Origin: Clostridia bacterium
GTDB lineage: Bacteria; Bacillota; Clostridia; Oscillospirales; Acutalibacteraceae
Assembly (NCBI GenBank): GCA_017472225.1
Contig: JAFUQS010000106.1
Location: 1-49,237, forward strand
Direction of reading: 5' to 3'
Length of the DNA: 49,237 bases
In this document: positions 1 to 49,237 of the stretch, in pieces
Layout of the letters: every line of letters starts with the position of its first letter
Position numbering within the stretch: position 1 is the stretch's first letter
Program-made: the position numbers and the translations under genes
Notes under the pieces: model-generated
The model's input: only the letters and a program-made list of their open reading frames with translations
Databases searched by the model: none
Told to the model about the DNA's origin: nothing

Positions 1-17
1 AGCTTTCGTTTCTCCAA
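1..17 (-). CDS. Start of a second MEKRKL-type membrane protein (partial)
   Basis: Only the first five codons and part of the sixth are inside the window. A TTG start at 17 follows an AGGAGG site by about nine bases and gives M-E-K-R-K-(L). The 16 bases after the first base of the start codon are identical to the beginning of the next gene upstream (80-622), so this is probably a tandem paralog of that membrane protein and the next member of the same sigma-factor operon. Function unknown; the rest lies outside the window. Confidence 0.5.
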
Positions 18-79
18 TTTTCTCCACCTCCTTATTTCTGACCCGTTTCATCCTCTGCTTTCTGAATTTTACTGAGCGT

Positions 80-622
80 TCAACTCAATTCTGTTTTTTG
101 TTTAATTGAATTTATAATTTTTTCAGCTTCTTCAACGCTGCATTCATCTATCGAGTAGCTATAAGAGTTAGCACCCAACAGGTATGTAACAAAGGAACAG
201 TCAGGCTCATAAAAATGAAGAACATATACTCCGTCAACTATATGGTCCTTCACTCCGTGAAAATACTTACTTACTTTCGGTTTTGAGTTCATTTTTTTCA
301 TCTTTTCCACATCATCACGCACCGCAGAAGCAACAGTTACATCGAACTCCTTTATATACACCTGAAACACAGCAACCGCAGTTCCGTCTTCCAATATTTG
401 AGTGTATTCAAGAGTTATCTCGTTCCCTTCGTCGAAGAAAATCTGAGGTAATACCGGGTCATATATTCCGGTTTCATTCAGAATATTCAAAAGCTCTCCG
501 GGGGTGATTATTTCCTTTTCGTCATTGTTTTTGTTCACAACATAAGCACCGATGCAGCCTGCAAGAACAACAACCGCCGCAACCACCGCCGCTATTATGA
601 TTTTAAGCTTTCGTTTCTCCAT
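80..622 (-). CDS. Hypothetical single-pass membrane protein in sigma-factor operon
   Basis: 180 residues. A short basic N-terminus is followed by one membrane segment (about 8-28, rich in A, V and I) and then an acidic, presumably extracytoplasmic domain with aromatic and beta-like patterns. No family recognised. It starts three bases after the stop of the 626-1096 gene, so the two are surely co-transcribed and likely translationally coupled. The position behind a sigma factor suggests a sensor or target of that sigma system, but this is inference. After its TGA stop the frame stays open for 15 more codons to a TAA, hinting that the present stop shortened an ancestral C-terminus. Confidence 0.7.
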   Translation of the reverse strand: MEKRKLKIIIAAVVAAVVVLAGCIGAYVVNKNNDEKEIITPGELLNILNETGIYDPVLPQIFFDEGNEITLEYTQILEDGTAVAVFQVYIKEFDVTVASAVRDDVEKMKKMNSKPKVSKYFHGVKDHIVDGVYVLHFYEPDCSFVTYLLGANSYSYSIDECSVEEAEKIINSIKQKTELS

Positions 623-625
623 TTC

Positions 626-1096
626 TTATTCACTTTCCGATGTCTGCACTGAGCTTGAATCGTCCTGCTGTGGCTCGGTGCTTGTCATTTTTGAAATTTC
701 TTCCTGAGCTGCCGAAAATTTACCAAAGTCTATTGTGAAATAATCCTGACAGAATTCAACCATACCATCAGGAACATCAATATCCTTATGATTTGCACAA
801 ACAAAAATAGTCATGGTGGCAAGCATTGCAACAACTGCGGCAATGTAAACAATTGTCCTTCTGCCGAATTTCTGATTTTCTGAAGAATGAATATCAATCA
901 CATTTGCAGAATTCTTCTCCTCATCCTTAAGATGGTCGAATTTGCCGTCAAGGGCATCAAGGCACAAGTCAATAAGCTCAAGGTCCATTTCTTCGGGAGA
1001 TTTATCCATTTCCTCCTGCATTATTGCTTCAATTTCCTCTGTGGTAAATTCAAAATACCTTGTGTTAAGAAATTTTTTAAAAGCTTCTCTATCCAT
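626..1096 (-). CDS. Putative anti-sigma-type single-pass membrane protein
   Basis: 156 residues: an acidic, helical cytoplasmic N-terminal part of about 78 residues, a single membrane segment around 80-100, and a short outer tail ending in a Ser/Thr/Glu-rich stretch. The layout and the position directly after a sigma factor gene (56-base gap) resemble an anti-sigma regulator, although no zinc-binding HxxxCxxC anti-sigma motif is visible. The start is ATG behind an AGGTGA site. The call is by context, and the protein could instead be an unrelated membrane component. Confidence 0.6.
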   Translation of the reverse strand: MDREAFKKFLNTRYFEFTTEEIEAIMQEEMDKSPEEMDLELIDLCLDALDGKFDHLKDEEKNSANVIDIHSSENQKFGRRTIVYIAAVVAMLATMTIFVCANHKDIDVPDGMVEFCQDYFTIDFGKFSAAQEEISKMTSTEPQQDDSSSVQTSESE

Positions 1097-1152
1097 TTTT
1101 TTATCACCTCATTATGTTAGTTATGAAAAAAGAAAAAAGTAACACAATTTTT

Positions 1153-1701
1153 TTAAAATTTTTCTTCGGCATACTTTTTTGCTTTTTTCCATACACGGTA
1201 GCTTCTTTGTTTCACAGCAAGAACACTGACTCCCATTTTTTCTGCAATGTCACGATAAGAGAGATTATCCTCGTAATGAAGCTTAATCACCATGCGATCC
1301 TTTTCACTGAGCTGAGAAAGGAAATCCTCCTTAAAAGCATCAATAGCACTGTCATCAATATGCTTTTCAAAAATTTCCTGTTCATAATCATAGCCCACGG
1401 CAAGAACATGACTTTCTTTTTCGTCTTCTTCAATAGAGACAAGCTTTTCCTTGTTCCTTTTAATCTCAGCATAGATTTTTTTAATTATGTTATTCAAAAT
1501 ACCCATCACATACTGATCCGGCAATCTGATTTCAGTTTCGTCATTCATTTTTTCATAAAGACTTAATTTTGTCCGTGAAATTGCTTCTTCAATTTCATGA
1601 GGGTGACCGTACAATCTGTGTGCCGCCGCCCTTTGGAGTCTTTCTTCGTTTCTGCTCCAGACTATTTCAAACTCTTCATTGAGCTGATCTTTTGTTTTCA
1701 C
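1153..1701 (-). CDS. RNA polymerase sigma factor, sigma-70/ECF type
   Basis: 182 residues. The C-terminal third carries a clear sigma region 4 helix-turn-helix (S-x-R-D-I-A-E-K-M-G-V-S, then K-Q-R-S-Y-R recognition helix). The N-terminal half would hold region 2, with W-S-R-N-E-E-R-L and P-D-Q-Y-V segments. The length is typical of ECF factors. Translation starts at GTG behind GGAAGGGG. First gene of a minus-strand operon with two to three membrane proteins, which suggests membrane-controlled transcription of a small regulon. The target promoters cannot be told from this window. Confidence 0.85.
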   Translation of the reverse strand: MKTKDQLNEEFEIVWSRNEERLQRAAAHRLYGHPHEIEEAISRTKLSLYEKMNDETEIRLPDQYVMGILNNIIKKIYAEIKRNKEKLVSIEEDEKESHVLAVGYDYEQEIFEKHIDDSAIDAFKEDFLSQLSEKDRMVIKLHYEDNLSYRDIAEKMGVSVLAVKQRSYRVWKKAKKYAEEKF

Positions 1702-1735
1702 GAGACCCCTTCCTTTCTTTTCGGATACATGCTAT

Positions 1736-1765
1736 ATAATATCACCTATGAAAGAAAAATGTCAA
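1736..1765 (-). promoter_or_regulatory. Promoter of the left sigma-factor operon
   Basis: On the minus strand TTGACA (1760-1765) is followed after 18 bases by TATTAT (736-741 of this kilobase, i.e. 1736-1741), about 35 bases before the GTG start of the sigma gene. This looks like an ordinary housekeeping promoter, so the sigma factor may not depend only on itself. Confidence 0.5.
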
Positions 1766-1801
1766 TATTTGGAATAAAATTGGTTTCAGGCACAAAAAAC
1801 A

Positions 1802-1832
1802 GCAGGTATTTTCAAAAGCTGAAAACACCTGC
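1802..1832 (-). terminator. Terminator of the GH51 gene
   Basis: Imperfect inverted repeat GCAGGT...ACCTGC with a long A/T inner stem. On the minus strand it is followed by a T-rich run (TGTTTTTTG), 12 bases beyond the GH51 stop codon. Confidence 0.7.
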
Positions 1833-1843
1833 CGGATATTATT

Positions 1844-4576
1844 TTATTTTGAAATTCTGATTACTGTTGCCGAATACTGCGGTACGGTATAGTTAAACTT
1901 ATCAGAAACACCGTTAACAGTAAATTCTTCCATTTTGCAATCCTCTTCAGCGCCGAGAATATTGTCATTATCAAGGCTGTCACCTGCAACCTGATATACC
2001 GTTGCTGTGGAGTCGATGGTATCCATACCCTTAAGGTCAACTGCAAAGGTTCTGTCAGAGCCTGTTACATTAACGAGCTTGATAATCGTGTCGCCTGATT
2101 CATCAGTTGAAACAACCTGATAAGCCTGTGCATTACATTCTGATTCTGCAACATAACTGAACTGCTGAACACCGTCAATATAGCCTTCAATAGTATAGCC
2201 GTCAACAACAATTTTAATTTCATAGGTCACACCCTCTTCAACAGTAAAGTCTGAAAGTGTGCCGTTGATAAGACCTGTCTTGACACCGTTTTCAACTCTC
2301 TGAAGTCCGGACTGAGTGTTGTCCCAACCGCCGATATTCCAGAAGAACATATTGTTTTCGTCCTGAATAAGGAAGGGAACATAGAAGCCCTCTGCACCGT
2401 TAAGCTTTGTTGCTTCAAAGGTATAGGTATAATTTGACCAATCTTCATTGCCGTAAACTGCCGAAGCACCGTAATTGTGATAAGGAATTTCTGTTGCCTT
2501 CTGTGTCAGCTTGCCGTCGCTGATTTTCCAGTCGCCGTCACTGATTTCAAGCCAATTCCACCAGAAGTTGGGAATTGTGAATTTATCTTCTGCAAGAACC
2601 TTGCCTGTTTCGTTGTCAACAACCTTCAGATTATCGAACTCGGCTGATGTGTACCATGTGCCGAGACCAACCTTACCGGTAAGGTCCTGAGGAGGAATTT
2701 CAGCACCTGTGAGTTCAGATTCAAGAAGTGCCGTACCTGCATTTGTTGAGAAAAGCTTTTGCATATAGTAGCTGATTGATCCTGTGGAAAGGTGATTGTT
2801 GAACCAGATAAGATTCGGTGACCAATGAGTTGCGGTAAGATTGCCGAAAAGAGGAGCATATGCTGCCATTTTAACAATATCACCGTTTCTTTCAAGACCT
2901 GTCATATATGCTGCTTCAGCAAGAGCTGATTCGAGCCTGTTTGACTTTGCGGCATATTCACCAAGGAAAACCTGAATTGCACCGCCATAGAAGGTATCGA
3001 GCATATGCTCTGTGTCTCTTGCATAGTTTTCTTCATCATAATGGTCCACATTTTTAAGGAACCAGGAGGGATCGTTGTAGTAGTGCTGATCAGTTGCACC
3101 TGCAAACTCATCAATTGTAAGTCCGTTCTCGTCGATATAATCCTTTGCATTTACATAGGAATTATAGTAGTTTCCGCTGTGAGTAGCGTCTGCTGCACCT
3201 GTTGAATAGATAAGCTCAATTCCTTCATAGAGCTCCGGATTCTTTGCTTTTTCTTCAAGGAATCTTTCAAGGAATGCTTCATATCTTTCAAAGTAGTCCT
3301 CGCCCTCATTTTCATTACCGATGCAGATATACTTAAGCTCAAAGGGCTCAGCGTGACCGAGAGAAGCTCTTACCTTACCCCAGGTGGTAGTTTCATCGCC
3401 ACGGCAGAATTCAACAAGGTCAACCATATCCTGAAGATACTGTTCAAATTCTTCCGTATACATATCAACGGGTCCCTTACCTCTCATCTGGCAATGAAGT
3501 CCGCAGTTGATAACAGGCACACCGATTGCACCAAGATCCTCGGCAAGCTGGAAATATTCAAAGAAGCCAAGGCCGTAGCTCATATAGCAAGGAAGCGGAT
3601 CTTCTGTTACATCAAGAGCTGTCCAGATGTTTGTGCCATAGCTACGGGCAGCAACATCACCGTATTTGCCTCCGAATTCAAGAGGAAGTCCGTCTTCACC
3701 CACACCGATGGAATCCTTCCAGTCATATGCAGTTTCTGCATCCCAGCCTTCAATAACACAACCGCCGGGGAAACGAAGGAACTTGGGCTCAAGGTCTGCA
3801 AGCTTCTCAGCAAGGTCAATTCTCATACCGTGGCCCTTATATGTATCGGGGAAAAGAGATACCATGTCAAAGCCTGCCTTGCCGTTATCAATGGTAAGGC
3901 GGAGAAAAACATTCTGTGTTGCGGTAACATCTGAAACAAGTGTCAGCTCGTACTGTGCCCACTCACCTGTGATGCTGTCAATTGTGCCTGTTGCAGCAAC
4001 CTCACCGTCTGCAACAAGGTTAACCGTAACTGCACCGCTGTAGCCGTCAAGTCCTTTTGCATAAACAGAGAAATAATAGTTTGCACCCTTTTCAATTGCC
4101 ATACCTTCAAGGAAGCCCTTGTTCTGCACACCAGCAGGAGCTCCGCTTGTGTTTTCAATCACAAGATAATTTGTGTTGTTGGCATTGAGTCCGCCCACAG
4201 TGTCATTTTTCATAACACTGTATTCTGCAGAGCCGACTCCGCTCCAGCCGTGAAGCTCATCGCCTGCAGCAAGCTCTCCGTATTCAAAGGAACGGTTGAT
4301 AACCTTTTCCGCATAAAGACCGCCGTCAGCGGCAAAGTTGATGTCTTCAAAGAAGATACCGAAAAGAAGCTCACTGATGTCATGAACCTCATTTGCAGCA
4401 TCAATTGAAAGCTGATAATCGGAATTAGCCACATCATAAGCTGTAACCGTGTTTTCTTCTCCTCTTGTAATACTGTCAACAGCCTCATCACCGCCACAGG
4501 TGATACCGAGGGAAACAAGGAATGACATTATCACTGCAAGAACCTTTTTGTAAAATGCTGAAATTTTCTGTTGCAT
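1844..4576 (-). CDS. Secreted multidomain alpha-L-arabinofuranosidase, GH51
   Basis: 910 residues. Removes terminal arabinofuranosyl units from arabinan or arabinoxylan outside the cell. An N-terminal hydrophobic signal covers about residues 8-27. The GH51 entry motif (F-G-I-F-F-E-D-I-N) is at 72-80, and a carbohydrate-binding-like beta domain is inserted at about 95-240. The catalytic barrel holds G-N-E with acid/base E422 and F-L-G-E-Y with nucleophile E540. A LamG/CBM66-like domain (about 640-790) splits the barrel from the terminal beta domain (about 790-910), which makes the protein much longer than the usual 500-residue GH51. It stands alone between its own promoter and terminator. Family and catalytic residues are clear; substrate preference is inferred. 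Confidence 0.9.
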   Translation of the reverse strand: MQQKISAFYKKVLAVIMSFLVSLGITCGGDEAVDSITRGEENTVTAYDVANSDYQLSIDAANEVHDISELLFGIFFEDINFAADGGLYAEKVINRSFEYGELAAGDELHGWSGVGSAEYSVMKNDTVGGLNANNTNYLVIENTSGAPAGVQNKGFLEGMAIEKGANYYFSVYAKGLDGYSGAVTVNLVADGEVAATGTIDSITGEWAQYELTLVSDVTATQNVFLRLTIDNGKAGFDMVSLFPDTYKGHGMRIDLAEKLADLEPKFLRFPGGCVIEGWDAETAYDWKDSIGVGEDGLPLEFGGKYGDVAARSYGTNIWTALDVTEDPLPCYMSYGLGFFEYFQLAEDLGAIGVPVINCGLHCQMRGKGPVDMYTEEFEQYLQDMVDLVEFCRGDETTTWGKVRASLGHAEPFELKYICIGNENEGEDYFERYEAFLERFLEEKAKNPELYEGIELIYSTGAADATHSGNYYNSYVNAKDYIDENGLTIDEFAGATDQHYYNDPSWFLKNVDHYDEENYARDTEHMLDTFYGGAIQVFLGEYAAKSNRLESALAEAAYMTGLERNGDIVKMAAYAPLFGNLTATHWSPNLIWFNNHLSTGSISYYMQKLFSTNAGTALLESELTGAEIPPQDLTGKVGLGTWYTSAEFDNLKVVDNETGKVLAEDKFTIPNFWWNWLEISDGDWKISDGKLTQKATEIPYHNYGASAVYGNEDWSNYTYTFEATKLNGAEGFYVPFLIQDENNMFFWNIGGWDNTQSGLQRVENGVKTGLINGTLSDFTVEEGVTYEIKIVVDGYTIEGYIDGVQQFSYVAESECNAQAYQVVSTDESGDTIIKLVNVTGSDRTFAVDLKGMDTIDSTATVYQVAGDSLDNDNILGAEEDCKMEEFTVNGVSDKFNYTVPQYSATVIRISK

Positions 4577-4608
4577 AATACTTCCTCCGTAACTTTATAA
4601 TCACATAT

Positions 4609-4637
4609 ATGATACAAAAATAATTCTTTTTTGTCAA
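4609..4637 (-). promoter_or_regulatory. Promoter of GH51
   Basis: On the minus strand TTGACA (4632-4637), 17-base spacer, TATCAT (4609-4614), then an ACGGAGG ribosome site before the ATG at 4576. Confidence 0.55.
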
Positions 4638-4670
4638 TCATAATCTTTACTCCTTTTCCACATTTTATCA

Positions 4671-4699
4671 TTGACATTGAACCTTCTTTGTACTAAAAT
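4671..4699 (+). promoter_or_regulatory. Promoter of the nicotinamidase/nadE pair
   Basis: TTGACA (4671-4676), 17-base spacer, TAAAAT (4694-4699). A second possible -10, TATAAT, is at 4710-4715, closer to the ATG at 4738. Confidence 0.5.
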
Positions 4700-4737
4700 T
4701 TAGGTATACTATAATAATAGGTAAATAAGGTGATTAA

Positions 4738-5250
4738 ATGAAAGTATTGATTGTTGTTGATATGCAAAATGACTTCATTGACGGTGCCCTCGGCACAAAT
4801 GAAGCGGTTAAGATTGTACCTTTTGTGAAAGAAAAAATCGGGCTTTACCGCAAGAACGGTGACACGGTAATTTTCACAAGAGATACCCACGAAGAAAACT
4901 ATATGGATACTGTGGAAGGCAAAAATCTCCCCGTGCCCCATTGCATCAGAAACACCGAAGGCCGGGAAATCAGCAAGGAGCTTGACACCGGGGACTGCAA
5001 AATCATCGATAAGCCCACCTTTGGCTCAACAGAGCTTGCAGAGTATCTTAAAAGCCTTACCGATATTGAAGAAATTGAGCTTATCGGACTTTGCACCGAC
5101 ATCTGCGTTATTTCAAACACACTTCTCATTAAGGCAGCTATGCCCGAAACAAAAATCTGTGTTGACAGCAGCTGCTGTGCGGGTGTAACTCCGGAAAGTC
5201 ACGAAAATGCACTTAATGCTATGAAAATGTGCCATATTGAAATAAAATAA
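4738..5250 (+). CDS. pncA: Nicotinamidase-like isochorismatase-fold hydrolase
   Basis: 170 residues, cytoplasmic. Expected to hydrolyse nicotinamide to nicotinate and ammonia in NAD salvage. The cysteine hydrolase triad is visible as D9 (V-V-D-M-Q-N-D-F), K92 (D-K-P-T-F-G-S) and C123 (C-T-D-I-C). D49, H51 and H68 are candidates for the metal site of PncA enzymes. The start follows an AAGGTG site. nadE begins 12 bases downstream, which supports a role in NAD recycling over other isochorismatase-like hydrolases. The family call is firm; the exact substrate rests on motifs and the neighbour. Confidence 0.8.
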   Translation: MKVLIVVDMQNDFIDGALGTNEAVKIVPFVKEKIGLYRKNGDTVIFTRDTHEENYMDTVEGKNLPVPHCIRNTEGREISKELDTGDCKIIDKPTFGSTELAEYLKSLTDIEEIELIGLCTDICVISNTLLIKAAMPETKICVDSSCCAGVTPESHENALNAMKMCHIEIK

Positions 5251-5262
5251 GAGGGTGAAAAA

Positions 5263-5997
5263 ATGAATTTCAACGTTGAAAAGGTCACAAAAGACCTTAT
5301 TGAATGGATAAGAGACTTCTTCCGGGAAAACGGAAAGGGCTGCAAGGCTGTTATCGGAATTTCCGGCGGCAAGGACAGCTCTGTTGTGGCTGCGCTTTGT
5401 GTGGAAGCTCTCGGCAAAGAAAATGTTTTCGGTGTGCTTATGCCTAACGGCGAGCAAAGTGACATTGATGTTTCAAAGGCTCTGTGCGAATATCTTGACA
5501 TTGACAATGTGACCATCAACATTGAAAGCTGCTTCAATGGTCTTGTGAGCGAAATTGAAAGCAAAATGGATTTTTCCAACCTTGCAAGGGTCAATCTTCC
5601 GCCACGGCTTCGTATGTCAACGGTTTATGCCGTATCCCAATGTGTAAACGGCAGAGTTGCCAACACCTGTAACCTTTCAGAGGATTGGGTCGGCTACTCA
5701 ACAAGATACGGTGACAGCGTCGGTGACTTCAGTCCCCTTTCCAACCTTACGGTGCAGGAGGTTAAGGAAATCGGCAGATATCTGGGACTTCCGTCAATTT
5801 TCGTTGACAAGGTACCGAGTGACGGACTTTGCGGAAAAACCGATGAGGATAACCTCGGCTTTACCTATGCTGTGCTTGATAAATATATCAGAACAGGCAT
5901 TTGCGAAGACGAAAAAACAAAGGAGCTTATTGACAGAAAGCACAAAGCAAACCTGTTCAAGCTTCAGCTTATGCCAAGCTTTCCTTATAAACCATAA
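5263..5997 (+). CDS. nadE: Ammonia-dependent NAD synthetase
   Basis: 244 residues, cytoplasmic. Converts nicotinate adenine dinucleotide to NAD with ATP and ammonia. The N-type PPi loop G-I-S-G-G-K-D-S-S lies at 32-40, and the synthetase motifs N-L-S-E-D-W-V-G-Y and P-S-D-G-L-C-G-K-T-D-E-D follow. It has no N-terminal glutaminase domain, so it uses free ammonia, which the upstream nicotinamidase releases. It is in the same transcript as that gene and ends at a strong hairpin. Confidence 0.93.
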   Translation: MNFNVEKVTKDLIEWIRDFFRENGKGCKAVIGISGGKDSSVVAALCVEALGKENVFGVLMPNGEQSDIDVSKALCEYLDIDNVTINIESCFNGLVSEIESKMDFSNLARVNLPPRLRMSTVYAVSQCVNGRVANTCNLSEDWVGYSTRYGDSVGDFSPLSNLTVQEVKEIGRYLGLPSIFVDKVPSDGLCGKTDEDNLGFTYAVLDKYIRTGICEDEKTKELIDRKHKANLFKLQLMPSFPYKP

Positions 5998-6013
5998 AAA
6001 GAGATGTAAAAAA

Positions 6014-6049
6014 ATGAGCTGTAAAAAACTTGCGTTTTTTACAGCTCAT
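6014..6049. terminator. Bidirectional terminator between nadE and a convergent gene
   Basis: Perfect 16-bp stem with a four-base loop (arm ATGAGCTGTAAAAAAC). The runs of A and T inside the arms let it work on both strands. The same arm sequence recurs in the terminator at 24833. Confidence 0.85.
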
Positions 6050-6058
6050 TATTATATT

Positions 6059-6559
6059 TTATTTAAATTCGGGAGTCTGCTTCATTTTGCTGAATTTCTG
6101 TCCCCAGGCATTTGCCCAGCTTTCACAGTAAACTGCTGAGTAGGGAACATTATTCTTCTTTCTGTAAGAAGCAAAGCAGTTGCACCAGATAACCGAGGGA
6201 AGTGCAATCACAAGCCAATAAAGAGGACCGAGAAGAAGGCACTGCCATGTGTGGCCGTATTCGTGAATTCTTGTGTTATAGGTCCATTTCTTATTCTTGT
6301 GCTGGTCCTTCATGAAGATGAAAAGACCGAGTGAAAGTCCGCCTGCATTCCAGGGGATATACACAATTTTTGCATAGCCGAAATGCTGCCAACGGTAACC
6401 TTTGATTTTTGTGCAGATAAGAAATACTATTCCGCCGACAAGGTTAACTGTAAGACCCCATGTCCACTGAACAAGATAGAAAAGGAAATCTGCAAGAGAG
6501 GTTTTCCAGCTTTTCTTTTTCTTAATCGGTTCTTTCTGAGTGATGTCAATTTCTGTCAT
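6059..6559 (-). CDS. Small membrane protein with HEYGH motif
   Basis: 166 residues from the ATG at 6559, which sits eight bases after AAAGGAG. An upstream in-frame ATG at 6580 overlaps the preceding stop codon and has no ribosome site. Two to three hydrophobic segments: about 28-50, 70-85 and a C-terminal pair around L-L-L-G-P-L-Y-W-L-V. Between them lies H-E-Y-G-H-T-W-Q, an HExxH-like motif as in zinc peptidases, but this alone does not prove peptidase activity. It follows a GPH transporter gene almost directly and is probably co-expressed with it. Function not known. Confidence 0.65.
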   Translation of the reverse strand: MTEIDITQKEPIKKKKSWKTSLADFLFYLVQWTWGLTVNLVGGIVFLICTKIKGYRWQHFGYAKIVYIPWNAGGLSLGLFIFMKDQHKNKKWTYNTRIHEYGHTWQCLLLGPLYWLVIALPSVIWCNCFASYRKKNNVPYSAVYCESWANAWGQKFSKMKQTPEFK

Positions 6560-6572
6560 AATTATTTCTCCT

Positions 6573-8297
6573 TTATTCATCTTCGCTCACGGCTGCTTTT
6601 ACCTGTTCAAGAGCTTCTTTCTCAGCCTTCTTACCTTCCTTTGAGGTTCTGATTTTCTTCATTTCCTCCTCGATTTCAATAAGAATCTGATATTCACCGT
6701 TTTCATTAAGCTCAATGGCATGAGCCTGTGCGCTGTCGTTATCTCTACCAAGCCAGGTGTTTTCGTACTTCTGACCGGAAATCTTTTCCATAATTCTGAT
6801 TTCTTCATCACTGAGAGCAACTGAGCCGTACTTATGCTTGGTTGCAATAGCCGCACGGATAAGAGTATGCTCCTTCTTGGTCATTTTGAAGGTATGAAGA
6901 AGCACCAAGGAAATAAGAGTAAAGACAATAGGTGCAAAGGTGATGCATATTCTTACGCCGAGAAGCGCACTGTCAGACTGATGGAAGCCGGGGTCAACAG
7001 CAAGCTTTTCCTGAAGCTCATCACCTACAACAAGACCGAAGCCGCCGAGAATAAACATAACAACGGAGCTCATAACACCCGAAACTGTCTTTTTGATGAA
7101 GGTGTTGAAGGTACCGATAACGCCCTCACGTCTTCTGCCTGTGATAAGCTCGTCAACGTCTGAAATATCGGGAAGGATGTTTGTTGCAACATAGCCGAGA
7201 CCGGACTTACCGAAGGGATAAAGAACAGCGGTGGCCATAAGAATGATTTTCCAGATAATTGCTCCCTCGTTTTCTGCTGTGGGATTCATAAACAGACACA
7301 CAACAAAGCCCGCAAGCATAAGAGGTGTTACTATGGCACCGCACTTTTTCTTGCCGAACTTTATTGTAAGAGCGTAGTTAAGCGGGAAGGATGCAGCTTC
7401 AAATGCACCTGCAACAGTTGTGAAAAGTGTATACCATGAGGGAAGCTTTGCAACATATTCAATATAATAGATAAGTGTTGTGGTATAGAAATAGTTTGCT
7501 ATGTTATAGCAAAGGCTCATGAAGAAATATTCTCTGAATGACTTGTTTTTCACAACATAAGCATATTCCTTCAGAAGGAACTTAAGATCAAACTTTTCAA
7601 CCTGAAGGTCAAGAGAGGGCTTTTCTCTTGTTCTCTTGAAGGTAATGTAAAGGCATATTCCGTAAACCACGGCAAGAACTATACCTGATATAAGCATAGG
7701 CTTCTGAGCACCCGCCTGAGGTGTACCGAATCCGAAGCAACCGAGAATTGCCGAAACAAGGAAGAACGAAGGGAACATACCGAAGGAATTGAAAATGTAG
7801 CCTACGGAATTATACTGAATACGCAAATCATAGTCGGGAGCAAGCTCAGGGAGCATTGCAACATGAGGTATATCTATTATTGTATATGCAGTTTTATAAA
7901 GCATATAGGCAATTGTGAAATAAATGAAGGTTTTGACAGGCTCTGTTCTTCCGTCAAAGCCATAGCCGTTCCACATCATAACAAATGAGAGGCACAAAAG
8001 TGGCATACCCCAGAGTATGTAGCGTCTGTGCTTACCGTATTTTGAACGGGTTCTGTCAGTGATAACACCCATGATAGGGTCAGTGATTGCGTCCCACACA
8101 ACGGCGATGGTGGTTACAAGACCTGCCCATTCGAGGGGAAGATTTACAACGTCGGTGAGGAACTTCATATAGTAAAGACTTACAACATAACCTGCACCTG
8201 AGGTTGTGATGTTTGCACTGCTGTAGTTCATCATCGGGATAACATCATTTTTGAAGGTACCCTTAACGCCCAACAGCTTAAGGATTTTTTGTTCCAT
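6573..8297 (-). CDS. GPH-family sugar:cation symporter
   Basis: About 574 residues with some 12 membrane segments. The glycoside-pentoside-hexuronide family signature is seen in the early loop (W-D-A-I-T-D-P-I-M-G-V-I-T-D-R-T-R-S-K-Y-G) and in conserved charged segments after TM2. It would import a glycoside or pentose with Na+ or H+. A cytoplasmic, charged C-terminal tail of about 90 residues is longer than in minimal members. I chose the ATG at 8297, eight bases after AAAGGAG, over the GTG at 8306 that abuts the ribosome site. The neighbouring GH51 suggests arabinosides, but no regulator is adjacent. Confidence 0.88.
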   Translation of the reverse strand: MEQKILKLLGVKGTFKNDVIPMMNYSSANITTSGAGYVVSLYYMKFLTDVVNLPLEWAGLVTTIAVVWDAITDPIMGVITDRTRSKYGKHRRYILWGMPLLCLSFVMMWNGYGFDGRTEPVKTFIYFTIAYMLYKTAYTIIDIPHVAMLPELAPDYDLRIQYNSVGYIFNSFGMFPSFFLVSAILGCFGFGTPQAGAQKPMLISGIVLAVVYGICLYITFKRTREKPSLDLQVEKFDLKFLLKEYAYVVKNKSFREYFFMSLCYNIANYFYTTTLIYYIEYVAKLPSWYTLFTTVAGAFEAASFPLNYALTIKFGKKKCGAIVTPLMLAGFVVCLFMNPTAENEGAIIWKIILMATAVLYPFGKSGLGYVATNILPDISDVDELITGRRREGVIGTFNTFIKKTVSGVMSSVVMFILGGFGLVVGDELQEKLAVDPGFHQSDSALLGVRICITFAPIVFTLISLVLLHTFKMTKKEHTLIRAAIATKHKYGSVALSDEEIRIMEKISGQKYENTWLGRDNDSAQAHAIELNENGEYQILIEIEEEMKKIRTSKEGKKAEKEALEQVKAAVSEDE

Positions 8298-8443
8298 TTT
8301 ATCCACTCCTTTTCATTATATATACTTTATCATGCAAAAGTAATAAAGTCAAGGCAAAGAAAACAAATGAATAATTTTTTATGTTGATTTATTACCTTCT
8401 TCGTGGTATTCTTATATATATTATAATGAAAAGGAGAAAACCC

Positions 8444-9133
8444 ATGCTGATTTCAGGCTTGCAGAAGCTCACCTTACTTGATTACCCGGAAAAAACTGCC
8501 TGTACCATTTTTACCTACGGCTGTAATTTTCGTTGCCCTTTTTGTCACAACGCTCTTCTTGTGACGGAAAAAAACTGTGATGTTATCCCTGAAGATGAGG
8601 TGCTCTCCTTTCTCAGAAAGCGTCAGGGTATACTTGACGGAGTGTGTATCACCGGAGGTGAACCGACAAATCAGAAGGACCTTATCCCTTTTATGAAAAA
8701 GATAAAGGACATGGGCTATCTTGTGAAGCTTGACACAAACGGCTACAATCCGGAGGTGCTTTCCGATATTCTGTCTCAGGGTCTTTGCGATTATGTTGCA
8801 ATGGACATCAAAAACTGTATGGAAAAATATTCCCTTACGGCAGGAATTGAAATTGACACTGAGAAAATCAAAAAAAGTATTAAGCTTATCAAGGAAAAAG
8901 CTCCCGACTATGAATTCAGAACAACCGTTGTCAAGGAATTTCACACGGAAAATGACATTGAAAGCATATGTGATAATATAATAGAAAAGCAGAGCAAATT
9001 TTTTCTTCAGCAGTTCAAGGATTCGGGAAATCTGATAAAAGAAGGGCTTTCGGCATGGGACAAGGAAAGAATGGCGAAGCTTGTTGACAAACTGAGAAAA
9101 AAAGACTTTAACGTGTTAATCCGTGAAAGCTGA
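8444..9133 (+). CDS. nrdG: Anaerobic ribonucleotide reductase activating enzyme (radical SAM)
   Basis: 229 residues. Uses a 4Fe-4S cluster and S-adenosylmethionine to create the glycyl radical on NrdD. The cluster motif C-N-F-R-C-P-F-C gives C27, C31 and C34; T-G-G-E-P is the SAM-binding motif. The ATG at 8444 follows AAAGGAG by seven bases; the frame is open further upstream but that stretch holds the promoter region. Here nrdG precedes nrdD, the reverse of the common order, with the regulatory boxes between them. Confidence 0.9.
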   Translation: MLISGLQKLTLLDYPEKTACTIFTYGCNFRCPFCHNALLVTEKNCDVIPEDEVLSFLRKRQGILDGVCITGGEPTNQKDLIPFMKKIKDMGYLVKLDTNGYNPEVLSDILSQGLCDYVAMDIKNCMEKYSLTAGIEIDTEKIKKSIKLIKEKAPDYEFRTTVVKEFHTENDIESICDNIIEKQSKFFLQQFKDSGNLIKEGLSAWDKERMAKLVDKLRKKDFNVLIRES

Positions 9134-9134
9134 A

Positions 9135-9183
9135 CCACAACAAATTGTGGTTATTTTTTGAAAATAAACACAATAATTTGTGT
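9135..9183. promoter_or_regulatory. Two tandem NrdR boxes
   Basis: Box 1 (9135-9150, CCACAACAAATTGTGG) and box 2 (9168-9183, ACACAATAATTTGTGT) both fit the 16-bp NrdR pattern acaCwAtATaTwGtgt. Box 2 matches at 14 of 16 positions. Their starts are 33 bp apart, about three helical turns, which is the spacing expected for paired NrdR sites. Box 1 lies right after the nrdG stop and, being a perfect arm pair before a T run, could also act as its terminator. Confidence 0.8.
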
Positions 9184-9191
9184 TTTACCTA

Positions 9192-9220
9192 TTGCCTTTT
9201 ACAATATCTTGTGATATAAT
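9192..9220 (+). promoter_or_regulatory. Promoter of nrdD
   Basis: TTGCCT (9192-9197), 17-base spacer, perfect TATAAT (9215-9220), placed just downstream of the two NrdR boxes and about 105 bases before the nrdD start. Confidence 0.7.
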
Positions 9221-9232
9221 CGTCACTGCACC

Positions 9233-9290
9233 ACGAAATTCAACAGAAAAGATTCGAGCCCAAAGCCGGTTTCCTTCTTTTCTGTTTCGT
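9233..9290 (+). other. Hairpin in the nrdD leader
   Basis: The transcript leader can form a long stem: ACGAAA/TTTCGT (9233-9238 with 9285-9290) and CAGAAAAGA/TCTTTTCTG (9244-9252 with 9276-9284), with a five-base bulge and a 23-base apical part. There is no T run after it, so it is not a plain terminator. It may protect the mRNA or regulate translation; no known riboswitch class was recognised. Confidence 0.4.
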
Positions 9291-9325
9291 TATGTAAAAA
9301 GATATTAAAATAAAGGAGAATAGGT

Positions 9326-11692
9326 ATGTACTCAGTTTTAAAAAGAACCGGCAAAATAGTTGATTTTAAGATTGATAAAATCACTCAGGCAATCACCCTC
9401 GCTTTTGATGCACAGCAAAGAGATTACAATCCTGATATTATCGATTTCCTTGCTCTTAAGGTTACGGCAGATTTTGAGCCGAAAATCAAGGAGCATCGCA
9501 TCGCAGTTGAGGATATTCAGGACAGCGTTGAAAATGTGCTCGTTCAGGCAGGATACTCCGATGTTGCAAAGGCATATATCCTCTATCGCCGTCAGCACGA
9601 AAAGCTCCGTGACATCAACACAACTCTTCTTGACTACAAGGAAATCGTTGACAACTATGTTAATGTAGCAGACTGGCGTGTTAAGGAAAACTCCACCGTT
9701 ACATATTCTGTCGGCGGTCTTATCCTCAACAACTCCGGCGCAATTACCGCAAACTATTGGCTCAGTGAGGTTTATGACGATGAAATCGCCAACGCTCACA
9801 GAAATGCAGACATTCACATCCATGACCTTTCAATGCTCACAGGCTACTGTGCAGGCTGGTCACTCAAGCAGCTCATCAAGGAAGGCCTCGGCGGTGTTAC
9901 AGGTAAAATCACATCTGCTCCCGCAAAGCATCTTTCAACCCTTTGCAATCAGATGGTAAACTTCCTCGGCATTATGCAGAACGAATGGGCAGGTGCTCAG
10001 GCATTCTCATCCTTTGATACATATCTTGCTCCCTTTGTAAAGGCTGACGGACTTTCATACGAGCAGGTTAAAAAGTGCATCGAATCATTTATCTACGGTG
10101 TAAACACTCCCTCACGTTGGGGTACTCAGGCACCCTTCTCAAACATCACTCTTGACTGGACTGTTCCCAATGACCTTGCAGAGCTTAACGCTATCGTAGG
10201 CGGCAAGGAAATGGACTTCAAGTATAAAGACTGTAAGAAGGAAATGGATATGGTCAACCGTGCCTTCATTGAAACTATGATTGAAGGTGACGCTAACGGC
10301 AGAGGCTTCCAGTATCCTATCCCCACATATTCAATCACAATAGATTTTGACTGGTCTGAAACAGAAAATAACAAGCTTCTTTTCGAAATGACCTCAAAAT
10401 ACGGCACACCCTATTTCTCAAACTACATCAACTCCGATATGGAGCCCAGCGATGTGCGTTCAATGTGCTGCAGACTTCGCCTTGACCTTCGTGAGCTTCG
10501 CAAAAAGTCCGGCGGCTTCTTCGGCAGCGGTGAAAGCACAGGTTCTGTCGGTGTTGTTACAATCAATATCCCCAGAATCGCATACCTTGCAAAGGACGAG
10601 CAGGATTTTTACAGCCGTCTTGACAAGCTTATGGACATTTCCGCACGTTCACTTTCAATTAAGAGAAAGGTTATCACAAACCTTCTTGATGCAGGTCTTT
10701 ATCCTTACACAAAGAGATATCTCGGCACATTCGCAAACCACTTCTCAACAATCGGTCTTGTCGGTATGAACGAAGCAGCTCTCAATGCTAACTGGCTCAA
10801 GTGTGACCTTACCGATGAAAGAGCACAGCAGTTTGCTAAGGATGTTCTTAACCATATGCGTGAACGTCTTTCCGATTACCAGGAAATGTACGGCGATCTT
10901 TATAACCTTGAAGCAACACCTGCCGAAAGCACAAGCTACCGTCTTGCAAAGCATGACCTGAAGCATTATCCTGAAATCATTACAGCAGCAGACAAGACCA
11001 AGGGTGAGGCTCCCTATTACACCAACTCCTCACATCTTCCCGTCGGTTACACAGACGATATCTTCGCCGCTCTCGACATTCAGGATGAATTGCAGACACT
11101 TTATACCTCAGGTACTGTTTTCCACGCTTTCCTCGGTGAAAAGCTTCCCTCATGGAAGAGTGCAGCCGCACTTATCAGAAAGATTGCAGAAAACTACAAG
11201 CTTCCTTACTATACCCTTTCCCCCACATATTCCGTATGTAAAAATCACGGCTATATTTCCGGCGAGCAGTACACCTGCCCCGAATGTGGTGAAAAGACAG
11301 AGGTTTACAGCCGTATCACCGGTTACTACCGTCCCGTTCAGAACTGGAACGACGGTAAGAGCCAGGAATTTGCACACAGAATTGAATATAACCCCGCAAA
11401 ATTCGGCAAAGAAATCACCGGCATAAAAGCAGAAGCAAAGGAATGTGCTTGTGAAGCCGCAGGTGAAGATAAGCTTATACTTTTTGCAACAACAACCTGT
11501 CCCAACTGTAAGATGGCTGCAAAGTTCCTTGACAATGCAGGCTATAAATATGAAAAGGTTTATGCCGACGAAAACAAAGCACTTGCTGAAGAATATGACA
11601 TTCATCAGGCTCCCACCCTTATCAGCGTCAAGGGCGGAAAAATTGAAAAAATCGTCAACCTTTCAAACATCAGAGCCTTCACCGAAAGATAA
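9326..11692 (+). CDS. nrdD: Anaerobic ribonucleoside-triphosphate reductase with C-terminal thioredoxin-like domain
   Basis: 788 residues. Class III reductase making deoxynucleotides without oxygen. An ATP-cone allosteric domain occupies about 1-95, then the ten-stranded barrel. The zinc site cysteines are C638, C651 and C654, and the glycyl radical loop R-I-T-G-Y-Y places the radical at G666. After a linker a thioredoxin/glutaredoxin-like domain (about 714-788) carries C725-P-N-C728, which is absent from most NrdD proteins. The thioredoxin reductase gene follows 10 bases later, so this fused domain probably receives electrons from TrxB and delivers them to the reductase. The start follows AAAGGAG. 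Confidence 0.93.
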   Translation: MYSVLKRTGKIVDFKIDKITQAITLAFDAQQRDYNPDIIDFLALKVTADFEPKIKEHRIAVEDIQDSVENVLVQAGYSDVAKAYILYRRQHEKLRDINTTLLDYKEIVDNYVNVADWRVKENSTVTYSVGGLILNNSGAITANYWLSEVYDDEIANAHRNADIHIHDLSMLTGYCAGWSLKQLIKEGLGGVTGKITSAPAKHLSTLCNQMVNFLGIMQNEWAGAQAFSSFDTYLAPFVKADGLSYEQVKKCIESFIYGVNTPSRWGTQAPFSNITLDWTVPNDLAELNAIVGGKEMDFKYKDCKKEMDMVNRAFIETMIEGDANGRGFQYPIPTYSITIDFDWSETENNKLLFEMTSKYGTPYFSNYINSDMEPSDVRSMCCRLRLDLRELRKKSGGFFGSGESTGSVGVVTINIPRIAYLAKDEQDFYSRLDKLMDISARSLSIKRKVITNLLDAGLYPYTKRYLGTFANHFSTIGLVGMNEAALNANWLKCDLTDERAQQFAKDVLNHMRERLSDYQEMYGDLYNLEATPAESTSYRLAKHDLKHYPEIITAADKTKGEAPYYTNSSHLPVGYTDDIFAALDIQDELQTLYTSGTVFHAFLGEKLPSWKSAAALIRKIAENYKLPYYTLSPTYSVCKNHGYISGEQYTCPECGEKTEVYSRITGYYRPVQNWNDGKSQEFAHRIEYNPAKFGKEITGIKAEAKECACEAAGEDKLILFATTTCPNCKMAAKFLDNAGYKYEKVYADENKALAEEYDIHQAPTLISVKGGKIEKIVNLSNIRAFTER

Positions 11693-11702
11693 GAGGTAAA
11701 AG

Positions 11703-12614
11703 ATGTACGATATAATAATTATCGGTGCAGGCCCTGCGGGACTGACAAGTGCAGTTTACGCAGGCCGTGCCGACAAAAAGGTACTCATTCTCGAAAAAGA
11801 AACCTTTGGCGGTCAGATCACACATTCACCCCGAGTTGAAAATTATCCCGGCTTCATTCAGATGAGCGGTAACGAGTTTGCCGACAAATTAGTTGACCAG
11901 GCTATGGCTCAGGGTGCAGAAATTGAGCTTGATACTGCCCTCGGCATCGAAAAGAAAGACGGTGCCTTCTGCGTTAAGGGTGAAAGAGCGGTTTATGAAG
12001 GCAAAAGCGTAATCATTGCAACAGGCTCAGCACACAGAAGACTTAATCTTCCCAAAGAGGATAAGTTCACAGGTGAAGGCGTTTCCTACTGTGCAGTTTG
12101 TGACGGTGCATTCTATAACGGCAAGGATGTTGCTGTTATCGGCGGTGGCAACTCCGCATTGCAAGAATCTGTGTTGCTTTCCAAAAACTGCAAAAGCGTA
12201 ACTGTCATTCAGAACCTTGCCTGTCTCACAGGTGAAACAAAGCTTATCCGTGAGCTTGAAAAAAAGGACAATGTTTCCTTTATTTATTCAAGCGTTGTAA
12301 CGGAGCTTATAGGCGACAGCACATTTGAAGGAATAAAAATCAAAAACACAGAAACCCAGGCAGAAACTGAGCTTTCCTTTGACGGTATTTTTGTTGCAAT
12401 CGGTCAACAGCCTATGAACGAAAATTTCAAAGGAACCGTAAAGCTTAACGAATGGGGATATGTTGAAGCTGGTGAAAGCTGTATTCCCGAAAGCGAAAAA
12501 GGTATTTTTGTTGCAGGCGACTGCAGAAGTAAACGGGTAAGACAGATTGCAACGGCAATCTCAGACGGTGCAGTTGCAGCACTTGCCGCTTGCAGTTATA
12601 TTGACAGCTTATAA
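11703..12614 (+). CDS. trxB: Thioredoxin reductase
   Basis: 303 residues. FAD/NADPH disulfide reductase. The FAD-binding G-A-G-P-A-G motif is at the N-terminus (7-12), the redox pair is C-A-V-C in the second domain, G-G-G-N-S-A is the NADPH site and G-I-F-V-A-G-D-C the C-terminal FAD motif. It starts 10 bases after nrdD behind AAGAGG. No free thioredoxin gene is next to it, so the thioredoxin-like tail of NrdD is its likely local partner. Confidence 0.92.
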   Translation: MYDIIIIGAGPAGLTSAVYAGRADKKVLILEKETFGGQITHSPRVENYPGFIQMSGNEFADKLVDQAMAQGAEIELDTALGIEKKDGAFCVKGERAVYEGKSVIIATGSAHRRLNLPKEDKFTGEGVSYCAVCDGAFYNGKDVAVIGGGNSALQESVLLSKNCKSVTVIQNLACLTGETKLIRELEKKDNVSFIYSSVVTELIGDSTFEGIKIKNTETQAETELSFDGIFVAIGQQPMNENFKGTVKLNEWGYVEAGESCIPESEKGIFVAGDCRSKRVRQIATAISDGAVAALAACSYIDSL

Positions 12615-12695
12615 AGCTTAAATGCAAAATGCCAAATTGCGCTGAACGCAGGTGTGGAAATCAACCCACTGCCCGCTGAATTTATAAACAATATT

Positions 12696-12722
12696 AAGGA
12701 CGCCTGTTGGCGTCCTTTTTTT
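12696..12722 (+). terminator. Terminator of the nrdD-trxB operon
   Basis: Stem AAGGACGCC/GGCGTCCTT with a TGTT loop, followed by a run of T. Confidence 0.9.
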
Positions 12723-12743
12723 ATCAGGCAGAGTCATATTATC

Positions 12744-12767
12744 ATCGACTTTTGAAGTCGATTTTTA
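12744..12767 (+). terminator. Second hairpin with T tract
   Basis: Stem ATCGACT/AGTCGAT (loop TTTGA) then TTTTT, 22 bases after the first terminator. It may back up termination. Between it and the next gene the only other structure is the direct repeat CTGACTACTG at 12805-12814 and 12819-12828. Confidence 0.5.
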
Positions 12768-12901
12768 ACCGTCAAGGTGCTGTCTGTCTTGTGCCGAAGG
12801 CGTCCTGACTACTGACCCCTGACTACTGTCTGCTTAAATTTCACGCCAAAACATTGTCAACTCTTTCCCTTTGTGCTAAAATATCGGAAGAGGTGAAAGC
12901 T

Positions 12902-13627
12902 ATGACAAGAAATCAATTGAAAATTATTGCTTGCATTTCAATGCTGATTGACCACATCGGCTATATCCTTTTTCCAAAGATAACTATTCTTCGTTATATA
13001 GGCAGAATCGCAATGCCGATTTTTGCCTTTTTCATCGGCGAAGGCTGCCTGTATACCAAAAACAAGGTGAAATATTTTCTGCGTGTGTTCATTCTTGGCC
13101 TTCTTTGCCAATCGGTTTACATAATCGAAAGTCTTATAACTCATTCCGGAAGCGGTACTTATCTGAATATTCTGCTCACTTTTTCTGTTTCAATCATTCT
13201 TTGCTCTGCTTTTATTTATATGAAAGAAAGCTTTGAAACGGATATAAAAAGTGAAAAAATCAAGGGTGTTGCCCTTTTCACTTTTACTTTTATTGCCGTT
13301 CTGACTCTTTCTTTTTTCTGTGAAGGCAGCAGAAATACGATAGGTACTGAAATAACCTTTGACTACGGTCTTGGCGGAATATGTCTGCCGCTTTTTGCAG
13401 CAGTTTCAAAGGATAAGAAAAAGAAGCTGATATCCTTCGGTATTGCCCTGACAATTTTTGTTTTCAGCTTTTATGAAAGCATATATTTCAGCCTTTGGGC
13501 TTTGGTACCGTTTATTTTGCTTGTGTTTTATAACGGCACGGGCGGAAGGAAAAATCTCAAGTACTTTTTCTATGCCTTTTACCCCGTACATCTCGGCGTG
13601 ATTTACCTGATTGATATATTGATGTGA
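12902..13627 (+). CDS. TraX-family integral membrane protein
   Basis: 241 residues from the ATG at 12902, which follows GAAGAGGTG; the open frame upstream of it lacks a ribosome site. About seven membrane segments, beginning with the N-Q-L-K-I-I-A-C-I-S-M-L-I-D-H-I-G-Y pattern of TraX proteins, which in F-like plasmids acetylate pilin but in Clostridia occur as chromosomal membrane proteins of unknown, possibly acyltransferase, function. The family call comes from the opening motif and the hydrophobic pattern. First of three closely spaced plus-strand genes. Confidence 0.8.
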   Translation: MTRNQLKIIACISMLIDHIGYILFPKITILRYIGRIAMPIFAFFIGEGCLYTKNKVKYFLRVFILGLLCQSVYIIESLITHSGSGTYLNILLTFSVSIILCSAFIYMKESFETDIKSEKIKGVALFTFTFIAVLTLSFFCEGSRNTIGTEITFDYGLGGICLPLFAAVSKDKKKKLISFGIALTIFVFSFYESIYFSLWALVPFILLVFYNGTGGRKNLKYFFYAFYPVHLGVIYLIDILM

Positions 13628-13637
13628 GGAAAACAGA

Positions 13638-14009
13638 ATGCAGACAATTGACGAAGCACTGAATAAGCTTCAGAAATCAGATTTCAGAAGCAAATTTCAT
13701 CTGAAACAACAAGATATTGACTACATAAATGAAAAGGGATTGGAAACCATCCGTCAGCATTGCACAGACTTTATTAAAAAGCGTCTTGCTCCGTCGGTGA
13801 TACCAAACGACGGCAAACAGACCCCCATGAGAGGACATCCTGTTTTTGTGGCTCAGCATGCCTGTGCCTGCTGCTGCCGTGGTTGTCTTAACAAGTGGTA
13901 CAATGTAAAAAAAGGCACTGAGCTGAATGAAGCTCAGCAACAGAAAATTGTCAACCTTCTGATGAGGTGGATTGAAAAGGAAATGGAGATATACAATGGA
14001 AACGGTTAA
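13638..14009 (+). CDS. DUF4186 family protein
   Basis: 123 residues, soluble. It shows the block typical of this small family: N-D-G-K-Q-T-P-M-R-G-H-P-V-F-V-A-Q-H followed by the cysteine cluster C-A-C-C-C-R-G-C and K-W, which looks like a metal or nucleic-acid-binding site. No biochemical function is known to me. It starts 10 bases after the TraX-like gene and overlaps the next gene by 14 bases, so the three are one operon. Confidence 0.8.
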   Translation: MQTIDEALNKLQKSDFRSKFHLKQQDIDYINEKGLETIRQHCTDFIKKRLAPSVIPNDGKQTPMRGHPVFVAQHACACCCRGCLNKWYNVKKGTELNEAQQQKIVNLLMRWIEKEMEIYNGNG

Positions 14010-14508
14010 CGGCTTTCAGATAAGAAAAACACAAACGTCCGACCTTCCGAGAGTGTTGGAAATTTATGCTGCGGCAAGACAGTTTATGGCTGCCCACGGC
14101 AATCCTGACCAATGGAAGACCCACAAGCCCACCTTGGAGCAGATTGAAAATGATATAAAAAACGGCAACGGATATGTCTGCCTTTACGAAGGTGAAATTC
14201 ACGGTGTCTTCTGCTTTTTTATAGGCAAAGACCCGACCTACGGAAAAATCATCGGTGAATGGAAAAATGACGGAGAATATGCCGTTGTTCACAGAATCGC
14301 CTCCTCCGGTAAGGTCAGAGGTGTCGGCACACATATGATGAAATGGGCATTTCAGAAGCACCCCAATGTGCGCATTGACACCCACGAAGATAACATTGTT
14401 ATGCAGAATATGCTCAAAAAATTAGGATACGAATTCTGCGGAACAATATTTTTGGAAAACGGAGACCCCAGATTGGCATTTCAGAAGTTTAACAGAGCTG
14501 AGAACTAA
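13996..14508 (+). CDS. GNAT-family N-acetyltransferase
   Basis: 170 residues from the ATG at 13996; the in-frame ATG at 13972 lies inside the ribosome-site region. Transfers an acetyl group from acetyl-CoA to an amine or protein N-terminus. The acetyl-CoA motif appears as S-S-G-K-V-R-G-V-G-T-H-M-M (R-G-x-G-x-x) and the C-terminal N-M-L-K-K-L-G-Y-E-F-C-G segment is typical. The target is unknown. The last five codons form one arm of the terminator shared with the convergent AraC gene. Confidence 0.85.
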   Translation: METVNGFQIRKTQTSDLPRVLEIYAAARQFMAAHGNPDQWKTHKPTLEQIENDIKNGNGYVCLYEGEIHGVFCFFIGKDPTYGKIIGEWKNDGEYAVVHRIASSGKVRGVGTHMMKWAFQKHPNVRIDTHEDNIVMQNMLKKLGYEFCGTIFLENGDPRLAFQKFNRAEN

Positions 14509-14527
14509 AAAATTAGTTCTCAGCTCT
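14494..14527. terminator. Bidirectional terminator overlapping two stop codons
   Basis: Perfect 15-bp inverted repeat (AGAGCTGAGAACTAA) with an AAAA loop. The two arms are the last codons and stop codons of the convergent GNAT and AraC genes, so both proteins end in R-A-E-N. Confidence 0.85.
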
Positions 14528-15277
14528 GAAGTTTTCTCTGTACTGTTTTGGTGTTTCACCTGTATGCTTTTTAAATATCTTGGCAAAATAATTTACATCG
14601 AGTATTCCGCATTCATGAGAAATCTGCTGAATCTGATGAGAGGTTGTTTCAAGAAGACGCTTTGCCCTTTCAACTCTTTTTTTGCTGACATACTCTGTCA
14701 AGGGCATTCCCGTATCTTTTTTGAAAAGCGATGAAAGATAGCTTGCATTGACATTGAATCTTTTCGCCATCGCATTCAAGGTTAAATCAGAATTTAGGTC
14801 GGCATCAATGAGCATAACAACATTCTGCACCAAAGGTGAATAGCCCTTTGCTGCATGGGTTTTCACAAGCCTACAATAAGAATAAATCATATCATCCCAA
14901 AGCTTTTCAATGTCTTTTTCGGTTTTGCTGTTTTCAATACGCATGGCAAATTCCGAGGAAACACCATGAATATAAAAGGGATGAACATTGCCTACCTCTG
15001 CGCCCTTGCGCAAGAGTGTGTTGAGAATAATCATATAGTTTTTCATATTTCTGACAGGGTCATCCACTCTTTTTTCAATTCCCCTTGCAAAATCATTTGC
15101 AGTAAAAAGCTTACTAAGCTTTTTATAGCTGCCCCGTGAAACTGCTCTTATCATTTCATTTTCAAGTCCGTATCTTGTTTCAATTTCTTTTATAGACTCG
15201 TTTCCGTGACTGTCATCATAAAAATCAAGATTTGCAAGAGGTTTGTTGAAATTATGGTTTCTTTCACTCATATTCAT
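14513..15277 (-). CDS. AraC-family transcriptional regulator
   Basis: 254 residues. The C-terminal 100 residues hold two helix-turn-helix motifs (L-N-A-M-A-K-R-F-N-V-N-A-S-Y-L-S-S and Q-I-S-H-E-C-G-I-L-D-V-N-Y-F) and the P-K-Q-Y-R-E ending of the family. The N-terminal part has no clear cupin and may be a ligand domain of another type. The gene is divergent from a GPH transporter and GH2 glycosidase over a 212-base gap and is the likely activator of both. The start may be ATG at 15277 or 15271; GGGAG lies upstream of both. Confidence 0.88.
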   Translation of the reverse strand: MNMSERNHNFNKPLANLDFYDDSHGNESIKEIETRYGLENEMIRAVSRGSYKKLSKLFTANDFARGIEKRVDDPVRNMKNYMIILNTLLRKGAEVGNVHPFYIHGVSSEFAMRIENSKTEKDIEKLWDDMIYSYCRLVKTHAAKGYSPLVQNVVMLIDADLNSDLTLNAMAKRFNVNASYLSSLFKKDTGMPLTEYVSKKRVERAKRLLETTSHQIQQISHECGILDVNYFAKIFKKHTGETPKQYRENFRAEN

Positions 15278-15489
15278 TTTCTCCCATACAGCGTTTTCGT
15301 TTACACTTCATTTATATTATGGTACAATTTTTGGTAAATTTCAAGATATAAACAAAAAAAATTCTATAAAAAGCAAAAACTATACTCACGATTTACTGAA
15401 AAAAAGGTGTAGAATACTATTGTTAGGATTGCGGGTATAATTCCCGGTAATCAAAACGGAGAAAAAAATTTCATTTGGAGGAATCTTTT

Positions 15490-16935
15490 ATGGCAAAAAA
15501 AGTCAAAGAAAAAAAACTCGATGCCAACGGATACCGTAAATTCGGTATGCTTGACAAGGTTTCTTATGCCGCAGGTGACTTGGGTTGTAATATGAGCTTT
15601 GCTCTCAAAAGCTCAATTATGGCTATTTTCTGGACACAGTTCATGGCTCTCGGCGAAGAAATGTACGCAACATTACTTTTGATTGTTCAGGCTTGGGATG
15701 CAATCAACGACCCCCTTCTCGGCTCACTGTTTGACGCAGACAAGAGAAAGTATAAAAGAGGCAAGTTCAAGACCTACATCTTCATTGGTGCTCTCGGTCT
15801 TCTCTTCTCAGGTCTCTTCTTCTTCCTTCCCCTTCCCAATGCTCCCCTTGCAATGAGATGTATCCTTTTCGTTCTCGGCTATGTTCTCTGGGACGCATTT
15901 TACACAGTGGCAAACGTTCCCTATGGTTCAATGATGTCTGTTATTACAACTGACGGCGCAGAACGTTCAGAGCTTTCCACATGGCGTTCAATCGGTTCAA
16001 TGTTCGGTAATATTGTTCCCATGGTTGTTCTTCCCATAATCTGCTACGATGCAAGTAACGAACTCAAAGGTGAAGTTGTATTTATTGCAGCCATCATCAT
16101 GGGCGTTATCGGTCTTATCTCATTCATCTTTATGCTTAAAACAACTGAAATCCGTGTTGAAGAAAATTCAGTTGTTATCAGTGAAAAGAAACAGAAGTTC
16201 AATCCCATCAAGGCATTTGGCAACTTTATGAAAAACCGTGCAGCCGTTGGCGCAACTCTTGCTGCTATGGCTATGTTTATCGGTATGCAGGGCTCAACCT
16301 CTGCAACAACAGTTCTTTTCCAGTCATACTTCGGCAATGCTAAGATTTCCGGTATCATTATGCTCATCAGTTATCTTCCCATGTTCCTGTTTATGCCCTT
16401 CCTTAAGAAGATCGTTAATAAGTACGGCAAAAAGGAAGCTTGTGCAGCAGGTGCGGCAGTAAGCACCTTCGGTGCTCTTCTTCTCTTCCTTCCGCTCGGT
16501 AACGGAACAGCAGGTCTTATCGGCTATGTTGTGGCTCAGGTATTCTTCGGTCTCGGCCTTGGCTTCTACACCTGTGTTTCATGGGCACTTATGGCAGACG
16601 CTATTGACTACAACGAATGGAAAAACCACACCAAGGAAGAAGGTACTGTATATTCACTTCACTCCTTCTTCAGAAAACTCGCTCAGGGCATTGGCCCCTC
16701 AGCAGTTATCGCAATTATGGGTCTTCTCGGTTATGACGGCAAACTCGGTGCTGCTCAGCCCTTCGAGGTTGCTGAAAATATGAAGTGGCTCGTTGCTGCT
16801 CTTTACACATTCAGCGCAGCAGTTATGTTCATTTCAATTGCATTTGTTTATGACCTTAACAAGAAAAAGGTTGCTGAAATGTCTGCTGAACTTGAAGAAA
16901 GACGTGCAGCAGCAAAAATAGCAGACGCTGAATAA
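15490..16935 (+). CDS. GPH-family sugar:cation symporter
   Basis: 481 residues and about 12 membrane segments. The signature W-D-A-I-N-D-P-L-L-G-S-L-F-D-A-D-K-R-K-Y-K-R-G marks the family. Start chosen at 15490, eight bases after TTGGAGG. It probably imports the beta-galactoside or related glycoside cleaved by the GH2 enzyme encoded downstream. A GC-rich hairpin between the two genes may lower expression of the second. It is related to the transporter at 6573-8297 but the two differ along their length, so they are not a recent duplication. Confidence 0.88.
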   Translation: MAKKVKEKKLDANGYRKFGMLDKVSYAAGDLGCNMSFALKSSIMAIFWTQFMALGEEMYATLLLIVQAWDAINDPLLGSLFDADKRKYKRGKFKTYIFIGALGLLFSGLFFFLPLPNAPLAMRCILFVLGYVLWDAFYTVANVPYGSMMSVITTDGAERSELSTWRSIGSMFGNIVPMVVLPIICYDASNELKGEVVFIAAIIMGVIGLISFIFMLKTTEIRVEENSVVISEKKQKFNPIKAFGNFMKNRAAVGATLAAMAMFIGMQGSTSATTVLFQSYFGNAKISGIIMLISYLPMFLFMPFLKKIVNKYGKKEACAAGAAVSTFGALLLFLPLGNGTAGLIGYVVAQVFFGLGLGFYTCVSWALMADAIDYNEWKNHTKEEGTVYSLHSFFRKLAQGIGPSAVIAIMGLLGYDGKLGAAQPFEVAENMKWLVAALYTFSAAVMFISIAFVYDLNKKKVAEMSAELEERRAAAKIADAE

Positions 16936-16951
16936 TTTTCCATGATAAATC

Positions 16952-16982
16952 ACAGCCGGTAGCGAACCTGCCGGCTGTTTTA
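16952..16982 (+). terminator. Hairpin between transporter and GH2
   Basis: Stem ACAGCCGG/CCGGCTGT with an 11-base loop and TTTTATT after it. It may be a partial terminator inside the operon. Confidence 0.65.
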
Positions 16983-17011
16983 TTAAGAAAACAAATAAAG
17001 GAGTTAATACT

Positions 17012-19252
17012 ATGAGACAGATTATCAATCTCAACCGTAAATGGTCTTTCACCAAAGACTTTGCAGAAATCCCTGCTGCAATTGACAGCAAGTGGAATTT
17101 TGTAAATCTTCCCCATTCCTGGAACGCAATTGACGGCCAGGACGGTGACAACGACTACTATCGTGGCACTTGCCTTTATATGAAGGAAATCAAAAAAGAG
17201 GACCTTCCCGAAGCAGAAAAATACTATCTTGAAATCAAGGGTGCAAATTCATCAGCTGATGTTTTTGTAAACGGCAAGAAAAAAGCTCACCACGACGGCG
17301 GCTACTCAACCTGGAGAGTTGACATCACAGATGATATCGGCATTTCAACAATGGTAGCAATTGCTGTTGACAACAGCGCAAATGAAACAGTTTATCCTCA
17401 GATGGCTGACTTCACCTTCTATGGCGGTCTTTACAGAGATGTTAACCTTATCTGTGTTTCAGAATCACACTTTGACCTTGACTACTACGGCTGCCCCGGT
17501 ATTATGGTTACTCCCGCAGTAGATGGTGCAAACGCTAAGGTAGAAATTGAAGCATTCCTTACAAACGCTAAGGAAGGTCAGAGCCTTAAATTCACAGTTC
17601 TTGACGCAGAAGGCAACATTGTTGCAGAAAAATCACAGTGTGTATGCTGCGAAAAGAAAGCTGTTTTCGACATTGAAAATGTACACCTCTGGCACGGCAG
17701 AAAGGACCCGTACCTTTACACCGCAGCTGCAGAGCTTATTTCAGACGGTAAGGTTATTGACAATGTTTCAGCCCGCTTCGGCTGCAGAACATTCGAAATT
17801 GATCCTGACAGAGGCTTTATTCTCAACGGTGAAGAATATCCCCTTCGTGGTGTATCACGCCATCAGGACCGCTGGGGCTTAGGTAATGCACTTCTTCCTG
17901 AGCATCATAAGGAAGATATGGACCTTATCTGCGAGGTTGGTGCAACAACAATCCGTCTTGCTCACTATCAGCACGATCAGTACTTCTACGACCTCTGCGA
18001 TGAAAGAGGTATGGTAATCTGGGCAGAAATTCCTTATATTTCAAAGCATATGCCCACAGCCCGTGAAAATACAATATCACAGATGAAGGAGCTTATCGTT
18101 CAGAACTACAACCATCCGTCAATCGTTGTATGGGGACTTTCAAATGAAATCAGTATGAACGGTGCTGATGACGACCTTGTTGAAAATCATCACATTCTTA
18201 ATGACCTTTGTCACGAAATGGATAAGACAAGACTTACCACAATGGCTGTTGTTTCAATGTGTGACATCAATGACCCCTATGTTCAGATTCCCGATACCGT
18301 TTCCTATAACCACTACTTCGGTTGGTACGGCGGAGAGACTTCAATGAACGGTCCCTGGCTTGATAACTTCCACAAGACCTTCCCCACACTCCCCATCGGT
18401 ATGAGTGAATATGGCTGTGAAGCACTTGACTGGCACACATCAAAGCCGACACAGGGCGACTACACAGAAGAATATCAGGCATACTATCACGAAGAGCTTA
18501 TCAAGCAGCTTTTCACAAGAAAGTATCTTTGGGCTACTCACGTATGGAATATGTTTGACTTCGGCGCAGACGCAAGAAACGAAGGCGGTGAAAACGGACA
18601 GAATCACAAGGGTCTTGTAACCTTTGACAGAAAATATAAGAAGGATTCCTTCTATGCATATAAGGCATGGCTTTCCGATGATCCCTTTGTTCATATCTGC
18701 GGCAAGAGATATGTTGACAGAGTTGAAGATGTAACAAAGGTTACAGTATATTCAAACCTTCCCGAGGTTGAGCTGTTCGCAAACGGACAGAGCCTTGGCA
18801 AAAAGACATCTGATGTACACTTCTTCTATTTTGACGTACCTAATGCCGGTGAAACAGTCCTTACTGCAAAAGCAGGCGACTGCACAGATGAAAGCGTAAT
18901 CAGAAAGGTAGACACCTTCAACGAAAATTACAGACTTAAGGAAAAGGGTGCTGTTCTCAACTGGTTTGACATCACAGAGGTTGACGGTTATTACTCACTC
19001 AACGACAAAATGGGCGATGTTCTCAGAAGTGAAGAAGGCAGAGCTCTCTTCCAGGGCATTATGGCTCAGGCAGGCATTGGTGCAGGTGCAACTGCCGCAG
19101 GCTTTGAAATGAACGAAAATATGATGCAGATGATGAACGGCTTTACCGTTATCAGACTCACATCACTTCTCGGTATGACAGGTCTTAAAATGACTAAGGA
19201 ACAGCTCCTTGCAATGAACGCTCAGCTTAACAAAATCAAAAAGCCTGAATAA
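17012..19252 (+). CDS. GH2 glycoside hydrolase, probably beta-galactosidase
   Basis: 746 residues without a signal peptide, so cytoplasmic. Domains in order: sugar-binding jelly roll (about 1-150), immunoglobulin-like (150-262), TIM barrel from about 265, then C-terminal beta domains. Acid/base E379 is in G-L-S-N-E and nucleophile E466 in M-S-E-Y-G. The C-terminal 90 residues are a helical, Met-rich tail (about 660-746) with no clear homology. The gene follows a GPH transporter and its AraC regulator, forming an import-and-cleave unit. Beta-glucuronidase is possible within the family; the substrate is inferred. Confidence 0.88.
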   Translation: MRQIINLNRKWSFTKDFAEIPAAIDSKWNFVNLPHSWNAIDGQDGDNDYYRGTCLYMKEIKKEDLPEAEKYYLEIKGANSSADVFVNGKKKAHHDGGYSTWRVDITDDIGISTMVAIAVDNSANETVYPQMADFTFYGGLYRDVNLICVSESHFDLDYYGCPGIMVTPAVDGANAKVEIEAFLTNAKEGQSLKFTVLDAEGNIVAEKSQCVCCEKKAVFDIENVHLWHGRKDPYLYTAAAELISDGKVIDNVSARFGCRTFEIDPDRGFILNGEEYPLRGVSRHQDRWGLGNALLPEHHKEDMDLICEVGATTIRLAHYQHDQYFYDLCDERGMVIWAEIPYISKHMPTARENTISQMKELIVQNYNHPSIVVWGLSNEISMNGADDDLVENHHILNDLCHEMDKTRLTTMAVVSMCDINDPYVQIPDTVSYNHYFGWYGGETSMNGPWLDNFHKTFPTLPIGMSEYGCEALDWHTSKPTQGDYTEEYQAYYHEELIKQLFTRKYLWATHVWNMFDFGADARNEGGENGQNHKGLVTFDRKYKKDSFYAYKAWLSDDPFVHICGKRYVDRVEDVTKVTVYSNLPEVELFANGQSLGKKTSDVHFFYFDVPNAGETVLTAKAGDCTDESVIRKVDTFNENYRLKEKGAVLNWFDITEVDGYYSLNDKMGDVLRSEEGRALFQGIMAQAGIGAGATAAGFEMNENMMQMMNGFTVIRLTSLLGMTGLKMTKEQLLAMNAQLNKIKKPE

Positions 19253-19273
19253 TTGCTTGCATAATCAGTATAC

Positions 19274-19300
19274 AAAAGAGCACCCGTTGGGTGCTCTTTT
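19274..19300 (+). terminator. Terminator of the GH2 operon
   Basis: Twelve-bp stem AAAAGAGCACCC/GGGTGCTCTTTT with a GTT loop. Confidence 0.9.
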
Positions 19301-19439
19301 TGCATCTTAAAAATATCTGTCTGCTGTTTATCTTTTTGAATTGCTGTGCTATACTGAAAAAAAGAGGTCAAAAAAATAAGGAATACACCCTTTTTCAACC
19401 GTATAATAAGTGAAAGGATAAATCAGGAGGAAAAACCAT

Positions 19440-19985
19440 ATGTTTAACGGTGAAAGTAGCTACCGCCGTTTTCTGAATGGTGATGAAAGTGCCTTTGAGG
19501 AAATAATGAGAGAATACCGGGACAGTCTGACATTTTTCATCAACAGATATGTTAATGATTATGATGCTGCCGAGGATATCGCCATTGATGTTTTTATGTA
19601 CATAATAGTTCACCCGAACCGCTATAACTTTAAAGTGAGCCTTAAAACCTATCTTTTTATGCTTGGCAGAAGTCGTGCCCTTGATTATCTGAGAAAGAGA
19701 AAAAGACGCAGTGAAGCTTTCTTATCTGAGCATACAAAAGAAGTAAGTTATGACTTCGAAAGCCTTATTGAGAAAGACGAAAAGCGAAGAATTCTATATT
19801 CAGCAATAGACTCACTGGCAGATGATATGCGTGTTGCTATTCATCTTGTTTATTTTGAAGAGCTTACCTACAAAGAAGCGGCAGTTATTATGAAAAAAAG
19901 CGTCAAACAGGTGGATAATCTCATTTACCGTGGCAAAAAGGAGCTTTCAGCCGTTTTGGGAAAGGAAGGTGAGCTTCTGCTATGA
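19440..19985 (+). CDS. RNA polymerase sigma factor, ECF type
   Basis: 181 residues. Region 2 is clear (D-A-A-E-D-I-A-I-D-V-F-M-Y-I, then R-S-R-A-L-D-Y-L-R-K-R-K-R) and region 4 follows (L-T-Y-K-E-A-A-V-I-M-K-K-S-V-K-Q-V-D-N-L-I-Y-R-G-K-K). Start is ATG behind CAGGAGG. The next gene overlaps its end by four bases (ATGA). With the three following membrane proteins it forms a four-gene unit, a parallel to the sigma operon at the left edge of the window. Confidence 0.9.
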   Translation: MFNGESSYRRFLNGDESAFEEIMREYRDSLTFFINRYVNDYDAAEDIAIDVFMYIIVHPNRYNFKVSLKTYLFMLGRSRALDYLRKRKRRSEAFLSEHTKEVSYDFESLIEKDEKRRILYSAIDSLADDMRVAIHLVYFEELTYKEAAVIMKKSVKQVDNLIYRGKKELSAVLGKEGELLL

Positions 19986-20566
19986 GAAGAACAGACGAAC
20001 AATTTATAAATGAAGTATATTTAAGACGGGATAAATATAAAAAGAAGAAAAAACAAAGGAACACCTTGTTGGCTTTTCTTGTTCCCATATTGGTTTCAGG
20101 AGCTTTTCTGCTTCCCGCAATGTTGCCGGCATCGGCATCTGAAAAATCAGAAACAGACTTGTCAGTTGTGACAGATACACCTCCTGAAAACCAAAGTCCC
20201 GCTTATCCGCCGGGAACGATTATTATTTATGTTTCAGACTTTGATTCTTCAGAAAGTGTTTTTGACATTGTCAGTGTTGAAGCTGTGAATCTCATTGAAA
20301 AAATCATTGAACAGGAAAATCCGTATTCAAGTATTTCGGATGACACTGCAGCAGAACCTTCTCAAGGTAATTCTGACAGCAAAAGCAGAACGGACACCGG
20401 AGAAAAAATCTGCGCAGTAAAATACTTTTCAGGAGACAATATTCCGGGACACTACCATACCTTCACACTTTATGAAAAAGGTATTTTAGATGAAGATACC
20501 GACATCTGGTACAATATGACAAGTGAAAAGGTTACAGAACTGAAATCTCTTTTAGGGCTTAATTGA
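19982..20566 (+). CDS. Putative anti-sigma-like membrane protein
   Basis: 194 residues. A basic cytoplasmic N-terminus of about 28 residues (Y-K-K-K-K-K-Q-R-N), one membrane segment around 29-50, then an outer domain with a low-complexity Ser/Pro/Glu linker and a C-terminal globular part (about 135-194). The ATGA overlap with the sigma gene implies translational coupling, as is usual for sigma/anti-sigma pairs. The cytoplasmic part is very short for a sigma-binding domain, so the role is uncertain. Confidence 0.7.
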   Translation: MRRTDEQFINEVYLRRDKYKKKKKQRNTLLAFLVPILVSGAFLLPAMLPASASEKSETDLSVVTDTPPENQSPAYPPGTIIIYVSDFDSSESVFDIVSVEAVNLIEKIIEQENPYSSISDDTAAEPSQGNSDSKSRTDTGEKICAVKYFSGDNIPGHYHTFTLYEKGILDEDTDIWYNMTSEKVTELKSLLGLN

Positions 20567-20583
20567 AAAAAGGAGGTTAAAAG

Positions 20584-21513
20584 ATGAAAAAGAAGCTGTT
20601 AAAAATTGCGTTGACGGTTATGGCATTTTGTCTGATCTTTACTTTCAATGCTTCGGCAGATACGGGTCCTAAACCGTCGGTGAATATCACTTTCCACAAT
20701 ATGGGAAGTGAAAAATGCTATGCAACACTCTTATCTGACTCCGATTCCTCCGGTCCTGCGAGGGCTTGGAACGGCAAGGAGGCACCTGATTACTATGTGT
20801 GGGAGGGTGATGGTGTTGAATATAACGAAGATGACAGTCTGCACAAGGACATCTGGCAGAAAATGGCAGATTATACCGATTCCGACGGGTACTATTTTTT
20901 GCAGAGAATATGGCGTGTTGATGAAACCAAAGAGCTTAAATGGACCTACTATCCGCCCGACACATTCAAGCTCCTGCTCTATTACCCCAAAACCGATACT
21001 TTTGTTTCAAGCGGGATTTATGAAAGTTATGCCTTTGACAGTTACTTCACCGTCAATATGGAAGGCATCACAATAGCCGAGGTGAACCATCCTCAGGAAA
21101 ATTCCACCCCCTTATGCGGCACAGTAACAGCCGAAGAAAGCTATGATTATAAGTGGGAAGCTATATCCTTGCTCGCAAGAATTCTCATCACTATTTTACT
21201 TGAAACAGGCATTGCACTTCTTTTCTCTTACAAAACAAAAAAAGAACTGACTATCATAGGTATAGTAAACATTGTAACGCAAATTATTCTGAATGTGGCT
21301 TTGAACATAATCAACTATCAGGACGGTTATATGGCTTTCACAGCTTATTATATTTTCCTCGAAATTGTTGTTTTTGCTCTTGAAGCAGCTATTTACTGTG
21401 CAAGACTTAAAAGCAAGAAAAAAAGCCGCAATATTCTCTATGCACTCACATCAAATGCAATATCCTTCGGTGTAGGACTGTGGCTCGCACATATTATTCC
21501 CGGTATATTTTAA
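20584..21513 (+). CDS. Hypothetical membrane protein with signal peptide
   Basis: 309 residues. Signal peptide at 1-25 ending A-S-A, an extracytoplasmic domain of about 170 residues rich in Tyr, Trp and Asp, then four membrane segments (about 195-215, 222-244, 250-272 and 282-305). No family recognised. Same operon as the second sigma factor, 17 bases after the previous gene. It may be a receptor or a target of that sigma system (inference). Confidence 0.7.
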   Translation: MKKKLLKIALTVMAFCLIFTFNASADTGPKPSVNITFHNMGSEKCYATLLSDSDSSGPARAWNGKEAPDYYVWEGDGVEYNEDDSLHKDIWQKMADYTDSDGYYFLQRIWRVDETKELKWTYYPPDTFKLLLYYPKTDTFVSSGIYESYAFDSYFTVNMEGITIAEVNHPQENSTPLCGTVTAEESYDYKWEAISLLARILITILLETGIALLFSYKTKKELTIIGIVNIVTQIILNVALNIINYQDGYMAFTAYYIFLEIVVFALEAAIYCARLKSKKKSRNILYALTSNAISFGVGLWLAHIIPGIF

Positions 21514-21525
21514 GGAGGTTAAAAG

Positions 21526-22146
21526 ATGAAAAAGAAAACAAAATTATTTATCCTTATTCTTATTATTCTTCTTTTGATACCGGTGCCAAACGGTACACTT
21601 AAAGACGGAGGCACAAAAACCTTTACTGCTCTGACATATAAAATTGTTTCATGGAACAGGCTTGTTGATGCTGAAAACATTTATTCGAAAACTGAATTTT
21701 ACATCTTTCCCTTGAATTTTTTTGGTGTTGACAGATTGTGGAATATAAAAAACAGAGCTGTAGCCGAAGCCAACAGCACACAAGAATCTGAAACTGCTGA
21801 AGCTGTGTGCCCTGTTGACCATTCACCTGCAAAGGAAGAACAGAATGTTCCCGATGCCTATGAAGGCGGCTGGTGCGGCAACACTCAGGCAACAATTGTC
21901 GTTAAAGGAAAAGAGTATACCTTCATGATGGATGGCTCAATAACCCTCAACGCTCTTTATCTGAATCACAGCTTTAAGGATAAAATCTGTGAGTGTGATG
22001 ACGGAATTCAGATAAAAACCGAAAAGGGTAATTATACTGTCAATCTTGAAAAGTACTTTATCAGAAGCGATAAGGGTCAGGGACAACTGACAGAAGAACA
22101 AGCAAAAGAAATTAAAGAAATAATAGAAAGACAGACCGCAAATTAA
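21526..22146 (+). CDS. Hypothetical membrane-anchored protein
   Basis: 206 residues. One N-terminal hydrophobic segment (about 5-20) anchors an outer domain. No family recognised. Its ribosome site and first codons are the same as those of the preceding gene over about 24 bases (GGAGGTTAAAAG then ATGAAAAAGAA), suggesting the translation start was copied. Last gene of the sigma operon before a hairpin terminator. Confidence 0.65.
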   Translation: MKKKTKLFILILIILLLIPVPNGTLKDGGTKTFTALTYKIVSWNRLVDAENIYSKTEFYIFPLNFFGVDRLWNIKNRAVAEANSTQESETAEAVCPVDHSPAKEEQNVPDAYEGGWCGNTQATIVVKGKEYTFMMDGSITLNALYLNHSFKDKICECDDGIQIKTEKGNYTVNLEKYFIRSDKGQGQLTEEQAKEIKEIIERQTAN

Positions 22147-22160
22147 AATGCGGTCTTTTG
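22133..22160. terminator. Terminator between the sigma operon and sodC
   Basis: Stem AGACCGCA/TGCGGTCT with an eight-base A/T loop, then TTT on the plus strand. Its first arm overlaps the last codons of the upstream gene. Confidence 0.7.
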
Positions 22161-22161
22161 A

Positions 22162-22668
22162 TTATATACAGCTTTTGATAATACCGCAGGCGATTTTTTC
22201 TCCGGCATTTCCCGAAGGCTGACTTGTGAAATCATCAGTCCCCGAATGAATAATAACCGTTTTGCCGATGATTTCCCTGACAGAAAATCTGTCTGTAAGA
22301 AACACAGACAAAGCATAGCCTCTGTTTCCGAATAAAGGCGGCATATCCCCTGCATGAAACGGATGCACACATCCCTTCGGATTATAATGGGTCAGCGAAT
22401 TTGCAAACGGGTCATCATTATTCCCGCTACATTCTGAGCCCTCATGTATATGAAAAGCAAAAACAGAGTTATTACACTTACCTTCAAGATATGGTAAGCC
22501 TTCAATTTCACTCACAACAACAGCACCGTACCCGGTTTTGTAAAACCGTACGATGCCGTTAATTTCAGGATATTTCTCTCCCCCTTTAATCATTGCTGCG
22601 GCATGGGGAGATTTTTCCGTTAAGAAGGATAAGTTCAGAAAACCGCTGCCACAGAATCTGTTCATCAT
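22162..22668 (-). CDS. sodC: Cu/Zn superoxide dismutase family protein
   Basis: 168 residues from the ATG at 22668, which follows AAAGGTGG; the frame extends upstream but would overlap the neighbouring gene. All metal ligands are present by position: copper H73, H75, H94 and H141, zinc H94, H102, H105 and D108, with the C80-C161 pair matching the structural disulfide. The G-N-A-G-E-K-I-A-C-G ending is typical. It would dismutate superoxide. There is no signal peptide, whereas bacterial SodC is usually exported, so it may be cytoplasmic or lack the oxidised disulfide. Located 46 bases after the bile salt hydrolase gene, on the same strand. Confidence 0.85.
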   Translation of the reverse strand: MMNRFCGSGFLNLSFLTEKSPHAAAMIKGGEKYPEINGIVRFYKTGYGAVVVSEIEGLPYLEGKCNNSVFAFHIHEGSECSGNNDDPFANSLTHYNPKGCVHPFHAGDMPPLFGNRGYALSVFLTDRFSVREIIGKTVIIHSGTDDFTSQPSGNAGEKIACGIIKSCI

Positions 22669-22714
22669 AATAATACCACCTTTCACAATAGCATTATATG
22701 ACAAATAGCCTTTT

Positions 22715-23686
22715 TCAGTTAACAACTCTGATTTCACCGCTATGCTTCATCGGATAAACCTTAAGGCGGTTGCTGTCCAGGTCTGCCTTGTGCATATCAA
22801 CTGCCCTGACAGTACTGTTATAATAGGTAGTGTAATAATAAACTCCGCTGTCTGTGTTGCAGCAGGAGGAATAAACCGTGTATTCATATTTCCCGTCAGG
22901 CAGCTTAACTGCGCCCTTTTGCTGACACACTGAATTAAGAACATGAAAAAACTGACTCACACTTTTTATTTCGCTGATTTTCGGCAAAGCCTTCTGCTTT
23001 GTGAATACCGCCCTGACAAACCGTGACATTGAAGACAAATCCCCGGGGAGCCCCATTGCACCCATTCCCCTGCTGTAAGCTTTGAGGTCAACAGACGGAA
23101 GAAATGTATTTTCCGGCAGACTCTCTGAAAGCGACATATAATTATTGAGGTTAAACATCTGCATTGGAAATTCAGGACTGTTGGTGAGCACACCAACGGG
23201 ATTTTCATAAATTTTCAGCACACTGTCGCAAGGCTCAACGGTAAGGCTGTCCCGTGAATCTGATATCAGCCAATGAAGGGGTGAAGCCTTGAATTTTTCA
23301 CTGAAGTTCATTTTTGTTATGGTGGTGTGTCTGAGAAGGCTTTTAACATCACGCACCGTTTCACATTGTGCAAGTATCCACGGTATAAATTCAAAGGAAG
23401 CCACATTATCACTGCCCAGAAGCTCCTCGGAATACACGGCTTCAGGAAAATTCAACGCTGCTGCAGAAAGTCCCCTTTCATTTGTACCGTCATAATAAAG
23501 AGGAGTTCCGTTTTCCACAATTGCCGTGCCGATAAAGGCATGGTGCTTTTTCATCTCCCCTGCCCTTCTGAAATAAAGCGGAAAATTTCTCGGAGTTATA
23601 ACCACACTTTCATTAAGTGTATATTCAAGATCAAGATTTCTGCCGAAATAGTGTTCACGCATTTTCATGCTTACTGCCGTACACAC
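22715..23686 (-). CDS. bsh: Bile salt hydrolase (choloylglycine hydrolase)
   Basis: 323 residues. Removes glycine or taurine from conjugated bile acids. It is an N-terminal nucleophile hydrolase: C2 directly follows the GTG-coded Met, which fixes the start at 23686 behind GAGGTGA. Other active-site residues fit the Clostridium perfringens enzyme: R16, D19, N79, N169 (V-L-T-N-S-P) and R222 (S-R-F-V-R). The segment G-L-P-G-D and the Y-Y-Y-T-T-Y C-terminal block are also shared. Penicillin V acylase is the alternative within the family; the resemblance is closer to bile salt hydrolases. Confidence 0.88.
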   Translation of the reverse strand: MCTAVSMKMREHYFGRNLDLEYTLNESVVITPRNFPLYFRRAGEMKKHHAFIGTAIVENGTPLYYDGTNERGLSAAALNFPEAVYSEELLGSDNVASFEFIPWILAQCETVRDVKSLLRHTTITKMNFSEKFKASPLHWLISDSRDSLTVEPCDSVLKIYENPVGVLTNSPEFPMQMFNLNNYMSLSESLPENTFLPSVDLKAYSRGMGAMGLPGDLSSMSRFVRAVFTKQKALPKISEIKSVSQFFHVLNSVCQQKGAVKLPDGKYEYTVYSSCCNTDSGVYYYTTYYNSTVRAVDMHKADLDSNRLKVYPMKHSGEIRVVN

Positions 23687-23752
23687 AATAAATCACCTCT
23701 GTGTTGTTTTTGGCATTTTTTCGGCATTTTAGACGCAAGTGACTTAAACCTC

Positions 23753-23781
23753 TTGCATTATTCGTTCCGTCATTATATAAT
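23753..23781 (+). promoter_or_regulatory. Promoter of GH43
   Basis: TTGCAT (23753-23758), 17-base spacer, perfect TATAAT (23776-23781), about 30 bases before the ATG at 23813. Confidence 0.65.
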
Positions 23782-23812
23782 CAGTAATAACTTTATTTAC
23801 AGGAGATACATT

Positions 23813-24760
23813 ATGCATTTATTAAAGGTTGACAAAGAACATTACGTAGGTCAGGCTGACCCCTACATTTTAAAAAGCAATGGCAGATATTATATCTATG
23901 TTACAGGTCATGACGGAATTTATGCTTATCAGTCTGACTCCCTTTTTGAAAATTGGGAGTATTATGGTGTTGTTATGACCGTACCTGACCACAATTCCTT
24001 CTGGGCACCGAGTGTTATTGAAATCGACGGCAGATTCTATATGTATAATTCAATTGAAATTTATAACGATGAGCCCGATAAGGGCGGCCACCGTGGAGCA
24101 ATGCATGTTTCCGTTGCCGATAATCCCCTCGGTCCCTTCACCGGCACAAGGCAGATTCTGCATCCCTTTTCAATTGATTCTCACATTGTGCAGAACGAAG
24201 CAGGTCTTTTCCTTTTCTATTCATCCAATAAGTTTGAGGGTGAAAGAATAGGCACCTGCATTTATGTGGACAAAATGCTTGATCCGTTCACCCCTGCCGG
24301 AAACCCCGTTCTGGTGCTTGAGCCCACACTTGACGAGGATATTTACAGAAGAGACCGCTACAAAAAAGGTCAGCATTGGCACACCATTGAAGGCGCCTTC
24401 TATTTCAAGGAGGGAGATTGGCAATATCTTATGTATTCGGGAAACTGCTTTGAGCAGCCAACCTATTACATCGGCTACGCCAGAGCCAGAACAAATGAAA
24501 CAGATCTGACAAAAATCAAATTTGAAAAATATCCCGACCCCGACACATATCATCCCGTTCTCAGTGCCAATGACTTTGAAGAAGGCACAGGACACCACTC
24601 AATGATCAAGCATGACGGTCAGTGGTATGCGGTTTATCATGCAAGGGATTATGAAAACACCGATGGCGCAAACGCCTTTGACGCACGAAATGCAAGAATA
24701 TGCAAGCTTAATGTCAACGACGGTGTAATTACTGCAGAAAGATATAAAGAGCACATATAA
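23813..24760 (+). CDS. GH43 glycoside hydrolase (arabinosidase/xylosidase type)
   Basis: 315 residues from the ATG at 23813 behind AGGAG; the frame stays open far upstream but that part lies antisense to bsh. Five-bladed propeller fold with the three family acids: base D16 (Q-A-D-P-Y), pKa modulator D122 (S-I-D-S-H) and acid E193 (T-I-E-G-A). No signal peptide, so it acts on imported oligosaccharides, probably arabino- or xylo-oligomers. Single gene with its own promoter and terminator. Confidence 0.87.
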   Translation: MHLLKVDKEHYVGQADPYILKSNGRYYIYVTGHDGIYAYQSDSLFENWEYYGVVMTVPDHNSFWAPSVIEIDGRFYMYNSIEIYNDEPDKGGHRGAMHVSVADNPLGPFTGTRQILHPFSIDSHIVQNEAGLFLFYSSNKFEGERIGTCIYVDKMLDPFTPAGNPVLVLEPTLDEDIYRRDRYKKGQHWHTIEGAFYFKEGDWQYLMYSGNCFEQPTYYIGYARARTNETDLTKIKFEKYPDPDTYHPVLSANDFEEGTGHHSMIKHDGQWYAVYHARDYENTDGANAFDARNARICKLNVNDGVITAERYKEHI

Positions 24761-24832
24761 ACAAAAGCTTCCGTTCGGGGAACACTTTGCAAGGAATTTG
24801 AGTTGGCTGTTTTCTGCCGGAAGATTGCAAAA

Positions 24833-24872
24833 ATGAGCTGTAAAAAACATAAGTTTTTTTACAGCTCATTTT
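24833..24872. terminator. Terminator after GH43
   Basis: Stem ATGAGCTGTAAAAAAC with its complement, loop ATAA, then TTTTTT. The arm is the same 16 bases as in the terminator at 6014. Confidence 0.85.
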
Positions 24873-24926
24873 TTGTCATTTCATTTTAATCGAAAAACAG
24901 CTTCGCACCTCAATATGCCTTCAGCC

Positions 24927-25916
24927 TCACACACAAAGCTCTGTTACTTTTTCAAAATATGCATCAATGTTCTCCCACTTTGCTTCAGCAGGGATATCAC
25001 ACCCCGATGAAATCATAAAATTTTCATAAGCAGAACATTCATCAAATAACTTACGGACACTGTTTCTTATATCCTCAGGTGTACCGTTTTTGAAAAGCAC
25101 CGGGTCAATATTGCCCATAACTATACTGTCTTCAGGCATGGTTGGTATAATATTTTTCAGCTCAACAGCATTACCGAAATGGTAAATATCAGCTTCAAGA
25201 GTCCCTATTTCCTTTGTCATATCCTTCACTGCATTTCCGCAGTTATGATAACAGACAATAAAATCTTCATCATTAACCGAATCAAAAATCTCTTTCACAA
25301 AGGGCACGGAGAACTCTGCGTTAAGACCCGGTGAAAGCAGACCTGCGGCAGGCTCTGCCAGAATAACACCATCTGCCCCTGCCTTCTTAAAAGCCTTTAT
25401 ATATTCGATAATAAATTCAGTTGCTTTGGAAAGCAGAATTTTTACTTCCTCGGGGCTGTCGTAGCACTCCATCATCAGTTCTGTCATGTCAAAAAGTCTG
25501 CCCGCAAGGGAATAAGGTCCGATTACACCACATAAAACAGGTATATCTTTAATTTCTTCTTTTGCAAGTTTTATACCGTTTATACAGATTTCAGCTCTGC
25601 CGGAATATACAGACGGAACAGTAATACTTCCGGCATCTGCAATATCGTCGATTATCCCTTTTCTTACCGTAGGAACATCACGGTCATAGAAAACAATTTC
25701 CGCACCGAAGGCTTCAGCTTCAACGGATAAGTCCATCATATTAAGCGATGCCCCGATATTACAACGCTCTTTTATCGCCTTCATACCTTCGACCTGTGTT
25801 TCTGCACTTTCAAGCAGCTCTCTTACACTTATACCAAGAAGCTGAACAGACGGAAAGGACAGAATTGGTATTGTTTTGGATTTATTATATAATATTTGTT
25901 TTGCTTTATCTTTCAT
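24927..25916 (-). CDS. URO-D-fold corrinoid methyltransferase (MtaA/MtbA-like)
   Basis: 329 residues. Uroporphyrinogen-decarboxylase fold used by cobalamin-dependent methyltransferases. The zinc/thiol site is visible as H224-N-C226-G and C306 in S-S-G-C-D-I-P, the pattern of MtbA/MtaA enzymes that move a methyl group between a corrinoid protein and a thiol or folate acceptor. True HemE lacks this H-x-C...C site. It ends the operon, 9 bases after the corrinoid protein gene. The acceptor in this organism is unknown. Confidence 0.8.
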   Translation of the reverse strand: MKDKAKQILYNKSKTIPILSFPSVQLLGISVRELLESAETQVEGMKAIKERCNIGASLNMMDLSVEAEAFGAEIVFYDRDVPTVRKGIIDDIADAGSITVPSVYSGRAEICINGIKLAKEEIKDIPVLCGVIGPYSLAGRLFDMTELMMECYDSPEEVKILLSKATEFIIEYIKAFKKAGADGVILAEPAAGLLSPGLNAEFSVPFVKEIFDSVNDEDFIVCYHNCGNAVKDMTKEIGTLEADIYHFGNAVELKNIIPTMPEDSIVMGNIDPVLFKNGTPEDIRNSVRKLFDECSAYENFMISSGCDIPAEAKWENIDAYFEKVTELCV

Positions 25917-25925
25917 TTAATCACC

Positions 25926-26558
25926 TTATTCAAAAAAGGATAATGCAACATCGGCTGCACTTGCGGCATCGGGAGTGTAGGCATCGGCACCGACTTGCTT
26001 TGCAAAGTCTTCACTTACGGGAGCACCACCGATCATTACCTTTACCTTGTCACGAAGTCCCGCCCTCTCAAGGGAATCTATAATGTCCTTATGGTATTCC
26101 ATTGTGGTTGTGAGAAGAGACGAAAGAGCCACAACCTTTGCACCGCTTGACTCTGCGGCTTCAACAACTTTATCGGCAGAAACATCTGTGCCAAGGTCAA
26201 TGCACTCGATACCTACACCTTCCAGCATCATCTTCACAAGATTTTTGCCTATATCATGCAAATCGCCCTTAACTGTGCAGATTACCGCCTTGCCTACAGG
26301 CTCGACTCCTTCTTTTGTAAGATACGGTTTAAGAATCTCCACACCCGTATTCATAGCACGGGCGGCAATAAGAACCTCAGGAACATACACTTCATCTTTT
26401 TTGAATTTTTCACCAATTGCCATCATACCGACAATAAGACCTTCATTCAGGATTTCTTTTGCAGTGTAGCCATCACTTAATGCTGCTTCACAAAGCTCTT
26501 TAACATTCTTTCTTCTGCCCATTTGAACAAAGGCGGATATTTCATCTGTTACCGACAT
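25926..26558 (-). CDS. Methyltransferase corrinoid protein (B12-binding)
   Basis: 210 residues. A helical cap domain (about 5-85) and a Rossmann-like B12 domain (about 88-210). The cobalt-ligating motif D-x-H-x-x-G is at 99-104 (H101), with S-L-L-T-T-T-M at about 146-152 and G-G-A-P at 177-180. This is the size and layout of MtaC/MtbC-type shuttles. It carries the methyl group between the two URO-D-fold proteins encoded on either side. Confidence 0.92.
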   Translation of the reverse strand: MSVTDEISAFVQMGRRKNVKELCEAALSDGYTAKEILNEGLIVGMMAIGEKFKKDEVYVPEVLIAARAMNTGVEILKPYLTKEGVEPVGKAVICTVKGDLHDIGKNLVKMMLEGVGIECIDLGTDVSADKVVEAAESSGAKVVALSSLLTTTMEYHKDIIDSLERAGLRDKVKVMIGGAPVSEDFAKQVGADAYTPDAASAADVALSFFE

Positions 26559-26572
26559 TTCCTTTTACCTCA

Positions 26573-27805
26573 TTACCAATATTTGTCAATGCTTTCCCTT
26601 ATTATCTGAACATACCTTCTGACCTTATCCATATCATTGTTTACGGTATACACATCCCGCTGACAAATTTCAAGCTTACAGCCACGGGCAGTTTTTACGG
26701 TTTTTTCAATATGCTTACGGAAAGCATCCTCATCAAGCTTTGCCCCAACGCCCAGATAGTTCGGACTTGGCTTACGGTGATAAATTATGCCCGAATCACG
26801 AAGCTGCTCTGCCATGAAATCCTCATTGCACCATGGAGAAATTGAAACCTTTTTAAGATTTGGCAAGGTTTTGATATCATCCCAGAAGGTGTTTACAGGC
26901 TCGCAGCAGCCATAATTAAGTCTGCCGAAAACCGAAGCAATTTTATGATAACAAGGGAATATAAACTCACGGAACATTTCCGGTGAAATACCCACCGTTT
27001 CCTGACTGTCCATAAAGCCCCAGAGGTCTGTGGTTTTTATCTGCCCTTCTTTTTCTTCTTCCTCATAAAAAGCCATTGAGCCCTGACAAACCCACTCAAA
27101 AGCATGATTCTGTAAAAGTACATTTTCACTTTCAAGCTTTTTGAAATATGCGATATAATCCTCTGCTATTCTGTCCATCATTTTTTTGAACTCATCGGGA
27201 TAATCATACATTGAATAAAGCATATTTTCCATACCCATCATGTGTACAACATGCTGTGTGGGAGTTGAATAAAGTCCGTCGGATACGAGCCTTACGGGAA
27301 GAATATCACCGAAAATATCGTTGTAAAGCTCAAGCTTTTTCATTGTGCTTTCCTTGTTGACTCCGAAAACCGACGGTGATTCAATGAGATTGAAATCATC
27401 GTAAAGGTCGTCGATAATATGCTCAAAATGATGTCCCAATTCCGTGCCGTCATCTTTTTTCATAACTGTCTGCTTTATGTGATGACCGAACAGGGTGAAA
27501 TAAATATCATAGGTCTGCTGAAAATATGGCGGTACAACCTTGTCATCATCAAACTGCTCCAGATTGATAAAATTATGTATAAGCTTATACTCAATATCTC
27601 TTGCAGCGGCATCCTCACATTCCAGCAAGGGAGTTATTGCCTCATGAGCAAAGGTGCCCACCTCAATGTGAATAGTCGGTCTTTCACCTTTATACATGTT
27701 ATGCCTTTTCCAAAGCTCAACCCTTTCAAGATTCTTTGGTGAATTTGCAATTTCCAATTGATGAAAAGCAAGGGAGCGAAGTCTTTCTCTGTCTTTGCCG
27801 TTCAC
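26573..27805 (-). CDS. URO-D-fold protein, putative substrate demethylase
   Basis: 410 residues, longer than the other URO-D protein here, and from a different branch. The metal-site region reads N-Y-G-C-C-E-P (about 309-315) rather than H-x-C. First gene of a three-gene operon. By analogy with three-component O-demethylase and methanol systems it could be the enzyme that takes the methyl group from an as yet unknown substrate and loads the corrinoid protein. Start is GTG at 27805 behind AAAGGA. Confidence 0.75.
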   Translation of the reverse strand: MNGKDRERLRSLAFHQLEIANSPKNLERVELWKRHNMYKGERPTIHIEVGTFAHEAITPLLECEDAAARDIEYKLIHNFINLEQFDDDKVVPPYFQQTYDIYFTLFGHHIKQTVMKKDDGTELGHHFEHIIDDLYDDFNLIESPSVFGVNKESTMKKLELYNDIFGDILPVRLVSDGLYSTPTQHVVHMMGMENMLYSMYDYPDEFKKMMDRIAEDYIAYFKKLESENVLLQNHAFEWVCQGSMAFYEEEEKEGQIKTTDLWGFMDSQETVGISPEMFREFIFPCYHKIASVFGRLNYGCCEPVNTFWDDIKTLPNLKKVSISPWCNEDFMAEQLRDSGIIYHRKPSPNYLGVGAKLDEDAFRKHIEKTVKTARGCKLEICQRDVYTVNNDMDKVRRYVQIIRESIDKYW

Positions 27806-27911
27806 TCTGTCACATCCTTTGTACCGAATTTATAAATACATATTATCATTTATCCGAAGGGTATGTATTTCAGAATTCTATTATAAAGTTTAGAAATCCG
27901 ACCATAAAAAA

Positions 27912-27939
27912 TACAGCCTTATTTCAAGATAAGGCTGTA
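27912..27939 (-). terminator. Terminator of the second AraC gene
   Basis: Eleven-bp stem TACAGCCTTAT/ATAAGGCTGTA, followed on the minus strand by a T run (27905-27911 region). It separates the regulator from the methyltransferase operon. Confidence 0.85.
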
Positions 27940-27944
27940 CATTA

Positions 27945-28796
27945 TTAAAACTTTGTTTTTCTGAATCTTCCCGGTGAAACACCTTCGCTTTCACTGAAAC
28001 GGTAAATGAAGTTTGCCTGACTGTTAAACCCCGTTTCATAGGCAATCTGTGTTATTGACATATCGGTTTTGAGCAGATATTCCTTCGCTCTGTTAAGTCT
28101 CACGGAAAGAACATAATCATAAGGAGAAAAGCCTGTCTGCTGCCTGAATATCCTTGAAAAATGAGTAGGACTCATATTGGATATTTTAGCAAGACTCTCT
28201 ACGGTAATTTTTTCGTTCAGATGCTCCCCTATATACTCTTTAACAGCAATTATATTATTTTCCTGCTGAATGTTATCCTTGGCAAAAGCCGATGCAGGAG
28301 TGAGAATTTCCAGAAGCATTTTATATATAGTTACGGAAAGCTCCGATTCGGTGAAAGAGCTGTTTCCGTTTATTCCGTCAAGTATTTTACATATCAGTTC
28401 CTTTATATATCTGTATTTTCCTGTTTTCACAATGTTGCCGTCAGTGTTTATAATCTCACGGCAGATATCACGACAATTCACGCCGTCAATATGTACCCAC
28501 AGGAATTCAAGGCTATCCTTTGTGAAATATTCATGAGGTTCATAGCAATCAAGAACAACCGTTTCATTTTTTCTTGCGGTAATAAAATCTCCGTTATGAT
28601 TTCTGAAGGTGAAGCTTCCGTCAACAACATATAAAACAAGAATACTGTTGTAGCTGTCTCTTTTCAAATGATAATTGCTGTCACAGAAAAAATGACCTGC
28701 GCACAAAACATTGTAATAAAGCTTCCTCGCCTTCAGCGACGGGGATGAAAAATATATCTCAGAGTCCCCGAGAACACCCGGCCCGATTTGCTTCAC
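27945..28796 (-). CDS. AraC-family regulator with cupin-like N-terminus
   Basis: 283 residues. The N-terminal 150 residues have the beta-rich pattern of an AraC ligand-binding cupin. The C-terminal pair of helix-turn-helix motifs is clear: V-E-S-L-A-K-I-S-N-M-S-P-T-H-F-S-R-I-F and I-T-Q-I-A-Y-E-T-G-F-N-S-Q-A-N-F. It stands directly upstream of the corrinoid methyltransferase operon on the same strand and is its likely regulator, so its ligand may hint at the methyl donor. Start is GTG behind AAGGATGTG. Confidence 0.87.
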   Translation of the reverse strand: MKQIGPGVLGDSEIYFSSPSLKARKLYYNVLCAGHFFCDSNYHLKRDSYNSILVLYVVDGSFTFRNHNGDFITARKNETVVLDCYEPHEYFTKDSLEFLWVHIDGVNCRDICREIINTDGNIVKTGKYRYIKELICKILDGINGNSSFTESELSVTIYKMLLEILTPASAFAKDNIQQENNIIAVKEYIGEHLNEKITVESLAKISNMSPTHFSRIFRQQTGFSPYDYVLSVRLNRAKEYLLKTDMSITQIAYETGFNSQANFIYRFSESEGVSPGRFRKTKF

Positions 28797-28938
28797 TTTA
28801 TCACATCCTTACTGATATTTTAATCAGTATAGCAGATAACCGAGTCGCAGGCAAGCTGTTTGTTCCATTTTTTGATTATTTGAGAACATATCAGGTTAAT
28901 ATGATGACGATAGGCTGAAAATGAAAAGGCTGCAATTT

Positions 28939-30285
28939 TTATTGAGCTGTGTCCACATAAGCAAATTTTCCCCATGGAGGAATAATATTTTTATCTGAGA
29001 ACAACCACAATACGGGTATGTTATCGGCTTGAGATTCATCCGGAAACTCTGCCTTGCCATCTGTAAAAATGACAATATTGACCGGCGGATTGTTTTGCAT
29101 ATACCTTTTTACATAATCAAACACACAATGAAAATCTGTTCCGCAACCGCCGCACGGCTTTATCTGAAACAGAGCTTCTGCATCAGTAAAACTGACCGGA
29201 GGATACACTCTCACATCAAAGAAGCCCAGCATACCAACAAGTCCACCGTTGAACTGTGTTAAAGCATTGCATATTTCACCGTATACATCAGAAAGTACAT
29301 CGTCATCGATAGAGCCGGAGGTATCTACCATAAATAACACTTCCTTAGGCTTTTCCTCAAGTACATTATAGTCCGGCAGAAAGAAATCAGAATTCTGAAA
29401 TCTTCTGTCGGGAGGAGTAAAGGAATAATCGCAGACATCTTCCCGGATAAAGCAGTTCAACAGAGTCTTCCATTTGAGATTTCCTGAATTTACCCTCTGC
29501 CAGACTCTTTCTGCGAAATCGTTATCAATTCCGTCATATGAGTTTTGCTTCAGGCAGCTGCGTAAACTCATTATTTCATTGGCAACACTTTTGTACCAAT
29601 CTTCGCCTGAATGAGCTTTATCATTATTTGTAGCCACCTTTTCTTCTTGCTGAAAATGTTCTTTACAAAGAAAGAAACGACTTCCGCCGATCGTTTTCTC
29701 TCCACCGGAAAGATCTTCCGTCTCCTCATCATCCGGAGACAAAACAACGATACCATTTTCTCCACGATCTTCCTTCTGATCCCACCAGGTTTCTGAGTCA
29801 ATCATATAATTTTTCCTGACCCCGGGCTCCATGGTTGCCGGATCAAAGGGAACACAATCAAGAGCCTCCTTCGCCGTCAATGAACGGCCTTCCATTGCCG
29901 GAAAAAATGTTTCACTAAAAATTCTTCCGATATGAGGCAGTCTGTCGTAGTTCCAGCCAAGAAGTTCAAGATGTGAATTTGATACAATGTCACAGGCAAG
30001 GTGAAATCGATCACCTTCGTAGTATTTTGGTCGATCAATATGACCAAGTGCGATATGCATTAACTGGTGCGAAAGAATAAAGTCCGTTTCCGTATGCCCA
30101 AGCTTTTGAAACCAATCCGGATCAAAATAAATACAAGCTCCGTTTGTGGATATTCTTTTCACATCCTTAGTAGCAACATATATCATCTCTTTAAGCGGAG
30201 CAGCAAAATCTTCGTTTAATTTAATCAGCCTAAGCCTGGATTCCTGAATTTGTCTTTTAAGGCGCAGCTTTCTTTGTAAAGTCAT
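28939..30285 (-). CDS. DUF2201-type putative metallopeptidase with VWA-like domain
   Basis: 448 residues, soluble. The N-terminal half has a zincin-like site H73-Q-L-M-H77 with H82; the usual glutamate of HExxH is Gln here, so peptidase activity is doubtful. The C-terminal half is a von Willebrand A-like domain with D321-T-S-G-S325 (MIDAS motif). Its start overlaps the stop of the MoxR-type ATPase gene (positions 30282-30285). Such ATPase/VWA pairs act as chaperone-like complexes that load metals or remodel protein complexes; the target here is unknown. Confidence 0.85.
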   Translation of the reverse strand: MTLQRKLRLKRQIQESRLRLIKLNEDFAAPLKEMIYVATKDVKRISTNGACIYFDPDWFQKLGHTETDFILSHQLMHIALGHIDRPKYYEGDRFHLACDIVSNSHLELLGWNYDRLPHIGRIFSETFFPAMEGRSLTAKEALDCVPFDPATMEPGVRKNYMIDSETWWDQKEDRGENGIVVLSPDDEETEDLSGGEKTIGGSRFFLCKEHFQQEEKVATNNDKAHSGEDWYKSVANEIMSLRSCLKQNSYDGIDNDFAERVWQRVNSGNLKWKTLLNCFIREDVCDYSFTPPDRRFQNSDFFLPDYNVLEEKPKEVLFMVDTSGSIDDDVLSDVYGEICNALTQFNGGLVGMLGFFDVRVYPPVSFTDAEALFQIKPCGGCGTDFHCVFDYVKRYMQNNPPVNIVIFTDGKAEFPDESQADNIPVLWLFSDKNIIPPWGKFAYVDTAQ

Positions 30286-31370
30286 CTCTGTCCGCTCCTC
30301 ATTGCCGTCTTAAACACTTCGTTTTTCTTGATGATCGGACGAACTTCGGGAATGTGATAATAGTCATGCATTAACTTTCCTCTGAAGCTCCAAGGAAGTT
30401 TGCAAGCGAAATCTACTGAGTTGTCAATCAAAGCCTTGTCAGGATGTTTTCTTGCATAAGCAACCATAGCAGAGCGAAGTGCTATCTGTAATTCCGGAGC
30501 CTTTGGAACATCAACTTCTTCACCTGCGAAAATAGCCTCAACGGAAGGCATTGTCCGATAAAGCTCTGTCCATGTTCTGAAGTTACTTGCCGTGTTGTGA
30601 CCAATACATCCAACAATCATGGGATAAACCTCCTTCAGATTGTCGGTTATTGTGTTAAGAATATTACTGACCATTTCCCATGACCTTGGCGTGGCAAAAG
30701 CAAGATTTGTTCCGGAAGAATCAAATCTCATCAATGCCACAGAGTTGAATTCCAAATAACCCACAACAAATTCATGAATACCGCTTTTAACAGCCCAATC
30801 ATGCCACGAGTCGGAATCACCTTTAATTTCAAAATGACACAAACGGTTGGCAAGAGCTTTCGGCATATTATAGGCAACCGATTTATCGGTCACACGATTT
30901 CCTGCAGCAATGACTATGCAGTTATCGGGCAGCTTATGTTCACCGACCATTCTATCCAAAGTAATTTGATATGCTGCAGACTGCACAGAAGGAGGAGCTG
31001 CAGAAATCTCATCCAGAAACAGAATATTGATTGTTTTGTCACTGTCATCCATCTGGAAAATCTTCGGCTTCAACCATATTGCAAGCGTTCTGTCTTCGTT
31101 TGCGGTGGGAATTCCCCGCAAATCAACAGGATTGAATAACAGCAATCTGACATCTGTGATTACCACATTCTTTTTCGTTTCAGATTCAATTATGTGTGCT
31201 ATCTCTCTGACACCTTGGGATTTTCCCACTCCCGGAGGTCCCCATAACATGACAGACGGAAATTTCTTAAACTGAGTATTACTTTCCACCAAAGAAATGT
31301 ATGCTTTTGACAGCATATCAACCATATTATTTACATTGATTGCCAATAATCCCGATTCTGCTTCGTGCAT
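30282..31370 (-). CDS. MoxR-type AAA+ ATPase
   Basis: 362 residues. Walker A is G-P-P-G-V-G-K-S (44-51), Walker B L-F-L-D-E-I-S, followed by a sensor segment with A-A-G-N-R. It starts behind AGGAGG and overlaps the VWA-domain gene by four bases, the classical pairing of this family. The complex likely remodels a partner protein in an ATP-dependent way. No obvious client gene is next to it. Confidence 0.88.
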   Translation of the reverse strand: MHEAESGLLAINVNNMVDMLSKAYISLVESNTQFKKFPSVMLWGPPGVGKSQGVREIAHIIESETKKNVVITDVRLLLFNPVDLRGIPTANEDRTLAIWLKPKIFQMDDSDKTINILFLDEISAAPPSVQSAAYQITLDRMVGEHKLPDNCIVIAAGNRVTDKSVAYNMPKALANRLCHFEIKGDSDSWHDWAVKSGIHEFVVGYLEFNSVALMRFDSSGTNLAFATPRSWEMVSNILNTITDNLKEVYPMIVGCIGHNTASNFRTWTELYRTMPSVEAIFAGEEVDVPKAPELQIALRSAMVAYARKHPDKALIDNSVDFACKLPWSFRGKLMHDYYHIPEVRPIIKKNEVFKTAMRSGQR

Positions 31371-31381
31371 AATTCATCCTC

Positions 31382-31465
31382 CTATCTTATAACTGCACCG
31401 GCAAGGCTTTTCAGATACATCGCTTCTGATTTTTCAGCTTCACGCTTCTTAATCATGTTCTTCAT
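31382..31465 (-). CDS. Possible 27-residue peptide before the MoxR-type gene
   Basis: Short frame starting M-K-N-M-I-K-K-R-E-A-E-K, highly charged then more hydrophobic, ending 11 bases before the ATPase start. No good ribosome site precedes its ATG, so it may be a remnant of a longer gene or chance. Confidence 0.25.
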   Translation of the reverse strand: MKNMIKKREAEKSEAMYLKSLAGAVIR

Positions 31466-31690
31466 ACCAAAGGGTTGATTCCACTTTATATCCTATACTG
31501 TGCGATTCATTTCACATTCTTTGCATCTTTACCCTTATTTTACTACAGCGTATGTCCAAAAAAACGGACTATGCAAACACATTCCGTCACTCAGTTGAAA
31601 TTCGTAGCAGGCGGTGCTTCATGCTGTTGTACCCACCCTTGACGGCAGATCTGAAAATGAAAAAAATCAGAAAAAAATTGCATTTACCTA

Positions 31691-31719
31691 TTGACAAGGT
31701 AGGTAAACAGCGTTATAAT
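31691..31719 (+). promoter_or_regulatory. Consensus promoter of the trpB T-box transcript
   Basis: Perfect TTGACA (31691-31696), 17-base spacer and perfect TATAAT (31714-31719). Confidence 0.9.
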
Positions 31720-31737
31720 GCAAGCATAATTTAATAA

Positions 31738-32026
31738 GGTAAACCGTTGAAGCGGAGATAAAGTCAGATAAGACTATACAGAGAGCCCGTGGTGCTGAAA
31801 TTCGGGTTAGAAACTGTTTGGCAAATGGGCCGCTGAGGGCGCAGTCAAATGAGAGCTTTCTCAGAGTATTCTGCGACGCTGCAGGCAAGCGTATAAATGC
31901 CGGGGATATGTTGGTATCCTGCTAAGCGCATAGGGTCATTCCTATGAATCAAGGTGGCACCACGGATAAGTGTTTTATTCGTCCTTGACAGAGAGTATAT
32001 TTCTGTCAAGGACGTTTTTGTTTTTT
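31738..32026 (+). ncRNA. T-box riboswitch specific for tryptophan
   Basis: Leader RNA that reads uncharged tRNA. The T-box sequence AAGGTGGCACCACGG is at 31951-31965; its TGGC bulge pairs with a tRNA ending G-CCA, as in tRNA-Trp. Stem I is closed by AGCGG (near 31753) with CCGCT (31830-31834), and on its 3' side the specifier TGG (Trp) is at 31826-31828. The apical stem I block with AGAGAGCC lies near 31780. The intrinsic terminator is the 13-bp stem 31980-31992/32002-32014 plus T tract. When Trp-tRNA is uncharged, transcription should proceed into trpB. Confidence 0.92.
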
Positions 32027-32072
32027 CTATGGCAGAGATTATAAAAGCTATTTTATAAGGGAGGTAAATATT

Positions 32073-32201
32073 ATGTTATTAACAAAACGATGGCGTCAGT
32101 CAAATGACGCAAATGCAACAAAATCCCCTACTCAACAAACAACAAAAACATTTTATTTATCAGGAGGCTATTATTATGAAACAGGAAAAAATACCTTATA
32201 A
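32073..32201 (+). CDS. Possible 42-residue leader peptide overlapping trpB
   Basis: ATG at 32073 stands behind GGGAGG with an eight-base gap, a better ribosome site than many genes here. The frame encodes a Thr/Gln-rich peptide with one Trp (codon 7) and ends at 32201, 26 bases inside trpB in another frame. Translation of this ORF would cover the trpB start, so it could couple or compete with trpB translation. No homology recognised. Confidence 0.45.
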   Translation: MLLTKRWRQSNDANATKSPTQQTTKTFYLSGGYYYETGKNTL

Positions 32202-33549
32202 AATTTATCTTAACGAAAACGAGATGCCGAAGGCATGGTACAACCTCAGGGCAGACATGAAAAAGAAGCCCGCTCCCCTTCTCAACCCGGGTACCCTTCA
32301 GCCCATGAAGGCAGAAGAGCTTGCAGGTGTATTCTGTGAAGAGCTTATCGCACAGGAGCTTGATAACGATACACCCTTCTTTGAAATTCCCGAGGAAATC
32401 CGTAATTTCTACAAGATGTACCGACCCTCTCCCCTTGTTCGTGCTTATTGCCTTGAAGAAAAGTTAGGCACTCCCGCAAAGATTTACTACAAGTTTGAGG
32501 GCAACAACACAAGTGGCTCACACAAGCTGAATTCTGCAATAGCTCAGGCTTACTATGCTAAAAAGCAGGGGCTCAAAGGTGTAACCACTGAAACGGGTGC
32601 AGGTCAATGGGGCACTGCTCTTTCTATGGCTTGTTCCTACTTTGACCTTGATTGCAAGGTGTATATGGTTAAATGCTCTTATGAGCAAAAGCCATTCCGT
32701 CGTGAGGTGATGCGTACCTACGGTGCATCGGTAACGCCGTCACCCTCAACGGAAACAGAAGTGGGCAAAAAGATTCTTGCCGAGCACCCTGGTACAACAG
32801 GAAGTCTTGGCTGTGCAATTTCCGAAGCAGTTGAAAAGGCTGTTACAAGTGACGGCTACCGTTATGTACTCGGCAGTGTTCTCAATCAGGTGCTTTTGCA
32901 TCAGTCGGTTATCGGTCTTGAGACAAAGACAGCACTTGATAAGTACGGCATCAAGCCCGACATGATTATCGGCTGTGCAGGCGGTGGCTCAAATCTCGGT
33001 GGTCTGATTGCTCCCTTTATGGGTGAAAAGCTTCGTGGCGAAGCTGATTACAGAATTATCGCAGTTGAGCCTGCATCCTGTCCGAGCTTTACAAGAGGTG
33101 TGTACGCCTACGATTTCTGCGATACGGGAAAGGTTTGTCCCATGGCAAAGATGTACACCCTCGGTTGTGATTTTATTCCTTCCGCAAACCATGCAGGCGG
33201 TCTTCGTTATCATGGCATGAGCTCGACTCTTTCAGAGCTTTATGATCAGGGACTTATGGAAGCTGTGAGCGTAAAGCAGACAGATGTATTTGAAGCAGCA
33301 GAATACTTCGCAAGAGTTGAAGGTATACTTCCTGCCCCTGAAAGCTCACACGCTATCCGTGTTGCTATCGACGAAGCACTGAAATGCAAGGAAACGGGTG
33401 AAGAAAAGACAATCGTCTTCGGTCTTACAGGTACAGGATATTTTGACATGGTGGCTTACGAAAAATTCCATGACGGTGAAATGAGCGATTACATCCCCAC
33501 CGATGAGGAGCTTGAAGCTTACCGTACAAAGCTTCCCAAGATTGATTGA
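32176..33549 (+). CDS. trpB: Tryptophan synthase beta-like protein (TrpB2 type)
   Basis: 457 residues, PLP enzyme joining indole and serine to tryptophan. The PLP lysine is in the N-terminal S-G-S-H-K-L-N motif, with E-T-G-A-G-Q-W-G after it and the phosphate loop C-A-G-G-G-S-N-L-G-G. Length and the N-terminal extension fit the TrpB2 subgroup, which works without TrpA. No trpA is nearby, so it probably salvages free indole. Start is at 32176 behind CAGGAGG; the further open frame upstream belongs to the leader. Controlled by the Trp T-box. Confidence 0.9.
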   Translation: MKQEKIPYKIYLNENEMPKAWYNLRADMKKKPAPLLNPGTLQPMKAEELAGVFCEELIAQELDNDTPFFEIPEEIRNFYKMYRPSPLVRAYCLEEKLGTPAKIYYKFEGNNTSGSHKLNSAIAQAYYAKKQGLKGVTTETGAGQWGTALSMACSYFDLDCKVYMVKCSYEQKPFRREVMRTYGASVTPSPSTETEVGKKILAEHPGTTGSLGCAISEAVEKAVTSDGYRYVLGSVLNQVLLHQSVIGLETKTALDKYGIKPDMIIGCAGGGSNLGGLIAPFMGEKLRGEADYRIIAVEPASCPSFTRGVYAYDFCDTGKVCPMAKMYTLGCDFIPSANHAGGLRYHGMSSTLSELYDQGLMEAVSVKQTDVFEAAEYFARVEGILPAPESSHAIRVAIDEALKCKETGEEKTIVFGLTGTGYFDMVAYEKFHDGEMSDYIPTDEELEAYRTKLPKID

Positions 33550-33571
33550 CAACATAAAAAAGGCATCGCAT

Positions 33572-33607
33572 TGCCCAAGTGTTCTTAAGGACACTTGGGC
33601 AGTTTTA
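33572..33607 (+). terminator. Terminator of trpB
   Basis: Stem TGCCCAAGTGT/ACACTTGGGCA (33572-33582 with 33591-33601), followed by GTTTTATT. Confidence 0.85.
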
Positions 33608-33773
33608 TTCGCCTAACGGCGAGTGATATTGCTTCGCAGTGATATTCGGCTAACGCCGAGTGTTATTCGCATTGCGAGTTTAGAGGCGAATAAAATATCA
33701 CTAAAACCGCAGGTTTTAATATCACGATTGCCGTTGGCAATCATATCACTCTTTGCGTAGCAAAGAATATCAC
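33603..33773. repeat. Array of seven short hairpins with mirrored spacers
   Basis: Small perfect hairpins at 33609-33622, 33630-33638, 33645-33659, 33667-33677, 33702-33718, 33726-33742 and 33751-33765. In the first half they are separated by GTGATATT or GTGTTATT, in the second half by its reverse complement AATATCAC. The outer TTTTATTCGCC (33603-33613) is also repeated inverted at 33685-33695. The whole is thus a nested inverted repeat with no coding frame. It fills the trpB to DUF5131 gap. Confidence 0.75.
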
Positions 33774-33783
33774 GATATAAAAT

Positions 33784-33826
33784 TACTACCCGAAAAAGAG
33801 TTTTGTATTTCTCTTCTTCGGGTAGT
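33784..33826. terminator. Hairpin after the array
   Basis: Stem ACTACCCGAA...TTCGGGTAGT, partly extended by AAGAG/CTCTT, with TTTTG after it on the plus strand. Confidence 0.6.
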
Positions 33827-33933
33827 TTTGTCTTATACTGTCACAAGCAGGGAATTTGTGTGCCAAATTCCGTTTGCATTAAAGCCAACTGTCCTTGGGA
33901 AACCTACTCGTTGTGCGGTGCCTTTTTTTAGTT

Positions 33934-34677
33934 TTATCCGTACATTTTTTCAAGCTCATGCTGAATTTCCTCGGCACGGGCAATCTGCTCATTCAACTTC
34001 CATTTACCGATATTGACTCCGTCTTTTATAAACATAGAGCCGCACTGATGAAAGTAGAATTCAATATTTCTCTCTTTTGCTTCAAGGAACAGGTCTCGTA
34101 CCCATTCCCACATAATCGGTCTTACTTCACTTTTGGGTGACATCTCACCGCCTACATTGACACATTTTATAAGTCCCGTATCGAGATATTTACCGAGGGA
34201 TATGGGAGCAATAAGCGGTGAACAGAACACCTCACGGTGCTTGAGGGGTGCTTCAAGGAAATGCTTGAGACGGATATCCGCCATTTCCTGATTTTCAATG
34301 GAAATGCTCAGATGAAAATGCTCCCAGCCGTCGCCCCAATCATCAGGAACACATTCCTTTATTCTTTCAGGTCGTTTTGTTGTGGTGACGAAGATACAAT
34401 CCTTTCTTCGCCTGATAAAATCCCAGCAGCCGTCACGCCATTCATCTGCTTCTTCAATAAAAAAGTCGGAGGAAAAGCACAGCTTAACAACGGAATTCGG
34501 AGGGCAGTCCTTGTCCTTCAGCTCATAGGTTGTTTTACCCTTGGCGATTACGGTGGTGTCTCTGCCGTAGCGTCTGTCCATTTTATAGACAAAGCAGTTT
34601 TTACAGCCGGGGCTTACCTTCTTGCAGCCATGCCAGGGATTCCAGGGTATTGCATTTTCAATATCACAGTTTTGCAT
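33934..34677 (-). CDS. DUF5131 family protein
   Basis: 247 residues, soluble. Begins with the family motif N-P-W-H-G-C18-x6-C25-x2-C28, a cysteine cluster that looks like an iron-sulfur or zinc site and recalls radical-SAM folds. Further shared blocks are S-S-D-F-F-I-E-E-A-D-E-W-R and T-T-K-R-P-E-R-I. Often phage-associated; the reaction is not known. Third gene of an operon with a MarR regulator and a second DUF5131 protein. Confidence 0.82.
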   Translation of the reverse strand: MQNCDIENAIPWNPWHGCKKVSPGCKNCFVYKMDRRYGRDTTVIAKGKTTYELKDKDCPPNSVVKLCFSSDFFIEEADEWRDGCWDFIRRRKDCIFVTTTKRPERIKECVPDDWGDGWEHFHLSISIENQEMADIRLKHFLEAPLKHREVFCSPLIAPISLGKYLDTGLIKCVNVGGEMSPKSEVRPIMWEWVRDLFLEAKERNIEFYFHQCGSMFIKDGVNIGKWKLNEQIARAEEIQHELEKMYG

Positions 34678-34683
34678 AATTTA

Positions 34684-35106
34684 TTATCCTTTCATTTCAT
34701 CAAGTATGGTTTGTGTTTCGTCAAGTATACAGATAAGCTCGGAAAACTTTTTTTCGCCTAATCTGTTTTCAACATTTTTTAAAAGTTCAGTCTGTTTTGC
34801 TTCAGATTCATCGGCAAGGAGCTGTGCCTTTTCGGTAGGTCTGACATAAAAGCTTCGTTTATCAAGCTCAGAGCCTTCTTTATATATGTATCCCTTTTTT
34901 TCAAGAACGGCAATGTGTGCCGCAATCATAGGCTTGGATACGCCTAAAAGCTCTGCAATGGAAAGGGGTGTGAAGTCGCCGTCACGCTTTGTGATGATGT
35001 TCACAACAGCCATCTCACTCGGTCTTATGGGCAAGTCCTTTTTCAGTTCCATATAATCTCTTGAAAATTTAGAAAACACCATGTTGGCATTCATATACTT
35101 ATCCAC
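34684..35106 (-). CDS. MarR-family transcriptional regulator
   Basis: About 140 residues. Winged helix: L-S-I-A-E-L-L-G-V-S-K-P-M-I-A-A-H-I recognition region and the D-K-R-S-F-Y-V-R-P-T wing. GTG at 35106 lies seven bases after AAGGAGG; a TTG three bases upstream and ATG at 35094 are alternatives. Placed between two DUF5131 genes with gaps of 6 and about 12 bases. It probably represses the operon through the palindrome at 36328-36345, responding to an unknown small molecule or oxidant. Confidence 0.85.
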   Translation of the reverse strand: MDKYMNANMVFSKFSRDYMELKKDLPIRPSEMAVVNIITKRDGDFTPLSIAELLGVSKPMIAAHIAVLEKKGYIYKEGSELDKRSFYVRPTEKAQLLADESEAKQTELLKNVENRLGEKKFSELICILDETQTILDEMKG

Positions 35107-35118
35107 CAAACCGCCTCC

Positions 35119-36291
35119 TTATAATTTAACTGTTTCGGTTCTTTGATTTGTAAACCACTGAGCCTCAAAGCCGGTAAACTTCAAAATGCAGTAATCGGGG
35201 TCGGTCACACCTTTTCTGTAAAAACGGTTAAAGAAAGGCTTCCAGAAGCGTTGTTTCGTAGGTTGGTCGGTAAGAACTGCCATATTACCTTTGATTTCTA
35301 CGCCCGAAAAGCTTCTGCCTTTTTCATAAAAGTACACACAAGCCTTGGAATTTTTACGATAGTGTGCAACCTTTCTTGATGAGGTATAGGTTGCAAAATA
35401 AATGTCGTTTCCGTCAATTAGTACGGGCTGAATAAGTGCTCTTGTGGCAGGATAGCCGTCCTCGCCGACAGAAGAAATAATTGAAGTTTTCTGTCTTGCA
35501 ATAAATTCGTAAATACCCTCTTTTGTCATTTTTGTATTCTCCTTACTCTGCTGTATATTTCTGTTCTGAAGTCCCGAAGCAAGTGCCTGGTCTATCTGTG
35601 TTTTGTAGTTCTTGATGTGATAGGTTTTGCCGTCCTTCACAAAGTAGTTTCCCGTCTGTCCGAAGATAAATTCCACATTATATCTGATACATTGGTCATA
35701 TATCTGCTTTACCCATTCATAATGAAGTGGTCTCTTACCCTCGTAATTTTCACCGCCTGCAAGGACTGTTTCAATCTGTCCCGTTTGCAGATACCGGTCA
35801 AGATCAATTTCACCGATAAAAGGCTTCAGGCTTACCCATTTATGCTTTGCAGGAACACTCAGTAAAATCGGTATGCGCTCATCAGCACGTTTCTGATTTT
35901 CGCAGGACACCGCAATGTACACATTATCCCAACCGTCGCCCCAATCTTTCGGCAGACAGTCTTTTATGCGGTGTGCTCTTTTGGTAAGAAGTGAAAACGT
36001 AACATCAGGACGCTGTCGTATCACATCCCATGCCTCATCACGCCACTCGTCGGCTTCCTCAAGGAAGAAATCGCTTGACATACACACACGGACAAACTCG
36101 CCGGTTTTTATCTTATAATTCCCTTGGCGATCTTTTTTCAGCGGCAAATTGGCATCTGTCTTGTTTTTATGAATTTCACCGCCGTCACGGTCTCTTACCT
36201 TATCAAGATAGAACATATAGCAGTTTTTACAGCCCTCTGAAACCTTGCGGCAACCGTGCCAAGGATTCCATGAACGGTCATTTCTGTTCAT
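35119..36291 (-). CDS. DUF5131 protein joined to a pyridoxamine-phosphate-oxidase-like domain
   Basis: 390 residues from the ATG at 36291 behind CGGAGG. N-terminal DUF5131 (about 1-235) with C14-x6-C21-x2-C24, then a linker, then a flavin-reductase-like split beta-barrel of the pyridoxamine 5'-phosphate oxidase superfamily (about 255-390). At the junction the DNA still has AAGGAG followed by an ATG at 35529, in frame, so the second domain may also be made alone. This suggests two former genes joined by loss of a stop. First gene of the MarR-controlled operon; a link between the cysteine cluster and flavin chemistry is possible but unproven. Confidence 0.8.
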   Translation of the reverse strand: MNRNDRSWNPWHGCRKVSEGCKNCYMFYLDKVRDRDGGEIHKNKTDANLPLKKDRQGNYKIKTGEFVRVCMSSDFFLEEADEWRDEAWDVIRQRPDVTFSLLTKRAHRIKDCLPKDWGDGWDNVYIAVSCENQKRADERIPILLSVPAKHKWVSLKPFIGEIDLDRYLQTGQIETVLAGGENYEGKRPLHYEWVKQIYDQCIRYNVEFIFGQTGNYFVKDGKTYHIKNYKTQIDQALASGLQNRNIQQSKENTKMTKEGIYEFIARQKTSIISSVGEDGYPATRALIQPVLIDGNDIYFATYTSSRKVAHYRKNSKACVYFYEKGRSFSGVEIKGNMAVLTDQPTKQRFWKPFFNRFYRKGVTDPDYCILKFTGFEAQWFTNQRTETVKL

Positions 36292-36327
36292 TGTTTCCTC
36301 CGATTTGTATAAAGGATGATTCAATTA

Positions 36328-36345
36328 AGTTAATCTGACTTAACT
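36328..36345. promoter_or_regulatory. Likely MarR operator
   Basis: Perfect inverted repeat AGTTAA-N6-TTAACT directly downstream of the -10 box of the DUF5131/MarR operon. A related half-site, TTAACTT, is within the -35/-10 spacer. Confidence 0.6.
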
Positions 36346-36374
36346 ATTATAGTTCATTCACATTAACTTGTCAA
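36346..36374 (-). promoter_or_regulatory. Promoter of the DUF5131/MarR operon
   Basis: On the minus strand perfect TTGACA (36369-36374), 17-base spacer, perfect TATAAT (36346-36351). Confidence 0.85.
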
Positions 36375-36397
36375 TGGAGTTTAATAAATTAACAGAA

Positions 36398-36421
36398 AAG
36401 ACGGCAGAAAGCTGCCGTCTT
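36398..36421 (-). terminator. Terminator of the aldo/keto reductase operon
   Basis: Ten-bp stem AAGACGGCAG/CTGCCGTCTT with an AAAG loop, followed by TTTCTGTT on the minus strand. Confidence 0.75.
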
Positions 36422-36428
36422 AAAAAAG

Positions 36429-37424
36429 TTATTTAACAGATAATATGCTTTCAATTGTCTTGATTTCGTCTTCGTTCAGAGGAGACTTTTCAAAGGCACG
36501 GACATTTTCTTCCACTTGTTCGGGTCTGCTTGCTCCGATGAGTGCACTTGTAACAACATCGTTGCGAAGAGTCCAGAGAAGTACCAATTGTGCAACGGTC
36601 TGTCCTCTTTTTTCAGCAAGAGCATTGAGCTTGCGGACAATATTCAACTTTTCCTCTGTAATGTCACTCACTTTCAAATGTCTCGGGTCATGTACTGCAC
36701 GGGAATCCTCGGGTATCCCGCCAAGATAACGGTTTGTAAGTACGCCGTTTGCAAGGGGTGCAAAGGCAATACAGCCCACGCCCTCCTGCTGCAATACATC
36801 AGTAAGCCCATTTTCAATCCACCGGTTAAGCATAGAATAATGAGGCTGATGAATGAGCATAGGCGTACCCATTTTACGAAGAGTATCAATGGCAACCTTT
36901 GCCTCGTCAGCATTATAATTTGAAATGCCCACATAAAGTGCTTTGCCGCTTCTGACAATCTGATCAAGAGCACCCATGGTTTCTTCAATAGGCGTATCGG
37001 GATCGGGGCGGTGATGATAGAAAATATCTACATAATCAAGATTCATTCTTTTAAGGGATTGGTCAATACTTGCCATCAAATATTTTCGGCTTCCGTGGTC
37101 GCCGTAAGGACCCTGCCACATATCAAAGCCTGCTTTGGTTGAGATTATAAGCTCATCACGGTGTGTATGCCAATCATTAAGGAAGTGCTTGCCGAAGTTT
37201 TTCTCCGCTTCTCCGTATGGCGGTCCGTAATTATTTGCAAGGTCGAAATGAGTGATACCCAGATCAAAAGCCTTGCGAAGAATACCTTGCTGTGTTTCAA
37301 AGGGTGTAATATTACCGAAGTTGTGCCAGAGTCCGAGAGATACGGCAGGAAGCAGAAGTCCGCTTTTTCCGCAACGGCGGTACGGCATTTTTTCATAGCG
37401 ATCAGATGCAGGTGTGTAATTCAT
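36429..37424 (-). CDS. Aldo/keto reductase
   Basis: 331 residues. NADPH-dependent reductase with the (beta/alpha)8 fold. Catalytic tetrad candidates are the Asp and Tyr in H-F-D-L-A-N-N-Y, the Lys in I-S-T-K-A-G and the His in I-F-Y-H-H-R-P. The length and the N-terminal Y-R-R-C-G-K-S-G-L segment fit the YghZ/L-glyceraldehyde-3-phosphate reductase branch. It follows the GH43 gene by 10 bases on the same strand, so it may act on a sugar or aldehyde from that pathway. Confidence 0.87.
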   Translation of the reverse strand: MNYTPASDRYEKMPYRRCGKSGLLLPAVSLGLWHNFGNITPFETQQGILRKAFDLGITHFDLANNYGPPYGEAEKNFGKHFLNDWHTHRDELIISTKAGFDMWQGPYGDHGSRKYLMASIDQSLKRMNLDYVDIFYHHRPDPDTPIEETMGALDQIVRSGKALYVGISNYNADEAKVAIDTLRKMGTPMLIHQPHYSMLNRWIENGLTDVLQQEGVGCIAFAPLANGVLTNRYLGGIPEDSRAVHDPRHLKVSDITEEKLNIVRKLNALAEKRGQTVAQLVLLWTLRNDVVTSALIGASRPEQVEENVRAFEKSPLNEDEIKTIESILSVK

Positions 37425-37434
37425 ATTTTCCTCC

Positions 37435-38301
37435 TCATGTCATTATAACGGGTACGATTTCATCACCGTCAAATTTAAGTTTATCAATGCATAAAAATCT
37501 GTGTCCCGGCTCACTGTCACCGATAATGCGTCTGTGATATACAATAAGCCACTCATCTGTGCCTTGGATGTTTATATATCCGTGATGTCCCGGACCGTTT
37601 GCGATAACGGAAGATTCAAGAATCACTTTGCCCTCAGGATTTATCTCAATGGGATTGATGCTTTTGCTCGTACAAATATGATATGTTCCGTTTGTCCAAT
37701 TGCCCTCAGACCACATAAAATGATAAATGCCGTTCCTTTTAAGCATACACGGTCCTTCCGTATAATTATCGGGTGTTATTTCTTTAAAAAGGCAGCCGTC
37801 ATTGAAAGGAACAAAGCCATTCATTTCATCATTCATCACAGCAACATTACAGTGATGCCAACCGCCGTAATAAAGGTAAACAGTACCGTCGTCATCTTTA
37901 AAAAGATGGGCATCAATAGGCTGTGCGGAATTGATAAAGCGATCAACAAGAGGTCTACCAAGATAACTGACAAAAGGCCCCGAGGGAGAATCTGAAACGG
38001 CAATTTCAAGTCCGCCGATTTCACCGTCGGATTGTATATCGTTACTTGCAAAAATCAGATAATACTTTCCGTTCTTTTCAATAATCGTCGGTGCCCATAC
38101 TGCTCTGTGAATATACGGAAAGCCACTCATATCTATAATGTTTTCATGCTTTTTCCAATGTAACAGATCGTCTGAAGAAAAAGCATCAATATTCATCTGA
38201 TCGGTGTATTCAGTGAAAGACTTTGTGACATAAATATAGTATCTGCCCTCATAAAATCTTGCTTCAGGGTCAGCATAAAAGCCTTGGACTATCGGGTTCA
38301 T
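37435..38301 (-). CDS. GH43 glycoside hydrolase
   Basis: 288 residues from the ATG at 38301; the frame reaches further upstream without a ribosome site. Family acids: D11 (Y-A-D-P-E), D130 (P-I-D-A-H) and E182 (T-E-G-P). No signal peptide, so intracellular. It differs clearly from the GH43 at 23813, so the two likely belong to different subfamilies. Encoded just before an aldo/keto reductase. Substrate probably an arabino- or xylo-oligosaccharide. Confidence 0.87.
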   Translation of the reverse strand: MNPIVQGFYADPEARFYEGRYYIYVTKSFTEYTDQMNIDAFSSDDLLHWKKHENIIDMSGFPYIHRAVWAPTIIEKNGKYYLIFASNDIQSDGEIGGLEIAVSDSPSGPFVSYLGRPLVDRFINSAQPIDAHLFKDDDGTVYLYYGGWHHCNVAVMNDEMNGFVPFNDGCLFKEITPDNYTEGPCMLKRNGIYHFMWSEGNWTNGTYHICTSKSINPIEINPEGKVILESSVIANGPGHHGYINIQGTDEWLIVYHRRIIGDSEPGHRFLCIDKLKFDGDEIVPVIMT

Positions 38302-38342
38302 AATAAGCCTTCTTTTTATAAATTTCAATTTTTATCATACAC

Positions 38343-38660
38343 CTAAGGATATGGTTTTTCAATATTTTGCAGTAAAGTTTTGCAATTTTTAATCCAATGT
38401 GCGGATTTGGAGGAATAAAAAGAGACTGGTTTCAGCCCTTTTGCGATATCTGTATTCCTTGACAGATCAAGAACGGCATCTTCGTTTGAAAAAACAGAAT
38501 ATTGGATTTCCTTTTCGCACACAATGTGGACAAGGTCATGGATCATTCTGTTGTTAATAGCCGTGCGTATTCCGTCACTCCAGGTAGGAATACAACCAAT
38601 GGTCTTGATATCAAAAGCCACCGATAGTATAGAGCTTAGTACGTTCGAGCCAATTATCAT
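38343..38660 (-). CDS. Uncharacterised short frame overlapping a HAD gene
   Basis: 105 codons overlapping the HAD gene end by 50 bases. The middle part (W-S-D-G-I-R-T-A-I-N-N-R-M-I-H-D-L-V-H) looks protein-like. The C-terminal part contains the 45-bp repeat that recurs at 39655. No family recognised and no clear ribosome site, so it may be a gene remnant. Confidence 0.35.
   Translation of the reverse strand: MIIGSNVLSSILSVAFDIKTIGCIPTWSDGIRTAINNRMIHDLVHIVCEKEIQYSVFSNEDAVLDLSRNTDIAKGLKPVSFYSSKSAHWIKNCKTLLQNIEKPYP
38391..38435. repeat. 45-bp direct repeat, copy A
   Basis: Matches 39655-39699 with three mismatches over 45 bases. The shared core is GGAATAAAAAGAGACTGG and TTTCAG. The minus strand reads L-K-P-V-S-F-Y-S in both. 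Confidence 0.8.
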
Positions 38661-39144
38661 CGACAGTTGTTATATCCGCATAACATTCGTTCATAAGAAC
38701 ACCGATTGCTTTCTCCGTTGTTCTTTCGTCAAGGCCGGTTGCATCATCAGTTTTCACAAATCTTTTTCTGTTTTCCGGACTCCAGCCGAAATCCATATCA
38801 TCGAGAATAACATATGAATCAACCTTGTTTTTTGCAAGCCACATGAGAATTTCATAGTCCCTGTCCTCACCGAAGTTTTCGGTTTTAGCATATATTTTCA
38901 GTCCGTGCTTTTTGAAGATTTCGTTCAGTTTTTCGCCTTCTTCCTGAAGCTGAATTTTGCCCTCATTCCAATACATACGCCAGGTTGAAGTCAGCACGAT
39001 TACAGCATTATCGGTTGTATCTACTATGTATCTGAGAAGTTCAAGTTTACTCTCATCAATAGGGTTTTCATAATAATCATCAACACTTTCACGGTATTTG
39101 TGGTCGTTGATCACCCCGTCAATATCAAGAAATATTACTTTCAT
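38611..39144 (-). CDS. HAD-superfamily hydrolase-like protein
   Basis: 177 residues, soluble. Motif I is F-L-D-I-D-G-V-I at the N-terminus with both aspartates, motif II is L-T-S-T-W-R, and I-L-D-D-M-D is the likely motif IV. This is the short HAD group found in RNA-repair 'Swiss army knife' proteins and related phosphatases, and it probably has phosphatase activity. Start is ATG behind AAGGGGTG. It stands between the two copies of the 45-bp repeat, next to a broken tnpV, so it may have arrived by transfer. Confidence 0.8.
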   Translation of the reverse strand: MKVIFLDIDGVINDHKYRESVDDYYENPIDESKLELLRYIVDTTDNAVIVLTSTWRMYWNEGKIQLQEEGEKLNEIFKKHGLKIYAKTENFGEDRDYEILMWLAKNKVDSYVILDDMDFGWSPENRKRFVKTDDATGLDERTTEKAIGVLMNECYADITTVDDNWLERTKLYTIGGF

Positions 39145-39206
39145 ATATTTTCACCCCTTCAAATTTTCTTTTTATTTTTTAAGAATAGTTAAATAAAGAT
39201 ATTGCA

Positions 39207-39633
39207 TTATTCTGTTTTTGTACGAACCTGAAGGTCCCTCAACTCTCTATAGACTATCTGTCGTGTCTGTGTTTCGATATTACCCATGCTCTGCACCCAC
39301 TCCATCTGATTCTCTTCTTTCAGATTTTCAGTCACATCCTCTGCCACTTTTATCTGCTATATCAAAAGTTCGTACATTTCATTTGCTTGTTTCTCGACTT
39401 CGGCACAGCACTGATGCAACTTAACTTTAATAATAAGCGAATTAAATTATACTGGTTTAAACTTTTCAAGATGAGTCTTATGCATCATTCCAAATTTACC
39501 GAGAGTGATATTAGTTTCTTCGGGTGATAGCGCAACATACGGCAGATAATAGTCGCCATGAAGAGTATTGCTGATACCATTCTGCTCATTTGTATAATGC
39601 TTCTTAAGACCCTCCTTGTTTTGATAGTTTCAT
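39207..39633 (-). pseudogene. Broken tnpV (TnpV-type transposon protein)
   Basis: On the minus strand the reading frame shows the TnpV pattern: Y-Y-L-P-Y-V-A-L-S-P-E-E-T, L-G-K-F-G-M-M-H, then E-K-Q-A-N-E-M-Y-E-L-L-I, V-T-E-N-L-K-E-E-N-Q-M-E-W-V-Q, I-V-Y-R-E-L. A frameshift near 39605 separates the first codons (M-K-L-S-K-Q-G-G), and two in-frame stops (TAA near 39452, TAG near 39357) break the rest. TnpV proteins accompany mobile elements of Clostridia, so this is a scar of an earlier insertion. Confidence 0.75.
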
Positions 39634-39654
39634 TCTAACTGACAACAAGAAAAT

Positions 39655-39699
39655 AATCCAATATGCCGATTTGTAGGAATAAAAAGAGACTGGTTTCAG
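39655..39699. repeat. 45-bp direct repeat, copy B
   Basis: Second copy of the repeat at 38391-38435. In this copy the sequence forms the 3' arm of a terminator (see 39685-39724), which copy A lacks. Confidence 0.8.
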
Positions 39700-39724
39700 A
39701 AAGAAAATTCCGTTAACAGTCTCT
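39685..39724 (-). terminator. Terminator downstream of the integrase region
   Basis: On the minus strand AGAGACTG...CAGTCTCT (8 bp, extended by TT/AA) followed by TTTTTA. It would stop transcripts leaving the mobile element toward tnpV and the HAD gene. Confidence 0.65.
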
Positions 39725-39742
39725 AGTATTTTTGGTTATAAC

Positions 39743-39998
39743 CTTACATCAAAAATTTAAAGAACAAATTTCTCTGCACATTTTTTGCATCGATTGTAGT
39801 AAGTTTGATGTAAGATGTAATTTTTTGGTGTTTTACACCCCTCAAAACCTCAATAAAATGGGGGTTATTGAGACTTTTACTTATCGAGGCTCTTCATCGT
39901 GGGGAAAAGTTTTCCCAACAATTCGTACATCGTCATATTCATTCAAATCCTTTGTTTTGCTTACTTTCCCGAACTTCATACTCATTCATATTACATCA
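39743..39998. other. Candidate integrase arm-type sites
   Basis: The octamer TTACATCA or its complement occurs at 39744-39751, 39806-39813 and 39991-39998, and a shorter GATGTAA at 39814-39820. The first two extend to an 11-base inverted pair (CTTACATCAAA at 39743-39753, TTTGATGTAAG at 39804-39814). Position beside the integrase fits arm binding sites, but no consensus is known to me. Confidence 0.35.
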
Positions 39999-40074
39999 GG
40001 AAAAAAGCAAAATTGTTGTCAATCTGCTGTCCTCGCAGAATTTTTGTTGTCAGGACTCACACCGAGAACCCTTC

Positions 40075-41307
40075 TCAAAAGATGTCCAACTTCGATAAGT
40101 TGTTAAATGATTCCTGCTTCTTCTGATCCGTAGCTTCAGCATAGATATCCATCGTCGTTTCAATGTTGCGATGTCCCATGATATCTTGGATCACTTTTAG
40201 ATTTGTTTCGTGCTCACAGAGTCTGGTACAAAAAGTGTGTCTTAGATGGTGACAAGAAAAATCCGGAAGAATGACCGGCTCACGACGCTCTCTTTTTGCT
40301 TTCACAACCTCATCTGAGTTGTGGCTGCAAACAATGCGTTTTATGGTTCGATTTACGGACTGCGGGGTCTGGATTCCACCATAGCGGTTGATGAATATAA
40401 ATCCCTTCATACCATCAAGTTCTGTATCGAATGTTCCAGACTCATCTTGTTCCTCGCGCACCATTTGAAATGCATCATAGACAACATCAAGCATCGGAAT
40501 CGTGCGGATACCTGCTTCCGTTTTTGGCTTTGAAATCTGCAAGGTGGATGTTCGGGAATTTCCTACCGGGTAGTAGACAACGCTATGGTTTATGCTGATC
40601 TTGCGATTATCAAAATCAAGGTCGTCCCATGTCAATCCTAATACCTCGCCGATTCTGCCACCGGTACCGAGCAATACTGTAAATAGTGGCCACCAATGGT
40701 AATACACCGGATGGTTAGCAATATAATCCATAAAGGATCTCTGCTGCGGCTTTGTAAGAGCGTGCCGCACACCTCTTGCCTTGTCACTCTCTTTGCTGAC
40801 TTCCTTCATCACGCCATCCGACGGGTTCTTTCTGATAACTTCATCCCGGACCGCCAGCTGAAAGGTTGGATGCAGCAAAGTGTGTACCGAATCCAATGTA
40901 CCCAATGACAAATCATCTACATTAAGCAGATGGAGATAGAATTGAAGCACATCCGAATATTTTACCTCAGCAATTTTCTTCTTGCCAAAAGTGTCTCTGA
41001 CAAAGCGATCATAGATATAGATGTAATTACTACGGGTAGTCTCCCTTAACTTGCATTTGGTAGACATATATCTATCAAATGTGTCGTTTATGGTTGCTTT
41101 TCCCGCAACGTATATATCCAGCCCATCCAACTGATCCTTCATCAGCTGCTTTTCTTTTTCTCTAAGTGTCGTCAGATCTTGTGCATATATAAACTTACGC
41201 CTTCCTAATGGGTCGGTGTAGGTATACATATATCGCTTGTCTGACGCTCTCTGTACCTCTCCCTTTCTAAGCGCTCTACCACGCTCGTCTTTTCGTGCCT
41301 TTGCCAT
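40075..41307 (-). CDS. int: Tyrosine site-specific integrase, Tn916 type
   Basis: 410 residues from the ATG at 41307 behind AAGGAGG. N-terminal AP2-like arm-binding domain (about 1-65), SAM-like core-binding domain (about 72-170), catalytic domain from about 180. Catalytic residues: R218 (G-G-R-I-G-E), H353-x-L-R356, H379 (G-H-R) and Y389 (D-I-Y). It integrates and excises the element. As usual it sits at one end, with a small RHH protein and a DUF6462-like protein upstream, one of which may serve as excisionase. Confidence 0.93.
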   Translation of the reverse strand: MAKARKDERGRALRKGEVQRASDKRYMYTYTDPLGRRKFIYAQDLTTLREKEKQLMKDQLDGLDIYVAGKATINDTFDRYMSTKCKLRETTRSNYIYIYDRFVRDTFGKKKIAEVKYSDVLQFYLHLLNVDDLSLGTLDSVHTLLHPTFQLAVRDEVIRKNPSDGVMKEVSKESDKARGVRHALTKPQQRSFMDYIANHPVYYHWWPLFTVLLGTGGRIGEVLGLTWDDLDFDNRKISINHSVVYYPVGNSRTSTLQISKPKTEAGIRTIPMLDVVYDAFQMVREEQDESGTFDTELDGMKGFIFINRYGGIQTPQSVNRTIKRIVCSHNSDEVVKAKRERREPVILPDFSCHHLRHTFCTRLCEHETNLKVIQDIMGHRNIETTMDIYAEATDQKKQESFNNLSKLDIF

Positions 41308-41352
41308 ACTGATTACCTCCTTCAATATATATTGAAAAGGGGCTCACAGCAC

Positions 41353-41523
41353 TTACTTCTTTTTGGACAAATACTCTTCCAAACTTCGCAAGGCAACTTC
41401 TGTCATTGACATATTATGTTTGATGGCATACTCATTTAACTTCTTATGGGTTTCATCCGACATACGGATTGTTATGGTTGCTCTTTTTGCATTATCCTTC
41501 TTCGGTCGTCCCATTCGTGTCAT
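41353..41523 (-). CDS. Small ribbon-helix-helix protein
   Basis: 56 residues, start ATG behind GGAGGTAGC. Sequence begins M-T-R-M-G-R-P-K-K-D-N and continues with the strand A-T-I-T-I-R-M and two helices (D-E-T-H-K-K-L-N-E-Y-A then S-M-T-E-V-A-L-R-S-L-E-E-Y-L), the fold of MetJ/Arc/CopG DNA-binding dimers. It lies 45 bases upstream of int on the same strand and likely regulates int or the element's left end. Confidence 0.85.
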   Translation of the reverse strand: MTRMGRPKKDNAKRATITIRMSDETHKKLNEYAIKHNMSMTEVALRSLEEYLSKKK

Positions 41524-41630
41524 ATGCTACCTCCAAACACTGTGTATATTATACTTATTGTAAGACAGAAAGTCAATACCTCGTGTGCTCTTCGTCCCCA
41601 TATTATTCGGAAATTCATATTACTAACCCT

Positions 41631-41840
41631 TCAACATTCACGGAATGTCTCAAGAAACTTCTCGAAAATCTCGCAGTTGACCAGTGCTATTCCGTCAATT
41701 TTATAAACCGCCTTGGCTTCTTTTGCCAGTGCCTGAAACTTTGTCAATCCAAGACTGTACTTTTCGGCTCCTTCTTTATACCTGACAAATTTCTTTGCAT
41801 ATTGTTTTGTCTTCTCTGCATCTTTTCGTTGATATCCCAT
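41631..41840 (-). CDS. DUF6462-like small protein, possible excisionase
   Basis: 69 residues, basic at the N-terminus. R-Y-K-E-G-A-E-K-Y-S-L-G-L-T-K-F-Q-A-L-A-K-E-A-K-type helix-turn-helix, then V-N-C-E-I-F-E-K-F-L-E-T-F. The winged-helix-like pattern is that of excisionase-type proteins found beside integrases in Clostridial elements. Start ATG behind AAAGGAGG. The excisionase role is inferred from position. Confidence 0.75.
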   Translation of the reverse strand: MGYQRKDAEKTKQYAKKFVRYKEGAEKYSLGLTKFQALAKEAKAVYKIDGIALVNCEIFEKFLETFREC

Positions 41841-41926
41841 TATTCGGTTCCTCCTTTATCTTAAAAATCAGCGAACATCGCTAACGATATTAATTTCTTC
41901 CTTATATAAATATATGTCCTTACACT

Positions 41927-42080
41927 CTGCCTGCAGCGAACAGGTCCATAGGAATTTCACCTTCCCGCCTTCATTATGGCCGGACCGCGAGTTACGGAAG
42001 TCTCATTATCCCCGGATGAATCATCGCGTTATGTAGGAGCCACCTACATATCAGTGCTCATGGACCTGCGTGCCAGGCAG
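41927..42080. ncRNA. Strongly paired non-coding segment (RNA or origin-like)
   Basis: The 416-base gap between 41841 and 42256 has no credible gene. A long-range helix closes it: CTGCCTG and CAGGTCCAT (41927-41933, 41941-41949) pair with ATGGACCTG and CAGGCAG (42060-42068, 42074-42080). Inside are the hairpin TATGTAGG/CCTACATA (42030-42050) and a CGCGA/TCGCG pair (41986-41990 with 42024-42028). It could be a structured RNA upstream of the DUF6462-like gene or an origin of transfer/replication. No known family recognised. Confidence 0.45.
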
Positions 42081-42220
42081 TTGGATAGCCGCTTCGCATT
42101 CCGGGACCGTAGAGGTAAAGACTATTCAATTGTCAAGGTGCGATAAAACATAGGGATGCTTTCATAAGGTAAAAACACAAAAAAATCTCAAAATATAATC
42201 ACTTCCCGAAAAAATTTATA

Positions 42221-42249
42221 AAAAAAGCTCCGGATGTGCAGTCCGGAGC
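42221..42249 (-). terminator. Terminator after the sigma/HTH pair
   Basis: Perfect 8-bp stem GCTCCGGA/TCCGGAGC with a seven-base loop and a six-T run on the minus strand. Confidence 0.88.
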
Positions 42250-42256
42250 CTTGTCG

Positions 42257-42448
42257 TTATATTATGAACTTGTTGATATTGAGAGCCAGATGCATCAGAA
42301 GATACTGCTTCAGATCGTCATCATGCTTACCGTTTATAAAACAATGCTTGTCTATCAGAGGATCATAAATGGTAATCAATTTCTCAAAGTCATTATGATT
42401 GCCTGCAATAGCGCCTTGTAATATAATCTGAAATTCGGTTTTATCCAT
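42257..42448 (-). CDS. Helix-turn-helix protein, Tn916 Orf8-like
   Basis: 63 residues from the ATG at 42448, which overlaps the stop of the sigma-like gene by eight bases. The pattern F-E-K-L-I-T-I-Y-D-P-L-I-D-K and D-L-K-Q-Y-L-L-M-H-L-A-L-N-I resembles sigma region 2-like HTH_16 proteins next to Orf7-type sigma factors in Tn916-family elements. It probably acts with the sigma-like protein encoded just upstream to express element genes. Confidence 0.75.
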   Translation of the reverse strand: MDKTEFQIILQGAIAGNHNDFEKLITIYDPLIDKHCFINGKHDDDLKQYLLMHLALNINKFII

Positions 42449-42854
42449 CGATATCACCACCCTCCACGATTGTCTTGCGTAAATACTTCAAGCCCTTTTG
42501 CTTCTGGTTTGAAACATATTGCGCTGAACAATTCAGTATTTTGGCGATATCCCGTGGCTTCATTTCATCCACGAAAAGCAACTTAAGTATCTGTTGCCTC
42601 ATCAGCGGCAGCTCTGAAAACGCTTTTGCAAGGCGCTCTTCTGTAAACCCAAAAGGGTCATCAGAAAATAGCGTCTGCATATAGGCGTCCTCAGTTGCCG
42701 GCAACTGATCCTCGTCAAGCGAATCCAACGATTCGTGAGGTTCTTCACATTCTCGCTCTAAGTAATTGAGCTTAGCACGTTTTAACAACGTATCGAGCCA
42801 CGCAGTAAACCTTGCGCGGAGCTCATCTCGATCAGCGTTTTGTCGGTAGTCCAA
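42441..42854 (-). CDS. Sigma-70-like protein, Tn916 Orf7-like
   Basis: About 137 residues. The C-terminal region-4 helix-turn-helix is clear (M-R-Q-Q-I-L-K-L-L-F, then P-R-D-I-A-K-I-L-N-C-S-A-Q-Y-V-S-N-Q-K). A TTG at 42854 sits seven bases after AAAGGAGG; the upstream GTG at 42881 would place the ribosome site inside the gene, so TTG is preferred. It likely directs transcription of element genes. Confidence 0.8.
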   Translation of the reverse strand: MDYRQNADRDELRARFTAWLDTLLKRAKLNYLERECEEPHESLDSLDEDQLPATEDAYMQTLFSDDPFGFTEERLAKAFSELPLMRQQILKLLFVDEMKPRDIAKILNCSAQYVSNQKQKGLKYLRKTIVEGGDIDG

Positions 42855-43004
42855 ACATATGCCTCCTTTGGGGCATACCACCGAGCAAAACTATATTTAC
42901 AACATGCCACAGTGGCATGCCGTGAAATTATATTCTGTGTTCGTACAGTTGGGTCCACAGCAATCAGAACATTGGAATCACCTCCTTCCCGTAAGACAAA
43001 CAAA

Positions 43005-43042
43005 AAGCGACCTAACCATAAATAAATATGGCAAGGCCGCTT
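43005..43042 (-). terminator. Attenuator-like hairpin before the sigma-like gene
   Basis: On the minus strand AAGCGGCCT..CCATA pairs with TATGG..AGG.CGCTT, then TTTTTG. The 298-base gap 42855-43152 also holds a small hairpin ATGCCAC/GTGGCAT near 42907 and an AAGGAGG before a two-codon frame near 42975, but no convincing gene. Confidence 0.55.
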
Positions 43043-43059
43043 GATCTGGCGTGCATATA

Positions 43060-43083
43060 AAACCGGCGGACAAATGCCGGTTT
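43060..43083. terminator. Second hairpin in the same gap
   Basis: Stem AAACCGGC/GCCGGTTT with an eight-base loop and TTCTTTT after it on the plus strand. It probably ends the XRE gene transcript in part. Confidence 0.55.
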
Positions 43084-43152
43084 CTTTTAATCTACATCTG
43101 TTATTATTTTTTCTCTTGTTAGCTAATTCTCCACATCATATGCTTCTCCGAT

Positions 43153-43491
43153 TTACTTCTTTGCAAAACGTTCCATGGCATCCAAGTAACTACCGAAACT
43201 TTCACACACAAGAATGCGTTGAGAAACATCATATTTATCAATTCTCTCAGCAATTTCTCGCAGATAAATAATTTCCGGGTTATTGTAGTATGTACCTAAA
43301 AGCTGATCTACTGTAACTCCCAGCTTATTTGCAACGATAATAACCATCTCCAGACTTGGCTTTCCAAGGCCCATCTCAATGTGAGCTATATGGCTGACAC
43401 TACAATTGCAACGTTCTGCAAGTTTAGCCTGGCTAATACCACATAAACGACGGTATTTCTGAATGTTTTTACCTAAAGCTCTGTAATCCAC
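43153..43491 (-). CDS. XRE-family transcriptional regulator
   Basis: 112 residues. N-terminal helix-turn-helix of the Cro/C1 type: I-S-Q-A-K-L-A-E-R-C-N-C-S-V-S-H-I-A-H-I-E, followed by K-P-S-L-E-M-V-I-I-V-A-N-K-L-G-V-T-V-D-Q-L-L. The C-terminal 45 residues are helical and may dimerise. Start is GTG behind AAGGAG. A likely regulator of the element, possibly of excision or transfer. Confidence 0.88.
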   Translation of the reverse strand: MDYRALGKNIQKYRRLCGISQAKLAERCNCSVSHIAHIEMGLGKPSLEMVIIVANKLGVTVDQLLGTYYNNPEIIYLREIAERIDKYDVSQRILVCESFGSYLDAMERFAKK

Positions 43492-43630
43492 TGTTTCATC
43501 TTCTCCTTATATAAATATTTTAACGGAACTATCGATGAAACTAAAGAAAGCATATGTGCAAGTCCTATCACGAATTGTGCAGGTATAAATGAGAAATAGT
43601 AATGATTTCATTCTCTAATAAAAACAGAAA

Positions 43631-43655
43631 AGTCTACTATCGGTGATAGCAGACT
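43631..43655 (-). terminator. Terminator after parR-like gene
   Basis: Stem AGTCTACTATC/GATAGCAGACT with a GGT loop (one mismatch), then TTTTCTGTTTTT on the minus strand. Confidence 0.75.
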
Positions 43656-43665
43656 CATCTGTATT

Positions 43666-44040
43666 TCACCCGAACAAATCAAGGTTATCCAGCATTGTTG
43701 CAACGTCTTGTTCGAGTGCCTCCGGAACCTGCTCAGATTTCGGGGTGGCAGTTCCCGAAATCTGGAGCATAGCCATCTTCTCTTCAACTATAGTCCGTAT
43801 GATTTGCTCCATCTTGGCTTGATTCAAGTTGGAGCCAACCTTCACTTCTATTTTACAGCAAGGGGACTGAAGCTCAGGATGAGAAGCCAGATACTCATTT
43901 AGTGCTGCAATAATGACTGCACTTTTCTTATTGCCCAGGCGTTCTAATAATTCACCGGCTCTGTACTCTTCATCGGTCTCCGAGCCGAACTGCAGTGTAT
44001 ATCTGTATTTACCGTCCTTCTTCACAGCGCATCCCACCAC
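43666..44040 (-). CDS. ParR-like DNA-binding partner of ParM
   Basis: Up to 124 residues. The N-terminal half is ribbon-helix-helix-like (Y-R-Y-T-L-Q-F, then R-A-G-E-L-L-E-R-L-G-N-K-K-S-A-V-I-I-A-A-L-N-E-Y-L), the C-terminal part acidic. It follows the ParM-like gene by two bases, as ParR does in actin-type segregation systems, where it binds the centromere and the filament end. Start is one of several GTG codons (44040, 44037 or 44025); none has an ideal ribosome site. Confidence 0.75.
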   Translation of the reverse strand: MVGCAVKKDGKYRYTLQFGSETDEEYRAGELLERLGNKKSAVIIAALNEYLASHPELQSPCCKIEVKVGSNLNQAKMEQIIRTIVEEKMAMLQISGTATPKSEQVPEALEQDVATMLDNLDLFG

Positions 44041-44042
44041 CC

Positions 44043-44960
44043 TTATGCATTAGGGCGGAGCATCTGCGTTCTGCCGAGCATTTCATAGCCCACGGCATTG
44101 GCATTCGGGGAGTCCACGAAGCTTCCTCTCATAACCATAGGCGAATCCTCAAGGAACGGACGAAGCAAAATGCTACCACCTCCGACAAAAATCGCCGGAT
44201 TGGATCTGAGGTCAACCTGCAGCTCACGAAGCTGATTTAGAATGTTGCTGGCGTGTTGCTTGGTTGCACTCGTGATAGTTTCTACTACATCAGCAGGCAA
44301 TCCGATATTTCTTCCACAGAGCACATCACTGATATGCTCATCGTCGAGCAGCATGTCGTGATAGGAGTTGACTTTACGAATAATTTCGTTATTCATCGTG
44401 ATTACACCGGATTCTAAGCTTCTGCAGAACTGAAAGTCGAGCTTGCCGTTCTTAAGCAACAGAACATCGGTGGTATAACCGCCGATATCCACGATGAAGA
44501 TTCGGGGTGTATTAACAATCAGGCTGCTCTGCGGAACGACCGCTGCATATGCCTGCGGGAAAACCATAACCTTATCAATTATAATACTGTACGATCTGTC
44601 TTTATAGATGAAATTGATGGGACCATCCTTTTTGAAGTAACCGGCGAATTTATTCTTCAGAACGCCGTAGTGCTCAGGCGGAAGTCCAACCGCCAACTGA
44701 ATCTGCTCAAAAGGCATATTCCTACCGGCAGTTTCCAGTTCTTTTGCGATAGCGATGAGAGTCAGAATGAAATATCTCTCATCATTGGTCTTATCCTTCA
44801 TATAACTCAGACGCTTTCCGCTTAGCGTCCAGAACTTACCGCCGTATTCCAGAATTTCGTCGGTCATAGGTGGTTTTACTGTATGCTCGGAGAGTCCGGC
44901 AACGAAGGAATGATTTACTGTCTTGATGGCAAAGTTGCCATGATCAATTGCGATTAACAT
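44043..44960 (-). CDS. ParM/StbA-like actin-fold ATPase
   Basis: 305 residues. Actin-fold motifs: phosphate 1 A-I-D-H-G-N-F-A-I-K (4-13), phosphate 2 V-D-I-G-G-Y-T-T-D-V-L (near 170) and adenosine motif F-V-G-G-G-S (near 265). It forms filaments that push DNA copies apart. Start ATG behind TGGAGG. With the adjacent ParR-like protein it should stabilise the element while it exists as a circle. A centromere was not found in the 141-base gap upstream. Confidence 0.85.
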   Translation of the reverse strand: MLIAIDHGNFAIKTVNHSFVAGLSEHTVKPPMTDEILEYGGKFWTLSGKRLSYMKDKTNDERYFILTLIAIAKELETAGRNMPFEQIQLAVGLPPEHYGVLKNKFAGYFKKDGPINFIYKDRSYSIIIDKVMVFPQAYAAVVPQSSLIVNTPRIFIVDIGGYTTDVLLLKNGKLDFQFCRSLESGVITMNNEIIRKVNSYHDMLLDDEHISDVLCGRNIGLPADVVETITSATKQHASNILNQLRELQVDLRSNPAIFVGGGSILLRPFLEDSPMVMRGSFVDSPNANAVGYEMLGRTQMLRPNA

Positions 44961-45058
44961 TGTGTATACCTCCAGGTTTTTATTTGTACATCTTCATTAC
45001 ACGATTCATTATGCGTATTTACAACAAGAATGCTCATAAACCGTAAAAAAGCGCACAG

Positions 45059-45088
45059 AAAAAGGGCGAAGCAAAATTTGCCCCGCCC
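45059..45088 (-). terminator. Hairpin between primase-like and parM-like genes
   Basis: Stem GGGCG/CGCCC extended inside by CAAA/TTTG, with five T on the minus strand. It could reduce read-through into the segregation genes, which may have their own promoter. Confidence 0.65.
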
Positions 45089-45101
45089 AATTCCTTTACT
45101 G

Positions 45102-46169
45102 TTACTGTGGACGCTTTCTTTGGAAGCAGCACTCCCAAATATAGTCGTCAAGTCCTTTGTAATTTGGATCCCACAAATAGGTTCCATATCGAAATCCCAT
45201 GTTACCCAACAGTGCAAGCAGACTGTTATATCCATTCTGCACATGATGATTAACTGCAAAATCCATATCAAAGGCAGTTTTGATCTCTACCAAGCCTTCA
45301 CGACGAAGCTCATTTAACATAAGCTCCAACTGGGTAAGAGTGTTTACACCGGGAACAGCAAGAACGGTCATACCGGTAAGTGCATTGATGATGTCCGCCT
45401 TCATTGGTCCTTCGGTCAGCACCAAAGTCGGTCTGACAGGACCAACAAGATGCGTCCATCCTTCTGCACAGCACCCGTCTTCCTGATCTGTACTGGATAT
45501 CCAGCGAAACTTTCTCTTTGTGACATTGTCGCGTCGGACCTGTAGGCCCTGTATTCTGCCAAGGTGGTCACGAACCGGTATCAGAATACCGCGCTTCTCG
45601 TGTATGAAACACCAAGATCCGCTTGTATCCCGATAAAATCCCGGCACACCTGCAAGGTAGTGTCCTTCAGAGCGAAGTTGTTTCGCCAAGGCACTCATAC
45701 CGATAACCGGAGTTGTTTTATAACCCAGTCGCTCGATATCAGCCTCGGTAAGTCCACGTGTTAGCAGGTTTTCTCTGTGATCTGCAGCAAGGGACAGCTT
45801 AGAGAGCAATGCGCTGTAAGTAGCGTGCCGCGAATCAATGTCAGTAAGCGGACACTCGGGCTTGACCTCAGGTTTCACCACGGTCTTTTTTCGTGGCTTG
45901 ATATCCTCAGGTACACCGAGCTGTTCTATAATCGCTTTTCGTGCTTTATCTCGCGATACGCCAGTGTAGAGGGTGTACAAATCAAATATACCCCCGGATA
46001 TTCCACATCGCGGGCATCTGAAAACATCTTTCTTGAGATTGATGTTGAGGTGCTTCTTGCGAGGACTATCATCGCAGCACGGGCATTGCACATTGTATGA
46101 GCTTCTGCCCGAAGGTGGCATCTCTATGCCGAGTAGTGGAATTACATCCCACATGTGAAATATCTCCAT
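45102..46169 (-). CDS. DNA primase-like protein (zinc ribbon plus TOPRIM-like)
   Basis: 355 residues. A CHC2-type zinc domain at the N-terminus (C29-x2-C32 and C52-x2-C55 within F-R-C-P-R-C-G-I-S-G-G) and a DUF3854/TOPRIM-like domain in the C-terminal half (L-V-L-T-E-G-P-M-K-A-D, later F-D-M-D). The central RNA polymerase domain of cellular DnaG is replaced by a shorter region. It probably primes replication of the element. Start ATG shortly after AAGGAGG. Confidence 0.8.
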   Translation of the reverse strand: MEIFHMWDVIPLLGIEMPPSGRSSYNVQCPCCDDSPRKKHLNINLKKDVFRCPRCGISGGIFDLYTLYTGVSRDKARKAIIEQLGVPEDIKPRKKTVVKPEVKPECPLTDIDSRHATYSALLSKLSLAADHRENLLTRGLTEADIERLGYKTTPVIGMSALAKQLRSEGHYLAGVPGFYRDTSGSWCFIHEKRGILIPVRDHLGRIQGLQVRRDNVTKRKFRWISSTDQEDGCCAEGWTHLVGPVRPTLVLTEGPMKADIINALTGMTVLAVPGVNTLTQLELMLNELRREGLVEIKTAFDMDFAVNHHVQNGYNSLLALLGNMGFRYGTYLWDPNYKGLDDYIWECCFQRKRPQ

Positions 46170-46183
46170 ACAGCCTCCTTTCC

Positions 46184-46207
46184 GGGGACGACATCGTTGC
46201 CGTCCCC
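46184..46207. other. Hairpin before the primase-like gene
   Basis: GGGGACG/CGTCCCC stem with a ten-base loop and no T run, ending about 15 bases upstream of the primase-like start. It may be an mRNA-processing or translation signal. Confidence 0.4.
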
Positions 46208-46224
46208 AAATATATGGTGATTAC

Positions 46225-46974
46225 TCACGCGCTGGCTTGCTGTAAGGCATATTCACAAATCAGCTTAGCCGCAGCCTTGATCTCCTCGGATCCAGTAAAC
46301 TTATCTGCGACCCATTTGATCGCTTTGGGATCCTCTCGCAGAACATCTCCGAGAGTTTTTCCGTTGTGTTTGGCAATCGGACACGGAACCGCCATAGCAT
46401 TAGCCAGGCGTTCCTCGAAGGTAAGTTCCTTCTTAGGTATCTCAATTACCGTGTATTCTTCCTCGGCAACCACTGCACCGGAATTATCGCCGGTAACACC
46501 TGTCTCGGTATTCGGTGCGCCCGTCAGACCGAGTTCGTCCGGTGCGACCTGTTCAAAATCTTCACCAGCCATTGCAAACTGAAGACCGAACCCGGCATTT
46601 CTGAGAGCAATGCCAACAGCCGCTGTCTGCGCCCACTCACGGGGAGACACAGACGGCTTATCCTCACAAATACCACGGGAAGCTGTTGCCTCGGCGAGAT
46701 AACAGTCCGCAGGGTCATTGTACTTCGGGTAAACCTTTGCTGTTGCCACAAAGCAATCTTTTGCCGGTGTGACCTGTACAGCGATTTTTCCTTCCGGATA
46801 TTTCAGGCGGAACCACGCCATCTGAATCATAACGGGCAGACGTTTGCGAGTCTCCTGACTATTCAGATCGGTGAAATCCACCGCAAACGGTGCCGGGTCA
46901 AATCCCTCCACCTTGTTAATGTTTTCGATAATAGCCATCATAGCAGCCTTATCATTCAAGTTATTCTGACTCAT
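46225..46974 (-). CDS. Putative single-strand annealing protein-like recombination protein
   Basis: 249 residues. The N-terminal 135 residues end in Y-L-A-E-A-T-A-S-R-G...W-A-Q-T-A-A-V-G-I-A-L-R-N-A-G-F-G, a pattern reminiscent of Rad52/Erf-type annealing proteins, where an acidic strand precedes a helix and A-L-x-x-x-G-F/Y-G. The C-terminal segment (K-T-L-G-D-V-L-R-E-D-P-K-A-I-K-W-V) resembles the small domain after exonuclease X-type enzymes. Start behind AAGGAGG. The family is a guess from the pattern; it lies among replication genes. Confidence 0.5.
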   Translation of the reverse strand: MSQNNLNDKAAMMAIIENINKVEGFDPAPFAVDFTDLNSQETRKRLPVMIQMAWFRLKYPEGKIAVQVTPAKDCFVATAKVYPKYNDPADCYLAEATASRGICEDKPSVSPREWAQTAAVGIALRNAGFGLQFAMAGEDFEQVAPDELGLTGAPNTETGVTGDNSGAVVAEEEYTVIEIPKKELTFEERLANAMAVPCPIAKHNGKTLGDVLREDPKAIKWVADKFTGSEEIKAAAKLICEYALQQASA

Positions 46975-46987
46975 ATCTGAGACCTCC

Positions 46988-47431
46988 TTATACGTTGATG
47001 TATGTGTTACGGTACTGCATCCATACAGAGAGCACCGTCAAGATATAATTCCCGATTGTAGACCTGTACTGATCCTGGGAGGTAGGGCTGAAACTGGAAA
47101 AACGCTTTCTGCCGTCCTGCACGACCTTTTCAAAGGATGCTGCGGCTGTCTCGCGTTTCTTGATACCTTCCGTATCCGTCTTAGGACCAAACTTTCTCTC
47201 GGTCAGCACAAACTTTACATAGGCATCGACCAGTTGATAATGGTAGCCCATTACCTTGGTATCCATCGTAATCGGTGCCGACTTACTGAGAGACTCGAAT
47301 GTCTCAAGCACACAGATGCGGTAATTTACTTCCTGCATCTTCAGGTTGTCCTCCAGGGGCAGGCTGTTCGCTGCAATCTGAGAACGGTAGTTGTTTTGCA
47401 GATTTCTGTAGTTATCTAAGATAGTTGCCAT
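46988..47431 (-). CDS. Hypothetical helical protein
   Basis: 147 residues, mostly helical, no membrane segment and no recognised motif. Start ATG behind GGAGTAATC. Lies between two small genes of the replication module with gaps of 13 and 5 bases, so it is probably an accessory replication or recombination factor, by position only. Confidence 0.65.
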   Translation of the reverse strand: MATILDNYRNLQNNYRSQIAANSLPLEDNLKMQEVNYRICVLETFESLSKSAPITMDTKVMGYHYQLVDAYVKFVLTERKFGPKTDTEGIKKRETAAASFEKVVQDGRKRFSSFSPTSQDQYRSTIGNYILTVLSVWMQYRNTYINV

Positions 47432-47436
47432 GATGA

Positions 47437-47622
47437 TTACTCCTCTCCGTCTTTAATGGCGAAATCACGAACGATTTCGTGTTTCTCAGCGTTGACAATC
47501 GCACCAAATGCTCGGTCAAAATCGACCTTCTTTACATAGACGATATCTTCATCGCTGTATACCAACTTGACGCGGTCTCCATCAATGCTCCAGTCTGCCA
47601 AATAAATTCTGTTGTTACCCAT
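47437..47622 (-). CDS. Hypothetical 61-residue protein
   Basis: Start ATG at 47622 behind AAGGAG; the longer frame upstream overlaps the helicase gene in another phase. Acidic small protein with beta-like pattern (I-Y-L-A-D-W-S-I-D-G-D-R-V-K-L-V-Y). No family recognised. In the same operon as the helicase. Confidence 0.6.
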   Translation of the reverse strand: MGNNRIYLADWSIDGDRVKLVYSDEDIVYVKKVDFDRAFGAIVNAEKHEIVRDFAIKDGEE

Positions 47623-47639
47623 AATTATTCTCCTTTCGG

Positions 47640-49237
47640 TTATGCGAGTTCCTGCAGGCGATGTGCCAGGCAGGTACCTCTTTTTTCGGTATCTGTTTTC
47701 TTTATTGCAATGCATAAGGCTCTGCGTTCGCCAACGATAATGACCTTTTCCTTGCCACGGGTGATCGCCGTATAAACAAGCGGTCTCGTCAGCATAATGT
47801 GATGAGCGCACTGCAGATTGATAATAACGGATCTGTACTCAGACCCTTGTGATTTGTGGATGGTCGATGCATATCCAAGGTCAATCATATCGAGTTCGCT
47901 TGAGTCGTACTCTTTGGTACGACCGTCCCCGAAATCAATACAAATTGTGGATTCATCTCCGAACTTATAGATGCTGCGGATATATCCAATATCTCCGTTA
48001 TTGACATCCTCATAGTTCTTGATTTGCATGACCTTATCTCCGGTTCTGAACTTCCTCTTACCGCAGGTTACTTCCTGTTTGCCTGCCTCGGGTGGATTGA
48101 CCATCTCACGAAGAAGCTCGTTTAATGCATTTACACCGGTCTCTGTCTTCTGACGGTACGGACTTAAAAGTGCCACGTTATCAACCCCGTACTTTGCAAC
48201 TTCCTGCATATACAGTTCTGCAATTCGGTTGGCTGAGTCTGACAGGTTGGCTGAGTCAACAAATCGGAAGTCACTTCCATACTCAAGACTCAGATTACCG
48301 TGCCTGATCAGCTTGGCATTCACTGCTATCCGGCTACCATCGGTTTGACGGAACACCCTGTCCAGTCTGACAACCGGGATACGGGCACTTGCGATCATCT
48401 CGCTGAGCACAGCACCGGGTCCGACAGACGGAAGCTGGTCCGAGTCACCAATAAGAACGATTTGTGCATTTGATTTCACTGCCTCAAGAAGTCTTCCGGC
48501 AAGATAAATGTCCATCATTGACACCTCATCCACAAGGATGATATCGGCTTCCAAAGCAACCGACTCTCCGTAATCACCATCTTCTCCAGCCATAAGTCCC
48601 AACGCTTTATGAATCGTTGATGCTTCGAGTCCTGTTGATTGCTCCATCCTTCGAGCAGCACGCCCGGTAGGAGCACACAAACAGATCTCTTTGCGCGGAT
48701 TATAACGACGGTAAATATCAAGGATTGCACGAAGAATCATGCTTTTTCCGGTACCGGGACCACCCGTAATCACGGATAAGCCCTGTGTCAACGCCATCTT
48801 CACAGCCTCACGCTGCTCAGGTGCAAGTTTCAACTTCAGACGAAGCTCTTCCGCATCCAAGTCAGCTTCCAAATCACCATATGAATGGCTCCTGGCACTG
48901 CGCATCTGCCGGGATAACAGTTCAGCCAGATTGCTTTCAGCATAGGCTGTCTTACTGCGATAAACATTCCCTTGGTAAGAAATCAGTTTTCCGCTATAAA
49001 TGAGTCTGGCAGCACGGTTGGCTACCATATCCTCAGTGAGCTGCGGCGTGTCGAGAATTTTCAAGCAAGCCTTGACGAATGCGTGCTTTTCCATACAAAG
49101 ATTACCTTTGCCCTCAGAATCGGTAAGCGTATAGAGGATGCCTTCATCCACGCGTTCGGTTGAAAGCTGGTCAAATCCCATGCTCATTGCAATTTTGTCG
49201 GCGGTCTTAAAACCAATGCCGGCAATCTCGCACAACT
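47640..49237 (-). CDS. RecD2-like ATP-dependent DNA helicase (partial)
   Basis: About 532 residues are visible; the N-terminus continues beyond the window. Begins inside a helix-hairpin-helix region (I-A-G-I-G-F-K-T-A-D-K-I-A). Superfamily 1B helicase motifs: Walker A G-G-P-G-T-G-K-S (158-165 of the visible part), L-V-D-E-V-S-M-M-D, G-D-S-D-Q-L-P-S-V-G-P-G, and the UvrD-like C-terminal T-I-H-K-S-Q-G-S-E and Y-T-A-I-T-R-G. It unwinds DNA 5' to 3' and may help replicate or recombine the element. No RecB or RecC partner. Confidence 0.9.
   Translation of the reverse strand, partial: LCEIAGIGFKTADKIAMSMGFDQLSTERVDEGILYTLTDSEGKGNLCMEKHAFVKACLKILDTPQLTEDMVANRAARLIYSGKLISYQGNVYRSKTAYAESNLAELLSRQMRSARSHSYGDLEADLDAEELRLKLKLAPEQREAVKMALTQGLSVITGGPGTGKSMILRAILDIYRRYNPRKEICLCAPTGRAARRMEQSTGLEASTIHKALGLMAGEDGDYGESVALEADIILVDEVSMMDIYLAGRLLEAVKSNAQIVLIGDSDQLPSVGPGAVLSEMIASARIPVVRLDRVFRQTDGSRIAVNAKLIRHGNLSLEYGSDFRFVDSANLSDSANRIAELYMQEVAKYGVDNVALLSPYRQKTETGVNALNELLREMVNPPEAGKQEVTCGKRKFRTGDKVMQIKNYEDVNNGDIGYIRSIYKFGDESTICIDFGDGRTKEYDSSELDMIDLGYASTIHKSQGSEYRSVIINLQCAHHIMLTRPLVYTAITRGKEKVIIVGERRALCIAIKKTDTEKRGTCLAHRLQELA

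Follow-up and report, generated by a model that had tools for sequence, protein, structure and literature searches.

A pemK RNA at the canT position of a Tn916-like element in a Clostridia bacterium: a probable antitermination RNA

We found that the gap at positions 41841-42256 of the window, by which we mean the whole analysed stretch of 49,237 nucleotides (contig JAFUQS010000106.1, Clostridia bacterium), harbors a pemK RNA, and we put at about 80% the probability that the minus strand of this gap specifies a canT-type (Tn916) antitermination RNA acting in cis. This reading is based on the canT position of the gap, on the pemK match found within canT itself and on the S3 mutation, which falls on the first bases of that match; canT-like activity of the window RNA is what we infer from this analogy. 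The RNA is a new member of the pemK/canT family, and the new point concerns the function and full architecture of the family. The preliminary description had raised the possibility of a new RNA class. What the gap holds is indeed a structured RNA, found in Clostridial mobile elements and covarying in its pairing, but it belongs to pemK (RF02913) and is not a wholly new class. The founding paper on pemK is reportedly that of Weinberg et al. 2017. Among the matches listed by our literature search, no paper linking pemK with canT or with antitermination was found. The analysis joins an orphan RNA family, matched in 94 of the 295 genomes of the window's order that formed the search set (controls: 0 of 14), to canT, the function of which has been measured and the structure left aside. 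It also predicts antitermination in many mobile elements, including those where plain sequence hardly reveals canT.

Gene context and extent of the RNA

The gap is located between an orf8-like gene and a DUF6462 gene, both on the minus strand, and is gene-free over its 416 bases as first described, with just two mechanical plus-strand ORFs intruding at its edges. The minus-strand order orf7 - orf8 - RNA - xis position - int is that of a Tn916-like right-end module. It comprises an orf7-like gene with a Sigma70_r4 domain (42441-42881, Pfam-type domain call), the orf8-like gene with an HTH_16 domain (42257-42460, domain call), the DUF6462 gene in the xis position (41631-41840, domain call), a ribbon-helix-helix-like (RHH) gene (41353-41523, MTRMGRPKKDN.., Pfam matches below their cut-offs) and an integrase gene with a Tn916-type DNA-binding domain (40075-41325, PF02920 and PF00589), all on the minus strand. 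The DUF6462 protein of the window gave no BLASTP match with Tn916 Xis. At another locus (L156, 1212-1418, minus strand; loci are cited by our L numbers), a single protein matches both Tn916-Xis and, below the cut-off, DUF6462, which suggests that DUF6462 is an excisionase-like family. The contig end at 49237 falls inside the element, the left end of which is off the contig. Other features of the window include a gene for an actin-like (ALP/MreB-like) protein within the element (44043-44960, minus strand), a near-consensus promoter TTGACT-17-TATAAT (41548-41576, minus strand) located directly ahead of the RHH and integrase genes and separate from the RNA, and a Gut-1 RNA match (RF01706; 33600-33671, plus strand) with 53.2 bits, just over the gathering threshold of 50.

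The single gathering-level Rfam match in the gap is to pemK RNA (RF02913), at 42009-41946 on the minus strand, with 71.4 bits and an E-value of 5e-11 (gathering threshold 34.8); it is also the one pemK match in the window's own genome. The match spans model positions 1-61 and retains the core motifs AUAAUGA..ACUUC and GGUGAAAUUCC..AUGR. A kinship with cobalamin riboswitches, prompted by GGUGAAAUUCC, was rejected, as none appeared among the permissive Rfam matches of 8 loci. The conserved RNA exceeds the 61-nt Rfam model and occupies about 42138-41897 on the minus strand, the lengths of the conserved unit being 242 nt (window) and 299 nt (Tn916). The boxA-like site, two long closing helices, hairpins and a loop-loop contact all lie outside the Rfam model.

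Read from its 5' end, the RNA (41897-42138, from boxA to the 3' flank of P1) starts with the boxA-like site CCTTGACAATTGAATA (42123-42138), read in the window as GCACCTTGACAATTGAATA and identical to the Tn916 boxA at 13 of 16 positions. It is followed by the 5' strand of P1, GTCTTTAC (42115-42122), which pairs with GTAAGGAC (41916-41923), and by the 5' strand of P2, CCCGGA (42100-42105), the partner of which, TCCGGG (42011-42016), stands immediately 5' of the core. P2 encloses a local hairpin of the P3 region, CCTG..CAGG (42065-42077), and the P4 hairpin TATGTAGG-TGGCT-CCTACATA (42030-42050), the loop of which is the partner of the P8 loop. The pemK core (41946-42009) starts with AUAAUGA, and its first AUA (42009-42007) is the triplet whose change inactivates canT in Tn916. 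The P8 hairpin CCTG-TTCGCTG-CAGG (41930-41944) comes next. A k-turn-like GAC..CGAG in P3, seen in many relatives, is absent from the window.

To describe the whole unit, we built a covariance model, R1, of 255 positions from 17 RNAs (alignment A2), leaving out Tn916 and the near relatives of the window. R1 recognizes the window RNA at 42138-41897, minus strand, over 242 nt (71.7 bits, E 3.2e-17), and canT of Tn916 over 299 nt (70.5 bits, E 6.3e-17); it gives 47.8 bits for L126 and 29.4 bits for L125, and its best presumed chance match reaches 21.0 bits over 62 nt in an rRNA locus. Judged by this model, the window RNA and canT appear to have a common extended architecture, with the core contributing to the score.

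Covariation across the family and the long-range helix

The covariation comparison with relatives that the preliminary description had called for supported the family helices, in the 51 relatives compared as well as in the hold-out set of 23 loci. We oriented 109 loci, i.e., 108 at gathering level (among the matches listed) and L125, which scores 33.6 against the gathering threshold of 34.8. After removal of duplicates and of loci cut by contig ends, 105 sequences remained for mutual information and 51 entered alignment A1. Mutual information recovered the outer closing helix, P2, the P3 hairpin, P4, the core and P8, all of which were mapped to the window. In A1, 71.8% of 1791 cells pair; the corresponding figures are 53.4% for shuffles and no more than 47.7% for slid controls. 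The covariation score is 0.370 versus 0.153. Two-sided changes affect 9/9 pairs of the family P1, 8/8 of P2, 6/6 of the P3 hairpin and 5/5 of P8; in the window, both strands of P1 and of P2 as well as the P8 hairpin were also retrieved by an alignment-free helix search. The total of 38 pairs with any two-sided change does not go beyond shuffles, 51 of 500 of which are as high. Core helices 6-9, where inserts vary in length, map badly in A1; they are included in the totals and are the basis for no statement.

The hold-out is the one independent test and weighs more than A1, whose structure was obtained from largely the same sequences. Here, the structure was taken from 80 training sequences (boxA score of at least 11, spacing 101-234) and applied to 23 loci from outside the window's order, which were aligned afterwards by sequence; these were left from 29 after omission of one already included, three unlocated, one mislocated and one Tn916-like copy. 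We determined that 71.9% of 958 cells pair, whereas slid controls do not exceed 46.5% and the highest of 500 shuffles reaches 59.1%. Pairing amounts to 71.3% for P1, 70.4% for P2, 64.0% for the P3 hairpin, 62.7% for P8, 87.4% and 80.2% for two core helices and 31% for the last, two-pair helix. Two-sided changes occur in 38 of 48 pairs, a number that shuffles also reach (mean 29.9, maximum 38). In a phylum-wide sample, pemK was found in 26 of 398 genomes. Two papers, in the portions of their text available, list pemK among the families that gain covarying pairs over the Rfam structure on re-analysis, which agrees with a fold of larger extent.

Among the isolated non-nested signals, the strongest connects the P4 loop with the P8 loop. 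The two loops of the same sequence form at least 4 consecutive Watson-Crick pairs in 52 of 79 sequences, whereas swapping the partners yields 25.4 sequences on average and 37 at most, a result that supports the L4-L8 contact. In Tn916 the loops read UUUAGCA and UGCUAAA, and in the window the loop match is short. By eye, several relatives (L005, L012, L013, L063 and others) carry a further H-type pseudoknot 3' of P1, with a loop like GGGGUGUCGAGGACAAAUA; it was not seen by eye in the window or in Tn916. One locus (L098) contains two tandem pemK RNAs, with cores 392 nt apart.

The segment had been called highly structured and was drawn around a helix of 16 pairs enclosing about 110 bases. Structure there is, and so is the helix, yet neither the strand, extent and fold as drawn nor a general conservation of the helix in relatives held up. 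A pairing search places its arms at 41927-41949 and 42060-42080, with no strand given; 9 pairs join 41941-41949 to 42060-42068 and 7 join 41927-41933 to 42074-42080, separated by an internal loop. With Watson-Crick pairs only, 16 pairs are reached by 5 of 400 dinucleotide shuffles, and with G-U allowed by 119 of 300. Both arms coincide with the two local hairpins (CCTG..CAGG), which have a common stem sequence in the window; across the wider family, local covariation is seen at either hairpin position. The 16-pair helix is not the family fold. It counts against the canT-type reading that in the window the helix beats P3 and P8 in predicted energy, so that a competing conformer is possible.

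Conservation was judged in the relatives L106 and L125, the two nearest divergent ones, and in L127. By alignment column, the helix is kept at 16/16 pairs in L127, 6/16 in L106 and 9/16 in L125; L127 says little, being about 98% identical to the window (over 325 of 382 bases compared). P4 is kept at 8/8, 8/8 and 7/8 pairs in L127, L106 and L125, respectively. It counts against the canT-type reading that P1 (3/8 in L106, 1/8 in L125), P2 (0/6 in both) and P8 (0/4 and 1/4) of the window also fail this column measure, and the comparison was therefore repeated without alignment. All four sequences then display P1-like helices of 6 to 9 pairs, P2-like helices of 6 or 7 and P8-like helices of 4 or 5, while the long-range helix is missing from L106 and is represented in L125 by a 10-pair version, a length equal to the 95% point of shuffles. 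It is therefore unlikely that the helix is a functional alternative fold of this subfamily, acting as a switch between long-range and local pairing, even though both the minimum-energy and the centroid fold predicted for the minus strand contain it, few shuffles attain its Watson-Crick pairs, L127 keeps it and L125 can form its shorter version.

As for energy z-scores, we set them aside as evidence: they are weak for the window and stronger for canT (z -2.89). The folding energy of the whole gap is modest (plus strand, z -2.46 versus shuffles), and the RNA on the minus strand has z -1.42, with 15 of 200 shuffles as low. The fold of canT from energy alone was likewise discarded, its topology differing from the covariation model. 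The family alignment gives a fold that single-sequence prediction did not.

The boxA-like site and correspondence with canT

Upstream of the core, 72 of 109 loci carry a match to the 16-mer derived from Tn916 at no fewer than 13 positions, versus 0.8 expected from shuffles; the 109 include Tn916 itself, from which the 16-mer was taken, as well as some near-identical copies, and L096 and L110 are scored as misses owing to too little upstream DNA and a wrongly cut stretch. Of 108 downstream control stretches, one has a boxA-like match. Among the loci of the phylum-wide sample the site occurs in 14 of 25, one of these being a Tn916-like copy. In 16S-23S rRNA spacers of the same order, the 16-mer is matched at 14 or 15 positions in 10 of 12 cases (e.g., GCACCTTGAAAACTGAACAA in L134), while the other two, from one genome, agree at 11/16 and are non-matching; the 12 rRNA loci come from 5 of 8 genomes, and none was found in the window's own genome. 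The window RNA thus has in common with rRNA-operon boxA antitermination the boxA-like sequence of same-order rRNA spacers; it differs in that a large structured RNA, and no rRNA, follows boxA. By eye, a hairpin GAGAGG..CCUCUC often stands just 5' of boxA (L005, L018, L071 and others), and this order of hairpin and boxA recalls rRNA leaders. The boxA-like site suggests that NusB-S10 takes part, and boxA and NusB are thereby indicated as a testable mechanism.

In the Tn916-like element of plasmid pCF10 (L129), the canT interval contains a pemK match (1723-1623, minus strand, 55.0 bits), upstream of which we found TGTTCTTTGAAAACTGAATA, which we take to be the rRNA boxA of Bacillota. The inactivating S3 change maps to the three bases with which the pemK match begins (L129 1723-1721), and canT(delta162), nucleotides 229-390, corresponds to L129 1777-1616, so that both P4 and the core are lost in it; residues A30 and Y65 of orf5, used as landmarks, fit these assignments. 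S3 itself is described as a replacement of ATA by TGC at position 283 counted from the orf8 stop, according to the accessible text of the canT paper (Wirachman and Grossman, 2024; PMC11658703). As far as that text goes, the orf8-xis interval is a cis-acting, orientation-specific, processive antiterminator, which is most likely an RNA, works on foreign terminators without other Tn916 genes and shows no complementation in trans; the authors left its structure aside and propose that the nascent RNA stays with polymerase (PMC11658703). The words pemK, boxA and NusB are absent from the same text (PMC11658703). Against the canT-type reading counts the statement in it that S3 had little or no effect in an active 400-bp canT fragment (PMC11658703). 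An active 452-bp fragment maps so that it starts inside boxA, retaining UUGAAAACUGAAUA without UGUUCU, so that a requirement of canT for boxA is putative; this, too, counts against the canT-type reading.

The window RNA and canT have in common the place from orf8 to xis-int, the orientation, a boxA-like site, the P1-P8 layout and a pemK core with the AUA changed in S3, and both match R1. Their sequences have diverged, Tn916 has xis where the window has the DUF6462 and RHH-like genes, and P3 and the core insert are both shorter in the window RNA, which is preceded by a terminator-like site. Antitermination was measured for Tn916, whereas the window RNA is known from its sequence.

Since the gap has inverted repeats, lacks genes and lies in a mobile element, it could also be read as a DNA element, an origin of transfer or of replication, as had been suggested for this segment. 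We consider this extremely improbable. The conservation is of the RNA type, with boxA and compensatory changes; a search allowing up to 3 mismatches finds the Tn916 oriT core nowhere in the window (0 matches), and the Tn916 oriT lies elsewhere, just after orf21, the equivalent Tn916 place being that of the antiterminator. In the accessible text on canT, moreover, its loss did not reduce excision and affected transcription (PMC11658703). The proposal of an origin of transfer is accordingly unsupported, and no sign of a replication origin came up.

Proposed function and related systems

As an antiterminator of the canT type, the RNA would act as follows. Transcription in the orf7-orf8 direction would yield a nascent RNA displaying the boxA-like site and adopting the P1-P8 fold, including the invariant pemK core and the L4-L8 loop contact. 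By analogy with canT, it would most likely stay with RNA polymerase and allow read-through of intrinsic terminators ahead, so that transcription may cross the xis-like, RHH and int genes and, in the excised circle, be carried over the junction into the transfer genes. BoxA may recruit NusB-S10, a step read from the sequence only.

The arrangement of terminators bears on this proposal. A scan detected an intrinsic-terminator-like site after the orf8-like gene and upstream of the RNA (42224-42252, minus strand), and listed no sigma-70-like promoter on the minus strand between this site and boxA; both points count against the canT-type reading. In L125, a terminator-like hairpin is visible by eye at a similar place (about 925-958). 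A terminator-like site bounding the 5' side would befit a free-standing small RNA acting in trans, which we nevertheless regard as very unlikely: the scan found no minus-strand terminator between the RNA and the DUF6462 gene, and canT, in the available text, failed to complement in trans (PMC11658703). By eye, there is a weak hairpin with five T at about 41860-41880, between the RNA and DUF6462.

Further evidence on function comes from the genes downstream of pemK RNAs. We clustered 216 first or second ORFs from up to 134 loci by single linkage, naming clusters by Pfam on one representative each, and found serine recombinases at 47 loci, PemK/MazF toxins at 38, tyrosine integrases at 23, ParA at 20 and HTH/excisionase-like proteins at 20. 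Such neighbors fit elements whose transcript crosses the recombination module and the circle junction, as in Tn916. At the same time, it counts against the canT-type reading that pemK RNAs stand ahead of parA and pemK genes as well and could have another role there. In our view it is unlikely that the RNA is a local cis-regulatory leader (riboswitch-like or translational) with the next gene as its sole target, for these downstream genes are unrelated to each other, as expected of an antiterminator and not of a sensor of one pathway. The frequency of the boxA-like site among the loci and the activity of canT on foreign terminators without other Tn916 genes, as given in the available text (PMC11658703), point the same way, whereas the Rfam type label of pemK, Cis-reg, and the start of the first chosen downstream ORF, often 80-230 nt after the core, would agree with a leader.

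Among other systems, conAn2 of pLS20 resembles the canT type in being an antiterminator RNA from a conjugative element of Gram-positive bacteria, although it works together with the protein ConAn1, as far as the available text describes it (PMC8955417). It was rejected as a relative: positions 1-50000 of the 65,774 bases of pLS20 contain no gathering-level pemK match, and the best R1 E-value is 1.2. The put RNA of HK022 and Bacillus EAR are RNA-based processive antiterminators too, likened here by their description in the available text alone (PMC11658703). In turn, dinG RNA (RF03082) is connected with pemK through weak matches of the dinG model on pemK cores. Three of six dinG loci (L174, L177 and L178, of L173-L178) have a boxA-like site at 14/16, with P2-like pairing by eye in two of the three. 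R1 gives the dinG RNAs 18.7-22.7 bits, about what the best presumed chance match attains (21.0 bits), and that dinG RNAs form a divergent branch of the same superfamily is suggestive only. On a broader scale, the chances seem to us even that pemK and probably dinG RNAs make up one widespread superfamily of boxA-nucleated processive antiterminators that borrow host rRNA antitermination factors in mobile elements of Bacillota, with canT as its first tested member and the 61-nt pemK of Rfam as the core only. By DNA similarity, no match was found among plasmids, and two unannotated records were found among phages. A boxA-like site, matching at 14/16, was observed in pLS20 (L131) at 33330 on the plus strand.
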